From: Christiangramia sabulilitoris
GTDB lineage: Bacteria > Bacteroidota > Bacteroidia > Flavobacteriales > Flavobacteriaceae
NCBI RefSeq assembly: GCF_007050985.1
Contig: NZ_VHSF01000003.1
Location: 345,500 to 409,499, forward strand
Length of the DNA stretch: 64,000 nt
Direction: 5' to 3'
In this document: positions 1 through 64,000 of the stretch, piece after piece
Position numbering within the stretch: position 1 is the stretch's first letter
Layout of the letters: every line of letters begins with the position of its first letter
Made by a program: the position numbers and the translations under genes
Notes under the pieces: generated by a model
What the model saw: only the letters and a program-made list of their open reading frames with translations
Database searches by the model: none
What the model was told of the DNA's origin: nothing

Positions 1-900
1 CAGGCAAAGAAGTATTTTGAAATGCTGGTAGAAACAGCTCCAGATAGCCCGCGTTCACATATTCTTATGGGCGATTATTACCGGGATCAGGATCAATTAG
101 ACCAGGCACTTGCCAGCTATGAAAAAGCAGCGTCATTAGATCCCGAAAATGAGAATGCCCTTGCAAAATCGGGTCATGCCAATTCAATATTAGGGAATTA
201 TGAAGAAGCAAGGAAAAATTTTAAGGATGCCCGCGCAGCCAGTGAATTTGGAACCAATTTGGGTGGAGAGGCCAATACATTTGTTTATGAAGGGAATTCA
301 AAAGATGCTTTGGCATTTCTGGAAGAAGGAACAAAATCTTTTGACACCCTGGACATACCTGAAAGCAATAAAAATATCGCTAAATACCAGGCTTCTTTTA
401 CGGCCGCTCATATTGCCATGCACGATGGAGATTCTAAAAGACTGGAGCAGATCGTAAGTAATATGAAGCCTATTTCCAAACAATTAACCAGCGAAGCAAA
501 CAGTCCGGTAGTAACCGCCAATCAGGAGGCAATTATGCATTATTGGGATGCCATGGTTATGGTAAGCAAAAAGAATTACCAGGAAGCGGCTAAGAAAGCT
601 GAGATGATCAGGGAAGCGGTGAGCTCTATCAACAGTCCAAATAAGCTTGATCCCTATCACAGAGCTCTGGCTGTGATCAATTATCACATGGGGAATACAG
701 ATAAAGCCCTGGAACACATAAAGCAAACAGACGAAGACTATATCCACGATAAATACTGGATGGCGAAAATCAATGAGAAGGCCGGAAATACAGAGGAAGC
801 CATGGAATTATATGAAGAGATCTCTGAGGAAAGATTTAATTCTATTGAGTTTGCTCTTATTCGTGATGAAGTAAATAAAAAAGTGAATGCAGACAGTTAG
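1..900 (+). CDS. TPR-repeat protein, 3' part of gene
   Basis: The frame is open to the left edge of the window, so this is the C-terminal 299 residues of a longer protein; the first ATG (base 22) lies inside a helix and is probably not the start. Tetratricopeptide-like helix pairs are visible near the beginning (pattern G-D-Y-Y, A-L-A-S-Y-E-K-A, L-D-P) and again near the C-terminus (A-L-E-H-I, A-M-E-L-Y-E). TPR arrays bind proteins and act as scaffolds. With the N-terminus missing it cannot be said whether a signal peptide, a response-regulator domain or a transcription-activator domain precedes the repeats. A rho-independent hairpin follows within 35 bases of the stop, so it ends a transcription unit. 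The fold is confident, the role unknown. Confidence 0.85.
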   Translation, partial: QAKKYFEMLVETAPDSPRSHILMGDYYRDQDQLDQALASYEKAASLDPENENALAKSGHANSILGNYEEARKNFKDARAASEFGTNLGGEANTFVYEGNSKDALAFLEEGTKSFDTLDIPESNKNIAKYQASFTAAHIAMHDGDSKRLEQIVSNMKPISKQLTSEANSPVVTANQEAIMHYWDAMVMVSKKNYQEAAKKAEMIREAVSSINSPNKLDPYHRALAVINYHMGNTDKALEHIKQTDEDYIHDKYWMAKINEKAGNTEEAMELYEEISEERFNSIEFALIRDEVNKKVNADS

Positions 901-930
901 AGTAAGATCTTATCTTTTTTCAAATTCAAA

Positions 931-960
931 AATAACCCTCCAGTTCATGGAGGGTTATTT
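931..960 (+). terminator. Intrinsic terminator of the TPR gene
   Basis: An 11-bp perfect stem (931-941 with 949-959, AATAACCCTCC arm) closes a 7-base loop and runs into a short T-rich tract. It lies about 30 bases after the TPR gene stop. Confidence 0.85.
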
Positions 961-1156
961 ATATTATAGTCTTAAGGTAAAATTAGAAAGCATTTTCAAT
1001 CATCTCGTTTTTATGATCAATACCAGGATCTGAAAGAACATAAGAGTAGATATCCCCCTAAATACTGACCATCACTTATAAATAGGTAAGCTATATTTAA
1101 ACCAGAAATTTAAAATGATTATTTCATTCGTTTGAGATAGTTTTCAGGATGTTATC

Positions 1157-1190
1157 AAAAAAAATGACCCCTTAAAGGCGTCATTTTTCT
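1157..1190 (-). terminator. Intrinsic terminator of the secreted 244-aa protein gene
   Basis: Arms AAAAATGAC and GTCATTTTT (1160-1168 and 1180-1188) pair perfectly. On the minus strand the hairpin is followed by a T run, about 20 bases past the stop of the gene ending at 1210. Confidence 0.8.
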
Positions 1191-1209
1191 TCAACTTAAT
1201 TAAACTAAA

Positions 1210-1944
1210 CTATTGGGATTGATTACTTAGATTTTCATTCAATTTATACACGAAGGTCCAGGTATCTTCCACTGAAGATCTGAATTTCTCCTGCATCTTT
1301 GTCGTCTTATCCTTACCATGCTTCTGCTCATAAATCTCCCATGGGCTATCCCATTCTTCGTCAAGTCCTGCAAAATTCTTATGCAGCATGGATACCATGT
1401 AGTCCGGGCCATCCGGATCACCTCCAATAAAGTCATACCAGTAACCCAGTGGTTCTCCCTTAGCTTCCTTATAGGTACTGGAAACTTCTTTCACTACATC
1501 TTTAAAATCTCTCCAGTTTTCAGTTCTGAAAAATCTTACCCAGGCCACGGTATTTCCACTGGAAGGATTCTTACTGAATTCCGGCATTGATTCTGCCATT
1601 TTATGGTCCATTTTTACCACGTAAGGGAAGACATCGGTCTGGAATATAGATTGGCAGGCGGTATCTGCACCCGTTGGTGCTTCATCCATCTCTGCCCATT
1701 TATCCATAAAAAATGTGACCGCTACCGTTCCCGTAGCTCCCTGCACACGATTCCAAACATTCCAATTATCCTTTCCGCTATTTTCGAGATAACAATCTTT
1801 CCATTTTTTCATGCCTTTCTCGAAATTCTCCCGCTCGTTCATTTTAATTTCCAACTCATACATGTGCAAGATCCTGCTTTCATCTTTTTCCTGTGTGAAT
1901 CCCAGAATTGGGAATAGTAGGATAAATACAATTAATTTCTTCAT
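1210..1944 (-). CDS. Secreted protein of unknown function, 244 aa
   Basis: The product has a signal peptide (about residues 1-17, hydrophobic core LIVFILLFPILGF, cleavage near T-Q/E-K) and is therefore exported to the periplasm or beyond. The mature part is rich in aromatic and charged residues and seems to hold two related halves, each with strand-helix patterns resembling dimeric alpha-beta barrel proteins (half one around L-E-I-K-M...N-W-N-V-W, half two around V-A-W-V-R-F-F...Y-W-Y-D-F). The assignment to that fold is my inference from pattern, not a recognised family signature. It has its own terminator and no operon partner. A shorter secreted protein of similar style is encoded at 9866-10297. 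Confidence 0.75.
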   Translation of the reverse strand: MKKLIVFILLFPILGFTQEKDESRILHMYELEIKMNERENFEKGMKKWKDCYLENSGKDNWNVWNRVQGATGTVAVTFFMDKWAEMDEAPTGADTACQSIFQTDVFPYVVKMDHKMAESMPEFSKNPSSGNTVAWVRFFRTENWRDFKDVVKEVSSTYKEAKGEPLGYWYDFIGGDPDGPDYMVSMLHKNFAGLDEEWDSPWEIYEQKHGKDKTTKMQEKFRSSVEDTWTFVYKLNENLSNQSQ

Positions 1945-2125
1945 AATAAAATTTAGTTAATAGTTAATAGGATATTAATTTACTCATTTACAATAAATTA
2001 CAGGTATCAAGTTCAAAAAAAGTGCATATATCCACTAAAATTAATTGACTGAATATCAAAATATTATAAAATTATTGACTTTCTGAAATTCTAGAAGTAA
2101 TAAAGACCTGACCTGGAAACCAAAA

Positions 2126-3463
2126 TCATCCAATTGGTGATTCCGGAACAACCGCTGGTTCTGCAGCCTTTCTTCTTAATAAATGGATCTTTTTATAACT
2201 AAGATTTCTCCATACCCACTCCAATGGACCAAAATAGAAATACCTCAACCATATTGGACTTACAATTAGCTGAAATATCCAGATGCCAAATACTATAAAA
2301 AGAAGTTCATATCGTTGAAATGTCCCAAAAAGTCCAAAGCCTACCCCGGTAAAAATGAACATGCAAATGACCGAATGCATCACATAATTGGTAAGCGCCA
2401 TTTTCCCTACCGCAGACAATGAGTTCTGCAGCCATTTTAATACCGGTAGTTTACAAAAGATCATAATAAGTCCTACATGTCCCATCGCCACAAAAAGTCT
2501 TCCCAGGTCATAGGTAATTCCGGCTTTAGAGATAGCCTGGAAGGAAAAATTCCCGGCAATAATACTTTTCACCTCATAATAGTTCACGCTCAAACCAATT
2601 GCGTAACAAACCAGAACGGCAAGCCCATAGAATTTATAGCTCTTCCCGGCACTTAAAATATTCCATTTAAAGAGCGCGATCCCCAGGAGCATCATGGAGA
2701 GTATGTCCCATACATCATACCTGTAGAACCAGCTGGTATCTGTTTCCATATTTTTTGGCGCCAGGAATGCTACTACAGAGAAATAATCCTTCCGCATGTT
2801 CTGGGTGGTTTCCATTACCGTTTCTGGAGACCTGCTTTTTTCAATTTCTGCCCAACTCGCTGTGGCTTCCTCCATTTCAGAAGTGAGCGGTTTGCCCGAA
2901 GTTTTATATTTATTAGCTAATTCCACCTGTTCCAGCATTTCCATATTCTGCTTATATTCAAAATAACTCCATACCGTGCCTATAGAGAACAACAGAAGAG
3001 CGCTCAGCAACAAGGTTTTCGCTTTTAAATTTCGGAAAGAAAACACCAGGAATCCCATCAGGGCATAATCGTAAAGGATCTCCCCGGTCCATAAAAGCAA
3101 ATACCCGTGAATTAGACCAAATATCAGAAGCCATAATAATCTTCTGAAATAAATATCGGCAGCTTTTATTCCGGCTCCCTTTTGTTCCATGCGGCTGAGT
3201 AAAATGAACATACCAACACCAAAAAGAAGGGAGAACAGGGCACGCATCGTACCTTCAAAAAACATGTTTGTCCCAATCCAGGTGTAGAGATTCCAGCCCG
3301 TAGCTCCTCCAGAAACCGTAGGGTCTCCATAGGCACCGGCCAGGCCAAAACCGTTGATGTTCATTAGTAAAATTCCGAATAGTACGATTCCCCTCATGAT
3401 GTCCAGGGAATGAATTCGTTTTGTAGCCCTTATCGGGGTAAGAGAGGTTGGTTTAGCTTCCAT
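2126..3463 (-). CDS. DUF418 multipass membrane protein (YeiB-like)
   Basis: The 445-aa protein opens with the Asp-x-x-Arg-Gly motif (residues 20-24 of SLDIMRG) on the first membrane helix and ends with the DUF418 hallmark FGPLEWVWRNLSY (residues 411-423). About eight to ten hydrophobic helices are visible, with a polar loop near residues 170-240. DUF418/YeiB proteins are inner-membrane proteins related to membrane acyltransferases; no reaction is established for most members, so the substrate is not known. The next gene on the same strand (4888-3704) encodes another member of the same broad superfamily. The 240-bp gap between them shows no terminator or promoter that I can name, so they may be separately transcribed. 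Family call is secure; function is not. Confidence 0.9.
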   Translation of the reverse strand: MEAKPTSLTPIRATKRIHSLDIMRGIVLFGILLMNINGFGLAGAYGDPTVSGGATGWNLYTWIGTNMFFEGTMRALFSLLFGVGMFILLSRMEQKGAGIKAADIYFRRLLWLLIFGLIHGYLLLWTGEILYDYALMGFLVFSFRNLKAKTLLLSALLLFSIGTVWSYFEYKQNMEMLEQVELANKYKTSGKPLTSEMEEATASWAEIEKSRSPETVMETTQNMRKDYFSVVAFLAPKNMETDTSWFYRYDVWDILSMMLLGIALFKWNILSAGKSYKFYGLAVLVCYAIGLSVNYYEVKSIIAGNFSFQAISKAGITYDLGRLFVAMGHVGLIMIFCKLPVLKWLQNSLSAVGKMALTNYVMHSVICMFIFTGVGFGLFGTFQRYELLFIVFGIWIFQLIVSPIWLRYFYFGPLEWVWRNLSYKKIHLLRRKAAEPAVVPESPIG

Positions 3464-3703
3464 ACTGTCTTGTTTTTTGATTTTAGAAAATGAATATTTC
3501 TAATGAGACAGCCTGGGCATTCCCTTAGAACAATTACCGTTAATTAAGAGCAGGGTCGTTTAAGACCGGGCTTCAGCCACAGATAATTAAAACTAAGAAT
3601 GATCGTATTTTGGAGCGAAAATTAAAAAAGCCTAATCTACTGAATATTAATTATTTAAACTTTAAAAAGTTAAATAAAGTGATCTAAACTATTTCAAATC
3701 ATG

Positions 3704-4888
3704 CTATAAATAACTTAGCCACCATTTATTCTTGTTCCGAAGTTTATATTCCATATACTTCTTACAGGGAAAGTAAAGCAGAAAAACAATTATGATCCAT
3801 ACCAGGTAAACTACGCTCAGGGGATAACCGTATCCTTGCAGGTCATTACTGGTAAAAATATTCTCATCAAGGATCATGATGGTCCAGTCTTTTCCGGAGA
3901 CCATTAATACCAGTAATGCCGCCAGGTGTATTATAAAAATGTGTAATAAATAATAGAAGAAAGGAACCCGTCCAAAAATGAGAAAAAAGGAAACTATTTT
4001 GTTCTTTATATTTTCTGTGAAATACAAAAATAAAAATGCCGGTCCCAGGGTGACCAGTAAAAATAAGAGTGAGGGTGGATATTTTGTTACATTTAAAACA
4101 GACAGGATCGAAAAAATTGTTGAATCCTGCTCTGCCCATAATGATGGATCGCCATAGAGATTAGGTATGCGAAGAATTATAAACAAGGTCAAACTTCCAA
4201 AACCCAGGAGCAGCAACATTTTTTTTCTATTTAGACTATTATAATTTTGGGCGTATAACCGTCCAAAAACATAACCTAATGCCATCACCCCAACCCATGG
4301 AACCAGAGGGTACATAAATAAGATAAGATGGTTGGGGGTTCTAATAAAACCGCCCTGGTGCGTAATGTACCAGAGTACTGTAAAAAAATCCTGACCCCGG
4401 GTTGTTATCTCATCTAAAAAGTTATGTCCTAGAACCATAAGCAGTCCAATGCATAGGATTAGCTTCCAGGGTAAAAATACCAGCAACGATAGGAGAACCA
4501 TACTAATTCCTATAGCCCAGATGACCTGCAAATTTATAAAGCCATAAGTAGGATCAAACCACCACAACAGGTTCATAATCACAATTTCCACGAAAATGAG
4601 CCATAAACCCCTGTACATTAAAAATTTAAACAATTCTTTTTTAGTCTTTTTCTGTCCGTAGAGAAAGGCAGAAGTACCGGCTAGAAAAACGAAGGTCGGA
4701 GCGCAGAAATGAGTGATAAAACGAGTGAAAAAAAGTTCTGGCGTAGTAGTATCCAGATTGGTGGGATCATTCCCTGCAATAGCATTAATATGAAAATAAT
4801 CCCGCACATGATCCAGAGCCATGATCACCATAACGACCCCTCTTAGAAGGTCTATAGATTCTATTCTTCTGGAAGTTGATTTAACCAA
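3704..4888 (-). CDS. Heparan-alpha-glucosaminide N-acetyltransferase-like membrane protein (DUF1624 type)
   Basis: This 394-aa multipass protein begins with R-I-E-S-I-D-L-L-R-G and then M-A-L-D-H-V-R-D-Y-F (residues 8-32), the N-terminal signature of DUF1624/HGSNAT-type acyltransferases, in which Asp26-His27 lies at the presumed active site. Roughly ten membrane helices follow. Relatives transfer acyl groups from a cytoplasmic donor to a sugar on the other side of the membrane; the acceptor here is unknown. It lies between a DUF418 protein and a YfcC carrier, all on the minus strand, a setting that hints at modification of an envelope glycan or exported small molecule but does not prove it. 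Confidence 0.85.
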   Translation of the reverse strand: MVKSTSRRIESIDLLRGVVMVIMALDHVRDYFHINAIAGNDPTNLDTTTPELFFTRFITHFCAPTFVFLAGTSAFLYGQKKTKKELFKFLMYRGLWLIFVEIVIMNLLWWFDPTYGFINLQVIWAIGISMVLLSLLVFLPWKLILCIGLLMVLGHNFLDEITTRGQDFFTVLWYITHQGGFIRTPNHLILFMYPLVPWVGVMALGYVFGRLYAQNYNSLNRKKMLLLLGFGSLTLFIILRIPNLYGDPSLWAEQDSTIFSILSVLNVTKYPPSLLFLLVTLGPAFLFLYFTENIKNKIVSFFLIFGRVPFFYYLLHIFIIHLAALLVLMVSGKDWTIMILDENIFTSNDLQGYGYPLSVVYLVWIIIVFLLYFPCKKYMEYKLRNKNKWWLSYL

Positions 4889-4968
4889 TTAATAAAATTT
4901 TAAAAACCCGATGTGCTAATTCTCAAATTATACTGCACTTATATAAATGCAATTTCAATTATTCCATA

Positions 4969-6471
4969 CTACTGCAAATAGACCGATATACTTAAGAAAA
5001 GCATACAGATAATCCCCAGAATTATCAATAATGGCCAGATAAACTTCAGCCACCGGTCATAACCAATATTTGCTATGGCCAGGGTTGGCAACACCATACC
5101 AATTGGAGATATGATACCACATAACCCATTACCAAATACATAAGCATTAATGATCATTTCCCGCCCTATCCCCACACTATCTGCCAGTGGAGCCATAATA
5201 GGCATGGTTAAAACTGCCGTCCCTGAAGAGGAGGCTATAAACAAGGTCAGGCCATTGTAGACCATGAAAATGGAGTTTATAAATAATCCTTTACCCATAC
5301 TTTGAACAAATTCGCTTGCATGAAAAAGAATAGTATCGCTTATCATCCCGTCGCTCATTAAAATAGTGATACCCCGCGCCAGACCAATAATGACTGAAAC
5401 CCCAAGCAGTTCCCCCGCCCCTTTTATAAAAACTTCTACGAATTTACCTTCAGGAATGCGTGCAATAAATCCAATGAGGATTGCACCTACTAAAAAGGTA
5501 GAGGCCATTTCCTCGAACCACCAGTCCAGCCTGGAGACTCCTATGATCATAAGCAAAAAACAGGCACTAAAAACAACCAGGATTATTTTTAACCTGGAGG
5601 TTAAGCGGGGAATTTTATCAGGATTAGCAGGTACTCTTAATAATGGATTCAGTTTATTTCCAGAACCATAGAGGAAAGATCGCCGGGGATCAGCTTTCAC
5701 CTTCCGGGCATAATTCAGCAGAAAAATTATAGTTACCGTAAAACAGATAAAAAACATTAGAATCCTACCTCCCAACCCGGTAGTCCAGTCTATACCGGCA
5801 GTTTCTGAAGCGATAATAATGGAGAATGGATTGATGGTGGAGCACATACTGCCAACCGAGGAACCAAGAAATACAGATGCCACGGCCACTACCGCATCAT
5901 ATCTGGCTGCAAGAAATACGGGAATCAGGATAGGTAAAAAGGCAATGGTCTCTTCTGCCAAACCAAAAGTAGTTCCACCAAGTCCTACCAACAAGGTAGT
6001 TGCCACGATGAGGATGAATTCCCGACCTTTTAATACTTCTGCCAGGGCTGCAATTCCAGCATTAAAAGCGCCACTATAATTAATAACCCCTATTAAACCC
6101 CCTATAATAAGCAGCAGAAAAATAATGTTAGCAGTCTCGATCATCCCTTTAACCGGCGCCTGTGCATATTCAAATACTCCCTGGGGATCTGCATCTACCT
6201 GGCGGTAGGTGTCTGGAATTCCTATGGGTTTATATATTGCTCCACTCCTGAAGTTCTCCAGAGGAATTTTTATACCCAGTTCATTAAGCGTTTCCTGGGT
6301 AACAGGAAGAATCCGGACTTCCTGTTGCGTGACCACCTGGAACTGGTCCTTGCCTTCATCATAACTCAACATCGCATATTGCCCGGCAGGAACAAACCAC
6401 GTTGCTATTGCAGCCATAGCAGAAATTATAAGAAGTATGGTCTGTGCTGTTGGAAACTTCCAGGATCTCAT
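4969..6471 (-). CDS. YfcC family carrier (DcuC/AbgT-like)
   Basis: The 500-aa product starts with a basic W-K-F-P-T motif and a first helix ending in F-V-P-A-G-Q, typical of YfcC proteins in the DcuC/C4-dicarboxylate carrier superfamily. It has about twelve hydrophobic segments, including paired re-entrant-looking stretches rich in small residues (GGLIGVINYSGAF near residue 125 and ASSSGTAVLTMP near residue 416). Members are inner-membrane secondary carriers annotated variously as C4-dicarboxylate or basic amino acid/peptide transporters; the substrate cannot be read from sequence. A soluble loop of about 70 residues after helix 1 (residues 30-100) is characteristic of the family. No metabolic gene next to it points to a substrate. 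Confidence 0.85.
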   Translation of the reverse strand: MRSWKFPTAQTILLIISAMAAIATWFVPAGQYAMLSYDEGKDQFQVVTQQEVRILPVTQETLNELGIKIPLENFRSGAIYKPIGIPDTYRQVDADPQGVFEYAQAPVKGMIETANIIFLLLIIGGLIGVINYSGAFNAGIAALAEVLKGREFILIVATTLLVGLGGTTFGLAEETIAFLPILIPVFLAARYDAVVAVASVFLGSSVGSMCSTINPFSIIIASETAGIDWTTGLGGRILMFFICFTVTIIFLLNYARKVKADPRRSFLYGSGNKLNPLLRVPANPDKIPRLTSRLKIILVVFSACFLLMIIGVSRLDWWFEEMASTFLVGAILIGFIARIPEGKFVEVFIKGAGELLGVSVIIGLARGITILMSDGMISDTILFHASEFVQSMGKGLFINSIFMVYNGLTLFIASSSGTAVLTMPIMAPLADSVGIGREMIINAYVFGNGLCGIISPIGMVLPTLAIANIGYDRWLKFIWPLLIILGIICMLFLSISVYLQ

Positions 6472-6551
6472 ATATGTTGAACCAGCTTAGTCATATTTTT
6501 AATTAATTGATTGTTAGATTATTTCAGAGATTAAATGATTGATCACTAGTT

Positions 6552-7112
6552 TTAAATAAAGGTGACCGCCACATAATAGATCACGATTAAAAGCAACAAT
6601 GAAAACTGAATAGCCAGAAATTTTAAGGCTTTTTGAACATTTTTGAATTTAAGGTTCGCGATCTTGGCATTTATAAAAATTTGCTGACCTAATTGGTCAA
6701 ATAATTGATCTTCGTCTACACTTATATTGAAGAAGGTTCTTGAGAATTCCTTGATATCCCCAAATTTGGAAATAACGTCACCAAAGAAGAAAATATTCCG
6801 ATCGTACTTCGACTCTATCCGTGGCATAAAACAACGTATGCTATAATACATTGAAATTACAGCACAGCTAAACCAGACCGTTAGCAGAATGTAAATTATG
6901 GTATTGTTATCAAAATGTCCCAGTACAAGGTCCAGGTCCTGATAGACAAAATTTAAAAGAATCCCGTAAAAGGAAAGGATAAGGCCTGCTTTTATTTCTG
7001 AAGCTTTGATAAGACTGGAAACATAACTAATGCTACCCCAATAATGGTCAATTAGATCATCTGTATGCTTATTCTTTAGATGTGCCGAGGGTTTTATTTC
7101 CGGTTTTTCCAT
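6552..7112 (-). CDS. Pycsar effector-like membrane protein (DUF5706/PycTM type)
   Basis: I start the gene at the ATG at 7112 (186 aa); the open frame extends to a TTG at 7139. A short cytoplasmic N-terminus leads to a segment with A-S-E-I-K-A-G-L-I-L-S-F (about residues 38-50), resembling the D-x-K-A-x-x-L motif that opens the first helix of DUF5706/PycTM proteins. A second helix (about residues 75-97), a cytoplasmic region and a C-terminal helix (last 20 residues) follow, matching that family's layout. In Pycsar defence such proteins are membrane-acting effectors switched on by cyclic UMP or CMP. No nucleotide cyclase gene lies nearby, so a role in immunity is open. The gene for a small acidic protein (7500-7165) lies 52 bases upstream on the same strand. 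Confidence 0.65.
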   Translation of the reverse strand: MEKPEIKPSAHLKNKHTDDLIDHYWGSISYVSSLIKASEIKAGLILSFYGILLNFVYQDLDLVLGHFDNNTIIYILLTVWFSCAVISMYYSIRCFMPRIESKYDRNIFFFGDVISKFGDIKEFSRTFFNISVDEDQLFDQLGQQIFINAKIANLKFKNVQKALKFLAIQFSLLLLIVIYYVAVTFI

Positions 7113-7164
7113 AATTAATCTTTCGGGGGATGATTGCAAATTCTCTATCCAGGTTTGCAGGCTT

Positions 7165-7500
7165 TTAATAGAGGATATTATCCAGTATTTTATCTAGCGT
7201 GTTCTCCATCATGCTAAATTTCTTGTCAGAAAAGAAGATCTCAAACATTTCCTTTCTTAGCTCTCCCAGCTCTTTATGCGAGTATTCATGCAATACCAGG
7301 TTATCCTGGATCTTTTCCAGACTTTCTTCTTCAGTATCTTCAGTGAATTCGGCAAACAAACGGTCAAAAGTTTCTTTATCGGTCTTAGATCTCACCAATT
7401 TCAGTTCTTCTTCAGTCATTACCGAATCGGCATTAGCGCACAGTAATAAAATGTAAATCTGCAGCTCTGTCTTTGACCAGGGTGAACTTTCCTCTTTCAT
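7165..7500 (-). CDS. Small acidic helical protein, TerB-like
   Basis: The 111-aa protein is all-helical in pattern and very acidic. The stretch L-C-A-N-A-D-S-V-M-T-E-E-E (about residues 20-32) resembles the start of TerB-like domains (ADG-x-x-x-x-EE), in which acidic residues bind a metal ion. This is a weak, pattern-level match. No signal peptide or membrane segment is present, so it is cytoplasmic. It is 52 bases upstream of the PycTM-like gene on the same strand and probably co-transcribed. An imperfect TAnnTTTG-type box (AATTTTTG, minus strand, 7512-7505) sits four bases before its ATG. Confidence 0.55.
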   Translation of the reverse strand: MKEESSPWSKTELQIYILLLCANADSVMTEEELKLVRSKTDKETFDRLFAEFTEDTEEESLEKIQDNLVLHEYSHKELGELRKEMFEIFFSDKKFSMMENTLDKILDNILY

Positions 7501-7713
7501 AGTTCAAAAATTTTGGTGGTTAATAAATTATGAAACCTTGAATGCAGGTTTCCAGACCGGCATTACTAAAACATCTAAAATCCCGATCGCTCTCCTAATC
7601 TACTAAAATATTGTATAACAAGTATTTAGACTTTATATATTTTTTCAGGAATATTAATCATGACCTTTATTTTTAGAGATTTCAATAAGATCTGAATATG
7701 CCTGGATATAAGA

Positions 7714-7740
7714 AGGCCGGCTATTTAGAATAGCCGGCCT
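7714..7740 (-). terminator. Hairpin downstream of the S9 peptidase gene
   Basis: A 10-bp GC-rich perfect stem (AGGCCGGCTA arm, 7714-7723 with 7731-7740) lies 35 bases past the peptidase stop at 7775. The T tract after it is weak, so it may be a terminator or an mRNA-end stabilising hairpin. Confidence 0.65.
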
Positions 7741-7774
7741 GTACTGGTAAAATATCGCTTTTATAATGCCAGGG

Positions 7775-9793
7775 CTAGGTTCTATATTTCTCAAACCAGG
7801 CCAGGATACTGGCGATCTTAGCTATGAGATTGCTGGGTTTATTGGCAATTCCATGAGAAGCACCTGGAATTCTAACCATCGCCGTTTCTACCCCTTCCAG
7901 TTTTAAAGCGGCATATAATTGCTCAGACTCAGCAATGGGTGTTCTGTAATCTTCCTCCCCGGTCAATAACATGGTAGGCGTATTTATATTTCCTACATAA
8001 GACAATGGAGATCTTTTCAAATATGGCTCGGGATCTTCCCATGGTTTATTGGGAAACCAGTATTTACTAAAGAAGGCAGGATTATCTGCATAAAGAACAA
8101 AACTATACCAGTTAATTACCGGCTTGGCGACCACGGCGGCACGAAACCTATCGGTTTTACCTACGATCCAGGCAGTTAATACTCCTCCACCGCTACCACC
8201 GGTTACAAATAGATTCTCTTCATCTATAAAACCTTTTTCAATAGCTGCATCTACGCCGCTCATTAGGTCTTCATAATCATGATTAGGATAATCGTGGTGG
8301 ATAAGGTTACCGAACTCTTTCCCATAGCCACTACTTCCTCGAGGATTGGAATACAGAACTACGTAACCGGCAGCGGCAAATGCCTGTACTTCTGCCGAAA
8401 AAACATTGCCGTAACTGGCAAAAGGACCTCCATGAATCTCAAGAATAAAAGGATATTTCTTGGACGGGTCAAAATTGGGAGGAGTTACCAGCCAACCCTG
8501 CATATCCCGTTCATCATAAGAAGATTTCCAGGTGATCTCCTCTACATTCGCCCTTTCGCGATAAGAGAATAGATCTTCATTCAAACTGGTGATTTTGTTC
8601 ACCTTTTTCCCATCAAGAACCGCGAGATCTGCAGGACTCTGAGAGGTGCCATAAGTATAAGCCAGCGCGCCTTTATCTGAAACTGAAAACGAAGCAGCAT
8701 TATAAGGTCTACCCAGGGACAGACCTCCGAGATCTTCTGCCACCTGTTTTATATTTCCCTTGAGATCCACGTAGCCAACCTTAGTATCACCACGGTCATT
8801 GTACTGGAAATATAAGCCTTTACCCTTGCCGTCCCATTGAATATTTTCGATGTCCCGGTCGAAATCCCCGGACAACAGTTTAGGATCACCATCCTTATCA
8901 AGGATATAGAGATTACTTATTTGGTAGCCCAGGTACTCATCGTCAAAACCGAGATAAGCGATAGTATTATCGCCGGGAAATATCGTGGGATTTGTATCGG
9001 GGCCCTGCCGGTTGGTAAGTGTATCTATCTTCCCTGTAGACAACTTCAATTCATAGAGTTCAGAATTCAAAGGATCAAGATCTGCATTATCATGAAGATT
9101 AGCTGAAAAATATAACTTTTGATCATCTGCAGACCAGTCTGGAGTACCGTGATCAAAATCTGAATTCGTTAATTGTCTGGGACTACCACCATCGGCAGAA
9201 ATCACAAATATCTGCCGGTTTCCTTCCTTCAGGTAACCCTGGCCATCTCCACGGTAATTGAGTTCATCAATAAATTTTGGGGCATCATTCCATTTAGCGC
9301 CATCTGGTTTTGAAGGTAGTTTGATAAAAGTTTCAGACTGCTTTGGAACGAACATGGTAAATGCAAGGTATTGACCATCATTGGACCAGACTGCCTGTCC
9401 CGGACTTTGAGAAGTATTGGTAAGTGGAAAATACTCCTTCGAGTCCATCCACATTAGAAAAAGTTTCATCTTTTCATTCTGCATATTGGACTGAAAAACC
9501 AGTTTTTTCCCGTCCCTGGACCAGCGGGGATTATGGTCATTCTGATTCCCTGTGGTTAATGGACGATTTTGTGAACCATCTGCATTCACTATCCAGAGGT
9601 TAGACAGGTTCTTATCTGTCATGATATCCTTAAAATTCCTTACGTAAACAATTTTTTTACCATCGGGCGATATCTGAGGGTCTGATACATATTCATAATC
9701 GAATATATCAAGTAGCTGTAATTTCGATTTTTCCTGGGCTTGAACTGGTAGGCAAAAGATTAGAAAAAGGGCAAGCAGAATAAAATTTCTCAT
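7775..9793 (-). CDS. S9 family prolyl oligopeptidase/acylaminoacyl peptidase, secreted
   Basis: A 672-aa serine peptidase with signal peptide (residues 1-19, cut after Q-A-Q). The N-terminal two thirds is a beta-propeller with WD40-like PD40 repeats (motifs such as S-P-D-G-K-K-I-V-Y and W-S-x-D-G-K). The C-terminal 260 residues are an alpha/beta hydrolase with nucleophile motif G-G-S-G-G-G (Ser534), E-E-D-Y-R-T-P (Asp615) and G-A-S-H-G (His647), a complete triad. Family members cleave short peptides after proline or N-acylated residues; here it would act in the periplasm, helping peptide use. It stands alone, with hairpins on both sides. Confidence 0.93.
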   Translation of the reverse strand: MRNFILLALFLIFCLPVQAQEKSKLQLLDIFDYEYVSDPQISPDGKKIVYVRNFKDIMTDKNLSNLWIVNADGSQNRPLTTGNQNDHNPRWSRDGKKLVFQSNMQNEKMKLFLMWMDSKEYFPLTNTSQSPGQAVWSNDGQYLAFTMFVPKQSETFIKLPSKPDGAKWNDAPKFIDELNYRGDGQGYLKEGNRQIFVISADGGSPRQLTNSDFDHGTPDWSADDQKLYFSANLHDNADLDPLNSELYELKLSTGKIDTLTNRQGPDTNPTIFPGDNTIAYLGFDDEYLGYQISNLYILDKDGDPKLLSGDFDRDIENIQWDGKGKGLYFQYNDRGDTKVGYVDLKGNIKQVAEDLGGLSLGRPYNAASFSVSDKGALAYTYGTSQSPADLAVLDGKKVNKITSLNEDLFSYRERANVEEITWKSSYDERDMQGWLVTPPNFDPSKKYPFILEIHGGPFASYGNVFSAEVQAFAAAGYVVLYSNPRGSSGYGKEFGNLIHHDYPNHDYEDLMSGVDAAIEKGFIDEENLFVTGGSGGGVLTAWIVGKTDRFRAAVVAKPVINWYSFVLYADNPAFFSKYWFPNKPWEDPEPYLKRSPLSYVGNINTPTMLLTGEEDYRTPIAESEQLYAALKLEGVETAMVRIPGASHGIANKPSNLIAKIASILAWFEKYRT

Positions 9794-9804
9794 AAATAAT
9801 AAAA

Positions 9805-9832
9805 TAAAGATGGGACATATTTTGTCCCATCT
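9805..9832 (-). terminator. Intrinsic terminator of the 143-aa secreted protein gene
   Basis: Perfect 10-bp stem (AGATGGGACA, 9808-9817 with 9823-9832) with a 5-base loop; on the minus strand it is followed by TTTATTTTATT. It lies between the 143-aa protein gene and the downstream peptidase gene, separating their transcription. Confidence 0.8.
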
Positions 9833-9865
9833 AAGTTATTAATTTCAATTAAAACAATGCCGGCC

Positions 9866-10297
9866 TCATTCTCTCCTGGCCAGCGAATTTTCCCAGGTAT
9901 CCACATAAGACATAAACTCGTCTAATTTTGCCATGGCCTTATCCTGTCCTCCGGCGACCTTTGCCATAGACTGCATCCATTTCACATCATCTGGGGTCAT
10001 CTTATAATTCAGGGTTTCCACGCCTTCCTTCATATCCCAAACCACGATCATATCGTAATCTCCACCTACCATATGAAAAGTCGTTGGTGGCTGTATCCCT
10101 GCATCCTCGTCTGCCTTCATAAAATAATTGTGCACAATACTCATGGCCGCATCTTTTTTCATAGGCTTGAATTTGATCTGGGCCATCATTACCCATTGCG
10201 GATCTTCATATTTTTCGGCCTTCATTTCCTGTCCAAAAGAAAAACCGGTTGCCATAAATAAAATGGCAATTGCTAATAATGTTCTGAAAGTTCTCAT
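9866..10297 (-). CDS. Small secreted protein, DUF3303/dimeric alpha-beta barrel style
   Basis: The 143-aa product has a signal peptide (about residues 1-23, ending F-S-F-G-Q). The mature domain begins with a strand carrying W-V-M-M-A-Q-I-K-F-K, then a helix, then a strand with Y-D-M-I-V-V-W-D-M, an order seen in dimeric alpha-beta barrel proteins such as those annotated for sensing or binding small ligands. Function is unknown. It resembles the 244-aa protein at 1210-1944 in export, size class and strand order, though I cannot assert homology by eye. Its terminator precedes the S9 peptidase gene, so the two are probably not one operon. Confidence 0.7.
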   Translation of the reverse strand: MRTFRTLLAIAILFMATGFSFGQEMKAEKYEDPQWVMMAQIKFKPMKKDAAMSIVHNYFMKADEDAGIQPPTTFHMVGGDYDMIVVWDMKEGVETLNYKMTPDDVKWMQSMAKVAGGQDKAMAKLDEFMSYVDTWENSLARRE

Positions 10298-10450
10298 AAT
10301 TTTGATTTTATATGTTTATAAAAACCATCATCAAAAAGAGGTAAAGAGAAAATAGATTTGGAGAGCAATCAGGTATAAATTTAGCAAAAACCATCCAAAA
10401 TTATGAATTTCAGACATCCTTAAATGTTATCTATTGATGTTTCATTTTCC

Positions 10451-10458
10451 TATTTTTG
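10451..10458 (+). promoter_or_regulatory. TAnnTTTG -7 box four bases before the trmH-like ATG
   Basis: TATTTTTG matches the Bacteroidota -7 consensus exactly. Only four bases (CCGC) separate it from the ATG at 10463, so transcription would start at or inside the start codon region. No convincing -33 TTG lies at the usual distance, which lowers confidence. Confidence 0.55.
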
Positions 10459-10462
10459 CCGC

Positions 10463-11008
10463 ATGAACAGAAGAAAACTGAAAAATGCCGAGCTGGATCG
10501 CAAAAGCGTACAGGAGTTCAAAGAGGCTGAGAAGACGCCTATTATTGTAATTCTGGATAATGTTAGAAGTCTGAATAATATTGGTTCTGTTTTTCGTACT
10601 GCCGATGCTTTTCTAATTCAGAAAATATTTCTCTGTGGGATTACTGCTCAACCACCTCATAAAGACATTCAAAAAACTGCTCTCGGCGCTACTGAAACTG
10701 TGGCCTGGGAATATGCGAAAGATACTGTAGAACTGGTAAACAAACTAAAAGCTGACGGCATCCTGGTCTATTCTATTGAACAGGCAGAAGGTGCCGTGAT
10801 GTTGAACGATTTTCAGCCTGAAGTGGATAAAACCTGTGCAGTGATCTTTGGCAATGAAGTTAAAGGCGTACAGCAGAAAGTAGTTTCGGCCAGTGATGGC
10901 GTTATAGAAATTCCTCAGCTGGGTAGCAAACATTCTTTAAATATTTCGGTAAGTACCGGGGTGGTATTATGGGACCTGTTTTCTAAGATCAAAGTTCTAA
11001 ATCACTAA
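10463..11008 (+). CDS. TrmH/SpoU family RNA 2'-O-methyltransferase
   Basis: I use the ATG at 10463 (181 aa); an upstream in-frame ATG at 10424 would put the promoter box inside the gene. The SPOUT knot motifs are all present: motif 1 N-V-R-S-L-N-N-I-G-S-V-F-R-T-A-D (binding the RNA phosphate through Asn and Arg), motif 2 V-I-F-G-N-E-V-K-G-V, and motif 3 I-P-Q-L-G-S-K-H-S-L-N-I-S-V-S. These bind S-adenosylmethionine and methylate a ribose 2'-OH in tRNA or rRNA. The protein lacks the N-terminal substrate domain of longer RlmB types, as usual for this short group. Which nucleotide is modified cannot be told. Its stop overlaps by four bases with the convergent FolK-dNK gene. Confidence 0.9.
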   Translation: MNRRKLKNAELDRKSVQEFKEAEKTPIIVILDNVRSLNNIGSVFRTADAFLIQKIFLCGITAQPPHKDIQKTALGATETVAWEYAKDTVELVNKLKADGILVYSIEQAEGAVMLNDFQPEVDKTCAVIFGNEVKGVQQKVVSASDGVIEIPQLGSKHSLNISVSTGVVLWDLFSKIKVLNH

Positions 11009-12141
11009 TTCACCGCTTTATCGATCTCCTGGAGTAGCCACAGGTAGTCTTTACGATTCGAAACAAAATCCAAACCAGAAATATCAATTACCTGGACCTT
11101 CATGTTGCTTTGAGATTTAATGAAATTCAGGTAACTTTTGTTGATATCTATTAAATATTCGGGCTGGATATTTTGTTCATAATCCCGGCCGCGTTTTTTG
11201 ATGTTCTCAAGCAACCTATCTGTATTCTGATACAGGTATATGTACAATTCCGGTTTCACCAATTCCTTGTACATCAAGTGAAAAAGTTTGTGATACAGGG
11301 AATATTCATCTTCATGAAGCGTGATCTTAGCAAAGATGAGCGATTTAAAAACATCATAGTCTGAGATCACGAAATCCTTAAAGAGGTCGTATTGAGCCAG
11401 GTCATCTGAAAGTTGTTGATACCGGTCTGCCAGGAATGACATTTCCAGTGAGAACGCATACCTGTCTTTATCTTCATAGAATTTGGGAAGAAAAGGGTTG
11501 TCCTTAAATCTCTCCAGGATTAGTTTAGCATTGAAATCCTCTGATACCATCGTAGAAAAACTGGTCTTTCCCGCTCCAATATTTCCCTCTACAGCGATAT
11601 AATTGCAAGCCGGAAAATGAAAATTCATTTCGGGCTTTTGTAATTTTTCACTCGCCACAGAAATTTGTGAAGTATCACTGGTATCGCCTAGCAATTCACT
11701 AAAGGTTTTCTTTAGTACGGGATGTTTCTCTTTGGGGGCGATATCATTCAGCGGTTTCAAGACAAAGCTGCGGTTGGCAATTCCCGGATGTGGTACCTGC
11801 AAATTTTCCTGTTCAATTACCTCCTCAGCAAATAGGATTATATCCAGGTCTATAGTTCTGTTCAGGTAAGTTCCGGTATTATTTCGCTCTCTGCCCAATT
11901 CATTCTCAATATTCAGAATCTCGGCCAGCACCTGTTGGGCATCCAGCCGGGTAGAAACAGAGACACAGGCGTTAAAGAAAGAATTACCATTAAAACCCCA
12001 GGCAGGTGTTTCATAAATTTTTGAAACTTCCAGGATCCATCCAATGTTTTGATGTATCTTTTCAAGGGCCAATTGCATGTAACCTAGGCGGTCACCAAGG
12101 TTACTTCCCAGTGCTAATATTACTGTTTTAGGGGATTTCAA
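11005..12141 (-). CDS. folK: Fused HPPK (FolK)-deoxynucleoside kinase
   Basis: One 378-aa frame joins two enzymes. Residues 6-135 are 6-hydroxymethyl-7,8-dihydropterin pyrophosphokinase: A-L-G-S-N-L-G-D-R at 10-18, and the Mg-binding D-L-D (Asp98, Asp100) in N-R-T-I-D-L-D-I-I-L-F. This is a folate biosynthesis step. Residues 136-176 look like a linker. Residues 180-378 are a deoxynucleoside kinase of the dGK/dCK/TK2-like fold: P-loop E-G-N-I-G-A-G-K-T (185-193), E-R-F at 210-212, D-R-Y motifs, and lid R-G-R-D-Y-E (317-322); it phosphorylates salvaged deoxynucleosides. Both sets of catalytic residues are intact, so the enzyme should be bifunctional. The fusion is seen directly; that both halves work is inference. 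Confidence 0.93.
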   Translation of the reverse strand: MKSPKTVILALGSNLGDRLGYMQLALEKIHQNIGWILEVSKIYETPAWGFNGNSFFNACVSVSTRLDAQQVLAEILNIENELGRERNNTGTYLNRTIDLDIILFAEEVIEQENLQVPHPGIANRSFVLKPLNDIAPKEKHPVLKKTFSELLGDTSDTSQISVASEKLQKPEMNFHFPACNYIAVEGNIGAGKTSFSTMVSEDFNAKLILERFKDNPFLPKFYEDKDRYAFSLEMSFLADRYQQLSDDLAQYDLFKDFVISDYDVFKSLIFAKITLHEDEYSLYHKLFHLMYKELVKPELYIYLYQNTDRLLENIKKRGRDYEQNIQPEYLIDINKSYLNFIKSQSNMKVQVIDISGLDFVSNRKDYLWLLQEIDKAVN

Positions 12142-12217
12142 GGCGGTTTAAGAAAATTTTAATAGGTAGTGCAAAATAATTTCACAGCAAATTAAGCAAA
12201 ACAAAAGCACATACTCT

Positions 12218-12225
12218 TATTTTTG
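12218..12225 (+). promoter_or_regulatory. Possible -7 box of the yhhQ-like gene
   Basis: TATTTTTG matches TAnnTTTG exactly, 22 bases before the proposed TTG start. No clear -33 element is visible at the normal spacing. Confidence 0.45.
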
Positions 12226-12247
12226 ATTAAAGACTTAATAACAAAAT

Positions 12248-12952
12248 TTGACAGAACTCAACTGGAAAGAAAAGTTTAAAGCGCAGCAAATTTATATGAT
12301 CCTAAGTGCGCTGTTTATTGCTTCCCTGGTTGTATCAAATCTGATCTTTCAAAAGTTCTTTAGCTGGGATTTCTTTGGCCTGTATACTTTTGAGGTTTCA
12401 GTAGGTATTTTACCCTATCCGGTTACTTTCTTAATTACTGATATTATTAGTGAGGTTTACGGAAAGAAAAAAGCTAACCAGGTGGTCACTACGGGAATTT
12501 TCGCTTCATTCTTTTCTTTATTGATAATATATATTGCAGATGCTGTTCCTGCCACGGTCTGGTCACCCATTGGAAATTCTTTATTCGAAAAGGTATTTGG
12601 AGCCACCGCGATCGCTGTATTCGCTTCTATGGTCGCATATTTACTGGCGCAGTACATAGATATTCAGCTTTTCCACTTCTGGAAAAGACTTACCAAAGGC
12701 AGGCATTTATGGTTGCGTAATAATTTTTCCACTTTTCTATCTCAGTTCGTGGATACTTTTTCGGTGTTATTTTTGCTCTGTAGTTTTGGAAAGATAGATT
12801 GGGAACTGTTTGGCGATCTGCTCCTTAGCGGATTCCTGTTCAAAGTACTTATCGCTGCCCTTGATACACCATTTCTGTATGCCGCAGTATATGGCTTGAG
12901 ACGTTATTTTGATCTGAAAGCTTCAGAGGAACTGCAGTATCAGGAAATATAA
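12248..12952 (+). CDS. Queuosine precursor transporter (YhhQ/VUT family)
   Basis: A 234-aa inner-membrane protein with about six helices. Family features include the P-Y-P-V-T-F-L-I-T-D-I-I-S-E-V-Y-G-K segment (about residues 55-74; the D and E of the 'TDxxxEVYG' motif) and the A-Q-Y-I-D-I-Q-L-F-H-F motif (about residues 134-145). YhhQ-type proteins import 7-cyano- or 7-aminomethyl-7-deazaguanine for queuosine modification of tRNA. The proposed start is TTG (12248); the first in-frame ATG is at residue 17 (12296), just before the first helix, and could be the true start. No other queuosine gene is in the window. Confidence 0.88.
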   Translation: MTELNWKEKFKAQQIYMILSALFIASLVVSNLIFQKFFSWDFFGLYTFEVSVGILPYPVTFLITDIISEVYGKKKANQVVTTGIFASFFSLLIIYIADAVPATVWSPIGNSLFEKVFGATAIAVFASMVAYLLAQYIDIQLFHFWKRLTKGRHLWLRNNFSTFLSQFVDTFSVLFLLCSFGKIDWELFGDLLLSGFLFKVLIAALDTPFLYAAVYGLRRYFDLKASEELQYQEI

Positions 12953-12966
12953 ATTAATATTTAAAA

Positions 12967-12993
12967 ATCGTGACAATTTCAGATTGTCGCTTA
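12967..12993 (+). terminator. Weak hairpin after the yhhQ-like gene
   Basis: The arms GACAAT and ATTGTC (about 12972-12988) pair around TTCAG. There is no T run, so it may only attenuate read-through into the asmA gene 23 bases on. Confidence 0.3.
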
Positions 12994-13010
12994 AATAATA
13001 TTTAAAACAG

Positions 13011-15707
13011 ATGAAAAAAGCATTAAAAATACTCGGATTTGCAATTTTAACGATCCTTATATTATTGATCGTGGCCCCATTTGTTTTTGAATCACAATTA
13101 AAGGATCTGGTAAAGAAAACAATGAACCAGAATCTCAATGCCCAGGTGGATTTTGAAGATATAGACCTTAGTATGTTTCGAAGTTTTCCTAAAGCCACGC
13201 TTGTGATCAAGGATATAAGTATTATCAACAATGAACCGTTCAAAGGCGACACCCTTGCCCTGGGTGAGGAAGTTACCCTGGAAATGTCTGTCAACGAGCT
13301 CTTCAAAAGCAGTGAGAAGGCCAAAAAGATAGATAAGCTGAGTCTCAATAACGCCTATATCAATATTAAGGTTGATTCCCTGGGAAATACAAATTATGAT
13401 ATTGCAATTGAGGATACGACCACTTCAGCTTCATCTGGAAAACCCTTTTCCCTTGATCTTAAACACTACGAGATCAATAATTCCCGGGTTAAATATGATG
13501 ATAAGTCTTCAAAAGTATTCCTGGATATTGAAAACCTGAATCACGAAGGGAATGGAGATTTTTCCATGGATCAATCTGAACTGGATACCTATTCTGAAGC
13601 TTTGGTATCCCTGGATTATGACGAGGTGAATTATTTAAATCAAAATCCCGTGAGTCTTAATGCGGTTCTCCAGATAGACCTTTCTACCAGTACATATACC
13701 TTCCTGGAAAATGAAGCCAAAGTAAATCAACTACCCTTAACTTTTGATGGATATGTTAAAGTCAACGAGGATAATACAGAGATGGACCTTACCTTTAAAA
13801 CTCCTTCTTCAGACTTCAAAAATTTCCTTGCTGTAATTCCCGAGATCTACGCTAAAAATATTGAAAATGTCGAAACCAACGGAGACTTTGTGGTGAATGG
13901 AAGGATCTTTGGCAAGGCTGATGAACTTTATATTCCAAAAATAGACATAAAAATCACTTCTAGTAATGCATCCTTTAAATATCCTGATCTTCCGAAGAGT
14001 GTAGAAGATATTAACCTGGATATAGAAGTAATGAATGATGTTGGTATTGCCGAAGAAACCTATATCGATATAAATAATGCCACCTTCAGAATAGATCAGG
14101 ATAAGTTTCTGGCTAAGGGGAAAATCAGGAATATTACAGAAAACATGCTTATTGATCTTGCCTTAAAAGGCACGGTGAACCTGGCCAATATTACCCGGGC
14201 TTATCCCCTGGATCTGGAACAGGATCTAAATGGAATTCTTACCGCCGATATTAAAACGAGTTTTGATATGAATTCTATCGAAAATGAAAGATATCAGAAT
14301 GTGAATAGTAGCGGAACTGCGACGATTACAGATTTTAGATATTCATCCCCCGAAATACCTAATGAGGTTAAGATCTCCAATGCCGAAATGAACTTTAATC
14401 AGGGAGATGTTCGTATTCCGGACTTGAAAATGACCACGGGTAAGACCGATATAAACGCGACCGGTAGCTTGCAGAACTTAATTGGTTTTCTACTTACAGA
14501 TGAGCAGCTGAAAGGAAACTTCCAGGTAAAATCCAATACTTTCTCGGTCAATGATTTTATGGTAGCTGAAACCGAAGAGATCACCACGAAAGATGAAAAT
14601 GGAAATGATAGGACGGTTGCCAAAAATACCGGAAAGGAGGCTGTAAAAATTCCATCGTTCCTGGATATGGAACTTAATTTTGATGCGAATACCGTTTTAT
14701 ACGACAACCTGGAATTAAAGAATGCCAAAGGGGTCCTGGTAATACGTGATGAAACCGCCAGCCTTAAAAATGTTACTACCAATATTTTTAATGGTAGTAT
14801 TGGTGCTAACGGACTGGTTTCTACCAAAAATCCCACTCCGATTTTTGAAATGAACCTTGATTTGAATTCCCTTGATATTGCATCCTCCTTCCAGGGTCTG
14901 GAATTAATGCAGAGTCTTGCCCCGTTAGCCACGGCAATCGAAGGGAAATTACAGTCTACGGTGAACCTAAAGGGAAATCTAAATGAAGACTTCACCCCTC
15001 AACTTGCCAGTATCGCTGGAAATGCCCTGGCTGAATTATTGACCGCCGAGATCAATCCCCAGAAAGCAGCCTTACTTTCTAAACTAAATAGCCAGTTGAA
15101 TTTTATTGATTTCAGCAAAATAGATCTGAACAAATTAAAAACACGTCTAACGTTTAATGACGGAATGGTCGAGGTTGCTCCTTTCGATTTTGATATAAAA
15201 GGAATTAAATTCCAGGTTTCGGGAAGTCACGGTTTTGATATGAATATGAATTATGATCTCAAGCTAGATGTTCCGGCAAAATATCTTGGCTCTGAAGTAG
15301 GCGCAACCCTGGGTAAGTTAAGTGGAGAAAATATTGAAAATACAATGGTGGAATTACCAATTGGTATTAGAGGTAATTTTAGCAGTCCACAGATTAATTT
15401 GAATATGCAGCAGGCAGTTAACAGCCTTACGCAAAAAGTTGTGGAACAACAAAGACGAAATCTTGAGGACAAGGCTGTAGATGCCATTAACGATATCCTG
15501 CAGGGGAAAAGAGATCCTAATAAACCATTTGTTAAAAATGATACTACCGTTGCCGGCAATAAGAAGGGAGATTCTACTGCAACCAGGATTCCGCCAATGC
15601 GCGACTCCATTTCTCAACAGAAGCAGGTGCAGGATGCCGCAAGAAATATTCTGGGAGGAATTTTAAAAAATTCGAAGAAAAAAACTGACACTACTAAGCA
15701 AAACTAA
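13011..15707 (+). CDS. AsmA family protein, 898 aa
   Basis: One N-terminal membrane helix (about residues 7-25, GFAILTILILLIVAPFVF) is followed by a long, beta-strand-rich periplasmic part, typical of AsmA/VPS13-like bridge proteins. The N-terminal AsmA pattern (F-E-D-I-D-L-S-M-F-R-S-F-P-K-A-T-L) is clear at about 47-63, and the AsmA-like C-terminal domain (G-L-V-S-T-K-N-P...L-A-P-L-A-T-A-I-E-G) falls at about 600-800. The last 100 residues are polar and low in complexity (K, T, D, Q). Members of the family help move phospholipids to, or control assembly of, the outer membrane. The gene follows yhhQ by 58 bases. Its convergent side opens into the repeat array at 15775. Confidence 0.9.
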   Translation: MKKALKILGFAILTILILLIVAPFVFESQLKDLVKKTMNQNLNAQVDFEDIDLSMFRSFPKATLVIKDISIINNEPFKGDTLALGEEVTLEMSVNELFKSSEKAKKIDKLSLNNAYINIKVDSLGNTNYDIAIEDTTTSASSGKPFSLDLKHYEINNSRVKYDDKSSKVFLDIENLNHEGNGDFSMDQSELDTYSEALVSLDYDEVNYLNQNPVSLNAVLQIDLSTSTYTFLENEAKVNQLPLTFDGYVKVNEDNTEMDLTFKTPSSDFKNFLAVIPEIYAKNIENVETNGDFVVNGRIFGKADELYIPKIDIKITSSNASFKYPDLPKSVEDINLDIEVMNDVGIAEETYIDINNATFRIDQDKFLAKGKIRNITENMLIDLALKGTVNLANITRAYPLDLEQDLNGILTADIKTSFDMNSIENERYQNVNSSGTATITDFRYSSPEIPNEVKISNAEMNFNQGDVRIPDLKMTTGKTDINATGSLQNLIGFLLTDEQLKGNFQVKSNTFSVNDFMVAETEEITTKDENGNDRTVAKNTGKEAVKIPSFLDMELNFDANTVLYDNLELKNAKGVLVIRDETASLKNVTTNIFNGSIGANGLVSTKNPTPIFEMNLDLNSLDIASSFQGLELMQSLAPLATAIEGKLQSTVNLKGNLNEDFTPQLASIAGNALAELLTAEINPQKAALLSKLNSQLNFIDFSKIDLNKLKTRLTFNDGMVEVAPFDFDIKGIKFQVSGSHGFDMNMNYDLKLDVPAKYLGSEVGATLGKLSGENIENTMVELPIGIRGNFSSPQINLNMQQAVNSLTQKVVEQQRRNLEDKAVDAINDILQGKRDPNKPFVKNDTTVAGNKKGDSTATRIPPMRDSISQQKQVQDAARNILGGILKNSKKKTDTTKQN

Positions 15708-16180
15708 TGCTTTCGAGCAGATTGGCTTTTTTAATAAAGTGAAGAGATATTATGTTCTGCGATACCCTGCAATTGTCATTTCGATGAAGCGAAGCGCAGG
15801 AGAAATCTCATGGACAATTGGAATTTCCATAATGAGAAGCGTCTGGAATCTCTGGATTACCTGAGATGCTGAAATAAATTCTGAAAGGAGATGTTGAAAC
15901 AAGTTCAGCATGACAATACTTATAATTGCCATTTCGACGAAGCAAAGCACAGCAGAAATCTCCTGGACATTTGGAACTTCCATTACCTGAAGTTTCGGGA
16001 GTTTCTGGAGGACCTGCGATGCTGAAATCAATTTAAAAAGAATATGCTGAAACAAGTTCAGCATGACGGAATTACTAATTGGTCATTTCGACGGAGCGAA
16101 GCGCAGGAGAAATCTCTTAAACATTTGGAACTACCATAACCTGAAGTATCGGAAGTTTCAGGGTCTCGTGAGATACTTGT
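15708..16180. repeat. Three-copy 153-bp tandem repeat array with inverted ends
   Basis: Copies begin at 15775, 15928 and 16082 (period 153-154). Copies 1 and 2 are each 140 bp, start with G-T/C-CATTTCGA and end with a hairpin GCTGAA/TTCAGC followed by ATGAC, so each unit is bounded by GTCAT...ATGAC (GCCAT at the left end of copy 2). The third copy (16082 to about 16172) lacks the right-hand hairpin and is cut off just before the stop of the DUF2797 gene. Conserved blocks are the left GAAGCGAAGCGCAGGAGAAATCTC-like block, GGACATTTGGAACTTCCAT in the middle, and the right hairpin. Similar non-coding elements are common in Flavobacteriia and often give rise to false 'MLNLFQH' protein predictions. 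No other gene is in this 473-bp gap. Confidence 0.9.
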
Positions 16181-16978
16181 TTACACAAGAACCTTCAACT
16201 CCACAACTAATCCTTCATTACCACGCACATTAAAAACAGTGCCGTCACCATAGATCAGGTACTGCCCTTTAATACCTTTCAAAATACCTTCATAAAAAGG
16301 ATTTTTGACCAGGTTCAGGGATTTTATCTTTTCGGGGAATTCCTCTACCGGAAATTTAATCTCAGTTTCTTTATTGCTCGCCAGGTAATATTCTTTAGCT
16401 TCCTCCGGGATAAATTCCTTTAATTTCTCACGCTCTTCAGCCAGGTCCAGGTCCAGTACATCATTTGTAAGCATCTTTCTCCAGTTGGTCTTATCTGAGA
16501 CATGTTCCTTTAAAGCAACCTCGGTAATACCCGCCAGATAACGGTTAGGAACTTCCACGATCTCGATCGCTTCATGCGCCCCCTGGTCTATCCACCTTGT
16601 AGGGATCTGGCTTTTCCTGGTGACCCCAACCTTAACATCACTGGAATTGGCCAGGTAGACAACGTGTGGTCTTAACTGGGCTCTTTTTTCAAATTCAAGA
16701 TCACGATCTTCTTCGTCTAAATGGGCCCTGCTTAATTCAGGATTGATCACCCAATCCCCGGCTTGAGGGATAGCGCCGAAACAGTCATAACAAAAGCCCT
16801 GCCGGTAGATCTTCTTTTCCAACCCGCAATTGAGACACTGATACCTAAGAAAATTAAGGCTCATTTTCTTACCAATCATCTGGTTCATGTTGATAAAATC
16901 GTTTTCCCAGACCAGGTAGTACTGAACCACATCAGTAATTTCTGTTCTCATCTTCGTTAGAACTCCTTCGTATCTCAT
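16181..16978 (-). CDS. DUF2797 protein with four-cysteine zinc motif
   Basis: The 265-aa cytoplasmic protein has C48-x2-C51 and C63-x2-C66, a likely zinc ribbon, followed by the strongly conserved block V-K-V-G-V-T-R-K-S-Q-I-P-T-R-W-I-D-Q-G-A (about 115-134), the signature of DUF2797. That block resembles a GIY-YIG-like nuclease core (strand, then Gly and Arg), but the biochemical role of the family is unknown. It is transcribed divergently from the GH3 gene and ends at the repeat array. The family assignment is firm; the nuclease comparison is only a suggestion. Confidence 0.88.
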   Translation of the reverse strand: MRYEGVLTKMRTEITDVVQYYLVWENDFINMNQMIGKKMSLNFLRYQCLNCGLEKKIYRQGFCYDCFGAIPQAGDWVINPELSRAHLDEEDRDLEFEKRAQLRPHVVYLANSSDVKVGVTRKSQIPTRWIDQGAHEAIEIVEVPNRYLAGITEVALKEHVSDKTNWRKMLTNDVLDLDLAEEREKLKEFIPEEAKEYYLASNKETEIKFPVEEFPEKIKSLNLVKNPFYEGILKGIKGQYLIYGDGTVFNVRGNEGLVVELKVLV

Positions 16979-17090
16979 TAAAATTTTGTTTTAAGACTGA
17001 CTGAATTTTTTGCAGGCTTCAAAGTTTCGTTTATTTTTAACCAATTAACCGAACGCCCTTTAAATATAAGCGTTAAAGATAAGAAGAATA

Positions 17091-18602
17091 ATGCCAATTC
17101 CCTTAGTAAACTCTATAGCTTCATGGTTTCTCAAAAAGAGAATTCATCAAATGGAATTGTTCATTAAGTATCCTCATGAAGTTCAGAATGAACTGCTTAA
17201 GAATCTTCTTATAAAGGCTAAAAACACTGAATACGGTAGGCGTTATAAATTTTCTGAAATTAATTCTTATGAAACTTTCCGGCAGCGTGTTCCCATCCAG
17301 AAATATGAAGATTATGAAGCCTTGATCGAACGCAGCCGTAAAGGAGAAAATAATATCTTCTGGCCCACACCTATTAAATGGTTTGCCAAATCCAGTGGAA
17401 CTACAAGTGCCAAGAGCAAATTTATCCCGGTAAGCCAGGATTCGCTCGAAGACTGCCATTATGCGGCAGGAAAGGATCTTTTATGTATTTACCTTAATAA
17501 CAATCCGCAATCTCAGTTATTTACCGGAAAAAGCCTGAGACTGGGTGGAAGCAAGGAACTTTATCAGGAAAATGGTACTTCTTATGGAGATCTTTCGGCG
17601 ATCCTGATCGATAATATGCCTTTCTGGGCTGAATTCAGCAGTACGCCGAGTAATGAAGTGTCCTTAATGCATGACTGGGAATATAAAATGCAGGCTATTG
17701 TTAATGAAACAATTAAGGAAAAAGTAACCAGTCTGGCCGGTGTACCCAGCTGGATGTTGGTTTTGCTTAATAATGTCCTGGAAACTACCGGCAAGCAAAG
17801 CCTTTTTGAAGTCTGGCCTCACCTGGAAGTATATTTTCATGGGGGAGTAAGCTTTGAGCCTTATGCCTCCCAGTATCAGAAGATCCTACCTAAAGAAGAT
17901 TTTAGATTTTATGAGATCTATAATGCTTCTGAAGGATTTTTCGCCTGCCAGGATCACAATGACACTAAAGAACTCTTGCTGATGCTGGATTACGGGATCT
18001 TTTATGAATTTATCCCAATGGATGCGTATGGTACAGACGAAGAGATGGCAATTCCATTAAGCGAGGTGGAAATAGGTAAAAATTATGCCGTGGTCATTAC
18101 CACCAATGCCGGCCTCTGGCGTTATAAAATTGGAGATACGGTGAGGTTCACCAATACAAGTCCATACCGGGTTAAAGTTTCGGGAAGGACAAAGCACCAT
18201 ATTAATGTGTTCGGTGAGGAATTGATCATTGAAAATGCAGAGTCTGCCCTTAAGAAAGTATGTCTTATGACCAATTGTGAGATCATAGATTATACCGTAG
18301 CCCCAATTTTTATGGAAGGCAGGGAAAAGGGAGCTCACGAATGGATCGTGGAATTTAAAACTCCGCCTAAGGATATTGACAATTTCACACATCAACTTGA
18401 TCTCGCCTTGCAGGAAGTAAACAGCGATTACGAAGCAAAGCGCTATAACAATATGACCCTGAATATGCCAACCATTCATATGGCACGAAAAGACCTGTTT
18501 TATGACTGGCTAAAGAAACACAACCGGGTTGGCGGGCAGCATAAAGTTCCAAGACTTTCTAATTCCCGAACTTACCTTGAGGAATTACTGAATATGAAAT
18601 AA
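17091..18602 (+). CDS. GH3 family acyl-acid-amido synthetase
   Basis: The 503-aa protein is a full-length GH3 enzyme of the adenylate-forming superfamily. Visible motifs are the ATP-binding F-A-K-S-S-G-T-T-S-A-K-S-K (about 98-110), Y-N-A-S-E-G-F-F (about 279-286), and the hinge segment L-W-R-Y-K-I-G-D-T-V-R-F (about 344-355). In plants GH3 enzymes conjugate jasmonate or auxin to amino acids; bacterial members are common in Bacteroidota, with largely unknown substrates. The O-acetyltransferase gene starts 16 bases after the stop, so the two are almost surely co-transcribed, suggesting successive steps on the same small molecule or envelope component (inference). Confidence 0.92.
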   Translation: MPIPLVNSIASWFLKKRIHQMELFIKYPHEVQNELLKNLLIKAKNTEYGRRYKFSEINSYETFRQRVPIQKYEDYEALIERSRKGENNIFWPTPIKWFAKSSGTTSAKSKFIPVSQDSLEDCHYAAGKDLLCIYLNNNPQSQLFTGKSLRLGGSKELYQENGTSYGDLSAILIDNMPFWAEFSSTPSNEVSLMHDWEYKMQAIVNETIKEKVTSLAGVPSWMLVLLNNVLETTGKQSLFEVWPHLEVYFHGGVSFEPYASQYQKILPKEDFRFYEIYNASEGFFACQDHNDTKELLLMLDYGIFYEFIPMDAYGTDEEMAIPLSEVEIGKNYAVVITTNAGLWRYKIGDTVRFTNTSPYRVKVSGRTKHHINVFGEELIIENAESALKKVCLMTNCEIIDYTVAPIFMEGREKGAHEWIVEFKTPPKDIDNFTHQLDLALQEVNSDYEAKRYNNMTLNMPTIHMARKDLFYDWLKKHNRVGGQHKVPRLSNSRTYLEELLNMK

Positions 18603-18618
18603 ACTTAAAATTCCAGAT

Positions 18619-19215
18619 ATGGCGTCAGAAAAAGAAAAAATGCTTTCGCAACAGCCATATATTGCCTCAGATAAAATACTTACCCGGGAGCGGTTGGCGG
18701 CACAAAGCCTTTGTTTCGATTTAAATTCCATTTCTCCGAAATTCGTTGCAAAACGAAAAAAACTCCTGCAAAAATTACTTGGCTCCAGTACTGAAAATCT
18801 CCATATAGAATCTCCCTTCTACTGTGATTATGGCTATAACATCTTCCTGGGAGATAATTTTTATTCTAATTACAATTGTGTCATCCTGGATTGCGCAAAG
18901 GTGACCATCGGAAATAACGTGATGCTTGCTCCAAATGTGAGCATCTTCACCGCAGGGCATCCAAAAGATGCTGAAAAAAGAAATCAGGGCTGGGAATATG
19001 CCATTCCCGTAAGTATTGGAAATAATGTCTGGATTGGAGGAAATACGGTAGTCAATCCCGGGATTACAATTGGTGATAATACCGTTATAGGCTCCGGGAG
19101 TGTTCTCACAAAAGATATTCCTTCTAATGTTATTGCCGCCGGGAATCCCTGCCGGGCGATCAGGGAGATCACCGAAGAAGACAAACAGTATTATTTTAAG
19201 CAGAGAAAGTTCTGA
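18619..19215 (+). CDS. Maltose/nodulation-type O-acetyltransferase (hexapeptide repeat)
   Basis: A 198-aa left-handed beta-helix enzyme of the Maa/NodL/LacA group. The N-terminal Maa domain (M-L-S-Q-Q-P-Y, residues 8-14) precedes hexapeptide repeats from about residue 75 on (N-V-x-I-A-P, I-G-N-N-V-W-I-G-G, I-G-D-N-T-V-I-G-S-G). The catalytic histidine is His114 in T-A-G-H-P. These enzymes use acetyl-CoA to acetylate a hydroxyl on a sugar. It is the second gene of the GH3 operon and is followed by a terminator. The acceptor is unknown. Confidence 0.92.
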   Translation: MASEKEKMLSQQPYIASDKILTRERLAAQSLCFDLNSISPKFVAKRKKLLQKLLGSSTENLHIESPFYCDYGYNIFLGDNFYSNYNCVILDCAKVTIGNNVMLAPNVSIFTAGHPKDAEKRNQGWEYAIPVSIGNNVWIGGNTVVNPGITIGDNTVIGSGSVLTKDIPSNVIAAGNPCRAIREITEEDKQYYFKQRKF

Positions 19216-19220
19216 AAATA

Positions 19221-19256
19221 AAAATCCGGAAGACTTTAGTTTTCCGGATCCAATTT
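19221..19256. terminator. Bidirectional terminator between acetyltransferase and hemL
   Basis: The arms ATCCGGAA and TTCCGGAT (19224-19231 and 19242-19249) form a stem with A/T-rich flanks on both sides, between two convergent genes. Confidence 0.75.
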
Positions 19257-19272
19257 TATCAAACTTAAAGTC

Positions 19273-20562
19273 TTAGAATTCCTGGGTTACTTTATCTGTC
19301 GCTTCAATAGTCTTATCCAGATCTTCATAAGAGAGAGCATCACTAATAAACCAGGTTTCATAAGCACTTGGCGCAATATATATCCCATTTTCCAGCATTC
19401 CGTGGAAAAATTTATTGAAAATTCCAAGGTTCGCTGATCTGGCTGCGGAGTCAAAATCTCTTACCGGTTCTTTTCCAAAATGAACCGAGATCATCGATCC
19501 TTCCCGATTGATGGTAAAATCGATATTATTCTTCAACAGTACTTTTTCCATTCCTTTATGCAGGTATTCCGTTTTCTTATCGATACTTTTAAAGATCTCT
19601 CTTTTAGAATCCAGTTCAGTAAGCATAGCCAGACCTGCGGCCATAGCCAATGGATTCCCACTCAGGGTACCGGCCTGATATACCGGCCCGATTGGTGCAA
19701 GATAATCCATGATCTCATTTCGTGCGGCAAATGCACCTACAGGTAATCCTCCGCCTATCACTTTTCCGAAGCAAATAATATCTGCGTTAACTCCTGCCCT
19801 TTCCTGCACTCCGCCGGGCGCCAGTCTGAAACCGGTCATTACCTCGTCAAAAACCAATAAAATTCCTGTCTCATCACAGATCTCACGAAGTCCTTCTAAA
19901 AAACCTTCCGCCGGAGGGATACATCCCATATTTCCCGCAACAGGTTCTATAATGATACAGGCGATCTCATCTTTATTCGCCTCTACCAGTTCCTTTACAT
20001 TTTCAAGATCGTTATACCTGGCAAGCAGGGTATCCTTAGCAGTTCCCTGGGTAACCCCTGGACTGTTTGGTGTGCCAAAAGTAACTGCTCCACTACCCGC
20101 CTGGATTAGAAAAGAGTCACTATGACCGTGATAACAACCGGCGAATTTGATGATCTTTTCCTTCCCGGTGAAACCGCGAGCCAAACGAACGGCACTCATA
20201 CATGCCTCTGTCCCGGAATTCACCATTCTAATCTTATCGATATTCGGCACCATTTTCACCGCCAGTTCGGCGATCTTTGTTTCGATCTCTGTAGGAGTAC
20301 CAAAGGATGTACCTTTTTTTGCCTTATTTATAATCGCATCCAGAACAGGCTTATGAGCATGACCCAGTATAAGAGGCCCCCACGAATTAATATAGTCTAT
20401 GAGTTTATTTCCATCTTCATCATACAAATAGGCACCTTCAGCTCTTTCCACAAAAACAGGTTCTCCCCCAACCGCCTTAAAAGCTCTAACAGGAGAATTC
20501 ACTCCGCCTGGAATTACCTTTTGTGCTTCTGTGAATAACTGGCTACTTCTCTTATAAATCAT
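19273..20562 (-). CDS. hemL: Glutamate-1-semialdehyde 2,1-aminomutase
   Basis: I start at the ATG at 20562 ([10 protein letters not shown]), giving 429 aa, the normal family length; the frame is open further upstream to 20640 but those 26 residues are not family-like. The PLP lysine lies in [14 protein letters not shown] (Lys267) and the PLP-binding aspartate in [10 protein letters not shown] (about residue 239). N-S-G-T-E-A (about 115-120) binds the phosphate. The enzyme turns glutamate-1-semialdehyde into 5-aminolevulinate, the precursor of heme. It is the last of three close genes on the minus strand (22387 to 19273) and ends at the shared terminator. Confidence 0.97.
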
Positions 20563-20643
20563 AAATCGTATTTTCAATGTTTCTTCTGAACTGCTCTCTG
20601 ACTCAAATAATTTTGAAGGCGGAAAGCTTCCAAAAAGCAATGT

Positions 20644-21456
20644 TTATTTAACACTTAAGATCTGACCAATGGAGATCGTATTACCATTGAGTCCGTTCAT
20701 TTTTTTTATCTCTTCTACCGGTGTATTATATTTTCTGGAAATAGAATATAAAGTATCTCCTTTTTGCACCACGTGCGTACCTGAACTCTCCCTGGATTTT
20801 TCCACGTAAGCAGGTGCCGGCCGCCGGGTTATTTCTGAATCATATTTGTACAGTTCATAGCGTTCAATAAGATCGATAAGTTTATCGGGATATCTGCGAT
20901 CTGTGGCATAACCCGCTTCTCTCAAACCTTTCGCCCATCCTTTATAATCATCGGCATCCAGATCAAATAAAAACGCATACCTGCCCCTTCCCGATAAGAA
21001 TAAGGAGTGATCTCTATAGGAATAGCGCGCATGTTTGTACTTTCTGAAACATTCTCCCCGTCGGTCATCGTCATGATAGACTTTCTGCCCGTTCCAGTCA
21101 TGGCATTTGATGCCAAAATGGTTATTAGCTCTCCGGGTTAGATCCCCGTTACCAGCCCCAGATTCCAGAATACCCTGGGCCAGGGTAATGCTGGCAGGAA
21201 TCTTATACAGGCTCATTTCTTCCTGTGCGATGGGCGCAAATTCCCTGATATAATCCTCAATCTTATAATGATAGGTTTTTGCCGGGATTTCTTCCTTTAC
21301 ATCATCCACGACCTCAGCCGGGGTTTGCCGGTTTTCTTCTCCCCTGTTATCTATGCTGATCTCCTCCTTTTTACGCGTAACTACTTTCTTTTTACTTCCG
21401 CAGGAGGCTGCAATAACTATAAGCAGCACGAATGATAAAATTCTGGTGATCTTCAT
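20644..21456 (-). CDS. Lipoprotein with glucosaminidase and LysM domains
   Basis: I place the start at the ATG at 21456 (270 aa), one base after the stop of the upstream gene; a TTG at 21468 is less likely. The signal peptide ends in a lipobox I-A-A-S-C (Cys19), so the protein is probably lipid-anchored. Residues about 75-205 form a FlgJ/Bax-like N-acetylglucosaminidase domain (P-A-S-I-T-L-A-Q-G-I-L-E-S-G-A-G with the catalytic Glu, then N-N-H-F-G-I-K-C). Residues 228-270 are one LysM peptidoglycan-binding repeat (V-V-Q-K-G-D-T-L-Y-S-I-S). It would cut the glycan strands of the wall during growth or division. Confidence 0.92.
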   Translation of the reverse strand: MKITRILSFVLLIVIAASCGSKKKVVTRKKEEISIDNRGEENRQTPAEVVDDVKEEIPAKTYHYKIEDYIREFAPIAQEEMSLYKIPASITLAQGILESGAGNGDLTRRANNHFGIKCHDWNGQKVYHDDDRRGECFRKYKHARYSYRDHSLFLSGRGRYAFLFDLDADDYKGWAKGLREAGYATDRRYPDKLIDLIERYELYKYDSEITRRPAPAYVEKSRESSGTHVVQKGDTLYSISRKYNTPVEEIKKMNGLNGNTISIGQILSVK

Positions 21457-21457
21457 A

Positions 21458-22387
21458 TTAATAAACAATTTGAGGCAGTTTTTTTCTTTTTAAGATCTGG
21501 TTCATTCCTTCTATTCCCTGCAAGCCTCCGGTATGAATGGCCAGTATTTTAGAATTTTTTGGAAAATAGCCTGATTTTATGAGGTCAAAAATACCAAAAA
21601 CTAACTTTCCGGTATAGATGGGATCGAGATAGATTTTATATTTTTTACTAAAATCATTTATAAAATCTATCAGCTTTGCATTTACTTTAGCGTAGCCTCC
21701 AAAATGATAATCTTTATTAAGTTCCCAGCGATTGTGATCTACCATTTCTGAAATATCTCTCCCCAGGTGATCTGAAATCAATGCTGAAAAGCCCAATACC
21801 TTCTGTTTCGTGGTGGCAGCTTTGATCAAACCTGCCACGGTACCTCCAGTTCCTGCTGAGGCACAAATAAAATCGAAAATTTCATCGGTATCCTGTAATA
21901 TCTCAGAACATCCCCTGATGGCGAGTTCATTGGTACCACCTTCCGGCAAAAGATAAAAATTACCAAACTCTGCTTTCAATTTTTCAATAAATTCAGCCGA
22001 TTTCTTTTCTCTGTATTTCTCCCGGCTTATGAATACAAATTTCATTCCACAGGATTCAGCATATCTCAGGGTAGGACTCCATTTCTCCTTGTTAGTTTCC
22101 AGTTCCTCACCCCGAATAATCCCAATCGTCTTAAACCGGAATAGTTGACCAGCCGCCGCTGTTGCCGCAATATGATTGGAATGAGCTCCACCGAAGGTAA
22201 GCAGTTGTGCAAAGGATTCCTGCCTGGCCTGGATAAGATTGTATTTAAGTTTCCGGAATTTATTTCCTGAAACTTCAGGATGCAGCAGATCCTCCCTTTT
22301 TATATACAGCTGTATTCCCTGATCGAATTCAGCAATAAATTGATTTGGTATTTTTTGGGAAACTGCCTTTTCAAAAAAATCCTGCAT
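21458..22387 (-). CDS. PLP-dependent D-cysteine desulfhydrase / ACC deaminase-like enzyme
   Basis: A 309-aa fold type II PLP enzyme. The PLP lysine is Lys43 in S-G-N-K-F-R-K-L-K, and the conserved F-G-G-A-H-S-N-H (about 63-70) holds the residues that contact substrate. The phosphate loop is A-G-T-G-G-T-V-A (about 187-194). Homologues break D-cysteine to pyruvate, ammonia and sulfide, or deaminate 1-aminocyclopropane-1-carboxylate; true ACC deaminases need specific residues I cannot verify here, so desulfhydrase is the more usual reading in this phylum. A complete promoter sits just upstream, with its -7 box four bases before the ATG. Confidence 0.88.
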   Translation of the reverse strand: MQDFFEKAVSQKIPNQFIAEFDQGIQLYIKREDLLHPEVSGNKFRKLKYNLIQARQESFAQLLTFGGAHSNHIAATAAAGQLFRFKTIGIIRGEELETNKEKWSPTLRYAESCGMKFVFISREKYREKKSAEFIEKLKAEFGNFYLLPEGGTNELAIRGCSEILQDTDEIFDFICASAGTGGTVAGLIKAATTKQKVLGFSALISDHLGRDISEMVDHNRWELNKDYHFGGYAKVNAKLIDFINDFSKKYKIYLDPIYTGKLVFGIFDLIKSGYFPKNSKILAIHTGGLQGIEGMNQILKRKKLPQIVY

Positions 22388-22391
22388 GCTG

Positions 22392-22423
22392 CAAAACTAA
22401 TTCATCCTGATCAAATAGATCAA
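22392..22423 (-). promoter_or_regulatory. Promoter of the desulfhydrase-like gene, TTG-N21-TAGTTTTG
   Basis: On the minus strand TTG (22423-22421), a 21-base spacer and TAGTTTTG (22399-22392) fit the Bacteroidota promoter consensus. Only four bases (CAGC) separate the -7 box from the ATG at 22387, so the mRNA is predicted to have almost no leader. Confidence 0.7.
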
Positions 22424-22482
22424 CAATTAAGATTTGAAACCTCAGCGTTTTCAGCTTTACCTGCAAGGAAACGGACAAACAT

Positions 22483-22809
22483 CTACAGAAATCTAATAAA
22501 TGCCCAAAAAGACCTGTTGCCAAGGTATTGCAGGTCATTCTCCCTGCGGTAGGCCTCGCGTTCAAAACTTATATTCCTATAGGCTAACATAGAATCACGA
22601 CAATACAGATAGCGAATAAAAAATTCAATCGCATACCACACATAAAAAAACAGCACCAGCATTTCCAGTTGCTGTCTTAAATGAATTTTTTCGTGGTTCA
22701 GGAAGAAATCGTCTTTCTTGAGCTTTTCATTTTCAAGAATTACAAAAGGCCACAAACTTATGCCTTTGAACCTGCCCGAAAGCAGTTTTTTGTTGACGAT
22801 CAATATCAT
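22483..22809 (-). CDS. Tiny HEXXH membrane protein (M56-like minimal metallopeptidase?)
   Basis: The 108-aa product has a short N-terminal region, then L-N-H-E-K-I-H-L-R-Q-Q (residues 37-47) which contains the zinc-binding pattern HEXXH (His39, Glu40, His43). A hydrophobic segment follows (about 50-70), which includes Glu62 at a distance suited to a third zinc ligand. The second half is polar. This is much shorter than a standard BlaR1/M56 peptidase. Proteins of this form are widespread in Flavobacteriia as 'hypothetical'. Whether it binds zinc or has protease activity is inference. It is divergent from the DUF5522-hutU pair. Confidence 0.75.
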   Translation of the reverse strand: MILIVNKKLLSGRFKGISLWPFVILENEKLKKDDFFLNHEKIHLRQQLEMLVLFFYVWYAIEFFIRYLYCRDSMLAYRNISFEREAYRRENDLQYLGNRSFWAFIRFL

Positions 22810-22829
22810 ATATTCAAGATAAGAAATTG

Positions 22830-22837
22830 TATTTTAG
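22830..22837 (+). promoter_or_regulatory. -7 box four bases before the DUF5522 ATG
   Basis: TATTTTAG fits TAnnTTTG at seven of eight positions. The four bases CCCC then lead directly into the ATG at 22842. No -33 TTG is found at a normal distance. Confidence 0.5.
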
Positions 22838-22841
22838 CCCC

Positions 22842-23012
22842 ATGAATTTTCAGAAAAAAAGAATCCCGTTAGAGGATGGAGACTACTACTTAACTCCGGA
22901 GGGCTACCGATGTTTTACTGAACAATATCATCTAAAAAGAGGCTACTGCTGTGAAAGTGGCTGCAGGCACTGTCCCTACGGTTACAATACAAAAACGAAT
23001 TCTCAAGATTAA
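22842..23012 (+). CDS. DUF5522 small cysteine protein
   Basis: The 56-aa product (ATG at 22842) contains Y-Y-L-T-P-E-G-Y-R-C-F-T-E-x-Y-H-L-x-R-G-Y-C-C-x-S-G-C-R-H-C-P-Y-G, the strongly conserved DUF5522 block, with five cysteines and one histidine clustered at 36-45. This suggests a bound zinc or iron-sulfur cluster, but no function is established. The stop is followed by hutU after six bases, so the two genes are one transcript. The pairing with urocanate hydratase is a clue to a role in that pathway, which I cannot support further. Confidence 0.9.
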   Translation: MNFQKKRIPLEDGDYYLTPEGYRCFTEQYHLKRGYCCESGCRHCPYGYNTKTNSQD

Positions 23013-23018
23013 TAACCC

Positions 23019-25007
23019 ATGAATTTTAAGGATCAGATACTTGCCGGAATACCTGAAGAGCTACCGGCCGCAAAAACATACGATAAATCGCTTAATCATG
23101 CTCCAAGGAGGAAGGAGATTTTAGATGCAGACGAAAAGAAACTGGCTTTAGAAAATGCCTTAAGGTATTTTGACAAAAAACACCATAAGGCACTACTCCC
23201 GGAGTTCAGGGATGAGCTGGAAAAATATGGCAGGATCTACATGTACAGGTTTAAGCCGGACTATGAAATTTATGCCAGGCCTATAGATGATTACCCCGGT
23301 AATAGCCTGCAGGCGAAGGGGATCATGCTTATGATCCAGAACAACCTTGATCCCGAGGTAGCACAGCATCCGGAAGAATTAATTACATATGGTGGCAACG
23401 GCGCAGTATTTCAGAATTGGGCGCAATATCTGCTAACCATGCAATATCTGGCCAGAATGGATGAAAACCAAACGCTCGCCATGTATTCCGGTCACCCTAT
23501 GGGTCTGTTTCCGTCGCATCCAAACGCACCAAGGGTGGTGGTTACAAATGGTATGATGATCCCCAATTATTCCAAACCAGATGACTGGGAAAAATTTAAT
23601 GCTTTGGGCGTTTCCCAGTACGGTCAAATGACCGCAGGAAGCTATATGTATATTGGGCCGCAGGGAATTGTACATGGCACCACCATCACTGTGCTGAATG
23701 CCGGAAGAAAGATTTCAAAATCTGGGGAAGGCCTGGCCGGTAAAATATTTGTAACCTCCGGTCTGGGAGGAATGAGCGGCGCTCAGCCCAAGGCGGGAAA
23801 TATTGCAGGATGCATAACAATATGTGCTGAAGTAAATCCCAAAGCTACCCAAACCAGGCATAAACAAGGCTGGGTAGATGAGATTATCGAGGACATTGTT
23901 GAACTTGCCAATAGGGTAAGAAAAGCCAAAGAAAATATGGAAGTGGTTTCCATAGCCTACCAGGGAAATGTGGTAGAAATATGGGAATACTTTGCAGATA
24001 ATGATATTTATATCGACCTGGGAAGTGACCAGACCTCTCTCCATAACCCTTGGGCCGGTGGATATTACCCGGTAGATCTTGGATTTGAAGAAGCAAATGA
24101 GCTGATGGCTTCAGATCCCGAAAAATTCAGGGACCTGGTTCAGGAAAGTTTAAGGAGACAGGCGAATGCCATTAACAGGCATACAGCCCGGGGCACCTAT
24201 TTCTTTGATTATGGAAATGCATTTTTACTGGAAGCTTCCCGTGCCGGCGCAGATATTATGAGCGAGGATGGCAAAGGCTTTAAATATCCCAGCTATGTTC
24301 AGGATATCATGGGGCCCATGTGTTTTGATTATGGTTTTGGACCTTTTCGATGGGTTTGTGCCTCAGGCAAGGATGAAGATCTGCAAAAAACAGATGAGAT
24401 CGCGACTAAGGTATTACAAGACTTAAAAAAGAATTCACCAGCAGAGATCCAACAGCAAATGCAGGATAATATTCAATGGATCAAGGGAGCTCAGCAAAAT
24501 AAACTGGTAGTAGGCTCCAGGGCCAGAATTCTGTATGCAGATGCTGAAGGAAGAATAGCTATTGCTAAAGCCTTTAACGACGCCATTGGTCGCGGTGAAA
24601 TAGGCCCGGTCGTACTGGGACGCGATCATCATGATGTCTCCGGAACAGATTCCCCTTACCGTGAAACCTCAAATATCTACGATGGTTCCAGGTTTACTGC
24701 AGACATGGCGATACAAAATGTTATTGGGGATAGTTTTCGCGGCGCTACCTGGGTAAGCATTCATAATGGCGGCGGAGTAGGTTGGGGAGAGGTTATAAAC
24801 GGAGGCTTCGGCATGATTCTTGAAGGTGATAAATCATCAGAAGACCGCTTGAAATCTATGTTATTCTGGGATGTTAATAACGGTATTGCCCGTAGATCCT
24901 GGGCCAGGAATGAGGAAGCTATATTTGCGATAAACCGCGCCATGGATTTGAATCCACAACTAAAAGTGACCGTTCCAAATCTCGTAGACCCCGATCTTTT
25001 GGATTAA
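23019..25007 (+). CDS. hutU: Urocanate hydratase, long Bacteroidota form
   Basis: The 662-aa enzyme converts urocanate to imidazolonepropionate in histidine breakdown. The NAD-binding glycine loop G-L-G-G-M-S-G-A-Q-P-K-A is near residues 247-258, with Q-T-S-L-H-N-P-W-A-G-G-Y-Y-P (about 340-353) and the C-terminal H-N-G-G-G-V-G-W-G-E (about 585-594) as further signatures. It is about 100 residues longer than the common 555-aa enzyme, as is normal for this phylum. No hutH, hutI or hutG lies in this window. DUF5522 precedes it and a DUF4136 lipoprotein follows after 28 bases. Confidence 0.96.
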   Translation: MNFKDQILAGIPEELPAAKTYDKSLNHAPRRKEILDADEKKLALENALRYFDKKHHKALLPEFRDELEKYGRIYMYRFKPDYEIYARPIDDYPGNSLQAKGIMLMIQNNLDPEVAQHPEELITYGGNGAVFQNWAQYLLTMQYLARMDENQTLAMYSGHPMGLFPSHPNAPRVVVTNGMMIPNYSKPDDWEKFNALGVSQYGQMTAGSYMYIGPQGIVHGTTITVLNAGRKISKSGEGLAGKIFVTSGLGGMSGAQPKAGNIAGCITICAEVNPKATQTRHKQGWVDEIIEDIVELANRVRKAKENMEVVSIAYQGNVVEIWEYFADNDIYIDLGSDQTSLHNPWAGGYYPVDLGFEEANELMASDPEKFRDLVQESLRRQANAINRHTARGTYFFDYGNAFLLEASRAGADIMSEDGKGFKYPSYVQDIMGPMCFDYGFGPFRWVCASGKDEDLQKTDEIATKVLQDLKKNSPAEIQQQMQDNIQWIKGAQQNKLVVGSRARILYADAEGRIAIAKAFNDAIGRGEIGPVVLGRDHHDVSGTDSPYRETSNIYDGSRFTADMAIQNVIGDSFRGATWVSIHNGGGVGWGEVINGGFGMILEGDKSSEDRLKSMLFWDVNNGIARRSWARNEEAIFAINRAMDLNPQLKVTVPNLVDPDLLD

Positions 25008-25035
25008 CAAACTATATAATTTAAAAATCTAACCT

Positions 25036-25581
25036 ATGAAATTTCTAAGATTTACTCCTTTACTGCTCGTACTCGCAGTATTTCTAACCTCCTGCAGCAG
25101 TGTGAGAGTGGCATCAGATTATGATCGCGAAGCAGATTTCAATGAATATGGAACCTATGCTTTCTTTAAGCCGGGTATAGATAAAGCTGAAATTTCTGAT
25201 CTTGATAAAAAACGAATTTTACGTGCTATTGAGACAGAAATGGGAAAAAAAGGTTTTACTAAATCTGAAAATCCCGACCTCCTGGTAAGCATATTTACCA
25301 AGACTAATGAGAATATTAATATCTATAATAACAACGTTTATCCATTCTGGGGCTACGGCTGGGGATGGAATCCCTGGTACTGGGGCAGCGGTTTTAATAC
25401 TGTGAGCAGTACCAGTGAAGGAACTTTATATATAGACCTTATAGATTCTGAGGACAAAGAACTGGTATGGCAGGGAATGGGAACTGCGGCTCTTGCCCGC
25501 GAAGTGAATAAAAAACAGGAACGTATCAATGAGATCGTCGCCAAGATAATGGAAAAATACCCGCCGGGATTTGAAAAATAA
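25036..25581 (+). CDS. DUF4136 lipoprotein
   Basis: The 181-aa protein has a lipobox L-T-S-C (Cys20) and hence is likely lipid-anchored in the envelope. The mature domain shows the DUF4136 pattern: V-A-S-D-Y-D-R-E-A-D-F-N-E-Y-x-T-Y-A-F near the start, then a middle Trp/Tyr/Gly-rich segment (P-F-W-G-Y-G-W-G-W-N-P-W-Y-W-G, about 110-124), and a C-terminal strand-helix end. Function of the family is unknown. It follows hutU by 28 bases and is closed by an intrinsic terminator, so it could be the last gene of that operon. Confidence 0.9.
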   Translation: MKFLRFTPLLLVLAVFLTSCSSVRVASDYDREADFNEYGTYAFFKPGIDKAEISDLDKKRILRAIETEMGKKGFTKSENPDLLVSIFTKTNENINIYNNNVYPFWGYGWGWNPWYWGSGFNTVSSTSEGTLYIDLIDSEDKELVWQGMGTAALAREVNKKQERINEIVAKIMEKYPPGFEK

Positions 25582-25590
25582 ATCAATAGA

Positions 25591-25617
25591 AAAGGCCCCT
25601 TTTAAAGGGGCTTTTTT
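25591..25617 (+). terminator. Intrinsic terminator after the DUF4136 gene
   Basis: The stem AAAGGCCCC/GGGGCTTTT with a small TTTTAAA loop runs into a T6 tract, about 10 bases past the stop. Confidence 0.9.
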
Positions 25618-25699
25618 ATGCCATGTCGTTAAAGGATAAACTTCCCTTTTTCTGGCAAATTTTGTACTTTTAACGCAAACGTTCTAGTAAGACCTAATC

Positions 25700-27457
25700 A
25701 TGTTAGACAATATACAATCCAATGAGATCCTGGACAGGTTACCTGCCCATCTTCAACAATATATAAAGCCACAGAATTATGACGAATACACCCCTGTAAA
25801 TCAGGCCGTATGGCGATATGTGATGAGAAAGAATGTAGACTACCTTAGCCGGGTAGCTCATGATTCTTACCTTGATGGATTGAAAAAAACCGGGATTTCT
25901 ATAGATAGTATTCCAAATATGTATGGCATGAACCGCATCCTGGAAGAAATTGGCTGGGCAGCGGTCGCCGTAGATGGGTTTATACCGCCGGCAGCTTTTA
26001 TGGAATTCCAGGCTTATAATGTTTTAGTGATCGCCAGCGATATAAGGCAACTGGAACATATCGAATACACCCCTGCTCCAGATATTATTCATGAAGGTGC
26101 CGGCCACGCACCAATTATTGCCAATCCAGAATATGCTGAATATCTCAGACGTTTTGGCGAGATTGGATGCAAGGCGATTTCAAGTTCTCATGATTACGAG
26201 GTTTATGAAGCTATCAGGGAACTTTCTATTCTCAAGGAGGCTGAGGATACCCCGAAGGAGAAGATAGAAGAAGTTGAAAAAAGGGTTGAAGAACTTCAGA
26301 ACGCTGAGGTTAAACCCAGTGAAATGTCTCAAATTAGAAACTTACACTGGTGGACCGTTGAATATGGTCTCATCGGTACTCCAGAAAACCCAAAAATTTA
26401 TGGCGCAGGTTTACTTTCTTCTATTGGAGAGAGTAAATCCTGTATGACAGATGCGGTAGAAAAGCTCCCGTATACCCTTGAAGCTTCCAGGAAAGAATTC
26501 GATATCACGAAACCACAACCACAATTATATGTCACACCAGATTTTGCCCATCTCAGCCTGGTACTGGAAGAATTTGCCAATAAGATGGCGCTGAGAAAAG
26601 GAGGCCTGGAAGGTGTTCGAAAACTGATTGATTCAAAAAATTTAGGGACTATTGAATTTAGTACCGGAATTCAGGTATCAGGGAATTTTTCCAGGGTAAT
26701 CGAACACGAAGGAAAACCGGTATATGTTCAAACCGAGGGTAAAACGGCTCTTTCCTATCGTGAAAAAGAATTAGTTGGGCACGGAGTTTCGAATCATCCT
26801 GAAGGTTTTGGTTCTCCGGTAGGTAGCCTCAAGGGTATAAATCTTTCTATTGAGGATATGAGCCCAAGGGATCTTAGAGCATATGATATTTATGAAGGCG
26901 AGAACATAAGCCTTGAATTTGAAGGCGGAGTAAAGGTTGAAGGAGAGATCATAACAGGAACCAGGAACCTGCAGGGAAAGATCATAATTATAAGTTTCAA
27001 AAATTGTACGGTCACCTACAATGATGAGGTTCTTTTCCAGCCAGAATGGGGCAAATATGATATGGCGGTAGGTAAAAATATAATTTCAGCCTTTGCCGGT
27101 CCGGCAGATCATTCCTCATTCGATCTTATCACCCATAAACCTTCAACCACTACTATTAAAAGCAAAAAGACTCCAGAGCGGGAAGAACTGGAATCATTAT
27201 ATAAAGCAGTACGTAATATCAGAAACGGTGAGAATACTAAGTTTTCTCTGCAGGCGGCTTTTGATATAGTAAGAAAACACCATCCAAAAGACTGGCTGCT
27301 AAGTGTAGAAATTTATGAACTGGCTGTAGAAGACGATCCAAAGCTCGCAGAAGAGGTTAAAGAATATCTTCAACAATTGAAGGAGGAACGGCTGGAAGTG
27401 GCACACCTCATATCTGATGGGATAGAAATGACAGATTCAAAAATGGCCACCCCCTAG
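25700..27457 (+). CDS. Aromatic amino acid hydroxylase, 585-aa form
   Basis: The iron-binding H-E-G-A-G-H (His131, His136) and the glutamate in W-W-T-V-E-Y-G-L (Glu221) form the 2-His-1-Glu site of pterin-dependent phenylalanine/tyrosine/tryptophan hydroxylases. Residues about 1-320 are the catalytic domain, with a charged helical insert (about 179-207) before Glu221 that short bacterial PhhA proteins lack. The last 260 residues form an extra region with a beta-rich part (330-460) and a helical tail. The substrate is most likely phenylalanine, but cannot be fixed by eye. No pterin carbinolamine dehydratase gene is in the window. Its TAG overlaps by four bases the stop of the convergent DUF4230 gene. 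Confidence 0.92.
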   Translation: MLDNIQSNEILDRLPAHLQQYIKPQNYDEYTPVNQAVWRYVMRKNVDYLSRVAHDSYLDGLKKTGISIDSIPNMYGMNRILEEIGWAAVAVDGFIPPAAFMEFQAYNVLVIASDIRQLEHIEYTPAPDIIHEGAGHAPIIANPEYAEYLRRFGEIGCKAISSSHDYEVYEAIRELSILKEAEDTPKEKIEEVEKRVEELQNAEVKPSEMSQIRNLHWWTVEYGLIGTPENPKIYGAGLLSSIGESKSCMTDAVEKLPYTLEASRKEFDITKPQPQLYVTPDFAHLSLVLEEFANKMALRKGGLEGVRKLIDSKNLGTIEFSTGIQVSGNFSRVIEHEGKPVYVQTEGKTALSYREKELVGHGVSNHPEGFGSPVGSLKGINLSIEDMSPRDLRAYDIYEGENISLEFEGGVKVEGEIITGTRNLQGKIIIISFKNCTVTYNDEVLFQPEWGKYDMAVGKNIISAFAGPADHSSFDLITHKPSTTTIKSKKTPEREELESLYKAVRNIRNGENTKFSLQAAFDIVRKHHPKDWLLSVEIYELAVEDDPKLAEEVKEYLQQLKEERLEVAHLISDGIEMTDSKMATP

Positions 27458-28068
27458 AGCTTCAGTTTCTCTAATTTATCGGCCTTATTAATGGTTTGGT
27501 TCTGGTATTCCAGAGTCCAGCCCATACTACTGGTTAAAATGTAAATTTTTTGCAGCTCGCTAACTAACCTGTTCTTCGCGTTAGACTTTAAACTTGATTT
27601 ATCAATCTTTTTCCTGAGGCCTTTTTCGATCCTTTCCCGGATCTTATTATAATCCTCAGCTTCAAATTTGTTGAGATAGTCCTGGGTAACATCGTAATAT
27701 TTAATATTGGGATTGATGGTTATCTCCTCCTTGGGAATACTTTTTATAATCACACGCCTGGCCTCTTCGTCGATTTCGATATCTAACTTACTTAAATCAT
27801 AAGCTACGGCTACCTCAGCGTTAACCACGATCAAAGCCTTTTTTCTCGCTGAAAGTATATCAAAATAAAAGCTTTTCGAATTCTTATAGGTATAGACCTG
27901 GGAAAACGTGCCTTCAGTCACCACCAGTTTACCTACATTCCTTATTTGCTCTTTTATTAGCGCGGTATTTTCTTCCAGACTCTCCTTTTGAGCATTCTTC
28001 TGGTCCCAGTACATAAATCCCAGAATAACCACAGCAACCATAAGAATAGACAATATTATATTCTTCAT
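27454..28068 (-). CDS. DUF4230 membrane-anchored protein
   Basis: The 204-aa protein has one N-terminal membrane helix (about residues 3-20), then a soluble domain with beta strands (V-V-T-E-G-T-F-S-Q-V-Y-T-Y; A-L-I-V-V-N-A-E-V-A-V-A-Y-D-L; R-V-I-I-K-S-I-P) and a helical, charged C-terminus, the usual DUF4230 layout. The family is uncharacterised; the soluble part probably lies in the periplasm. The gene has no close neighbour on its strand, and its stop overlaps by four bases with that of the hydroxylase gene. Confidence 0.88.
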   Translation of the reverse strand: MKNIILSILMVAVVILGFMYWDQKNAQKESLEENTALIKEQIRNVGKLVVTEGTFSQVYTYKNSKSFYFDILSARKKALIVVNAEVAVAYDLSKLDIEIDEEARRVIIKSIPKEEITINPNIKYYDVTQDYLNKFEAEDYNKIRERIEKGLRKKIDKSSLKSNAKNRLVSELQKIYILTSSMGWTLEYQNQTINKADKLEKLKL

Positions 28069-28383
28069 ATGCGTTTGTTAGAGAAGTGAAATTAGGAAAA
28101 AAAAGGAAGAGAGAACGATTCAGAAACTCCAGTAAGAGTTAAATAAAACCTATAAAAAACTAAAGGACGGCCCCACCCGTCCTTTAGTATATTCTAAAAT
28201 CTACCCCAACAAATTTTAGAAAACAAATTTTCCATAAATAATTGATTATTAAGAACTAAATCCCGATAAACAACATCTTTTTATTTCAAATCTGCTTTGT
28301 AAAAATACGAATATTTTAATACGATTTACACATTTTTCACTTGCATTGTATTAAAATTTTAAGAATCGCAGCAATAGTAAGGC
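28069..28383. other. AT-rich gene-free stretch with a minus-strand terminator
   Basis: This 315-bp gap lies between two minus-strand genes (GSCFA upstream, DUF4230 downstream). A 12-bp perfect hairpin at 28159-28188 is followed on the minus strand by a T run. The 195 bases between it and the GSCFA stop are AT-rich. I see no open reading frame, tRNA-like fold or TAnnTTTG box on either strand. Confidence 0.6.
28153..28188 (-). terminator. Strong terminator 196 bp beyond the GSCFA gene
   Basis: The stem ACTAAAGGACGG/CCGTCCTTTAGT (28159-28170 with 28177-28188) is perfect over 12 bp around a CCCCAC loop. On the minus strand it is followed by GTTTTTTATAGG, a good T tract. Confidence 0.8.
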
Positions 28384-29334
28384 CTAAGAAAAGGTTATTT
28401 CAGGGTGTTTTTTCTGAATTTCCTCGATTTTTGATTTTATTTTTGTAAGAAATTTCTTATGATCTGAAGAGTTTTCTTCTCGGGGAGTGTGAGCCAGAGC
28501 CTTCTGAATTTTATCTATTTCTGAATTTAGTCGCAGGGAATTATCTGACAACCAGCTAACTGAAAATAAATTCCATATATAATCTACAGCAACTTTGCTC
28601 GGGTGAAGCATATCTTCCTTGTAAAACCTGTAATCCCGAAGTTCATCCATCATGATCTCGTAGGAAGGAAAATAAAAGGATGAATTTGATGTGTCAATAA
28701 ACTGATGTAAGGCTGAAATAAGATTTGCCTTGCTATGCTGGTTTTCAATAAAACCATCTTTAAGGTGCCTCACCGGAGAGATCGTGAAGATTATTTTAGC
28801 TTCTTTATTTATCTGTGAAACAGCATGATCTATTACCTCAAGATCATTGATGATCTCGTTCACAGAAGAAAGCTCTTTTATAAATTTACTCTGTGGGATC
28901 TTATGACAATTGGCCGCTATGGTCGCTTTTCCTTCATAAACATAACCCCAGGCTGTACCAAGACTAATGACAATATGGGAAGCGTTTTCAATAAAATCAC
29001 GACTGCCCTCAATAGCCAGATTGAGATCCTTAAGACAATCTGCTTTTGTTGGCCTTCGCATATCTGAATGCGCTTCGAAAGACTGCCAGCCACCATTGAA
29101 CTCGATAAGATCTTTTTCCTGAAATGCTTCCTTATTGGAAAGTCTCTGAAAAAATTTGCGAATTGGAGATGGATGAAAAATGATACCTGTTGGATTCTGA
29201 AGATTTTTGAATTTAAAACGATCCAGTTTACTACCAATATTTTCTACAAAACAGGACCCTATCAAAAATATGCCTGAGCCATGCTCAATTTTTGAAATTC
29301 CTTCTGTTACCGGTACCCTTGTTCTGAAATTCAT
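28384..29334 (-). CDS. GSCFA domain protein
   Basis: The 316-aa cytoplasmic protein carries L-I-G-S-C-F-V-E-N-I-G at residues 24-34, the signature of the GSCFA family (here Val replaces the usual Ala), and then the block N-P-T-G-I-I-F-H-P. It is an SGNH-hydrolase-like fold in which the Ser of G-S-C-F acts as nucleophile candidate; substrates are unknown. A later D-M-L-H-P-S (about 256-261) could hold the Asp-x-x-His pair. The gene is 45 bases downstream of alaS, with a terminator between, and no promoter box is visible. Confidence 0.88.
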   Translation of the reverse strand: MNFRTRVPVTEGISKIEHGSGIFLIGSCFVENIGSKLDRFKFKNLQNPTGIIFHPSPIRKFFQRLSNKEAFQEKDLIEFNGGWQSFEAHSDMRRPTKADCLKDLNLAIEGSRDFIENASHIVISLGTAWGYVYEGKATIAANCHKIPQSKFIKELSSVNEIINDLEVIDHAVSQINKEAKIIFTISPVRHLKDGFIENQHSKANLISALHQFIDTSNSSFYFPSYEIMMDELRDYRFYKEDMLHPSKVAVDYIWNLFSVSWLSDNSLRLNSEIDKIQKALAHTPREENSSDHKKFLTKIKSKIEEIQKKHPEITFS

Positions 29335-29345
29335 ATTCTTAAATT

Positions 29346-29378
29346 AAAAAATCCCGGTGAGATACCGGGATTTTTTTA
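29346..29378. terminator. Bidirectional terminator after alaS
   Basis: AAAAATCCCGGT pairs with ACCGGGATTTTT around GAG(A)T. T runs on both strands; it serves the minus-strand alaS gene. Confidence 0.9.
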
Positions 29379-29379
29379 G

Positions 29380-31995
29380 TTATTTTATAAAACTTTCAGC
29401 CTTTTGCAGTGCTTCATTGAGCCCTTCGGGCTTCTTACCACCGGCCGTAGCGAAGAACGGCTGGCCACCGCCTCCACCCTGAATATATTTACCAAGTTCC
29501 CGCACGATCGTACCGGCATTAAGATCCTTTTCACTTACAAGTTCTTTCGAAATATAGCAGGATAATAATGCTTTTCCATTCTGCTCTGTACCGAATAATA
29601 AGAACAAATTCTCTATTTCTTCACTTAACTGAAAAGCGAGGTCTTTAATTCCGGCGGCATCCAGGTCTACTTTTTTAGCCAGAAAATTCACTCCATTGAC
29701 GGGTTTAACCTCCTGTTTCAGTTCAGATTTTAAATTTTTTGCTTTATCCTTCAGCAGGCTTTCTACCTGCTTTTTCAAGATATTATTCTCTTCCTGTAAA
29801 TTATTGATAGCTTTTACGGGATCTTTTGCGTTTTTTAGTCCGCTTTTGATCTCCTCAAGAATATCGGTTTGCTTTTCAAAGTATTTCATGGCCGCTTCAC
29901 CGGTGATGGCTTCAATTCGTCTTATTCCCGAAGCTACTGCAGATTCTCCCGTTATCTTAAAATACCAGATATCTGCCGTATTTTGAACGTGTGTACCTCC
30001 ACAAAGTTCCATGGAATCCCCAAAGCGAATCGCCCTTACAGAATCTCCATATTTTTCCCCGAACAAAGCAATTGCACCCTGATCTATGGCTTCATGATAA
30101 CTTGTATTCCTCTGCTCATCAAGGCTAATCTGCTCGCGAATCCTGGCATTTACAAATTTTTCAACTTTCTCCAGTTCTTCTGCACTTACTTTACTAAAAT
30201 GAGAAAAATCAAATCTCAAATAACCGCTTTGCACCATGGATCCCTTCTGCTCCACATGAGTTCCAAGAATACTTCTTAAGGCCTGGTGAAGTAAGTGGGT
30301 AGCGGTATGATTAGATGCAGTATTCGATCGCTCCGTACTATTTACAATAGCTTTAAAATCGGCATCTGTATTCTCCGGTAATTTTTTAGTAAAATGTACG
30401 ATCAGGTTATTCTCCTTTTTAGTGTCTAAAACTTCTACAACCTCCCCTTCAGAAGACATAATAATTCCTTTATCGCCAACCTGTCCACCTCCTTCAGGAT
30501 AAAAGGGAGTTCTATTAAGTACGACCTGGTACATCTCTCCTTTTTTCTTCGATTCTACTTTTCGGTACTTAGCGATCTTAACCTCGGTTTCCAGTTCATC
30601 ATAACCTACAAACGCGTTTTCCTGCACTTCTGCCAGTTCTACCCAGTCACCAGCACTAACGGCCGTAGCTTCCCGGGAACGGTCTTTCTGCTTTTTCAAT
30701 TCAGCTTCAAAACCTTTTTCATCCAGCTCATAGCCGTTTTCCCTTAGGATCAAAGCCGTAAGGTCTATCGGGAAACCAAAAGTATCGTAAAGTTCGAATG
30801 CTTTTTCTCCTGATATGGTTTTATCATTTGAACTTTTCATAAGGTCCTCCAGTAATACCAGACCCTGGTCCAGAGTTCTCAGGAAAGAAGCCTCTTCTTC
30901 ACGAATCACATTCTCCATCAGAGACTGCTGGGTCTTTAATTCTGGAAAGGCCCCGCCCATCTGTGCGCTTAACACAGGTACAAGTTTATAAATAAATGGT
31001 TCCTTAGTATTTAAAAAAGTAAACCCATACCTGATAGCTCTTCTCAGGATCCTTCTAATCACGTACCCGGCACCGGTATTGCTCGGCAACTGCCCGTCTG
31101 CGATAGAAAATGCAACCGCTCTTACATGATCTGCAATTACCCGCATGGCAATATCAATTTCTTCATTATTTCCGTAAGTGCGGGAGGTAATGTTTTCAAT
31201 TTCACCTAATAAAGGGGTGAAAACATCGGTATCATAATTAGACTGGGTATTCTGTAAGACCATACACAGACGCTCAAAGCCCATACCCGTATCAATATGC
31301 TTTGCCGGGAGTTCCTCGAGATCACCATTGGCTTTACGATTATACTGCATAAAGACAAGGTTCCAAATCTCCACCACCTGTGGATGATCCATATTTACAA
31401 GATCCCTTCCCGGAATTTTAGCTTTCTCTTCTTCAGATCTAATGTCAATATGAATTTCTGAACAAGGCCCACATGGTCCCTGATCTCCCATTTCCCAGAA
31501 GTTGTCTTTTTTATTTCCGTAGATGATCCTCTCTTCCGGAACTATCTTTTTCCATAAATCAAGAGCTTCGGTATCTAACCCAAGATTATCCCTGTCTTCA
31601 CTACCTTCAAAAACCGAAACGTACAGGTTCTCTGGTGCAATTTTAAAGACATCTGTCAAAAGTTCCCAGGCCCAGTTAATGGCCTCTTCTTTGAAATAAT
31701 CACCAAAACTCCAGTTACCCAACATCTCGAACATGGTATGGTGATAGGTATCATGGCCTACCTCCTCCAGATCATTGTGTTTTCCACTCACTCTCAGACA
31801 TTTTTGAGTATCGGTCACCCGGTTATTTTTAGGTACAGAATTACCCAGAAAATACTCCTTGAACTGGTTCATTCCAGCATTGGTAAACATCAGCGTAGGG
31901 TCATCCTTGATAACCATAGGCGCAGATTGCACAATGTTATGTGATTTAGATTTAAAAAATTCTAGAAACTGTTTGCGGATATCCTGTGACTTCAT
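29380..31995 (-). CDS. alaS: Alanyl-tRNA synthetase
   Basis: The full-length 871-aa enzyme attaches alanine to tRNA-Ala. The class II catalytic domain begins with [11 protein letters not shown] and motif 2 F-K-E-Y-F-L-G (about 42-48), and the [18 protein letters not shown] block (about 70-87) is characteristic. The editing domain holds H-x3-H (N-H-T-A-T-H-L-L-H, near residue 560) and C-G-G-T-H (near 660), the zinc-dependent site that removes mischarged Ser/Gly. The C-Ala domain with [14 protein letters not shown] ends the protein. No frameshift or missing motif. Confidence 0.98.
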
Positions 31996-32048
31996 TCAGT
32001 TATTTTCTTGCAAAATTCATTAAATTATGAAGACGGCAAAACAATTCA

Positions 32049-32056
32049 TATATTTG
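32049..32056 (+). promoter_or_regulatory. Possible -7 box of the M23 operon
   Basis: TATATTTG matches TAnnTTTG exactly and lies 70 bases before the ATG at 32127, in the divergent gap to alaS. I see no TTG at the expected -33 distance. Confidence 0.4.
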
Positions 32057-32126
32057 TTCGTTAACCGTATTAAATTATACAGTTTTCAAGCCGTTTCTGG
32101 TGGCAAAAATAGCACAAATTTAACTC

Positions 32127-33104
32127 ATGTCGAAGGTTAAATATTATTACGATAGCGAGACCCTTTCATATAAAAAGATCGAGCAGAAAAAAGGCAGGCG
32201 GTTAGGGATCGCCCTGCTAAGTATTACCGGTTCTTTTCTGGCCGGTTTTATTCTTCTCATTATCTATCTGAATATTCCCCAGATCGAAACTCCGAAAGAA
32301 AAAGCATTAAAGAGGGAGCTTCAGAACATGAAGCTTCAATATGGTCTGCTTAATAAAAAAATGGATCAGATCCAGGATGTCATGGCCAATATAGAGGACC
32401 GTGACAACAACATCTATCGCCTGTATTTCGAAGCAAATCCAATTCCTGAAGAACAAAGAAAAGCCGGATTTGGAGGTATTAACCGTTATAAAGACCTTGA
32501 AGGATTTGACAATAGTAAATTAATCACTGAGACCACAAAGAGATTGGATATTCTAACCAAGCGACTGGTGGTCCAGTCAAAATCCCTCGATGAGATCGCA
32601 GAGCTGGCCCGGGAGAAAGGTGAATTACTTTCTGCTATTCCGGCCATACAGCCGGTGAATAATGAAGATCTAAGCAGGATAGCTTCCGGATATGGTGTAA
32701 GAACAGATCCCTTCACTAAAGCTCGAAAATTCCATTACGGGATGGATTTCACCGCTCCCAGAGGAACTCCTGTATATGCCACCGGTGACGGGCGTGTAGC
32801 CAGAGCAGACAGCAGATCTACCGGATATGGAAACCATATAAGAATAGATCATGGTTATGGCTATACCAGCCTGTATGCCCACCTTTATAAATATAATGTA
32901 AGAAGAGGCCGGAGAGTTAAACGTGGTGATGTGATAGGTTTCGTTGGAAATACGGGGAGATCTGAAGCGCCACATTTACATTACGAGATATTTAAGGATG
33001 GCAAAAGGATCAATCCTATTAATTTCTATTATGGAAATCTTTCTCCGGAAGAATTTGGAGAAGTTCTGGATAAAGCCCAACGTGAAAATCAATCGCTTGA
33101 TTAA
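32127..33104 (+). CDS. M23 (LytM) family cell-wall metallopeptidase
   Basis: The 325-aa protein has one membrane helix (about 27-49) and a coiled-coil stretch (about 57-95), placing the catalytic domain in the periplasm. The M23 motifs are complete: H203-x3-D207 in H-Y-G-M-D-F, and H283-x-H285 in H-L-H-Y-E, with a conserved His252 (Y-A-H-L). It hydrolyses peptide cross-links in peptidoglycan, or, if a coupled adaptor, controls such enzymes. Its stop overlaps by one base with the ATG of the MerR-like gene (TAATG), a translational coupling. Confidence 0.95.
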   Translation: MSKVKYYYDSETLSYKKIEQKKGRRLGIALLSITGSFLAGFILLIIYLNIPQIETPKEKALKRELQNMKLQYGLLNKKMDQIQDVMANIEDRDNNIYRLYFEANPIPEEQRKAGFGGINRYKDLEGFDNSKLITETTKRLDILTKRLVVQSKSLDEIAELAREKGELLSAIPAIQPVNNEDLSRIASGYGVRTDPFTKARKFHYGMDFTAPRGTPVYATGDGRVARADSRSTGYGNHIRIDHGYGYTSLYAHLYKYNVRRGRRVKRGDVIGFVGNTGRSEAPHLHYEIFKDGKRINPINFYYGNLSPEEFGEVLDKAQRENQSLD

Positions 33105-33433
33105 TGCACATAAACCTTCCTGAAAAACGCTATTACAGTATTGGCGAAGTCGCCGAAGCCTTTAAAGTAAACACCTCCCTGATAAGGTTCTGGGAAAAGG
33201 AATTTGACGCTATCAAACCCAAGAAAAACGCCAAAGGCAACAGGAAGTTTACTCCAGAAGATATTAAGAACTTAAGTCTTATCTACCATCTGGTTAAAGA
33301 ACGTGGTTTTACGCTTGAAGGAGCCAAGACCCATTTAAAAGAAGAAAAACACAAAACGCTGAGTAACTTTGAAATAATAAGGAAACTTGAAAGCGTCAAA
33401 TCTGAACTAATCAACCTTAAAAATCAATTGTAA
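33104..33433 (+). CDS. MerR family transcriptional regulator, short
   Basis: The 109-aa protein is a minimal MerR DNA-binding unit: Y-Y-S-I-G-E-V-A-E-A-F-K-V-N-T-S-L-I-R-F-W-E-K-E-F (residues 10-34) is the winged helix, N-R-K-F-T-P-E-D-I the second part, and the C-terminal helix V-K-S-E-L-I-N-L-K-N-Q (98 on) is the dimer coiled coil. No ligand-binding domain follows. The stop-start overlap with the M23 gene and a one-base gap to lemA show that all belong to one operon. Whether it regulates this operon is inference. Confidence 0.9.
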   Translation: MHINLPEKRYYSIGEVAEAFKVNTSLIRFWEKEFDAIKPKKNAKGNRKFTPEDIKNLSLIYHLVKERGFTLEGAKTHLKEEKHKTLSNFEIIRKLESVKSELINLKNQL

Positions 33434-33434
33434 T

Positions 33435-34031
33435 ATGAAAAAGTGGCTTATCCCCTTAATAATTATCGTTATTGGAGTTATCGTGATCTGGAGATTCACT
33501 GCAGGATTCAATAACACCGCAGTAACCAAGGAAGAGAACGCTAAACTAGCCTGGTCCAATGTAGAAAGTTCTTACCAGAGAAGAAATGACCTTATTGGTA
33601 ACCTGGTAAAAACAGTAGAAGGTGCAGCAGATTTTGAACGAGGTACTTTAAAGGAGGTGATCGAAGCCAGGGCTAAAGCAACTTCTGTAAATGTAGATGC
33701 TGAAAATTTAAGTGCAGCCCAGATTCAGCAATTTCAGGAGGCACAACAGGGAGTTACCTCGGCATTATCCAGGTTACTGGTTACTGTAGAAAGATATCCT
33801 GAATTAAAGGCGAACCAGAACTTTCTGCAGCTTCAATCACAGCTGGAAGGAACCGAAAACCGGATCAATGTGGCACGAGACAGATACAATGAAGCGGTTA
33901 CAGATTACAATACTTATATAAGAGTATTTCCAAATAATATGTTTGCTGGACTTTTCGGTTTTGAGCGAATGGAGCGTTTCCAGGCAGATGCAGGAGCAGA
34001 AAATGCACCAGATGTAGAATTCGATTTTTAA
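33435..34031 (+). CDS. LemA family protein
   Basis: The 198-aa protein has an N-terminal membrane helix (residues 5-22) and the conserved LemA block W-S-N-V-E-S-S-Y-Q-R-R-N-D-L-I-G-N-L-V-K-T-V (about 37-58), with later N-x-N-V-A-R-D-R-Y-N-E-A-V-x-x-Y-N (about 137-153) and P-N-N-M-F-A-G-L-F-G-F. LemA proteins are four-helix membrane-anchored proteins commonly encoded next to TPM proteins; their biochemical role is unclear. Three bases separate it from the next gene, so it is part of the same operon. Confidence 0.93.
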   Translation: MKKWLIPLIIIVIGVIVIWRFTAGFNNTAVTKEENAKLAWSNVESSYQRRNDLIGNLVKTVEGAADFERGTLKEVIEARAKATSVNVDAENLSAAQIQQFQEAQQGVTSALSRLLVTVERYPELKANQNFLQLQSQLEGTENRINVARDRYNEAVTDYNTYIRVFPNNMFAGLFGFERMERFQADAGAENAPDVEFDF

Positions 34032-34034
34032 AGA

Positions 34035-34478
34035 ATGAGCGTACAAAGCGAGGCTTTTTTAAGTAAGAGAGAAGAAGAGGAAATTGTTGAGGCCATAAGA
34101 ATAGCTGAAAGCAAGACCAGTGGCGAGATCAGGGTACACCTGGAACCCAGCACAGGTAAACAGGATATTTTTGAGAGAGCCATGGAAGTTTTCCATGCGC
34201 TTAAAATGGATAATACCAAGGAGGCAAATGGCGTCCTCATCTATGTTGCTGTAGAAGACAGGAATTTTGTCATTTACGGAGACAAGGGAATAAATGATGT
34301 GGTAGCAGATGATTTCTGGGAAAGCACCAAAGATCTTATCGTATCCCATTTCAAGGAAGGGCGTTTTAAAGACGGCCTTGTGGAAGGAGTATTAAAGGCA
34401 GGAGAGCAATTAAAGAAACATTTCCCCTGGGATGAAGATGACACCAACGAATTATCTGATCAAATTTCAAAAGGATAA
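34035..34478 (+). CDS. TPM domain protein, cytoplasmic form
   Basis: The 147-aa protein matches the TPM (repair of photosystem II/YgcG-type) fold: a helix with E-E-E-I-V-E-A-I-R-I-A-E, the strand T-S-G-E-I-R-V-H-L-E (about 31-40), then V-L-I-Y-V-A-V-E-D-R-N-F-V-I-Y-G-D-K-G-I (about 69-88), and the C-terminal F-x-E-G-R-F-K-D-G-L-V-E-G-V. It has no signal peptide or membrane helix. The following TPM gene begins 47 bases before its stop codon. Confidence 0.85.
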   Translation: MSVQSEAFLSKREEEEIVEAIRIAESKTSGEIRVHLEPSTGKQDIFERAMEVFHALKMDNTKEANGVLIYVAVEDRNFVIYGDKGINDVVADDFWESTKDLIVSHFKEGRFKDGLVEGVLKAGEQLKKHFPWDEDDTNELSDQISKG

Positions 34479-35274
34479 GCTTATCAAACGATTTATATTC
34501 TTACTTGTACTTCTATCGGGATTCAGCGTCCTGGCACAGCGGGATGTCCCGCCACGACCAACTGAACAGACCAGTGTATATGATGAGGCAGACATGCTTT
34601 CATCTTCAGATGAAAAAAGGCTGGAAGAAAAGCTGATTAATTATGCTGATACTACTTCTACCCAAATAGTAGTGATAACCATCCAGTCATTGGAAGGTGA
34701 GTATGAAGGCACCTATGCTGCACATTGGGCCCACGAATGGGAAATTGGCCAAAGCGATAAAGATAATGGCCTTCTTGTCCTGGTAGCTCAAAAAGAACGC
34801 AAGATCTGGATTACCACGGGATATGGCCTCGAAGAATACCTTACCGATGCCAGGACCAAAGAGATCATAGAACTAATCATTTTACCAGAATTCAGGAACG
34901 GAGATATTTACGCCGGGCTGGACAAAGGCACCTCGGCCATATTTGAAGTTCTTAACGGTACGTTTACGGGAGTTCGCAGCCCTGGCAATACCGGTGGAGG
35001 TGGAATATCTATGAAGACCATCATTTTCTTTTTTATCTTCTTTGTCATCCTCGTATCCATTTTCAATAAGAAAGGTGGAGGTAGAAACGGTGGAAGAAGA
35101 ACCGGAAAAAGCGTTCTCTGGGATGCGATCATTCTAAGCTCCCTGGGGCGCGGAAGTTTTGGTGGAGGCGGTTTTGGAGGCGGTAGCTCTGGAGGCGGAT
35201 TTGGTGGCGGTGGCTTTGGTGGAGGCTTCGGCGGCGGTGGTTTTGGCGGTGGTGGTGCCGGCGGAAGCTGGTAA
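34432..35274 (+). CDS. TPM domain protein with signal peptide, membrane helix and Gly-rich tail
   Basis: The 280-aa protein starts inside the preceding gene (ATG at 34432, with another at 34438), overlapping it by 47 or 41 bases; no ATG or GTG start lies in frame between there and the hydrophobic core. It has a signal peptide (h-region F-I-F-L-L-V-L-L-S-G, cut after L-A-Q at about 36), a TPM domain (V-Y-D-E-A-D-M-L to about 180), one membrane helix (about 192-208), and a Gly/Ser/Phe tail from 236 on (G-G-G-F-G-G-G repeats ending G-S-W). This is the YgcG layout. A terminator follows. Confidence 0.92.
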   Translation: MKMTPTNYLIKFQKDKLIKRFIFLLVLLSGFSVLAQRDVPPRPTEQTSVYDEADMLSSSDEKRLEEKLINYADTTSTQIVVITIQSLEGEYEGTYAAHWAHEWEIGQSDKDNGLLVLVAQKERKIWITTGYGLEEYLTDARTKEIIELIILPEFRNGDIYAGLDKGTSAIFEVLNGTFTGVRSPGNTGGGGISMKTIIFFFIFFVILVSIFNKKGGGRNGGRRTGKSVLWDAIILSSLGRGSFGGGGFGGGSSGGGFGGGGFGGGFGGGGFGGGGAGGSW

Positions 35275-35312
35275 ACTGAAGTTAAAATCAGAAGTTAGAA
35301 AAATTCACATAT

Positions 35313-35345
35313 AAAAAAAGCTCTCAGAATTGAGAGCTTTTTTTA
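35313..35345. terminator. Bidirectional terminator between TPM and clpX genes
   Basis: AAAAAAAGCTCTCA pairs with TGAGAGCTTTTTTT (35313-35326 and 35331-35344) around GAAT, with A/T tracts on both strands. It lies between the two convergent stops. Confidence 0.92.
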
Positions 35346-35369
35346 TCTTATCACTATAATGATCTATCT

Positions 35370-36602
35370 TTAAGACACCGCTTTAAGCTTACTAATCGTA
35401 GATTTATTCAACTTATCTTCAGCATATTCACGGGTTACCGTAAATTCACCTTCCTCACTTTCCGGAAGTTCGAACATTGCATCGGTCAGGATGGCCTCAC
35501 ACAAAGAACGCAGTCCACGGGCTCCCAGTTTATATTCCACCGCTTTATCTACAATATAATGCAAAGCATCATCGGTGATATCAAATTCGATATCATCCAT
35601 CTCGAATAACTTCTTATATTGTTTAATAATAGCATTCTTAGGCTCGGTTAAAATAGCCCTTAGTGTTTTTCTATCCAGTGGATTCATGAATGTTAGCGCA
35701 GGTAAACGACCAATAATCTCCGGGATTAGTCCAAATTCTTTCAGATCCTTCGGAATAATATATTTCAATAAATTAGTTCGCTCAATAGTGTCTTCACTTT
35801 TGGAAGCACTAAAGCCAACCGCCTGCATATTTAATCTTTTACTAATAATCCTTTCAATTCCGTCAAAAGCACCACCGGCAATAAAGAGGATATTTTCTGT
35901 ATTCACCTCAATGAATTTCTGGTCTGGATGTTTACGACCACCTTTTGGCGGGACATTAACTGTAGTTCCTTCCAGTAATTTTAATAATGCCTGCTGAACT
36001 CCTTCTCCAGAAACATCACGAGTTATAGAAGGGTTATCACTCTTACGGGCGATCTTGTCTATCTCGTCGATAAAAACGATCCCGCGCTGCGCTTTTTCAG
36101 TATTATAATCGGCGGCCTGAAGTAAACGCGTTAGAATTCCTTCCACATCTTCACCAACATAACCTGCCTCAGTTAAAACTGTAGCATCCACAATTGCAAG
36201 AGGCACATTCAGCATTTTAGCAATAGTACGCGCCATAAGGGTTTTACCGGTACCGGTCTCCCCTACCATGATGATATTACTTTTCTGGATCTCGACATCA
36301 TCTTCACTTTGAGGTTGTAACAACCTTTTATAATGATTGTAGACAGCCACAGACATCACTTTTTTAGTCTCTTCCTGCCCGATGATATATTCATCCAAAA
36401 ACGTTTTTATCGATTTTGGTTTGCTCAACATTAAATCTGAAGAAAGCTCCTTAGCTTCTCCCTGCTTGGATTCTTCTACAACGATCCCATGAGCCTGCTC
36501 GATACATCTATCACAAATATGTGCATCCAGACCTGCAATTAGCAGATTGGTTTCTGGTTTTTTTCTACCACAAAAGGAACATTCTAAATCTTCTTTCGCC
36601 AT
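35370..36602 (-). CDS. clpX: ATP-dependent Clp protease, ATP-binding subunit ClpX
   Basis: The 410-aa AAA+ unfoldase has the N-terminal zinc-binding domain (Cys8, Cys11, Cys30, Cys33), Walker A G-E-T-G-T-G-K-T (about 113-120), Walker [10 protein letters not shown] (about 176-184), the pore loop (G-Y-V-G-E-D, about 147-152), and sensor 2 G-A-R-G-L-R (about 365-370). It unfolds tagged proteins and feeds them into ClpP. Its gene is 42 bases downstream of clpP, so the two form the usual clpP-clpX order. Confidence 0.98.
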
Positions 36603-36644
36603 TGTTTAAATTTTCGGTAATTACTGCAGTACAGTATTTACAAT

Positions 36645-37322
36645 TTATCCTTCTCTTTTTAATACTTCGTCGATCATACCATACTCCTTGGCCTTCTCAG
36701 CCTTCATCCAGTAGTCACGGTCACTGTCTTCATGTACTTTTTCGTAAGTCTGACCGGAATGCTTGGCAATGATCTTATATAGTTCTTCTTTAAGGGTAAT
36801 GATCTCTCTGGCGGTGATCTCAATATCACTTGCCTGTCCTTGAGCTCCACCCATTGGTTGATGGATCATTACACGACAGTGCGGTAACCCGCTACGTTTA
36901 CCTGCCTCACCGGCACATAAAAGTACAGCTCCCATAGAAGCGGCCATTCCTGTGCAAATAGTTGCCACATCTGGCTTAATGAACTGCATGGTATCATAAA
37001 TGCCCAGACCGGCATAAACACTCCCTCCAGGAGAATTTATATAGATCTGAATATCTTTAGAAGCATCTGTACTTTCCAGGAACAACAACTGAGCTTGTAC
37101 TATGTTCGCCACCTGCTCATTGATACCCGTTCCCAGAAAAATGATCCTGTCCATCATCAAACGTGAGAAAACGTCCATAGCCACGGCATTCATCTGGCGC
37201 TCTTCAATAATATTCGGGGTCATGCCCACCGGCATCATACTGCTTACAATTTTATCGTAATAATTGCTGTTAATGTTATGATCTGAGACAGCATATTTTT
37301 GAAATTCTTTTCCGTAATCCAT
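36645..37322 (-). CDS. clpP: ATP-dependent Clp protease proteolytic subunit
   Basis: With start at the ATG at 37322 (M-D-Y-G-K-E-F) the protein is 225 aa; the frame extends 21 codons further upstream to 37385 into the tig terminator, which is not coding. The catalytic triad is Ser129 (G-M-A-A-S-M-G), His154 (M-I-H-Q-P) and Asp203 (D-R-D-Y-W-M), with the 25 and 49 residue spacing of standard ClpP. It forms the barrel protease with ClpX encoded just downstream. Confidence 0.98.
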
Positions 37323-37373
37323 CAATTTTTCTGTTGTTTTTCTAATCTTAATTAAAATTCCGGTTAAAACCAA

Positions 37374-37406
37374 AAAAGGCGTCACTCAAATGGAGTAGAC
37401 GCCTTA
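37374..37406 (-). terminator. Terminator between tig and clpP
   Basis: AAGGCGTC pairs with GACGCCTT (37376-37383 and 37398-37405) with an inner ACTC/GAGT extension; on the minus strand a T6 run follows. It lies 30 bases past the tig stop, separating tig from clpPX. Confidence 0.85.
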
Positions 37407-37433
37407 AAGATAGGTAATATATCGTAAAAAGGC

Positions 37434-38756
37434 TTACTTATAAATAGCTTTCACAAATTCCTCGTAAGTCACTTCCTTTTCATCAAACTTCATTTTCTCC
37501 TTATAGAATTCAAGAAGTTTTTCGTTCATTAATTGTTCAGAAAGTCTCTTAACCTCATCCTGATTAGATAAGATCCTGGCCGCGATATCATCAAGTTCCT
37601 TTTCTGAAGGATCCATCTGACCAAATTGTGCCATTTGCTGCTTGATCTTCTCTGTAGTAAAAGATTTAAGATCGTTGAAATCTACATTCAGGTTGTTGTC
37701 ATTTACCACTTTACCTTCGATCAACTGGTAACGAAGGCCTTTTTCACTTTTTTCGTATTCTTCTGCAGCTTCCTCTTCTGTTAGTGGTTTTTCACCTACA
37801 GTCTGTATCCACTTCTGAAGAAATTCTTTAGGAAGTTCGAAGTTGGTAGCTTCGATAAGAGCTTCAGTAATATCATTCATCAACTGCTGATCACTCTGCT
37901 GCTCGAATTGTTTGGCTGCATCTTCCTTGATCTTTTCTTTAAGCTCAGTAACAGAAGTTACTTTATCCTTACCGAATAGTTTGTCGAATAATTCCTGGTC
38001 AAGATCTGCAAGCTCTCTTTCGTTGATTTCAGAAATTGTAAATTCAACCTCGATATCAAGATCGTGAGCTTTATCATGTTCCACTTTTAAGTGGTTCACC
38101 AAGGCATGATCATCTTCAAACAGACCTTTTGTCTTTAAAGTGATCGTATCCCCTACCTTGGCTCCAACGAATTTATTAAGGTTTTTCTTTCCTTTAATAT
38201 TTGCAAGCTCGATAGTAGAATCATTCTCGATCCCTTCTTCTTCATTCTTAAAAGTACCGGCAACAGTGTCTCCTTCTTCAACCACTTCTTTGGTTTTAAG
38301 CTTTCCATATTGCTTCTGGATACTTTCTATCTGATCGTTTACCATTTTCTCATCGGCAACGATGTTATATTTAGTTACAGGTTTTTCAAGATCAAGATTC
38401 ACTTCAAATTCTGGAGCAAGCCCTAATTCAAATTCGAAGCTGTAATTATCCTTTTCCCAGTCAAAATTTTCCTGTTCTTTTGGCAGAGGGTTTCCTAGTA
38501 CGTCCAGTTTCTCTTCGGTAAGGTAATTGTTAAGGCTGTCCTGAAGCAATTTGTTCACCTCATCAACCAACACAGCCTGGCCGTATTGTTTCTTAACCAT
38601 CCCCATAGGTACATGACCTTTTCTGAAACCGGGAATATTGGCATTCTTTCGGTAATCTTTTAATATCTTCTCTACTTTACCGGCATAATCTTCTTTTGCG
38701 ATATCAACTTTAACTACCGCATTTAATTCATCAATATTCTCTCTGGTAATATTCAT
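37434..38756 (-). CDS. tig: Trigger factor
   Basis: The 440-aa ribosome-bound chaperone has the ribosome-binding signature G-F-R-K-G-H-V-P (about 42-49, the usual GFRxGKxP form), a central region with D-T-V-A-G-T-F-K-N in place of a canonical PPIase domain, and a long helical C-terminal chaperone domain ending at residue 440. In Bacteroidota the middle PPIase domain is often diverged, as here. A full promoter is seen upstream (38783-38812) and a terminator downstream. Confidence 0.95.
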   Translation of the reverse strand: MNITRENIDELNAVVKVDIAKEDYAGKVEKILKDYRKNANIPGFRKGHVPMGMVKKQYGQAVLVDEVNKLLQDSLNNYLTEEKLDVLGNPLPKEQENFDWEKDNYSFEFELGLAPEFEVNLDLEKPVTKYNIVADEKMVNDQIESIQKQYGKLKTKEVVEEGDTVAGTFKNEEEGIENDSTIELANIKGKKNLNKFVGAKVGDTITLKTKGLFEDDHALVNHLKVEHDKAHDLDIEVEFTISEINERELADLDQELFDKLFGKDKVTSVTELKEKIKEDAAKQFEQQSDQQLMNDITEALIEATNFELPKEFLQKWIQTVGEKPLTEEEAAEEYEKSEKGLRYQLIEGKVVNDNNLNVDFNDLKSFTTEKIKQQMAQFGQMDPSEKELDDIAARILSNQDEVKRLSEQLMNEKLLEFYKEKMKFDEKEVTYEEFVKAIYK

Positions 38757-38782
38757 TTTGATCTGTTATAAAAATTGGAGTG

Positions 38783-38812
38783 CAAAATTACGTTTTTTCT
38801 TAAAGTCTACAA
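38783..38812 (-). promoter_or_regulatory. tig promoter, TTG-N19-TAATTTTG
   Basis: On the minus strand the -33 TTTG (38813-38810) and TAATTTTG (38790-38783) are 19 bases apart, a full Bacteroidota promoter, 26 bases before the tig ATG at 38756. Confidence 0.8.
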
Positions 38813-38841
38813 AGTTTCAATTTGTTGAAATTCAGTTAAAT

Positions 38842-39183
38842 CTAATCTGATTTCAGAATTGAAAATAACAAAGATTGCACCAGAGACAGTAACAAACTAA
38901 AAATTATGGCGATAAACCATCCATCCACGTCGAAACCACTCACAAAACCATCTGCCATAAAAATGATGATCGCATTGATGACCAGTAGGAATAATCCTAA
39001 GGTTAGAATGGTAACCGGCAGGGTCAATAGAACCAATAGAGGTTTAACAATAAAATTTAACAGAGCCAGAACCAGGGCGACGATGATCGCGGTCCAGTAA
39101 CTATCCACACTCACTCCCGGTAAAACTTTGGCAAGTATTACCACCGCAAGCGCCGTTAGTAATAATCGAAGTATAAAGTTCAT
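38842..39183 (-). CDS. Small four-helix membrane protein ('phage holin family', PF04020-like)
   Basis: The 113-aa protein has four membrane helices in two pairs, with the conserved L-L-N-F-I-V-K-P-L-L-V-L-L-T-L-P-V-T-I-L-T-L-G motif (about 41-63), the hallmark of a bacterial family often mislabelled as a phage holin. No phage genes are near, so this is a chromosomal membrane protein of unknown function. It lies between tig and the SGNH gene and may be transcribed alone. Confidence 0.88.
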   Translation of the reverse strand: MNFILRLLLTALAVVILAKVLPGVSVDSYWTAIIVALVLALLNFIVKPLLVLLTLPVTILTLGLFLLVINAIIIFMADGFVSGFDVDGWFIAIIFSLLLSLVQSLLFSILKSD

Positions 39184-39215
39184 AATTTAAAGGTTGTTTA
39201 TGAGGTAAAGTTGCA

Positions 39216-39242
39216 AAAAAAAGGCCGGGAAAATCCCGGCCT
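39216..39242 (-). terminator. Terminator after the SGNH lipoprotein gene
   Basis: AGGCCGGGA pairs with TCCCGGCCT (39222-39242) around an AAA loop; the minus strand then runs into T8. It ends the fadL-SGNH unit. Confidence 0.88.
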
Positions 39243-39268
39243 AATTAAATTTTATGGCAATTTTAATA

Positions 39269-40834
39269 TTACTGAACGTCCTGACTTAAAGTTACCGTTC
39301 CATAAGCACCAACATCTGCCTTAGGCACGTTGGAACCGTATGTGGCATTGATCTCAGCAATGATTTCATTAGCCACTACTGCATAACCACGAGGCGTAAG
39401 GTGTATCCCATCTAATGAGAAAGCACCACCCGTAACAAAATCTGAAGTGATCACTCCTCCATCGAAGGCGATACCACCGTTATTTAAACGACCAAGTACT
39501 TCATCAATTTCAACCAAACCTAAGTTAAGCGAACCAGCGGTTGCTGCAATTGCATCATTGAAAAGACCGGTAGCCTGCTTGATATTCAGTATTTCTTCTG
39601 AATCCAGGGCATCTTTATCATCAATACCACTAACTGCACCAAAAAGAATACCTACCTGCTCTTGAGTTGGAGAACCTCCACCTTGAAGAACGGCGATAAC
39701 CTCTCCTACTTCCTGGGTAAATTCAACAGATCCATAACCGGCTGCCAGTGCACCCTGATCTATAGTAAGAAGAAGTAATTCTTCCTGTGTCATCTGGCGG
39801 AATCCAAGAGGATTAGTCTGAGAAGCCGGTACATCGATAAGGAACCTGTTTGGACCTTCATTGAAAGTGATAGCATATTGAGAAGCAATGGCTACAGCCT
39901 GCTCCTGAGGAACTCCCTGCTGCATTAACACCTGAGTAAATACACCGGCTACTGCCTGGAAATAAGCTGTAAGCTGACCTGCAGTTGCGGCGTCAATTAC
40001 TAAAGCATTGTTAGGTACAGTAGTAAAGAATGGTGCTAAAGTTACATCTGGAATAGTTAACAACACTCCATCTGCAGTTTGAGCAAGTGCTCCGGCCAGT
40101 TGACCGTATAATCCGGCAAAAGCTGTAGGATCTGTAATATCATTCATTCCATATTCTGCAAAATTAGGATTCCCTAGCTGAAATGTCCCTGTACCACCAG
40201 AAGTAGCATATCCAAGAACGTCGTTGTTCCCTATCCAAAGGGTGAAAAATGTAGGATCCTGGGCAAGTGCATCATCTAAAATTGTAGAATTCGCTGCGCT
40301 GGCGAATCTTACAAAAAATGGATTAGCCAATCCTGCAGAAACTCCTGCTACATTTCCATAACCAGGTGCCACAAGGTGATAAGATTTTGCACCAGGTACA
40401 CCCATATTATTAAAAGGACCTGAAAGTACATTAGTAATATCTGTAGTTGGAGTAGCCCCCCTGTATCTTGCAGGGAACGGTCCATTTGCACCTACGGCAA
40501 GAACCAATCTTGTATCGAAACCAGGAATCTGGGTTCCGCCGGCGAGCAGACCACCAAAATTATCATTCATTAATGGCTGGGTAAAACCATCTGTTTCCTG
40601 CACAGCTGCAAACTTGTCTGCAAGAATGTTAGGATATGAATTTTGCTGACCTGTGATATACAAACTCCCGTCTGCATAACCAGCAGTTAAAGAGTTCCCC
40701 AGGGCAACATAATTAGAAAAATCTGCCGACCCGTTGGTGTAAAGTTCACCATCTTCGATCGAGTTTTCCAATTCAGGCTCACAGGAAACTACACCCAGAG
40801 CTAATATTGCTAAATATTTAAAATAATTCTTCAT
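39269..40834 (-). CDS. SGNH/GDSL hydrolase lipoprotein, 521 aa
   Basis: The lipobox G-V-V-S-C (Cys18) marks a lipoprotein. The SGNH blocks are present: block I A-L-G-N-S-L-T-A-G (Ser48; the usual GDSL is GNSL here), a possible block III G-N-N-D, and block V S-L-D-G-I-H-L-T (Asp475, His478). Blocks II (Gly) is not obvious. Family members hydrolyse esters of lipids or acetylated sugars in the envelope. It lies 8 bases after fadL and shares its transcript, which suggests that the hydrolase and the outer-membrane fatty-acid-type channel act on the same hydrophobic nutrient (inference). Confidence 0.9.
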   Translation of the reverse strand: MKNYFKYLAILALGVVSCEPELENSIEDGELYTNGSADFSNYVALGNSLTAGYADGSLYITGQQNSYPNILADKFAAVQETDGFTQPLMNDNFGGLLAGGTQIPGFDTRLVLAVGANGPFPARYRGATPTTDITNVLSGPFNNMGVPGAKSYHLVAPGYGNVAGVSAGLANPFFVRFASAANSTILDDALAQDPTFFTLWIGNNDVLGYATSGGTGTFQLGNPNFAEYGMNDITDPTAFAGLYGQLAGALAQTADGVLLTIPDVTLAPFFTTVPNNALVIDAATAGQLTAYFQAVAGVFTQVLMQQGVPQEQAVAIASQYAITFNEGPNRFLIDVPASQTNPLGFRQMTQEELLLLTIDQGALAAGYGSVEFTQEVGEVIAVLQGGGSPTQEQVGILFGAVSGIDDKDALDSEEILNIKQATGLFNDAIAATAGSLNLGLVEIDEVLGRLNNGGIAFDGGVITSDFVTGGAFSLDGIHLTPRGYAVVANEIIAEINATYGSNVPKADVGAYGTVTLSQDVQ

Positions 40835-40842
40835 CGTACTTA

Positions 40843-42093
40843 TTATATTTTTATAGTTACACCAAGACCAGGAGTGAAAGCACTGGATTTATAAGTTCCC
40901 TCGAATGGAACATTCTGACCATTTTCCTGATAGAAATTATAAGATTCATCTATCTCTTTAAAGCGGCTGTACAGGAAAGCTGCATCGATAGCAACTCTGT
41001 CTGATACATTTACCGTAAGTCCACCCGTGAAGTTATTAGAATCGTTTCTTGGCGTTTCTGGCGCAAAGTATCCAGACTGTACCGGAGATTCATCAAAATA
41101 GTATCCCGCTCTCAAAGTGAAAGTTTCGTTGGCAGTATATTGCAGACCAAATCTATAGATAGAAGAATCTTCGTATTGTCTTGGGTTATTAGAATCAGGA
41201 ATATTTGGATTTGCGAAATCTACATCTAAAGATTCGTAAACATCCCAGAAAGTTCTGTTGTAATCGAAAGCGAACAACCATTTCTCATTTAACTGGTAAG
41301 AAGCACCAATGGTAAGTTCAGCCGGAAGAGGCAAGGTTGCATCGAAAGTAGTATTCTCAAATGGTGTTAAAGGTGAATTTGGAATGTTATTAAAATTAGC
41401 ATCACCATCTTCAGCTTTAACAAGAATCTCAGATCTATAGTTAACCCCGATGGTTAAACTATCCATTGGTTTCCACATTGCCCCTGCAGACCATCCCCAC
41501 GCACTAACGCCCGAAGCATCTACGGTTACATTAGACCTGTTACCATCAAGATCTGTAAGAGTTCTGTTAAGGTTTCTGTTGAAATTTACAGAACCGCTTA
41601 CGTAAATAGGTCCACCACCAACAGCAAGATTATCTGTAATTTTATAAGAAGCTAACGCCTGCACATAAATAGCCGCCAGTTCAATATCGTTTACCAAATG
41701 TGATCCTGCCCAGTCCTTTTCCCACTCCACACTACTTCCATAAGGAGTATAAGCTGCAAGACCAACACTAAATTTATCACTTAGTTTATAAGAAAAATAA
41801 GCATAGAACGGAGTTCCTACCGGACTATCTGTTCTGGCCATCTCTCCAAATTCATCATTTTGCCATACCACGTCTGAGAATACAGCACTAACTCCCACAG
41901 CGGCATTGATCTTGTTCTCAAGGAACACCAGTCCACCCGGGTTAAAGAAAGCTAATTCTGCATTGTTCACCACTGCAACCCCAGTGTGCCCCATAGCAAG
42001 TCCTCGTTGTCCCTGTAAACTCACCCTGTAACCACCGGCATAGGTTATTGCCGTGGCCATCAATACCAGGCCAAGTAATAATAGTCTTTTCAT
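40843..42093 (-). CDS. OmpP1/FadL/TodX family outer-membrane channel
   Basis: The 416-aa protein has a signal peptide (about 1-19, ending Y-A-G) and an N-terminal hatch with the G-x-R-G-L-A-M-G-H-T-G-V-A-V-V-N-N-A segment (about 29-46), typical of the FadL family. It then shows alternating amphipathic strands of a 14-strand barrel and ends with a C-terminal aromatic/hydrophobic strand (T-P-G-L-G-V-T-I-K-I). It takes up hydrophobic molecules such as long-chain fatty acids. A full promoter lies 44 bases upstream of its ATG, and the SGNH gene follows after 8 bases. Confidence 0.93.
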   Translation of the reverse strand: MKRLLLLGLVLMATAITYAGGYRVSLQGQRGLAMGHTGVAVVNNAELAFFNPGGLVFLENKINAAVGVSAVFSDVVWQNDEFGEMARTDSPVGTPFYAYFSYKLSDKFSVGLAAYTPYGSSVEWEKDWAGSHLVNDIELAAIYVQALASYKITDNLAVGGGPIYVSGSVNFNRNLNRTLTDLDGNRSNVTVDASGVSAWGWSAGAMWKPMDSLTIGVNYRSEILVKAEDGDANFNNIPNSPLTPFENTTFDATLPLPAELTIGASYQLNEKWLFAFDYNRTFWDVYESLDVDFANPNIPDSNNPRQYEDSSIYRFGLQYTANETFTLRAGYYFDESPVQSGYFAPETPRNDSNNFTGGLTVNVSDRVAIDAAFLYSRFKEIDESYNFYQENGQNVPFEGTYKSSAFTPGLGVTIKI

Positions 42094-42137
42094 AATTTAA
42101 TTAGGATTATATTTAAAATGTCTTAAAAAGCTAGCGT

Positions 42138-42167
42138 CAAAAATAGCATAAAATAGATATTACGCAA
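42138..42167 (-). promoter_or_regulatory. fadL-like gene promoter, TTG-N19-TATTTTTG
   Basis: On the minus strand TTG (42167-42165), a 19-base spacer and TATTTTTG (42145-42138) make a consensus promoter 44 bases before the ATG at 42093. Confidence 0.78.
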
Positions 42168-42214
42168 CATTTCATCGAAATTTATTATGCATACATAATA
42201 AATTTAGAAAGATT

Positions 42215-42976
42215 TTAAACAAATCGGGAAACTACCTGATAAAATGCCTCCATATTTTCAGCGTGCACCCAATGCCCGGCATCCTTAACAGTTTCAATTG
42301 TTGCTACAGGAAAGTGCTCCTTGATGAGATTTTTGTCCTGTGAAGTAATATAGTCTGAATTTGCCCCCTTGATAAAGAGTGTAGGACCTGTATAAGTCAT
42401 CCCTGGGAGTAAGGCTTCTCCTATATTATTGATATTGTTTTTTAAAGCTTCAAGATTTAATTTAAGGGCCAGCTGTTCTTTTGTTTTCCAGTAAAGATTT
42501 TTTAGCAAAAACAGACGTACGCCTGTTTCAGGAATATATTCTGACAGAAAATCCTCTGCATCACCTCTGGAAGTCAGTTTTGCTTCATCCAGGGCGGTAA
42601 GTCCATCCAGTATCTGTTGATGGTGAGGCGCATAATACCTGGGAGCGATATCCACCACAAGTAATTTTTCAACGAGGTTCTCATTTTCACAAGCGGCCTG
42701 CATCGCAGTTTTACCACCCATAGAGTGCCCCATTAAAATTATATTATCCAGGCCTTTTTCATCACAGTATTCCTTTAGGTCCTTAGCCATTAAAGCGTAT
42801 GAAAAATCATCACTATGCGGACTTTTACCATGATTTCGCTGATCTATTAAATGAACCTGAAAACCATCCTTAGCGAATTGCTTCCCCAAAGTCTTCCAGT
42901 TATCGCTCATTCCAAGAAATCCATGCAGGATGAGAAAGGGTTTACCCTCGCCCAGTATCGTAGAGTGTAATTTCAT
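42215..42976 (-). CDS. Alpha/beta hydrolase (YbfF-like esterase)
   Basis: The 253-aa protein is a soluble alpha/beta hydrolase. The oxyanion-type segment F-L-I-L-H-G-F-L-G-M-S-D-N-W (about 14-27) and the nucleophile elbow M-G-H-S-M-G-G-K (Ser85) are clear; D-A-G-H-W-V-H-A-E near residue 237 contains the catalytic His. Relatives are general esterases or thioesterases. Its ATG directly follows the pdxJ stop codon (TAAATG), a coupled pair. Confidence 0.93.
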   Translation of the reverse strand: MKLHSTILGEGKPFLILHGFLGMSDNWKTLGKQFAKDGFQVHLIDQRNHGKSPHSDDFSYALMAKDLKEYCDEKGLDNIILMGHSMGGKTAMQAACENENLVEKLLVVDIAPRYYAPHHQQILDGLTALDEAKLTSRGDAEDFLSEYIPETGVRLFLLKNLYWKTKEQLALKLNLEALKNNINNIGEALLPGMTYTGPTLFIKGANSDYITSQDKNLIKEHFPVATIETVKDAGHWVHAENMEAFYQVVSRFV

Positions 42977-43690
42977 TTATTTTAATAGCTTTAAATATTC
43001 CTGAATTGTTTTCTCCAGCCCCATATACAGAGCTTCAGATATCAAGGCGTGACCAATAGAAACCTCAGCTAAATGAGGCACCTCAGTATTAAAAAATTTT
43101 AAATTCTGAAGAGATAGGTCATGGCCGGCATTGACGCCTAAACCTAATTTATGAGCCAGACCGGCACATTCGGCATAAGGTTTTACGGCGTTCTTATCTC
43201 CCCGTGCATATCCCACAGCAAAACTTTCAGTATACAATTCGATCCTGTCCGTCCCTGTTTCGGCAGCACCTTCGATCATCTTTTTCTCGGGGTCTACGAA
43301 AATTGAAGTTCTTATGCCATGATATTTAAATTCTGCGATCACCTCCTTAAGATACTCTTTATGCTTTATAGTATCCCAGCCAGCATTAGAGGTAATTGCG
43401 TCTTCAGCATCTGGCACCAGGGTTACCTGAGCAGGAGCCGCTTCAAGAACAAGATCTATAAACTGCTGTATTGGCTTCCCTTCAATATTAAACTCTGTGG
43501 TTAGTACCGGCTTAAGATCATGAACATCTGCATAACGTATGTGCCTTTCATCTGGCCTAGGATGCACGGTGATACCTTCAGCGCCATAAGATTCTATATT
43601 TTTAGCTGCTTCCACTAAATTTGGAACATCACCTCCACGGGCATTTCTAAGGGTGGCGATTTTATTAATATTCACACTCAGTTTTGTCAT
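42977..43690 (-). CDS. pdxJ: Pyridoxine 5'-phosphate synthase
   Basis: The 237-aa TIM-barrel enzyme condenses 3-amino-2-oxopropyl phosphate with deoxyxylulose 5-phosphate to pyridoxine 5'-phosphate. Seen motifs are S-V-N-I-N-K-I-A-T-L-R-N-A-R-G at the start, T-V-H-P-R-P-D-E-R-H-I (about 41-51), V-T-L-V-P-D (about 89-94, the phosphate site), and G-V-N-A-G-H-D-L (about 189-196). It is coupled to the hydrolase gene; a full promoter precedes it. Confidence 0.97.
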   Translation of the reverse strand: MTKLSVNINKIATLRNARGGDVPNLVEAAKNIESYGAEGITVHPRPDERHIRYADVHDLKPVLTTEFNIEGKPIQQFIDLVLEAAPAQVTLVPDAEDAITSNAGWDTIKHKEYLKEVIAEFKYHGIRTSIFVDPEKKMIEGAAETGTDRIELYTESFAVGYARGDKNAVKPYAECAGLAHKLGLGVNAGHDLSLQNLKFFNTEVPHLAEVSIGHALISEALYMGLEKTIQEYLKLLK

Positions 43691-43709
43691 TTTTGCTTCA
43701 TTTTATTAA

Positions 43710-43737
43710 CAAAAATACAAAGTGCTGCCTGCTTCAA
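43710..43737 (-). promoter_or_regulatory. pdxJ promoter, TTG-N17-TATTTTTG
   Basis: On the minus strand TTG (43737-43735), a 17-base spacer and TATTTTTG (43717-43710) match the consensus, 19 bases before the pdxJ ATG at 43690. Confidence 0.75.
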
Positions 43738-43779
43738 TGAATTTTATTTTGATTAATTTGCAGAAAAGGAAATGAAAAA

Positions 43780-44436
43780 ATGAGTTTGCAGGAACACATA
43801 TTGAATGACGTAAAGATTTTAAGCCTGTCAGATAAAATTGACGAGGTCCAGGAACTTTTTAATCAGCTTACCTATACGCATTTGCCGGTGGAAGATGGCG
43901 GCGTTTATGTTGGCTGCATAGCAGAGAATGACATAAGGTGCTTTGAAAATGAAAAATCCATTGATGAGTACAGATATTCACTGGAAGGATTTTTTGTACG
44001 TGAAAGCAATTACTGGTTAGACAGCCTGGAGGCCTTCGCGCAAAATAATTCTAACATCCTGCCGGTTCTCGATGATAACAATAATTACCTGGGATATGTA
44101 GAGTTAAATGAAATGATCTCTTTATTTAAAGAAACTCCATTTTTACACGAACCCGGCAATATACTTATTATAGAAAAAGCTTTTAAAGACTATACCTTTG
44201 GGGAGGTATGCCAGATCGTGGAATCCAATAACGCTCACCTGTTAGGTGCTTTCGTTTCTAAAATGGAGGATGATATGGCAGAAATCACCCTGAAAATCAC
44301 CCCCTCGGGAATGAATGAGATCATCCAGGCCTTCAGGCGTTATGGGTATCTTATTATTTCTGAACATCAAGAGGACACCTTCAACAAAAACCTTAAGGAC
44401 AGGTCCAAATATCTTGACAAATACCTGAACATTTAA
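43780..44436 (+). CDS. CBS-domain protein
   Basis: The 218-aa protein shows a pair of CBS-like units: first about residues 1-55 (D-K-I-D-E-V-Q-E-L-F-N-Q-L-T-Y-T-H-L-P-V-E-D, G-C-I-A-E-N-D), second about 60-115 (N-I-L-P-V-L-D-D-N-N-N-Y-L-G-Y-V). The C-terminal part (about 120-218) resembles an ACT-like regulatory domain. CBS pairs bind adenine nucleotides. The NAD kinase gene begins 3 bases after its stop, which makes a functional or at least transcriptional link with NADP supply likely. Confidence 0.88.
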   Translation: MSLQEHILNDVKILSLSDKIDEVQELFNQLTYTHLPVEDGGVYVGCIAENDIRCFENEKSIDEYRYSLEGFFVRESNYWLDSLEAFAQNNSNILPVLDDNNNYLGYVELNEMISLFKETPFLHEPGNILIIEKAFKDYTFGEVCQIVESNNAHLLGAFVSKMEDDMAEITLKITPSGMNEIIQAFRRYGYLIISEHQEDTFNKNLKDRSKYLDKYLNI

Positions 44437-44439
44437 TTT

Positions 44440-45324
44440 ATGAAAATAGGCATATACGGACAGTTTTATCATGCCAATGCTGCCCAATATATAGGACAGC
44501 TACTCGATATCCTGGACAAAAAGAATATCGAAGTCTTAATAGAAGAAAATTTCCTCAAACTTATACATAGCAATAACAGTATAGAGAAAGACTACGATCA
44601 CTTCAGCGCATTTGATGAACTGGATAATTCTTATGATATGTTCTTCTGTATTGGCGGGGATGGAACTATATTAAAATCCATTAATTATATTCGTAACCTG
44701 GATATTCCTATTGTAGGTATAAACACAGGCAGACTGGGCTTTCTTGCTACTATTCAAAAAGAACAAATTGAGAGCACCCTGGAAGAGATTCTGGAAAAGA
44801 AGTTTAGTCTTTCTCCCAGGTCTGTTCTGCAAATCGAAACCAATCCCAAAAGTTTTGATCCCGTGTTTTCACATATTGCCTTAAATGAAATAGCCGTAAG
44901 CCGAAAAAATACTACCTCCATGATCACGGTAGACACCTGGCTGGATGACCAGTACCTTACCTCTTACTGGGCAGACGGGCTTATTATTTCAACACCCACC
45001 GGTTCTACAGGTTACTCCCTTAGTTGCGGCGGTCCCGTGATTACCCCTGATGTAGACTCCCTGGTGATCACTCCTATTGCACCACATAATTTAAATGCCC
45101 GGCCATTAATTATTAAAGATCACACCAGGATCAAGCTGAAAGTTTCAGGAAGGGAAGACACGCACCTGGTTTCTATGGATTCCAGGATCGCTACCTTAGA
45201 AAACGACACAGAAATAATTATTACCAAAGCACCCTACACCATCAATTTTGTGGAACTGCGGGAAGATAGTTTCTTAAACACCCTTCGGAAAAAATTACTT
45301 TGGGGGGAAGACCGGCGCAATTAA
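44440..45324 (+). CDS. nadK: NAD kinase
   Basis: The 294-aa enzyme phosphorylates NAD to NADP. The catalytic G-G-D-G-T (72-76) and the G-x-N-T-G-R-L-G-F-L (about 95-104) nucleotide loop are present, as is the C-terminal W-A-D-G-L-I-I-S-T-P-T-G-S-T-G-Y-S-L-S block (about 174-192). It is a cytosolic enzyme. It stands in a plus-strand train after the CBS protein and before DUF6089, which has its own promoter. Confidence 0.97.
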   Translation: MKIGIYGQFYHANAAQYIGQLLDILDKKNIEVLIEENFLKLIHSNNSIEKDYDHFSAFDELDNSYDMFFCIGGDGTILKSINYIRNLDIPIVGINTGRLGFLATIQKEQIESTLEEILEKKFSLSPRSVLQIETNPKSFDPVFSHIALNEIAVSRKNTTSMITVDTWLDDQYLTSYWADGLIISTPTGSTGYSLSCGGPVITPDVDSLVITPIAPHNLNARPLIIKDHTRIKLKVSGREDTHLVSMDSRIATLENDTEIIITKAPYTINFVELREDSFLNTLRKKLLWGEDRRN

Positions 45325-45378
45325 GCAATAAAAAGATTCAAAAACTGTTTATACTTATGCACAAATCTGCTGAAATTA

Positions 45379-45407
45379 TTGCAGGGCAATCAGAATTGTT
45401 ATATTTG
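45379..45407 (+). promoter_or_regulatory. Promoter of the DUF6089-uppS-bamA cluster, TTG-N18-TATATTTG
   Basis: TTG (45379-45381), an 18-base spacer and TATATTTG (45400-45407) match the Bacteroidota consensus, 17 bases before the DUF6089 ATG at 45425. Confidence 0.8.
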
Positions 45408-45424
45408 CAAACTTTTGAAAACCT

Positions 45425-46123
45425 ATGAGGTATCTTATCGCATTTGTAGTGATGGCATTTTTTTCTATTAGCACATATTCTCAACAAGTTGAGATAGGGG
45501 CTTTTGCCGGAGGTGCAAATTTTATTGGTGATGTAGGCCGTACGAATTATATCCTGCCTAACTCCCCGGTAGGCGGTTTGATCGCAAAATGGAATCGAAG
45601 CGCCAGGCATTCACTGCGCTTCACCTTAGTATATGCAGAGATCTCTGCAGATGATACCAAATCCTCAGACACCAGAAGACAGCAACGGGGTTACTCTTTT
45701 GAGAACACTATCGCAGAGGCTTCTCTGGGTTTAGAATTTAATTTCTGGGATTTTGATCTGTCTGAGCCATTACCGCAAAGTACTCCGTATCTTTATACCG
45801 GCATCACTTACTTTAGAGCAGATCATGTCTGGCTAAAGAACGGAAGAGCCAATAACCTGGTCAATGAAGGCACGAACTGGTCTTTTGCCATACCTATGGT
45901 GATGGGTTACAAGGAAGCCGTTACAGAGCATATTATTGGTGCTTTTGAAATAGGTGCCAGGTACACCCTTACAGACAACCTGGACGGGAGCTGGCCGTCA
46001 GAATATTTGGGACGAAGAGAACCGAATGCAGAATTCGGGAATAGAAATACGAATGACTGGTATGTATTTACCGGCATAACATTCACGTTTACATTTGGCC
46101 GAAAGCCATGTTATTGCTTTTAA
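45425..46123 (+). CDS. DUF6089 outer-membrane beta-barrel-like protein
   Basis: The 232-aa product has a signal peptide (about 1-20, ending S-T-Y-S-Q) and then strands of alternating hydrophobic residues (V-E-I-G-A-F-A-G-G-A-N-F-I-G-D-V, F-T-L-V-Y-A-E, A-S-L-G-L-E-F-N-F-W). It ends with T-F-T-F-G-R-K-P-C-Y-C-F; the C-terminal strand is typical of the family. It is probably a small outer-membrane barrel of unknown role. Its stop codon is directly followed by the ATG of uppS, and its position upstream of uppS and bamA is characteristic of the family. Confidence 0.9.
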   Translation: MRYLIAFVVMAFFSISTYSQQVEIGAFAGGANFIGDVGRTNYILPNSPVGGLIAKWNRSARHSLRFTLVYAEISADDTKSSDTRRQQRGYSFENTIAEASLGLEFNFWDFDLSEPLPQSTPYLYTGITYFRADHVWLKNGRANNLVNEGTNWSFAIPMVMGYKEAVTEHIIGAFEIGARYTLTDNLDGSWPSEYLGRREPNAEFGNRNTNDWYVFTGITFTFTFGRKPCYCF

Positions 46124-46864
46124 ATGAATTATAAAGACAACTTAAACCTTGAAAAATTACCTGGTCATATTGCCATCATCATGGATGGAAATGGACGCTG
46201 GGCTAAACAAAAAGGTTTCCTTAGAGCTTCCGGGCACAAGGAGGGCACAAAAGCGGTGAGAGATGTCGTGGAAGGCTGTGCAGAGATCGGGATCAAAAAT
46301 CTGACGCTTTATGCTTTTTCAACCGAGAACTGGAACAGGCCTAAATTAGAGGTCGATACCCTGATGAAACTTTTGGTATCAAGTTTAAAGAAAGAAATCA
46401 AGACCCTGCAGGATAACGATATCAGGTTAAATTCTATTGGCAATATTTCCAACCTTCCGAAGAAAGCAAAAAAGGAGTTACTGGATGTAATTGAAAAGAC
46501 CTCAGGCAATAAGCGCATGACTTTAACTCTCGCACTGAGCTACGGAAGCCGTGAAGAAATCACGAATTGCATCAAACAGATTGCCACCAAAGTAAAAAGT
46601 GAAGAATTATCTATAGATGCAGTTGACGAATCGGTTATAAATGAGCATCTTTACACCCGAAATTTACCAGATGTAGATCTTTTGATCCGCACCAGTGGTG
46701 AACAGCGCATTAGCAACTTCCTATTATGGCAGATTGCTTATGCTGAATTGTATTTTACAAAAATCCTGTGGCCAGACTATAGAAGAGAAGATCTTTTTGA
46801 AGCCATTTATAATTATCAAAATAGAGAACGAAGATTTGGAAAAACAAGTGAGCAACTCAGTTAG
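46124..46864 (+). CDS. uppS: Isoprenyl (undecaprenyl) diphosphate synthase
   Basis: The 246-aa cis-prenyltransferase makes the C55 lipid carrier for wall and glycan precursors. Signatures are I-A-I-I-M-D-G-N-G-R-W-A-K (Asp21 is catalytic), L-T-L-Y-A-F-S-T-E-N-W-N-R-P (about 65-78), and the C-terminal D-L-L-I-R-T-S-G-E-Q-R-I-S-N-F-L-L-W-Q (about 187-205). It begins directly after the DUF6089 stop, and bamA begins 7 bases after its own stop. Confidence 0.97.
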   Translation: MNYKDNLNLEKLPGHIAIIMDGNGRWAKQKGFLRASGHKEGTKAVRDVVEGCAEIGIKNLTLYAFSTENWNRPKLEVDTLMKLLVSSLKKEIKTLQDNDIRLNSIGNISNLPKKAKKELLDVIEKTSGNKRMTLTLALSYGSREEITNCIKQIATKVKSEELSIDAVDESVINEHLYTRNLPDVDLLIRTSGEQRISNFLLWQIAYAELYFTKILWPDYRREDLFEAIYNYQNRERRFGKTSEQLS

Positions 46865-46871
46865 TGCATTC

Positions 46872-49493
46872 ATGACGAAAAAGATTTTTACACTTTTTGC
46901 AATTTGTTTCATATTCAGTATAGCTGCCAAAGCACAAGACCTACCCCTTGGAGATTCTAAAAAATATACCATTGGCGATATAAAAGTCACCGGCACCACT
47001 ACCTACAATGAACAAACCGTAATAGCATATACCGGCCTTAAAGAAGGAGAAGAAATATTCATTCCGGGAGAAAAACTTCGGGATGTAATCAACAAACTAT
47101 GGGAACTGGACCTTTTTAGTGATATTAGTTTTTACATCACCAATGTAGAAGGCAATGTTGCAGACCTGGAACTGGAGATCACAGAAGTACCGGTGTTAAA
47201 CCAGGTAAGATTTGCCGGCATCAAGAAAAAAAGCAAACGCGACGAGCTTATAGATGAAAACAACCTGAAACCCGGAGTAAAAGTTACCGAAAACCTTATC
47301 ACAACTTCCAAAAACTATATTGAAAACAAGTATAGAAAAGAAGGATATTTTAATGCCAGGGTAGACATTAGAACCTCGGAAGTTACAGATACAGTTGCCA
47401 CCAATAAGGTGAATATGATCGTGGATGTAAATCAGGGTGACCGTGTAAAGATCTCAGATATAGAATTTATTGGAAACGATAAACTATCTGATGCGAAGCT
47501 TAAGCGAAACATGAAGAACACCAAGCAAAACAATCTTTTAAGATTCTGGAAGCGTTCTAAATTCGTGAGAAAGGATTACCAGGAAGATAAAGAATCTGTA
47601 GTAAACAAATACAAGGAAGAAGGATTCAGAGATGCCCGAATCACTTCAGACACTTTAATAAAAAAGGACGAAGAAACTATTGCTCTTCGATTAAATATCG
47701 AGGAAGGAAATCAATACTATATAGGTGAGATTGACTACCTGGGGAATAATGCCTATACAGATGAGCAATTAAACAAATTCCTGGGAATCAAAAAAGGTGA
47801 CGTTTATAACGGTGTCCTACTAGATGAAAGAGTACAGGGAAGAGAACCAAATAAAACTTCGATTGCCAATGAATACCAGAATAACGGGTATTTATTCTCT
47901 GATATAGATCTTGTGGAAACCAATGTATACAATGATACTATTGATTTCGAGATCAGGATAAGAGAAGGTAAAGAGGCTTATTTCGATGAAATAAGAGTAA
48001 CCGGAAATGACAAGACAAAAGATCATGTAATCTACCGTGAACTTAGAACGAAACCCGGACAAAAGTACAGCCAGGAAGCAGTTGTGGCCACTGTGCGTGA
48101 ATTAGGAGCCTTAGGTTTCTTTGATGCAGAACAGTTAAATCCGGAGTTTGTAGATCCAGATCCACGAGAAGGTACGTTAAGCCTGGAATATCAGGTTGTA
48201 GAAGCCGGAGCCAGCCAGATCGAACTTCAGGGAGGTTACGGCGGAGGTGGTTTCATAGGAACACTAGGACTATCCTTTAACAACTTCTCTATACAGGGAT
48301 TATTTGATAAAGAAGCCTATAAGCCAGTTCCCATGGGAGATGGTCAAACCCTTTCTTTAAGAGCACAGGCCAGTACTTTCTACCAAACCTACAGCCTCTC
48401 GTTCAGAGAACCCTGGTTAGGCGGAAAAAGACCGGTGAGTCTTTCCACTTCATTCAGTTATACAAGACAGTTCCTTTTTGATTTCGTACAAAGAGAGGCA
48501 GATAAGAGCCGTAGTTTTGACATTCTGGGAGTAAGTATAGGATTAGCAAAAAGATTAACAGCACCAGATCAATATGTAACGCTTTCTAATGTTATAGGTT
48601 ACCAGAGATATGATCTTAATAACTATAACACAGGGCTGTTTACATTTGGTAACGGGCATTCAAATAACCTGTACTATCAATTTGGTATCACCAGAGACAA
48701 TACAAGATTCAACCCTATTTTCCCAACTGGCGGATCAAAATTTTCGGTCACAGCGAAATTAACCCCTCCTTATTCCCTATGGAACGGAGTTGATTATGCA
48801 AACCTGGAAAATCTGGATGAATACCAGTTAAGAGACGACAACGGTAACCTGGTTAATGAGCAGGGCAACCGGGTAACCCCAGAAAATTCTGTAGCAGATC
48901 GCGAATTGGTAGACCAAAAGAAATATAACTGGCTGGAATTCTATAAGATCAAATTCGCCGGAACCTGGTATACCAACCTTTACAGTTTCTCTCAAAGCAG
49001 TAATCTAGTATTGAGAACACATGCTGAATATGGTTTTCTGGGTGCTTATAACAATGAAAGAGGAATCCCTCCCTTTGAGCGTTACTACCTGGGTGGAGAT
49101 GGTCTTGGAGCTTTTAGCCTTGATGGAAGAGAAACCATTCAGTTAAGAGGTTATCCTAACCAGTCTGTAGTGCCAATTGACCGGCCGGTGAACGCAAGAG
49201 ATGATGGTGCGGTTATCTACAATAAATACTCACTGGAGCTTAGATTCCCTATCACTTTAAAACCCGCTGCTTCGATTTATGCCCTATCATTTTTGGAGGC
49301 CGGTGCTACTTATGACAATTTTAGAGACTATAATCCGTTTCAATTAAACAGATCTGCAGGTGTTGGACTTAGAATTTTTATGCCGACCTTCGGATTACTG
49401 GGTATTGATTTTGGATATGGATTCGACGAAATCGTTGGGCAACCAGGTCCAAATGGATGGGAAACACATTTTATCATTGGCCAGCAATTTTAA
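46872..49493 (+). CDS. bamA: Outer-membrane protein assembly factor BamA
   Basis: The start is the ATG at 46872 (873 aa), 7 bases after the uppS stop; the open frame extends upstream inside uppS, but those residues are not BamA-like. The signal peptide is about 1-22 (ending A-K-A-Q). POTRA domains follow up to about residue 430 (motifs such as G-L-K-E-G-E-E-I, V-R-F-A-G-I-K-K, Y-I-E-N-K-Y-R-K-E-G-Y-F-N-A, and F-D-E-I-R-V-T-G-N-D). The rest is a barrel (V-S-L-S-T-S-F-S-Y-T-R, then the lid-lock-type region), ending in F-I-I-G-Q-Q-F. It inserts barrel proteins into the outer membrane. Confidence 0.97.
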   Translation: MTKKIFTLFAICFIFSIAAKAQDLPLGDSKKYTIGDIKVTGTTTYNEQTVIAYTGLKEGEEIFIPGEKLRDVINKLWELDLFSDISFYITNVEGNVADLELEITEVPVLNQVRFAGIKKKSKRDELIDENNLKPGVKVTENLITTSKNYIENKYRKEGYFNARVDIRTSEVTDTVATNKVNMIVDVNQGDRVKISDIEFIGNDKLSDAKLKRNMKNTKQNNLLRFWKRSKFVRKDYQEDKESVVNKYKEEGFRDARITSDTLIKKDEETIALRLNIEEGNQYYIGEIDYLGNNAYTDEQLNKFLGIKKGDVYNGVLLDERVQGREPNKTSIANEYQNNGYLFSDIDLVETNVYNDTIDFEIRIREGKEAYFDEIRVTGNDKTKDHVIYRELRTKPGQKYSQEAVVATVRELGALGFFDAEQLNPEFVDPDPREGTLSLEYQVVEAGASQIELQGGYGGGGFIGTLGLSFNNFSIQGLFDKEAYKPVPMGDGQTLSLRAQASTFYQTYSLSFREPWLGGKRPVSLSTSFSYTRQFLFDFVQREADKSRSFDILGVSIGLAKRLTAPDQYVTLSNVIGYQRYDLNNYNTGLFTFGNGHSNNLYYQFGITRDNTRFNPIFPTGGSKFSVTAKLTPPYSLWNGVDYANLENLDEYQLRDDNGNLVNEQGNRVTPENSVADRELVDQKKYNWLEFYKIKFAGTWYTNLYSFSQSSNLVLRTHAEYGFLGAYNNERGIPPFERYYLGGDGLGAFSLDGRETIQLRGYPNQSVVPIDRPVNARDDGAVIYNKYSLELRFPITLKPAASIYALSFLEAGATYDNFRDYNPFQLNRSAGVGLRIFMPTFGLLGIDFGYGFDEIVGQPGPNGWETHFIIGQQF

Positions 49494-49524
49494 TTTGGCA
49501 TGATATTTTCTATATTCGATTCAG

Positions 49525-50334
49525 ATGAAAAAAAGAGTATTCACCATTTTAGCGATTGCAGCCTTAGGCCTTTCATCGGTCACGGCACAAAAAACCATTA
49601 GACTTGGTTATATAGACATGGAGTATATTCTTGAGAACGTTCCGGAATATCAGGAAGCATCAAGACAATTAGATAACAGGGTCCAGGAATGGAAGGCTGA
49701 AGCCGAAGCAAAAATGCGCAAGGTGGAAGATATGAAGACCAGGTTGGACAATGAAAGGGCTTTACTCACTAAAGAACTTATTGAGGAGCGCGAAGGTGAG
49801 ATCGCCTATATGGAACAACAAGCTTTGGAATATCAGCAAAACAGGTTTGGCCCGAATGGTGATTATATCATTCAGAAAAAACAACTGGTAAGACCAATTC
49901 AGGATCAGGTTTTTAGTGCGGTACAGCAAATTGCAGAAAACAGAAATTTAGATTTTGTTTTTGACCGGACTGCAGATATTGGAATGATATATGCAGACAA
50001 GCAATATGATGTAAGTGAAACTGTTCTTAGAACGATCAAAAGAACAGCAAATCGTGAGCAGCTGGAATCGAAAGATGAGATCAGGGAATTAGAGAAAGCC
50101 GAAGACAGAACGGTGGAACAGGATGCAGAGATCACAAAACGTGAAGAACAGGCTCAAGAAAAAAAATCTGAACGCGAAGCATTTATAGAAGCGAAAAAGA
50201 AAGAAAGAGATTCCTTGAAATCTGCAAGACAAAAAGAGTTTGAAGAGCGAAGAGCCAGAATTCTTGCAGAAAGAGAAAGAAAAAAGGATTCTATTTTAAA
50301 ACTAAGAGAGAAAAAGAACGATACAATAAACTAA
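49525..50334 (+). CDS. OmpH/Skp-family periplasmic chaperone, long form
   Basis: The 269-aa protein has a signal peptide (about 1-21, ending V-T-A-Q), then the OmpH start I-R-L-G-Y-I-D-M-E-Y-I-L-E-N-V-P-E-Y and a coiled-coil tentacle (about 45-120). The last ~100 residues are Lys/Glu/Arg-rich helix (E-R-D-S-L-K-S-A-R-Q-K-E-F-E-E-R-R), longer than the standard Skp at about 160. It is likely a chaperone that delivers unfolded outer-membrane proteins to BamA. Its neighbours are bamA, 31 bases before it, and a shorter OmpH paralogue, 36 bases after it. Confidence 0.93.
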   Translation: MKKRVFTILAIAALGLSSVTAQKTIRLGYIDMEYILENVPEYQEASRQLDNRVQEWKAEAEAKMRKVEDMKTRLDNERALLTKELIEEREGEIAYMEQQALEYQQNRFGPNGDYIIQKKQLVRPIQDQVFSAVQQIAENRNLDFVFDRTADIGMIYADKQYDVSETVLRTIKRTANREQLESKDEIRELEKAEDRTVEQDAEITKREEQAQEKKSEREAFIEAKKKERDSLKSARQKEFEERRARILAERERKKDSILKLREKKNDTIN

Positions 50335-50370
50335 ATTTTTTAACCTAAATTAAACTTAACGACGATTACA

Positions 50371-50880
50371 ATGAAACAATTCAGAACACTATTTATAGCT
50401 TTAGCTTTGATGATTGGCGCTACTGCTTTTACAAATGCACAGACTAAAGTTGCTCATATTGCTACTCAGGAGCTAGTACAGGACCTGCCTGACTACAAGA
50501 GCGCAATGGATCAACTTCAGAAACTGGAAAAGACTTATGACGCTGAGATAAAAGATATGCTATCTGAAGCTCAAAGTACTATGCAGCGTTATGAAGCCGA
50601 AGCTAATACTAAATCTGAAGAGGAGAACCAAAAGCGTGCAACTGAACTGCAGGCAGCTCAAAGAAGAATTCAGGAGCATAGTGCTAAAGCAAGACAGGAT
50701 CTACAAAAGAAGGAAACTGATCTATTGAAGCCGATCCTTGAAAAAGTTCGTACGGCTATCCAAAAAGTGGCCAGAGCAAAAGGATATGATTATGTTCTTG
50801 ACTCTACTACAGGAACAGGCGTTCTTTTGGCCGATGGTTATAACCTTATGCCAGATGTAAAGAAAGAATTAGGACTGTAA
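50371..50880 (+). CDS. OmpH/Skp-family periplasmic chaperone, short form
   Basis: The 169-aa protein is of standard Skp length. It has a signal peptide (about 1-23, F-T-N-A-Q), the start V-A-H-I-A-T-Q-E-L-V-Q-D-L-P-D-Y, a coiled-coil arm (about 45-120), and the C-terminal returning strand Y-D-Y-V-L-D-S-T-T-G-T-G-V-L-L-A-D-G. With the long form it makes a tandem OmpH pair after bamA, and an intrinsic terminator follows. Confidence 0.95.
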   Translation: MKQFRTLFIALALMIGATAFTNAQTKVAHIATQELVQDLPDYKSAMDQLQKLEKTYDAEIKDMLSEAQSTMQRYEAEANTKSEEENQKRATELQAAQRRIQEHSAKARQDLQKKETDLLKPILEKVRTAIQKVARAKGYDYVLDSTTGTGVLLADGYNLMPDVKKELGL

Positions 50881-50904
50881 TAAGTTCATTTCAAGTAATA
50901 ATTT

Positions 50905-50942
50905 AAAAAACTGCGTACATATTTGTACGCAGTTTTTATTTT
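50905..50942 (+). terminator. Terminator after the OmpH pair
   Basis: AAACTGCGTAC pairs with GTACGCAGTTT (about 50908-50918 and 50925-50935), then a T-rich tail. It closes the DUF6089-uppS-bamA-ompH unit. Confidence 0.9.
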
Positions 50943-50951
50943 TACACTAAT

Positions 50952-51746
50952 ATGAGCGACTCCAGACCCATTGGGATTTTTGATTCAGGAGTTGGAGGCA
51001 CTTCCATCTGGAAGGAGATTCACCAGCTTTTGCCATTAGAAAAAACCATTTACCTATCTGATAGTAAAAATGCCCCATACGGTATTAAAACCCAGAAGGA
51101 AATAATAAGCCTTTCTATAAAGAATACAGAAAAGCTTTTAGAGATGGGATGCAAGCTAATAGTCGTTGCCTGCAATACTGCCACCACCAATGCCATTAAA
51201 ATTCTTAGAGATTCATACAATGTCCCTATCATAGGTATAGAACCTGCAATTAAACCCGCTGCTCTTAAAAGCAGGAATAAAGCCATAGGCATCCTGGCAA
51301 CCAGGGGAACACTGGCCAGTGAATTATTCGCTCAAACCTCAGAATTATACGCCAGAGACATTAGGGTTATTGAGGTGGAAGGAAACGGCCTGGTGGAACT
51401 TATAGAAGGGGGAAAAAGAAATTCCAGTGAAGCACGAAAATTACTCAAAGAACTGCTTACTCCAATGCTGGAAGCAAGGATAGATTACCTGGTACTGGGT
51501 TGCAGTCACTACCCATATTTGATCCCGCTACTAAGCAAAATATTACCGGAAGAAGTTAAGATCATTGATTCGGGTGAGGCTGTTGCCAGGCAGACCAAAA
51601 GTGTACTTCAGGAAAATAAATTGTTGAATACTTCTGTAGATACCGATCAAAGACCAGAATTCTACACCAATGTTAACCGAAAAGTACTGGAAGAAATTTT
51701 GGGATCCGGGGCCGGGAACTATAAAATTTCGGAATTGAACTTTTAA
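50952..51746 (+). CDS. murI: Glutamate racemase
   Basis: The 264-aa enzyme converts L- to D-glutamate for peptidoglycan. The acid/base cysteines are Cys74 (V-A-C-N-T-A-T-T) and Cys184 (L-G-C-S-H-Y-P), and F-D-S-G-V-G-G-T (10-17) contains Asp11. A TAnnTTTA-like element (50937-50944) falls within the T tract of the preceding terminator, 7 bases before the ATG. Its stop overlaps the convergent PorP-like gene by four bases. Confidence 0.97.
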   Translation: MSDSRPIGIFDSGVGGTSIWKEIHQLLPLEKTIYLSDSKNAPYGIKTQKEIISLSIKNTEKLLEMGCKLIVVACNTATTNAIKILRDSYNVPIIGIEPAIKPAALKSRNKAIGILATRGTLASELFAQTSELYARDIRVIEVEGNGLVELIEGGKRNSSEARKLLKELLTPMLEARIDYLVLGCSHYPYLIPLLSKILPEEVKIIDSGEAVARQTKSVLQENKLLNTSVDTDQRPEFYTNVNRKVLEEILGSGAGNYKISELNF

Positions 51747-52777
51747 TTGATCGCAGGACATTTACAGTCATACCGCTTTCTGCTCTCCCCGAAATTATAC
51801 CCTAAAGTGATCTGGTGAAAACCACCATTGCTCAGCACCAGAGAATTCAATTGGTAACTGAAGGTATAACCAAAAATAAATTTATTGTAATTCACTCCAA
51901 CAAAGGGAGTGATATATCTTAATTGCTGCCGCTTGATCTCTTCTCCCTGCGCAGTATATTCTGTGCTTTCAAAACTATTACGGTAGGACAATCCTCCCCA
52001 TAATCTTCCAGATTCAATTTCGTAATAAGCTTTCATATTAGCATCCAGGGCCATTTCATTGGTGGCCTCTCTGGCCTGGAATAAGAGCGAAGGTTCAAAA
52101 CTCCAGGGATCATTAGGATTCAGCGTAAAAACATACCCGGCAGAGAATAAATATTTTCTCATATTACTGGGCACGGCATCAGAATAGAATAGCTCTCTGT
52201 TTACAGAAATAATATTCTTGGCCGCAAAATGGAAATAAAGATCACGTACAAAATAAGAAATCCCCAGGTCCATATTAGCAAATAAATCGGTATCGCTGGC
52301 ACCTAATAAAGGATCAAATCTGGAAAAACCACTGGTATCCAGCCTGTGCTGGATCACTCCTGCACTAATCCCAAAAGATAACTGGTTAAGATCTGCCGTG
52401 CTGCGGGAAAACATTAGATGGTAGGCGATAGATCCATAGAATCCCATTTTAGAGAAATTCCCGTTCTCATCCCTGAAAACGATGCCCCCTACCCCAATTT
52501 TCTCTCCGATCCTGGAATTATAAGCCAGGGTTTGTAAGTTAGGAGCGTCTTCCACGTCAAACCACTGTCTTCGCGCAGTTAACCTTATCTGATCATAATT
52601 TGAAGCTCCGGCCATCGAAGGATGTATCAAAAAAAGATTACTGGTAAGGTAGTCTGAATAGGTTGGAATGACCTCCTGTGCCCGTAAAGCCGAAAAATTC
52701 AGAAGTAATAATAAAGCTAAAAAGCTAAAACAACCTAACCCGTAATTATGCTGATTGGAGTAAGGTTTAATATGCAT
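51743..52777 (-). CDS. PorP/SprF family type IX secretion-related membrane protein
   Basis: I choose the ATG at 52777 (344 aa), which gives a clean signal peptide (h-region F-L-A-L-L-L-L-L-N-F, cut after R-A-Q); the ATG at 52789 is an alternative. The frame extends further upstream to 52885 but there it overlaps the divergent nfu gene. The mature part shows the PorP/SprF pattern P-x-Y-S-D-Y...N-L-F-L-I-H-P-S-M-A-G and repeated barrel strands (G-I-S-A-G-V-I-Q-H, F-V-G-V-N-Y-N-K-F-I-F-G-Y-T). Members work with or near the type IX secretion and gliding apparatus; often several copies exist in one genome. No other T9SS gene is in this window. Confidence 0.88.
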   Translation of the reverse strand: MHIKPYSNQHNYGLGCFSFLALLLLLNFSALRAQEVIPTYSDYLTSNLFLIHPSMAGASNYDQIRLTARRQWFDVEDAPNLQTLAYNSRIGEKIGVGGIVFRDENGNFSKMGFYGSIAYHLMFSRSTADLNQLSFGISAGVIQHRLDTSGFSRFDPLLGASDTDLFANMDLGISYFVRDLYFHFAAKNIISVNRELFYSDAVPSNMRKYLFSAGYVFTLNPNDPWSFEPSLLFQAREATNEMALDANMKAYYEIESGRLWGGLSYRNSFESTEYTAQGEEIKRQQLRYITPFVGVNYNKFIFGYTFSYQLNSLVLSNGGFHQITLGYNFGESRKRYDCKCPAIN

Positions 52778-52828
52778 GTAAGTAGTCATAAAGGCTGTAA
52801 ATATATGTATTACCTTGTTTTTCTTTAG

Positions 52829-52836
52829 TATTTTTG
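52829..52836 (+). promoter_or_regulatory. Possible -7 box of the nfu gene
   Basis: TATTTTTG matches TAnnTTTG exactly, 14 bases before the ATG at 52851. A TTG at 52815-52817 is too close for the usual -33 spacing. Confidence 0.45.
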
Positions 52837-52850
52837 CCAAAAATTTTGAG

Positions 52851-53768
52851 ATGAAAGATTTCAACATAACTATAGTTCCAACCACTACGGCTTCGATTGT
52901 AAAATTCGAAGCTGATAAATTCCTTACCCGTCACGAAAACTATGAATTTAAGAACATAGATGAGGCGGCTAAATCTCCCCTTGCCCAACAGTTATTCTAT
53001 CTGCCTTTTGTTAAAACGGTATATATCGCACAGAATTTTGTGGCGATAGAAAAATACGACATTGTGGAATGGGCAGATGTACAGGAAGAAGTGGCTGAGC
53101 AGATTGAGTCTTACCTTAATAAGGGTGGTGAAGTCATTAAAGAAACCAAGTCTCAAAGCGGAAAAGTACCGGTCACAGTATACGCTGAAAGTACCCCGAA
53201 TCCTGCGGTAATGAAATTCGTTGCTAACAAGAAACTGGTTCTTCAGTCTTCTGAATTTAAGAATATTGATGACGCGAAGAACGCACCACTGGTGCAGAAA
53301 CTTTTCCATTTCCCTTTCGTAAAGGAAGTTTTTATCGATGAAAATTATGTTTCGGTTCAGAAATATGACATCGCTGAGTGGGAAGAAGTTACCATGGAAT
53401 TAAGGGAATTTATTAGAACATATCTGGAAGAAGGTAATGAAGTTCTTAAGAAAGAGAGTGTAGGTACTTCTGGTGCATCTCCAAAAGAAGTTGAAGAAAC
53501 CCAAAATGCGGCCTTTGAAAATCTAGACGACACTTCCCAGCAAATTGTGGCTATCCTGGATGAATATATTAAACCCGCTGTAGCAAGTGACGGTGGTAAT
53601 ATACTTTTTGACAGTTATAATGAAGAGAACAAAACAGTAAAGGTAATTCTACAGGGAGCCTGCAGCGGTTGTCCTTCTTCTACCATGACCTTAAAGAGCG
53701 GTATTGAAACGATGCTAAGAGACATGCTAAGAGGAAAAGTAGAATACGTTGAGGCCGTGAATGGTTAG
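52851..53768 (+). CDS. NifU-like Fe-S cluster carrier with duplicated Nfu_N domain
   Basis: I start at the ATG at 52851 (305 aa). Residues about 1-90 and 105-195 are two copies of the Nfu N-terminal domain: both share the helix pattern F-K-N-I-D-(E/D)-A-(K/A)...(P/L)-L-(A/V)-Q and the F-P/L-F-V-K-x-V-(Y/F)-I. The final domain (about 225-305) is the C-terminal NifU scaffold with C271-x-x-C274 (G-A-C-S-G-C-P), which holds a bridging Fe-S cluster between two subunits. It delivers iron-sulfur clusters to target proteins. The duplication is an internal feature of this protein. Confidence 0.94.
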   Translation: MKDFNITIVPTTTASIVKFEADKFLTRHENYEFKNIDEAAKSPLAQQLFYLPFVKTVYIAQNFVAIEKYDIVEWADVQEEVAEQIESYLNKGGEVIKETKSQSGKVPVTVYAESTPNPAVMKFVANKKLVLQSSEFKNIDDAKNAPLVQKLFHFPFVKEVFIDENYVSVQKYDIAEWEEVTMELREFIRTYLEEGNEVLKKESVGTSGASPKEVEETQNAAFENLDDTSQQIVAILDEYIKPAVASDGGNILFDSYNEENKTVKVILQGACSGCPSSTMTLKSGIETMLRDMLRGKVEYVEAVNG

Positions 53769-53787
53769 AAAATCGGTTTACTATCAT

Positions 53788-53830
53788 AAAACAGAAAAAT
53801 CTCTTAATTATAAGGGATCTTTCTGTTTTT
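53788..53830. terminator. Bidirectional terminator between nfu and pit genes
   Basis: AAACAGAAA pairs with TTTCTGTTT, then an inner stem ATCTCTTA/TAAGGGAT with one G-U pair, in a long hairpin between two convergent stops. Confidence 0.85.
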
Positions 53831-56099
53831 AATAATTCGTTGATTTCGCTTCGGTATAGAATTCCTGAAACAGCTGCAATAAGTTCATGGTAGAACCTAT
53901 AAGGTCTTTCGTTTCCAGGAGGATCCCAAAATAGAGCTTACTATTCTTAGGGCTGGATTCTGAAGTTCTGATCCGCTGGATTTGTTTCTGGATCAATTCT
54001 GAAACATGATCCATCAAATCATTCTTTTCATTCAACAGCTCATCTATATTACTAAATTCATGATTATCGAAAGTCCGGGTGATCCTGTCAAAAAGAACCT
54101 GGGTTTTATCATCCACCTTTTTCAGGTCCCTGATTTGATTAAACTTTAGATTCTTATGGTTATTATGCACATGATTATAACTATTCCTGGCAATAAAACT
54201 TATAGATTGAACCATATCCTGGAGATGATCCAAAGTTAGAATATAGAACTTGCTCGCCTCTACTGAATTTTCGTCCAGAGATTTTATAAAGTAAAAAATA
54301 TTGTCCTTCAGCTCATCGACTTCGGCTTCCAGCTTTTCGATCTTTTTATAATTCTTTTTTAGTTTACCAAGATCGTAATAACCTAACTGATCTACAGTTT
54401 TAGTAAACATCTTATTGATGCCACCTATTACATTCGAAATATTCTCTGAAGTTTCAGAAGTAATTTCATTTATAGTGATAATATCGCTTTTATTAAATTT
54501 CTTCTTTTCGTTTTCGATCTTCTCTTTCCGGGAATGAATTATCCCGCTTCTTACCACCAGAACAAGAGCAATAAGGATTAAAACCACTAAAGCTATAGTA
54601 CCGCCAAAATAAATGATAGAACCAAAGATCGCAGCAGCCGTAAAGGCCACAATCGCGGTAACGAACCAACCTCCAACAACATTTAATACTCCGGCCACCC
54701 GGTAGACCGCACTTTCCCTATCCCACGCCCGGTCTGCCAGTGAGGTACCCATAGCTACCATAAAGGTCACATAAGTGGTAGAAAGCGGTAATTTCATGTT
54801 GGTACCAATGGAAATCAATACACTGGCCACCACAAGGTTGACAGATGCCCGTACCATATCAAAGGCAGGAGCATCGAATCTCTTACTGTTCTTATGGGAA
54901 TCAGGTTTATCAAATTTATTTTCGATCCTGTTTCTCATGCTGCCGGGCAACAGTGAAGTAATCGCATTTCCAAAAATCACAGAATATCTTACGATGCCAC
55001 GAGACAGCCAGTTAGGATTAAAACGTTCTACGGCATCACCCTGCCTGGACAAATTGATCCCGGTATCTACCACAGATCTTGCCTTACTTGAGAACCAAAG
55101 AGTGACCACCATTACCGCACCGGCTCCAACCAGTAGAATTTCAGGTGTGGGAACTTTACCGGACAAACCGGTCATGGCAAATTCTGAAGGCAAAACCCCG
55201 GTGGTCGCATAAGCGCTCTGCCACAATTCGAATGATTGCCAGGCCGCTATGGGAACTCCAATAAAATTCACCAGATCATTTCCGGCAAAAGCGAGAGCGA
55301 GGGCAAAAGTTCCAATAATGATGATTGTTCTCAGGATATTGAGTTTTAAAACACTCATCACGAACTGGGAGATCGCAGTAAAAAGAATGAAACCAATCAA
55401 AACTATTAACCAAGTGTTATTATTAACATAGTCCAGTGTTTCCGCAGAGATGTAGGGAACACTTTTCAATCCTTTTATTAGTATAAAATACAGGATCGCA
55501 GTTAGTGAAACCCCACCGAAAATACTACCTACGTATTTTACTTTGCGTTCAAATTGAAATGAAAATACAAGTCTCGAAATATATTGCACAAAAGCTCCGA
55601 CAAGAAAAGCAATGACTACGGCCATAAGTATGCCTACTATTATTTCAGTGGCTTTTGCGGTATTTATATAATTTGTAATATCAGAAAGATTGCCATCGCC
55701 CTGGGTATAGATTTTTATTGCTGCCATACAAACTGCAGCACCCAGCAATTCGAAAACTATAGAAACGGTGGTGGAGGTTGGTAAGCCCAGGGAATTAAAA
55801 AAATCGAGAAGGAGGACATCTGTGATCATTACGGCCATAAAAATGATCATGATCTCCTCAAAATAAAATTCACCGGGGAGAAAAATTCCTTTTCGGGCGA
55901 CTTCCATCAATCCGCTGGAAAAGATGGCTCCTACCGCCACTCCCAGGCTCGCGACTATCATAATAGTTCGCATGGAAACCGCTTTGGAACCTATAGCTGA
56001 ATTCAGAAAATTTACGGCATCGTTGCTAACACCAACTACCAGATCTGTAATAGCCAGGGCAAACAAAGCGACCAGCATCACGATATAAATATCTTCCAT
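53829..56099 (-). CDS. PiT-type inorganic phosphate transporter with PhoU-like tail
   Basis: I start at the ATG at 56099 (756 aa); the open frame extends to a TTG at 56111. The first half (to about residue 500) is a PiT/sodium- or proton-coupled phosphate carrier: the duplicated signature G-V-S-N-D-A-V-N-F-L (about 23-32) and a later related block with A-G-N-D-L-V-N-F-I-G-V-P (about 268-280). From about residue 530 the chain is soluble and helical with charged heptads and looks like the PhoU-related DUF47 domain, fused in one chain. DUF47 proteins in other bacteria are separate partners of PiT. It stands alone on its strand. Confidence 0.92.
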   Translation of the reverse strand: MEDIYIVMLVALFALAITDLVVGVSNDAVNFLNSAIGSKAVSMRTIMIVASLGVAVGAIFSSGLMEVARKGIFLPGEFYFEEIMIIFMAVMITDVLLLDFFNSLGLPTSTTVSIVFELLGAAVCMAAIKIYTQGDGNLSDITNYINTAKATEIIVGILMAVVIAFLVGAFVQYISRLVFSFQFERKVKYVGSIFGGVSLTAILYFILIKGLKSVPYISAETLDYVNNNTWLIVLIGFILFTAISQFVMSVLKLNILRTIIIIGTFALALAFAGNDLVNFIGVPIAAWQSFELWQSAYATTGVLPSEFAMTGLSGKVPTPEILLVGAGAVMVVTLWFSSKARSVVDTGINLSRQGDAVERFNPNWLSRGIVRYSVIFGNAITSLLPGSMRNRIENKFDKPDSHKNSKRFDAPAFDMVRASVNLVVASVLISIGTNMKLPLSTTYVTFMVAMGTSLADRAWDRESAVYRVAGVLNVVGGWFVTAIVAFTAAAIFGSIIYFGGTIALVVLILIALVLVVRSGIIHSRKEKIENEKKKFNKSDIITINEITSETSENISNVIGGINKMFTKTVDQLGYYDLGKLKKNYKKIEKLEAEVDELKDNIFYFIKSLDENSVEASKFYILTLDHLQDMVQSISFIARNSYNHVHNNHKNLKFNQIRDLKKVDDKTQVLFDRITRTFDNHEFSNIDELLNEKNDLMDHVSELIQKQIQRIRTSESSPKNSKLYFGILLETKDLIGSTMNLLQLFQEFYTEAKSTNY

Positions 56100-56258
56100 A
56101 AAAGCGATCAATTAACAACCTACCTTATCGAATCTTTTTGACTTATTGGCTGAGTCTTAAAGGTATTAAAAGTTTAATAATACAAAATTGAGATAGTCTA
56201 CACCCTTATATTAGGGTAATTTTAGGGATTTCGGTTAGCATTTAGCAGCTATCCGCTA

Positions 56259-56266
56259 TACCTTTG
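56259..56266 (+). promoter_or_regulatory. Possible -7 box of the yyaL-like gene
   Basis: TACCTTTG fits TAnnTTTG exactly, 16 bases before the ATG at 56283. TTAG at 56235-56238 might serve as a poor -33 element. Confidence 0.5.
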
Positions 56267-56282
56267 AACATAATAAATTATC

Positions 56283-58331
56283 ATGGCCACCAATTCACCC
56301 AGGCATACTAACGACCTCATCCACGAAAGCAGCCCTTACTTACTGCAGCATGCGCATAATCCGGTAAACTGGAAACCGTGGAATGATGCTGTTTTGGATG
56401 AAGCGAAAGAAAAGGACAAATTGCTCTTAATAAGCGTCGGTTATTCCGCATGTCACTGGTGTCATGTTATGGAGCATGAAAGTTTTGAAGATGAAGCGGT
56501 AGCAGACATTATGAACAGCAATTATATCTGTATAAAGGTAGACCGGGAAGAAAGGCCAGATATTGACCATGTATATATGAATGCGGTACAGGTGATGACG
56601 GGAACGGGCGGATGGCCCATGAATGTCGTGGCACTTCCAGACGGGCGCCCGGTTTGGGGAGGCACCTATTTTAGAAAGGAACAATGGAAAGATGCACTGG
56701 AGCAGATTTCAAGGCTATATATGACCCAACCTGAAAAGCTCGTGGAATATGCTGAAAAACTTGCCAAAGGATTAAATCAAATTGATCTTATCGAACCAAT
56801 TACCGTTGAAAAGCCCTTACACAAGGATCTTTTTAAGCCTGTAATTGATAAATGGAAACGTTCGTTTGACCATAAAAATGGCGGATACAACCGGTCTCCA
56901 AAGTTTATGATGCCTAATAATTTTGAATTCCTCCTTCGCTACGCTCATCAGGATTCAGATAAGAACTTATTGGAGCATTGCTTACTTACCCTGAACAAAA
57001 TTTCATGGGGAGGTGTTTTTGATCCTATTGCTGGTGGATTTTCCAGGTATTCGGTAGATGAAAGATGGCATGTCCCGCATTTCGAAAAAATGCTTTATGA
57101 TAATGCCCAACTAGTACAATTATATTCTAAAGCCTTTAAACTGACCAAAAATGAATGGTACAGGGAAGTAGTTGAGAAAACACTGAAGTATATAGAGACG
57201 GAAATGACCGATCAAACCGGAGCATTTTATTCAGCTCTGGATGCCGATAGCCAGAATAGTTTTGGAAAGAATGAGGAAGGAGCATATTATGTCTGGACCA
57301 AAGAAGAGTTGGAGAACCACCTTGGGGACGACTTTCAGCTGTTTTCCACCTATTTTAATATTAACAGCTACGGAAAATGGGAAGATCAGGGATACGTGCT
57401 TATAAGGACGAGACCTTCTGATGATATCGCTGAAGAGTTCGGGATTTCAGAATCTGAAGTAAAACAAAGAATACAAAGTTGTCTGGACAAGCTGGAAAAT
57501 TTAAGAAAAGAACGACATAAACCAGGATTAGATGATAAATCACTTACTTCATGGAATGCCATGATGCTTTCTGGATATGTGGCAGCCTACCAGGCTCTGG
57601 GCAAAGAAGAGTATCTGGCTGCAGGAAGAAAGAACATTGAATTTATTAAGGGACATCAAAAAAGGGAAGACGGCAGATTGTTCCATTCCTATAAAAACGG
57701 GAAAAGCAGCATAAATGGTTACCTTGAAGATTATGCCTTTTGCATTCAGGCATTCCTGGACCTCTATGAAACAACTTTCAAAATAGAGGACCTGCATCAG
57801 GCAGAAAGTTTATTAAAGGTTGCTGAAGAAGATTTTTTCGATCAGAATTCCGGAATGTATTTTTTTACCTCAATAAAAGACCGGGCATTAGTAACTAGAA
57901 CTATTGAGATAAACGATAATGTGATCCCGGCCTCTAATTCTGTAATGGCAAAAAACCTGTTTCGATTGGGAAAAATTACGGGAAATACTAAATACCTGGA
58001 TAGATCAAGACAAATGCTTCAGAATGTATTGGACAAGATCCCGGAATACCCACAATCTTACTCCAACTGGCTGGATCTCTTAATGAATTTTACCCATCCT
58101 TATTTTGAAGTAGCGATAACGGGAGAAAAATACAGGGAGAAGGCAAAATTTTTACAGGAAAAATATCTGCCTAATATGATATTGGCCGCAAGCGCTGAAG
58201 ACTCTGAGATCGCCCTTTTAAAAGACCGGTATATAGATAACAAAGATCTCATCTATGTTTGCCAGGAAGGTGTATGCCAACTGCCGGTGGAATTTGAAGA
58301 AGCAGCACTGGAAAGGATTTGCGAAGTTTAA
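56283..58331 (+). CDS. DUF255/YyaL thioredoxin-fold protein (spermatogenesis-associated 20 family)
   Basis: The 682-aa protein has an N-terminal thioredoxin-like domain with the family start [17 protein letters not shown] (about 14-30) and C57-H-W-C60 in [11 protein letters not shown]; these cysteines fit the CxxC redox site. The rest is an (alpha/alpha)6-barrel like N-acylglucosamine 2-epimerases ([26 protein letters not shown]...G-A-Y-Y-V-W). It lacks a signal peptide. The reaction is unknown. An mscS gene follows after 66 bases. Confidence 0.93.
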
Positions 58332-58397
58332 CATAAATTAAACAAGAAATAAACTCTAATTTTTTACCATTAAAATCAATAACAATTAAAATTAAAT

Positions 58398-59270
58398 ATG
58401 GAAAAGTTGAATGACTGGGGCGATATCGCCAAAGAGTACGGTTCAAAATTTATAGACTATCTACCAACTTTAGTAGGAGCCCTCGCTCTCCTGATCGTGG
58501 GCTTATGGGTGATCAAAATGATCGTTAAATACCTGAGAAAGCTATTCGAAAAACAAGACTATGATCCAACCCTGGAGAAATTTACCCTGAATGCTACCAG
58601 CTGGGGGCTTAAAATCTTACTTTTTGTCCTGGTAATTACCCAGTTGGGAGTGCAAAGTGCATCCCTGGTAGCTGCGATTGGTGCGGCCGGTTTAGCTATT
58701 GGTTTAGCCTTGCAAGGGTCACTGGGGAATCTGGCAGGAGGTGTTTTGATAATTGTTCTAAAGCCTTTTAGAGTTGGCGACTGGATAGAAGCTCAGGGAG
58801 TTTCCGGGAGTGTCGTTGAGATCTCTCTATTTTATACCAAGATCGATACGTTTGGTAATCAACGAGCAGTTATTCCTAACGGCCAATTGAGTAATGATAA
58901 TGTGATTAACTACAGCCATAACAAAACTAGAAGAGAGAATCTTACTTTTGGAATATCCTATGATGATGATATCAAAAAGGCAAAAGAAGTTCTTACTAAT
59001 ATGGTAATGGAACAGGAAAATGTACTAAAAGATCCTGCACCGCAGATTATTGTACATTCCCTTGGAGATAGTTCGGTTAACTTCTCTGTAAGGTATTATG
59101 CTGAATTAAGTGTGTTCTGGGATCTTCACTGGTATATGATAGAGGAAGGAAAGATTAGACTGGAAGAAGCAGGAATGACCATTCCTTATCCTCAAAGAGA
59201 TGTATACCTTTATGACCAGACTAAAATGAGAGGTACTGAAAGAGAAAAGCAGGTACAGGAACGATCTTAA
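58398..59270 (+). CDS. Small-conductance mechanosensitive channel (MscS family)
   Basis: The 290-aa protein has three membrane helices, about 18-40, 60-80, and the pore helix about 85-117 with A-A-I-G-A-A-G-L-A-I-G-L-A-L-Q-G-S-L-G-N-L-A-G-G, the typical Gly/Ala-packed TM3. The beta domain (F-R-V-G-D-W-I-E, I-P-N-G-Q-L-S-N) and the alpha/beta vestibule follow. It opens under membrane tension to release solutes on osmotic downshock. Its stop overlaps by four bases with that of the convergent tsaB gene. Confidence 0.95.
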   Translation: MEKLNDWGDIAKEYGSKFIDYLPTLVGALALLIVGLWVIKMIVKYLRKLFEKQDYDPTLEKFTLNATSWGLKILLFVLVITQLGVQSASLVAAIGAAGLAIGLALQGSLGNLAGGVLIIVLKPFRVGDWIEAQGVSGSVVEISLFYTKIDTFGNQRAVIPNGQLSNDNVINYSHNKTRRENLTFGISYDDDIKKAKEVLTNMVMEQENVLKDPAPQIIVHSLGDSSVNFSVRYYAELSVFWDLHWYMIEEGKIRLEEAGMTIPYPQRDVYLYDQTKMRGTEREKQVQERS

Positions 59271-59926
59271 CCTGCAATAAAATCTTTTAAATAATAAGGT
59301 TCAAAATAAGCGACATCTTCAATGTCGCTTTTTTGATACTTATATTCGGCTATTGCCGCCATTTCTTTTGCTGAAGGATATTGTTCCTTATGAAAAACTG
59401 CATTTTGATGAGTACAGATATCCTCGAATTTGGCCACTCCATTTCCAATAAAATGAACCTTCGATTTCTCCAGATAAATATTAAACGAAGAAGGCTCAAG
59501 AATTTGCGCCTCAGTATCTCTTAACTGATTAATATCAGAATCATACACCGCAGAATAAACTTCCATGCGGCGGGCATCGAGCATAGATACGATCAAGCCT
59601 TTTTCACCTTTGAGCTTATAAGCCAAAAGATCCAGGGTAGGCACTGAAATTAAAGGAATACCAAGAGAATAACATAATCCCTTGGCTGAAGAAACGCCTA
59701 TTCTTAATCCTGTATAAGATCCGGGACCTTTGCTAACTGCAACGGCATCAAGTTCATTGGCAGTCACCCCGGCTTTCAACATCGCTTCTTTAATGAATAC
59801 ATGCAATTTCTCTGCATGCGAGTAATTCTTACTATTATCCTCTTTTAAGATTAATAGTTCGCCATCTTTTGCAATTCCTACCGAACAGTTGGTAGTTGCA
59901 GTCTCCAGACATAAAATCAGCGCCAA
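59267..59926 (-). CDS. tsaB: tRNA threonylcarbamoyladenosine biosynthesis protein TsaB
   Basis: The 219-aa protein has the ASKHA fold: I-L-C-L-E-T-A-T-T-N-C-S-V-G-I-A at the N-terminus, S-K-G-P-G-S-Y-T-G-L-R-I-G (about 64-76), and L-L-A-Y-K-L-K later. It partners TsaD in making t6A37 on ANN-decoding tRNAs. It is the last gene of a TolC-adaptor-tsaB unit, 11 bases after the adaptor stop. The C-terminal E-P-Y-Y-L-K-D-F is typical. Confidence 0.95.
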   Translation of the reverse strand: MALILCLETATTNCSVGIAKDGELLILKEDNSKNYSHAEKLHVFIKEAMLKAGVTANELDAVAVSKGPGSYTGLRIGVSSAKGLCYSLGIPLISVPTLDLLAYKLKGEKGLIVSMLDARRMEVYSAVYDSDINQLRDTEAQILEPSSFNIYLEKSKVHFIGNGVAKFEDICTHQNAVFHKEQYPSAKEMAAIAEYKYQKSDIEDVAYFEPYYLKDFIAG

Positions 59927-59937
59927 ATTCTAAACAT

Positions 59938-61215
59938 TTAATCGGTTTCTTTCTCTTCTCCTTCTTTCTTAACCTCGATTTCATCACCGGTATCAAGGCT
60001 TTTAGTAACTGTACTGTATGGGCCGGTGATCACGACATCACCATCTTCCAGGCCTCTCAGGATCTCTATATGAGAATCATCCTGGATACCAGTTTCCACA
60101 ACGCGAAGTTTAGCTTTTTGTCCGTCTTTTACAAATACGCACTCAAACTTTTCTTCCTCTTCGTTATCTTTTTTAATGTAAGATTTTTTGGTGGCAGTAG
60201 TATCATTTTTGATCACGATAGAGCTAATAGGTACGCCAATGACATTAGACCTTTTATTGGTTATAATATCCACCGTAGCTGTCATCCCCGGTCTGAATGG
60301 AGAATAATTCTCCGGTTTTCCTTCTGTAAGGTCTGCATAGGAATCTTTAAGGATTCTCACCTTTACTTTAAAATTGGTTACCTGGTCTGTGGTAAGGGTA
60401 TTATCTGCTGTATTGGAAATCTCGGTTACTATGCCCTTAAATTCCTTCCCAAGGTATGCATCTACCTCTACGATCGTAGAATCCCCAACAGAAACTTTTA
60501 CGATATCATTTTCATTTACATCTACCTCAACTTCCATATTCTCCAGGTTGGCAACGCGTAGGATCTCTGTACCTGCCATTTGTTGAGTTCCCACTACTCT
60601 TTCGCCTAATTCAGCATCAAGTTTTGAGATGGTTCCGCTCATGGGTGCATAAATATTAGTACGCCCCAGGTTATCCTGTGCCTCGGTTACTGTGGCAGCA
60701 CTACTCTGCATACTAAAATATGCCGATTCTTTATTTGCTTCAGCCATTTCGTAGTTAGAAACAATACCATCCCATTCTGCCTGTGAGATCACCCCTTTTT
60801 CAAAAAGAGTTTTGTTTCTTTTATAATCTGCTTCGGCTTGTTTTAAATTCGCCTGGGTCTGCGCAAAATTTGCCTTGGAATTAGAATAACTTGCCCGGGC
60901 TCTTTGAACGCTGGATTGATAAATGTCCGGATTGATCCTTACTAACAGATCTCCTTTCACCACTGCCTGTCCTTCTACTACCGGCAATTCAATGATCTCT
61001 CCGGAAACTTCAGACGAAAGCTTTACCTCAACCTCCGGCTGGATCTTTCCTGTTGCCGAAACGGTTTCGGTAATATCTATTGGTTCTACCTTGGTGATCT
61101 CAACCTCCTTCACATTAGCCGAGTTACCAAACCAACCCGCTTTTTTACCAATTACTAATAGAATGACTAAGGCTACTACTACGCCCAGAATGATGAAAAG
61201 TGTCTTTTTATTCAT
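59938..61215 (-). CDS. Periplasmic adaptor (membrane fusion) protein 1
   Basis: The 425-aa HlyD/MacA-type adaptor has one N-terminal membrane helix (about 5-24), a lipoyl half-motif (I-Q-P-E-V-E-V-K-L-S-S-E-V-S-G-E-I-I-E-L-P-V), a coiled-coil hairpin (about 95-180), and a beta-barrel and membrane-proximal part ending in an acidic/lysine-rich tail (E-V-K-K-E-G-E-E-K). It would connect an inner-membrane pump with TolC. It starts 4 bases after the TolC stop and precedes tsaB. Confidence 0.93.
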   Translation of the reverse strand: MNKKTLFIILGVVVALVILLVIGKKAGWFGNSANVKEVEITKVEPIDITETVSATGKIQPEVEVKLSSEVSGEIIELPVVEGQAVVKGDLLVRINPDIYQSSVQRARASYSNSKANFAQTQANLKQAEADYKRNKTLFEKGVISQAEWDGIVSNYEMAEANKESAYFSMQSSAATVTEAQDNLGRTNIYAPMSGTISKLDAELGERVVGTQQMAGTEILRVANLENMEVEVDVNENDIVKVSVGDSTIVEVDAYLGKEFKGIVTEISNTADNTLTTDQVTNFKVKVRILKDSYADLTEGKPENYSPFRPGMTATVDIITNKRSNVIGVPISSIVIKNDTTATKKSYIKKDNEEEEKFECVFVKDGQKAKLRVVETGIQDDSHIEILRGLEDGDVVITGPYSTVTKSLDTGDEIEVKKEGEEKETD

Positions 61216-61219
61216 TTAC

Positions 61220-62656
61220 TTAGAATTTTAAATCCCCAACAGGAATTCCAAAATATAATTCAACTACTTTTAGTTTGAAAATATAATCGTATTTAGCTCT
61301 TAGAGCCTCTCTTTGTGTGTTCTCGAATCTAATTTTTGCCTGGCTGAAATCGAAGGCATTGGTAAGCCCCACATTGAACCGCTCTGTTGCATATTCAAAA
61401 GCTCTTTCCTGTGCATCTGCCGCGACAAGGGAAGCTTCGTAAACTTCGAAAGCACCACGGGCATCGGTATAAGCCTGGTAAACATTTGCCTCAAGATCAA
61501 GCTCAGCCTGTTCCAGCTGGAACTGTGCCCGCTTTACGTTCACCTCATTTCGCCTTACCTGGTTTCTTGTAGCAAAACCATTCAGGATAGGAACATTTAA
61601 TTGCAAGCCATAGGTAACCCCATCGTTACGATAAAGTTGTTCAAAAAATGGTAACGGGCTACCTAAAGTAGGAACTGCATTAGGCGCAACTACAATCTCG
61701 TTACTACTTTCAACGATACCAATTTGCCTGGTTGGTTCATTGGGATCCAGGGTAGAACCAATAATCCTGCTTTGCCCGCTTTCCCTGGTGTTATAATTAA
61801 AGAAAGCATTCAGCGTAGGTAAATATGCTCCTTTGGTAAGTTCTACATCCATTTCTGCCAATTCCCGATTCGCTTCTGCGATCTTTATTTCAGATCTTTC
61901 CTCCTTGGCTTTTTCAATAATATCGTAGACAGAATTTTCAAGGATCTCGTTACCGAAAATATTATAATCTCTCTCTGCAATATTGAAATTCTGGTAGTCC
62001 TTGATCCCTAAAGTCTGGGCAAGACCTATTAAAGAGATCTGGATCTGGTTATCTGCGACGATCATGCGCTGTTTTTCATCTGCAATGGTTGCCTGGATCT
62101 CCAGAAGGTCTCCCTGGGGCAAAACACCTGCCTCCACAAGGTCTCGGGTTCTAACTAACTGTTGCTGGGTCACTTCGTTCTGAGCCTTTAACACCTCCAG
62201 GTTTTGTTTACTGAACAACACCTGTAAGTAAGCATCTGCAACGAACAGGGCTATATCATCTTTCATCTTATCCAGAGAATATTCACTGGCTATTCTTGAA
62301 ATTCTTGCCCGCTGTAATTGTTTGAAATTTCTCAGCCCATCATAAAGGGTTAAACCGGCGGTTACACCGGCAGAGAAGTTTCTGGTAGTCTGATTTTGTA
62401 AAATTCCGGTAGTTACGTTTTGGGTAAGACCTGTATTCCAGGCATTGGTCGCCTGGCCATTTATACTAGGTATAAAATTACCCAGGGCATCACGTTTTTC
62501 TATATCTGAAAGCTCTACCTCAAGTTCAGATTGTTTTACCTGGATGTTATTATCTAAAGCGTAATTAACGCATTCTTCCAGGGTCCATTCCTTTTGCTGC
62601 GCAGTAAGCAGGCTGGAAAAAAGCAATAGGGTGACTAGTAAACTATAATTCTTCAT
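61220..62656 (-). CDS. TolC-type outer-membrane efflux protein
   Basis: I use the ATG at 62656 (478 aa; M-K-N-Y-S-L-L, signal peptide cut after L-L-T-A-Q). The frame is open to 62731 but those residues overlap the adaptor gene's end and do not look like a signal. Motifs: the start W-T-L-E-E-C-V-N-Y-A-L-D-N-N-I, long coiled-coil helices, and the second repeat Y-G-L-Q-L-N-V-P-I-L-N-G-F (about 350-362). It forms the outer-membrane exit duct. Confidence 0.94.
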   Translation of the reverse strand: MKNYSLLVTLLLFSSLLTAQQKEWTLEECVNYALDNNIQVKQSELEVELSDIEKRDALGNFIPSINGQATNAWNTGLTQNVTTGILQNQTTRNFSAGVTAGLTLYDGLRNFKQLQRARISRIASEYSLDKMKDDIALFVADAYLQVLFSKQNLEVLKAQNEVTQQQLVRTRDLVEAGVLPQGDLLEIQATIADEKQRMIVADNQIQISLIGLAQTLGIKDYQNFNIAERDYNIFGNEILENSVYDIIEKAKEERSEIKIAEANRELAEMDVELTKGAYLPTLNAFFNYNTRESGQSRIIGSTLDPNEPTRQIGIVESSNEIVVAPNAVPTLGSPLPFFEQLYRNDGVTYGLQLNVPILNGFATRNQVRRNEVNVKRAQFQLEQAELDLEANVYQAYTDARGAFEVYEASLVAADAQERAFEYATERFNVGLTNAFDFSQAKIRFENTQREALRAKYDYIFKLKVVELYFGIPVGDLKF

Positions 62657-62717
62657 AATAAGATTCTGTATGATATGTCTGTAAAAGATGGATGTTGTTA
62701 CACTAGGAATAAAAATT

Positions 62718-63836
62718 CTAATTTTGAGCAAGATTCATAGGAGCCTTGAGCTGGTTCCAAACCTTTATCTTATCTCCTTTTTCCAAGCCGCTAAGCACCT
62801 CTACATTTATACCATCACTCACCCCAAGCTCTACATCGCGCTTTTCGAATTCCTGGTCTCCGGTCATAATTTCCACGAAAGGCTCCTTAGTTTCCGGATC
62901 GAACTGAACCAAAGCCTCTTTAATAGCCAGCACACTATCTGCACGCGCCAGGATGATCGAGGCATTTGCACTTAAGCCGGCACGAATAAACGTGGTATCT
63001 GCTTTATCTAAAGTTCCTTTTATTTCAAATTGAATTGCCCCGTTATCCTCGACCCCTTTTGGAGCTATATAATCCAGGACAGCATTAAATGTTTTATTTT
63101 CTATAGCTCCCACGGTCACCTCTAGTGGAAGATCTTCCTTAATTTTTCCTACTTCACTTTCATCCACCTTACCTTCAAAGATCATTTCATTTACATCGGC
63201 TAAAGTTGCGATGGTGGTACCATCATTAAAGTTGTTACTCTCAATTACCTGGTTCCCTGCTTTCACCGGAACATCCAGCACCATACCTTCTACGGTAGAC
63301 CGGATAAGGGTGTTCGCTGCACTCCCAATCCCACTGGTGGTACCTGTTCTCACAATCTCATAATTCTGCTGAGCAGACTTATAATTTTGTTCTGCTCTTT
63401 TATAGCTTACCTCTGCAGCATCAAAATCGTTCGCCGAAATCACTCCTTTATCAAAAAGCGCTTTTTGTCTTTCAAAAACTTTCTTTTCATTTTCCAGGTT
63501 AATTTTTGCAGTGGCTACCGCATCCTTTGCACTCTGCAGGGAAGAAACATTTGGGATTACCCTGATTTTTGCGATCAGATCACCCGCCTTGATCCTGTCC
63601 CCGGCTTCAATATAGATCTCATCGATAATACCCGAAATATTTGGTTTAATAAGCACCTCTTCTTTAGGAACAATTTTCCCTGTAGCAACGGTTTTCTTAA
63701 TGATGGTTTGTTCTGTAGGCTCTTCAGTTTGATAAACTACTGGATCTTCCTGATTCTTTTGATATAGATAATACAGAGCTCCCACGAAGGTCACCGCTAT
63801 AAAAACTAAGATTCCGATGGTTACAAATTTTTTCAT
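62718..63836 (-). CDS. Periplasmic adaptor (membrane fusion) protein 2
   Basis: The 372-aa MacA-like adaptor has a membrane helix (about 4-24), the strand V-A-T-G-K-I-V-P-K-E-E-V-L-I-K-P-N-I-S-G-I-I-D-E-I-Y, a coiled-coil hairpin (about 105-150), and C-terminal G-L-E-K-G-D-K-I-K-V-W. It follows an ABC permease by 27 bases on the minus strand and precedes the TolC gene by 61, so it forms the link in an ABC-type tripartite exporter of the MacAB class. Confidence 0.93.
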   Translation of the reverse strand: MKKFVTIGILVFIAVTFVGALYYLYQKNQEDPVVYQTEEPTEQTIIKKTVATGKIVPKEEVLIKPNISGIIDEIYIEAGDRIKAGDLIAKIRVIPNVSSLQSAKDAVATAKINLENEKKVFERQKALFDKGVISANDFDAAEVSYKRAEQNYKSAQQNYEIVRTGTTSGIGSAANTLIRSTVEGMVLDVPVKAGNQVIESNNFNDGTTIATLADVNEMIFEGKVDESEVGKIKEDLPLEVTVGAIENKTFNAVLDYIAPKGVEDNGAIQFEIKGTLDKADTTFIRAGLSANASIILARADSVLAIKEALVQFDPETKEPFVEIMTGDQEFEKRDVELGVSDGINVEVLSGLEKGDKIKVWNQLKAPMNLAQN

Positions 63837-63863
63837 TTTTAGATTGTATTAGTTTTAAAGGTA

Positions 63864-64000
63864 TTATTCTGTTCTTAAAGCATCTACGGGTTTCACCCTG
63901 ATCGCTTGTTGCGCCGGTATAAGCCCGGCAAGCAATCCTGAAATAATTAAAATTGAAAGAGCGATCATAACCACTCCAAGGTTAACGGAAGGGTTAAGGA
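63864..64000 (-). CDS. MacB/FtsX-like ABC transporter permease, C-terminal fragment
   Basis: Only the last 45 codons are in the window. They read S-V-N-L-G-V-V-M-I-A-L-S-I-L-I-I-S-G-L-L then A-G-L-I-P-A-Q-Q-A-I-R-V-K-P-V-D-A-L-R-T-E and stop at 63864, exactly the end of MacB-type permeases (a final helix, then A-G-x-x-P-A-x-x-A-x-x-x-x-P-x-x-A-L-R). The upstream part and its ATPase are beyond the right edge. It precedes adaptor 2 by 27 bases. Confidence 0.9.
   Translation of the reverse strand, partial: LNPSVNLGVVMIALSILIISGLLAGLIPAQQAIRVKPVDALRTE

Follow-up and report, generated by a model that had tools for sequence, protein, structure and literature searches.

CGTC-class REP hairpins in a convergent intergenic hotspot of Christiangramia sabulilitoris and their association with small GIY-YIG nuclease genes

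Introduction

REPs are among the commonest repeats of bacterial genomes. The CGTC-tagged superfamily is defined by a CGTC or TGTC head, a stem of 8-9 bp and a loop of 4-5 nt (Di Nocera, De Gregorio and Rocco 2013, PMC3733652); its families include Bacteroidetes, with G. forsetii listed as CGTC-positive, and dRS3 of Neisseria as well as RPE-4 and RPE-6 of Rickettsia are placed in it. No transposase gene could be tied to CGTC repeats in that survey (PMC3733652, Table 1 and "REPs and tyrosine transposases"). The array described here, from a window of 64,000 nucleotides of the Christiangramia sabulilitoris genome, shares with these repeats the unpaired CGTC/TGTC head, first stem pairs that are mostly A-T, an 8-bp stem, a 5-nt loop, a short tail, an intergenic position and head-to-head heterodimers; however, the published repeats are not linked to transposase genes, whereas here a GIY-YIG nuclease partner is found.

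Two other systems are close. In the GTAG REPs or REPINs with RAYT (TnpA-REP), also called REPtrons, REP pairs likewise stand around a small nuclease gene, often at one chromosomal site, with cognate pairing of REP and enzyme and many REPs elsewhere. They differ in the GTAG head and the HUH tyrosine transposase, while here the head is GTC, the enzyme is a hydrolytic GIY-YIG nuclease and Y1_Tnp is absent. GIY-YIG homing endonucleases (I-TevI type) and UPF0213/YhbQ have the same catalytic domain (PF01541), but the REP-linked proteins are stand-alone, about 95 aa long, not in introns and tied to REP hairpins.

Results and Discussion

Structure of the array

An earlier note, made from the sequence alone, described a 153-bp tandem element, and the repeat is real: TRF gives 2.5 units of 153 bp (81% matches, score 494), far stronger than any other array in the window, with direct copies starting at 15775, 15928 and 16082 (spacing 153 and 154 bp), the later two being 78% and 62% identical to copy 1. 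However, it is not a single element, as the note had it: two distinct REP families, L and R, alternate in it in the order L> <R L> <R L> (Table 1). Both have a GTC-A head and an AT-CTC tail and follow one plan, an unpaired GTC head, a stem starting with A-T and a CTC tail; R reads GTC-ATGCTGAA-CTTGT-TTCAGCAT-CTC and L reads GTC-ATTTCGA...GAGAAAT-CTC. The head-to-head gap from R to L is 13-14 bp and the tail-to-tail gap from L to R is 78 bp. The palindrome GCTGAA-ACAAG-TTCAGC, noted as GCTGAA-N5-TTCAGC, shows no mismatch in copy 2 (16044-16067) and a single one in copy 1 (15891-15914). The inverted GTCAT/ATGAC ends proposed as unit boundaries are the conserved part, although copy 2 opens with GCCAT. 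The third copy is truncated as described, with its left block and most of the centre kept and the right hairpin lost at the DUF2797 stop (16181). At 35156-35264 the window also has short coding repeats in tandem, rich in Gly (12, 15 and 27 bp), which are unrelated to the array.

Table 1. Features of the AsmA/DUF2797 locus, in positions of the window.
Feature	Position	Strand	Basis
Upstream convergent gene, AsmA-like protein	13011-15707	+	ORF; ortholog adjoins DUF2797 in most genus members
L1, L-type REP, head GTC, tail CTC	15775-15809	+	sequence; L pattern dispersed in genome; flanks L-type GIY-YIG genes
Tail-to-tail spacer 1, with half R copy 15863-15881	15810-15887		sequence
R1, R-type REP (GTCATGCTGAACTTGTTTCAACATCTC)	15888-15914	-	one mismatch to consensus
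Head-to-head spacer of dimer <R1 L2>	15915-15927		sequence; <R L> dimer recurs elsewhere in genus
L2, L-type REP, head altered to GCC	15928-15962	+	sequence
Tail-to-tail spacer 2, with degenerate hairpin 15985-16014 and half R 16016-16033	15963-16040		sequence
R2, R-type REP, perfect 8-bp stem, head CGTC, tail altered (ATT)	16041-16067	-	sequence; stem covariation
Head-to-head spacer of dimer <R2 L3>	16068-16081		sequence; dimer recurrence
L3, L-type REP, last intact array member	16082-16116	+	sequence
Third-spacer remnant, with degenerate R5-like hairpin 16139-16167, ending at DUF2797 stop	16117-16180		sequence
Downstream convergent gene, DUF2797 protein	16181-16978	-	ORF; orthologs in 24/24 genus genomes

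Class membership and hairpin conservation

The heads of R1 (TGTC), R2 (CGTC) and L1 (TGTC) agree with the CGTC tag (CGTC, or TGTC/CCTC), and those of L3 (GGTC) and L2 (TGCC) are degenerate forms. With a stem of 8 bp and a loop of 5, R lies within the published range (8-9 bp starting from A-T pairs, loop 4-5), whereas L, with an ATTTC/GAAAT stem of about 5 bp and a long loop, lies outside it; R fits the CGTC-tagged superfamily, and L is therefore a short-stem, long-loop relative rather than a member. The short unpaired CTC tail is present in L1-L3 and R1 and altered in R2, and many dispersed intergenic copies and dimers occur. A linked transposase is absent, as published for CGTC REPs (an observation and not a defining trait), and GIY-YIG genes are linked instead. 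The GTAG head of RAYT-associated REPs is not present in the array, where the head is GTC-A. As for MITEs, the inverted ends are present and whole dimers are duplicated at the two compared sites (A and B, below), and at these two sites no short target duplication was seen.

The R hairpin is under selection, because in 89 distinct family-wide copies, chosen by sequence alone, 96.9% of stem cells pair, a value reached by none of 1000 shuffles, and double changes number 34 where 8 would be expected; this is the folding conservation that the note wished to see examined. The same covariation result was obtained with a smaller R set, in which some rows were picked by pairing and some CTC tails were added by hand, so the 89-copy set is the cleaner test. 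A loose 19-mer hairpin pattern was dropped as too permissive. Of the two natures that the note had offered, REP/MITE-like element or structured RNA, the REP-like one holds, while nothing supports a dedicated structured RNA: the array has no Rfam match at E<=0.1.

Dispersal and the AsmA/DUF2797 hotspot

Copies exist elsewhere in the genome and in relatives, which the note had set as a check. BLAST with the array gives 13 matches in its own genome (the array itself counted), where 34 R copies occur at up to 3 mismatches (reversed control 0) along with 10 exact-ended L copies (gapped pattern), and it finds matches in 27/59 genomes drawn from the genus up to the order. What turns up again elsewhere in the genus is the head-to-head dimer <R L>, and R and L each occur singly and in other combinations. 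The 78-bp tail-to-tail spacer was rejected as a conserved element, since, apart from weak relics at two or three other loci, it is essentially private to the AsmA/DUF2797 locus.

Five relatives (G006, G007, G018, G019 and G020) have a gap of 37-54 bp between the two genes; these are the empty sites that the note had proposed to look for. In many other relatives the gap holds different REP combinations, among them further tandem arrays (G012 and G005); it is a convergent intergenic REP hotspot. The position between convergent genes, and the terminator-like empty sites of REP-free relatives, could also suggest hairpins for termination or RNA stability that were amplified locally by slippage and were never mobile. 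We give this explanation almost no credence, as the same REPs are dispersed across genome and family, different REP types substitute for one another at one site, and conservation of the unpaired GTC head extends over many phyla.

Small GIY-YIG genes are bracketed by GTCA hairpins

The note was right that no transposase is encoded nearby and that any mobilisation would require an enzyme in trans; Y1_Tnp (PF01797) has no match in the whole genome either. The enzyme that it suggested, RAYT, was rejected as mobiliser, being absent from this genome and, in the 8/24 genus members that have Y1_Tnp genes, without R or L at the flanks of those genes. Small PF01541 genes, on the other hand, are multi-copy in most REP-rich members of the genus and few in REP-poor ones, with REP matches only tens of bases away from them; the exception is G013, which has REPs and only housekeeping GIY-YIG genes.

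In 80 GIY-YIG loci from many phyla, a non-random sample ordered by resemblance to a single R-type protein, the density of GTC-A-headed hairpins is 7.48 per kb in the 100 bp next to the gene, falls to 3.10 per kb between 100 and 200 bp and is down to 0.17 per kb at a distance of 1.6-5 kb, an enrichment of about 44-fold, while five permuted heads reach 0-0.63 per kb near the gene. Hairpins stand on both sides within 250 bp at 47/80 GIY-YIG genes against 2/284 other ORFs of the same loci (Fisher p 7e-35), in 30 of these cases with outward-pointing heads, and at 19/80 loci no GTCA hairpin (stem of at least 7) was found within 250 bp. The near and far densities are 6.03 and 0.24 per kb for genus genes collected by Pfam search, and 5.38 and 0.28 per kb for 13 plasmid records. 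Loci with both flanks occupied come from Bacteroidota, several proteobacterial classes, Patescibacteria, Omnitrophota, Elusimicrobiota, Spirochaetota, Armatimonadota and a Thermotogota bin, some of them being short metagenome contigs whose individual phylum assignments may be wrong. The GTCATTCCC-type hairpins that bracket GIY-YIG genes in other phyla presumably resemble dRS3. The association of GIY-YIG genes with REPs is strong, and it points to small GIY-YIG nucleases as the enzyme partner that CGTC-class repeats have long lacked.

It could be argued that the array is an ordinary REP array moved in trans by an unlinked RAYT or other transposase, with an incidental GIY-YIG link, as GTAG REPs do function with RAYTs (PMC3733652, PMC8266576) and the genus has some Y1_Tnp genes. 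However, the distribution of Y1_Tnp given above, the CGTC repeats without a linked transposase in PMC3733652 and the 44-fold association, with its scrambled-head controls, make this very unlikely.

Two observations concern single genes of this kind. At L118 (1402-1494) an R-type GIY-YIG gene has its longest ORF beginning inside the upstream REP, and the peptide MLNQVQHDGV...RHPELDSGS is REP DNA read as protein; start sites of REP-flanked GIY-YIG genes can therefore be misannotated. On a Planktothrix plasmid (L340, NZ_LR882964.1) a gene of the same clade has an MmeI-type restriction-modification gene on one side and DISARM drmA on the other, with no GTCA hairpins nearby.

The protein

The REP-linked proteins are stand-alone PF01541 domains, among which the GIY-YIG motif, Arg28, His32 and Glu65 are invariant. 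The predicted structure is confident (mean pLDDT 94.6), and the closest folds to the model are the nuclease domains of UPF0213, UvrC and Slx1, with UPF0213 as the closest solved structure. UvrC incises damaged DNA and Slx1 branched DNA, and because these are among the nearest folds, the model makes it plausible that the hairpin would be a substrate of the REP-linked nuclease.

REP type follows nuclease subfamily

In the genus and near relatives, L lies within 300 bp of L-type genes in 8/8 cases and R by R-type genes in 11/12, the R unit having the order R5> gene <R, where R5 is GTCACCCTGAACTTGTTTCAGGGT. Distances between proteins and between their REPs are correlated (Mantel r 0.30, n=83; cross-phylum r 0.43, n=61; 0/2000 permutations each), and more weakly so in the genus subset alone (n=22, 78/2000 permutations). 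Among 149 genomes, one per genus, with gene presence set by our own cut-off of about 59-60% identity, R REPs occur in 22/23 genomes with the R gene and still in 38/126 without a close R-type gene (p=2e-9), and at least 4 L REPs occur in 5/9 genomes with the L gene against 4/140 (p=2.5e-5); the crossed pairs are weaker. R REPs average 10.2 per genome with the R gene and 1.3 without it, which is an eightfold difference. In 400-kb samples of four genus members no clear relation was seen between the genome-wide content of L, R and T1 and the resident nuclease variant. The genome studied here has an R-type nuclease gene (G000:C17:581655-581936); no L-type gene was found in it, and therefore its L copies probably are relics, or else a related gene serves them.

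Orthologous sites with and without the gene

GIY-YIG genes occupy orthologous places across the genus. At one of them some species have an L-type gene with GTCATTTCGACC-AGGGAGAAATCT, and elsewhere, this genome included, the same place has a diverged T1 form of the gene with GTCATTCCGAC-AGGAGGAATCT. At site B the gene lies between REPs in this genome, G015 and G016, and the same position holds a lone <R R5> dimer in G012 and G022 and a lone dimer of another type in G002 and G004. Site A holds only a relic in this genome, one gene in five relatives and two in tandem in G012; a relic similar to the third-spacer remnant of Table 1 is found at the empty site A in L252 (E=0.0018, spacer profile). 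Orthologous sites thus read dimer, dimer-gene-dimer or dimer-gene-dimer-gene-dimer, with 0, 1 or 2 gene copies, and the repeated unit is therefore the gene plus a dimer, between direct-repeat dimers. The array of the window has the same order as the gene-bearing sites, with the 78-bp spacer in the place where the gene sits in gene-bearing relatives (spacer 1, compared with sites A and B), so that, from the arrangement of the sequence, it looks like a gene-less form of a REP> GIY-YIG gene <REP module.

A separate locus (L103/L136, G011:C1:1373300-1376700) carries three tandem GIY-YIG genes with a period of about 520 bp and REP-like flanks in common, a gene-bearing counterpart of the tandem array of the window.

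The main rival explanation is that of a homing-type parasite, where REPs spread by another route and the GIY-YIG gene only cuts or lands at ready-made REPs. Gene-less dimers stand exactly where relatives have dimer-gene-dimer (G012 and G022, site B), whole dimers are duplicated on either side of the gene, and R REPs are found in the 38 genomes without a close R-type gene, all of which such a parasite would explain. Against it, the REP type switches with the nuclease subfamily even at one orthologous site (the L and T1 variants), R REPs are eightfold more numerous where the R gene is present, and no other candidate enzyme is in sight; we find a homing parasite unlikely, though to be taken seriously.

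Proposed mechanism and meaning

We think it likely that the array is a cluster of CGTC-class REPs in a convergent hotspot and a gene-less form of the GIY-YIG module, with cutting and spread as follows. A cognate GIY-YIG nuclease would recognise the hairpin with its GTC head and cut at or beside it, and repair of the break by recombination with another REP-flanked copy would spread the REPs, sometimes together with the gene. Since GIY-YIG enzymes hydrolyse DNA and have no joining activity, this spread would rely on host repair. Recombination between the repeated dimers could then lead to loss of the gene, or to gain and loss of tandem copies such as those of the 153-bp array.

Beyond this locus, we lean, with little more than an even mind, towards the view that in many phyla the whole CGTC REP superfamily has its own dedicated enzymes in small GIY-YIG nucleases, which would be a second REP-enzyme partnership independent of RAYT and GTAG. 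If true, a hydrolytic, hairpin-recognising nuclease and host recombination would replace the HUH transposase. For the CGTC half of REPs no enzyme came out of the published survey (PMC3733652), and a small testable protein with cognate REP types is now proposed for it. The link would also offer a function for the very common annotation "GIY-YIG nuclease family protein", and it predicts which repeats of a genome go with which nuclease. In the open-licence literature we found no paper linking GIY-YIG with REP, palindromic repeat, RAYT, REPIN, dRS3 or inverted repeat, and no match to the literal repeat sequences; GIY is not mentioned in PMC12306157, PMC5082802 or PMC10969869. Judged against open-licence papers only, the link is new.

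Finally, a separate set of GIY-YIG genes of about 80 aa adjoins tRNA or tmRNA genes in genus genomes (L131, L137, L147, L154, L146, L148, L167, L135, L170 and L171). Several of these genes are enclosed by directly repeated tRNA ends, in some cases as tandem arrays, and the set looks like tRNA-targeting relatives.
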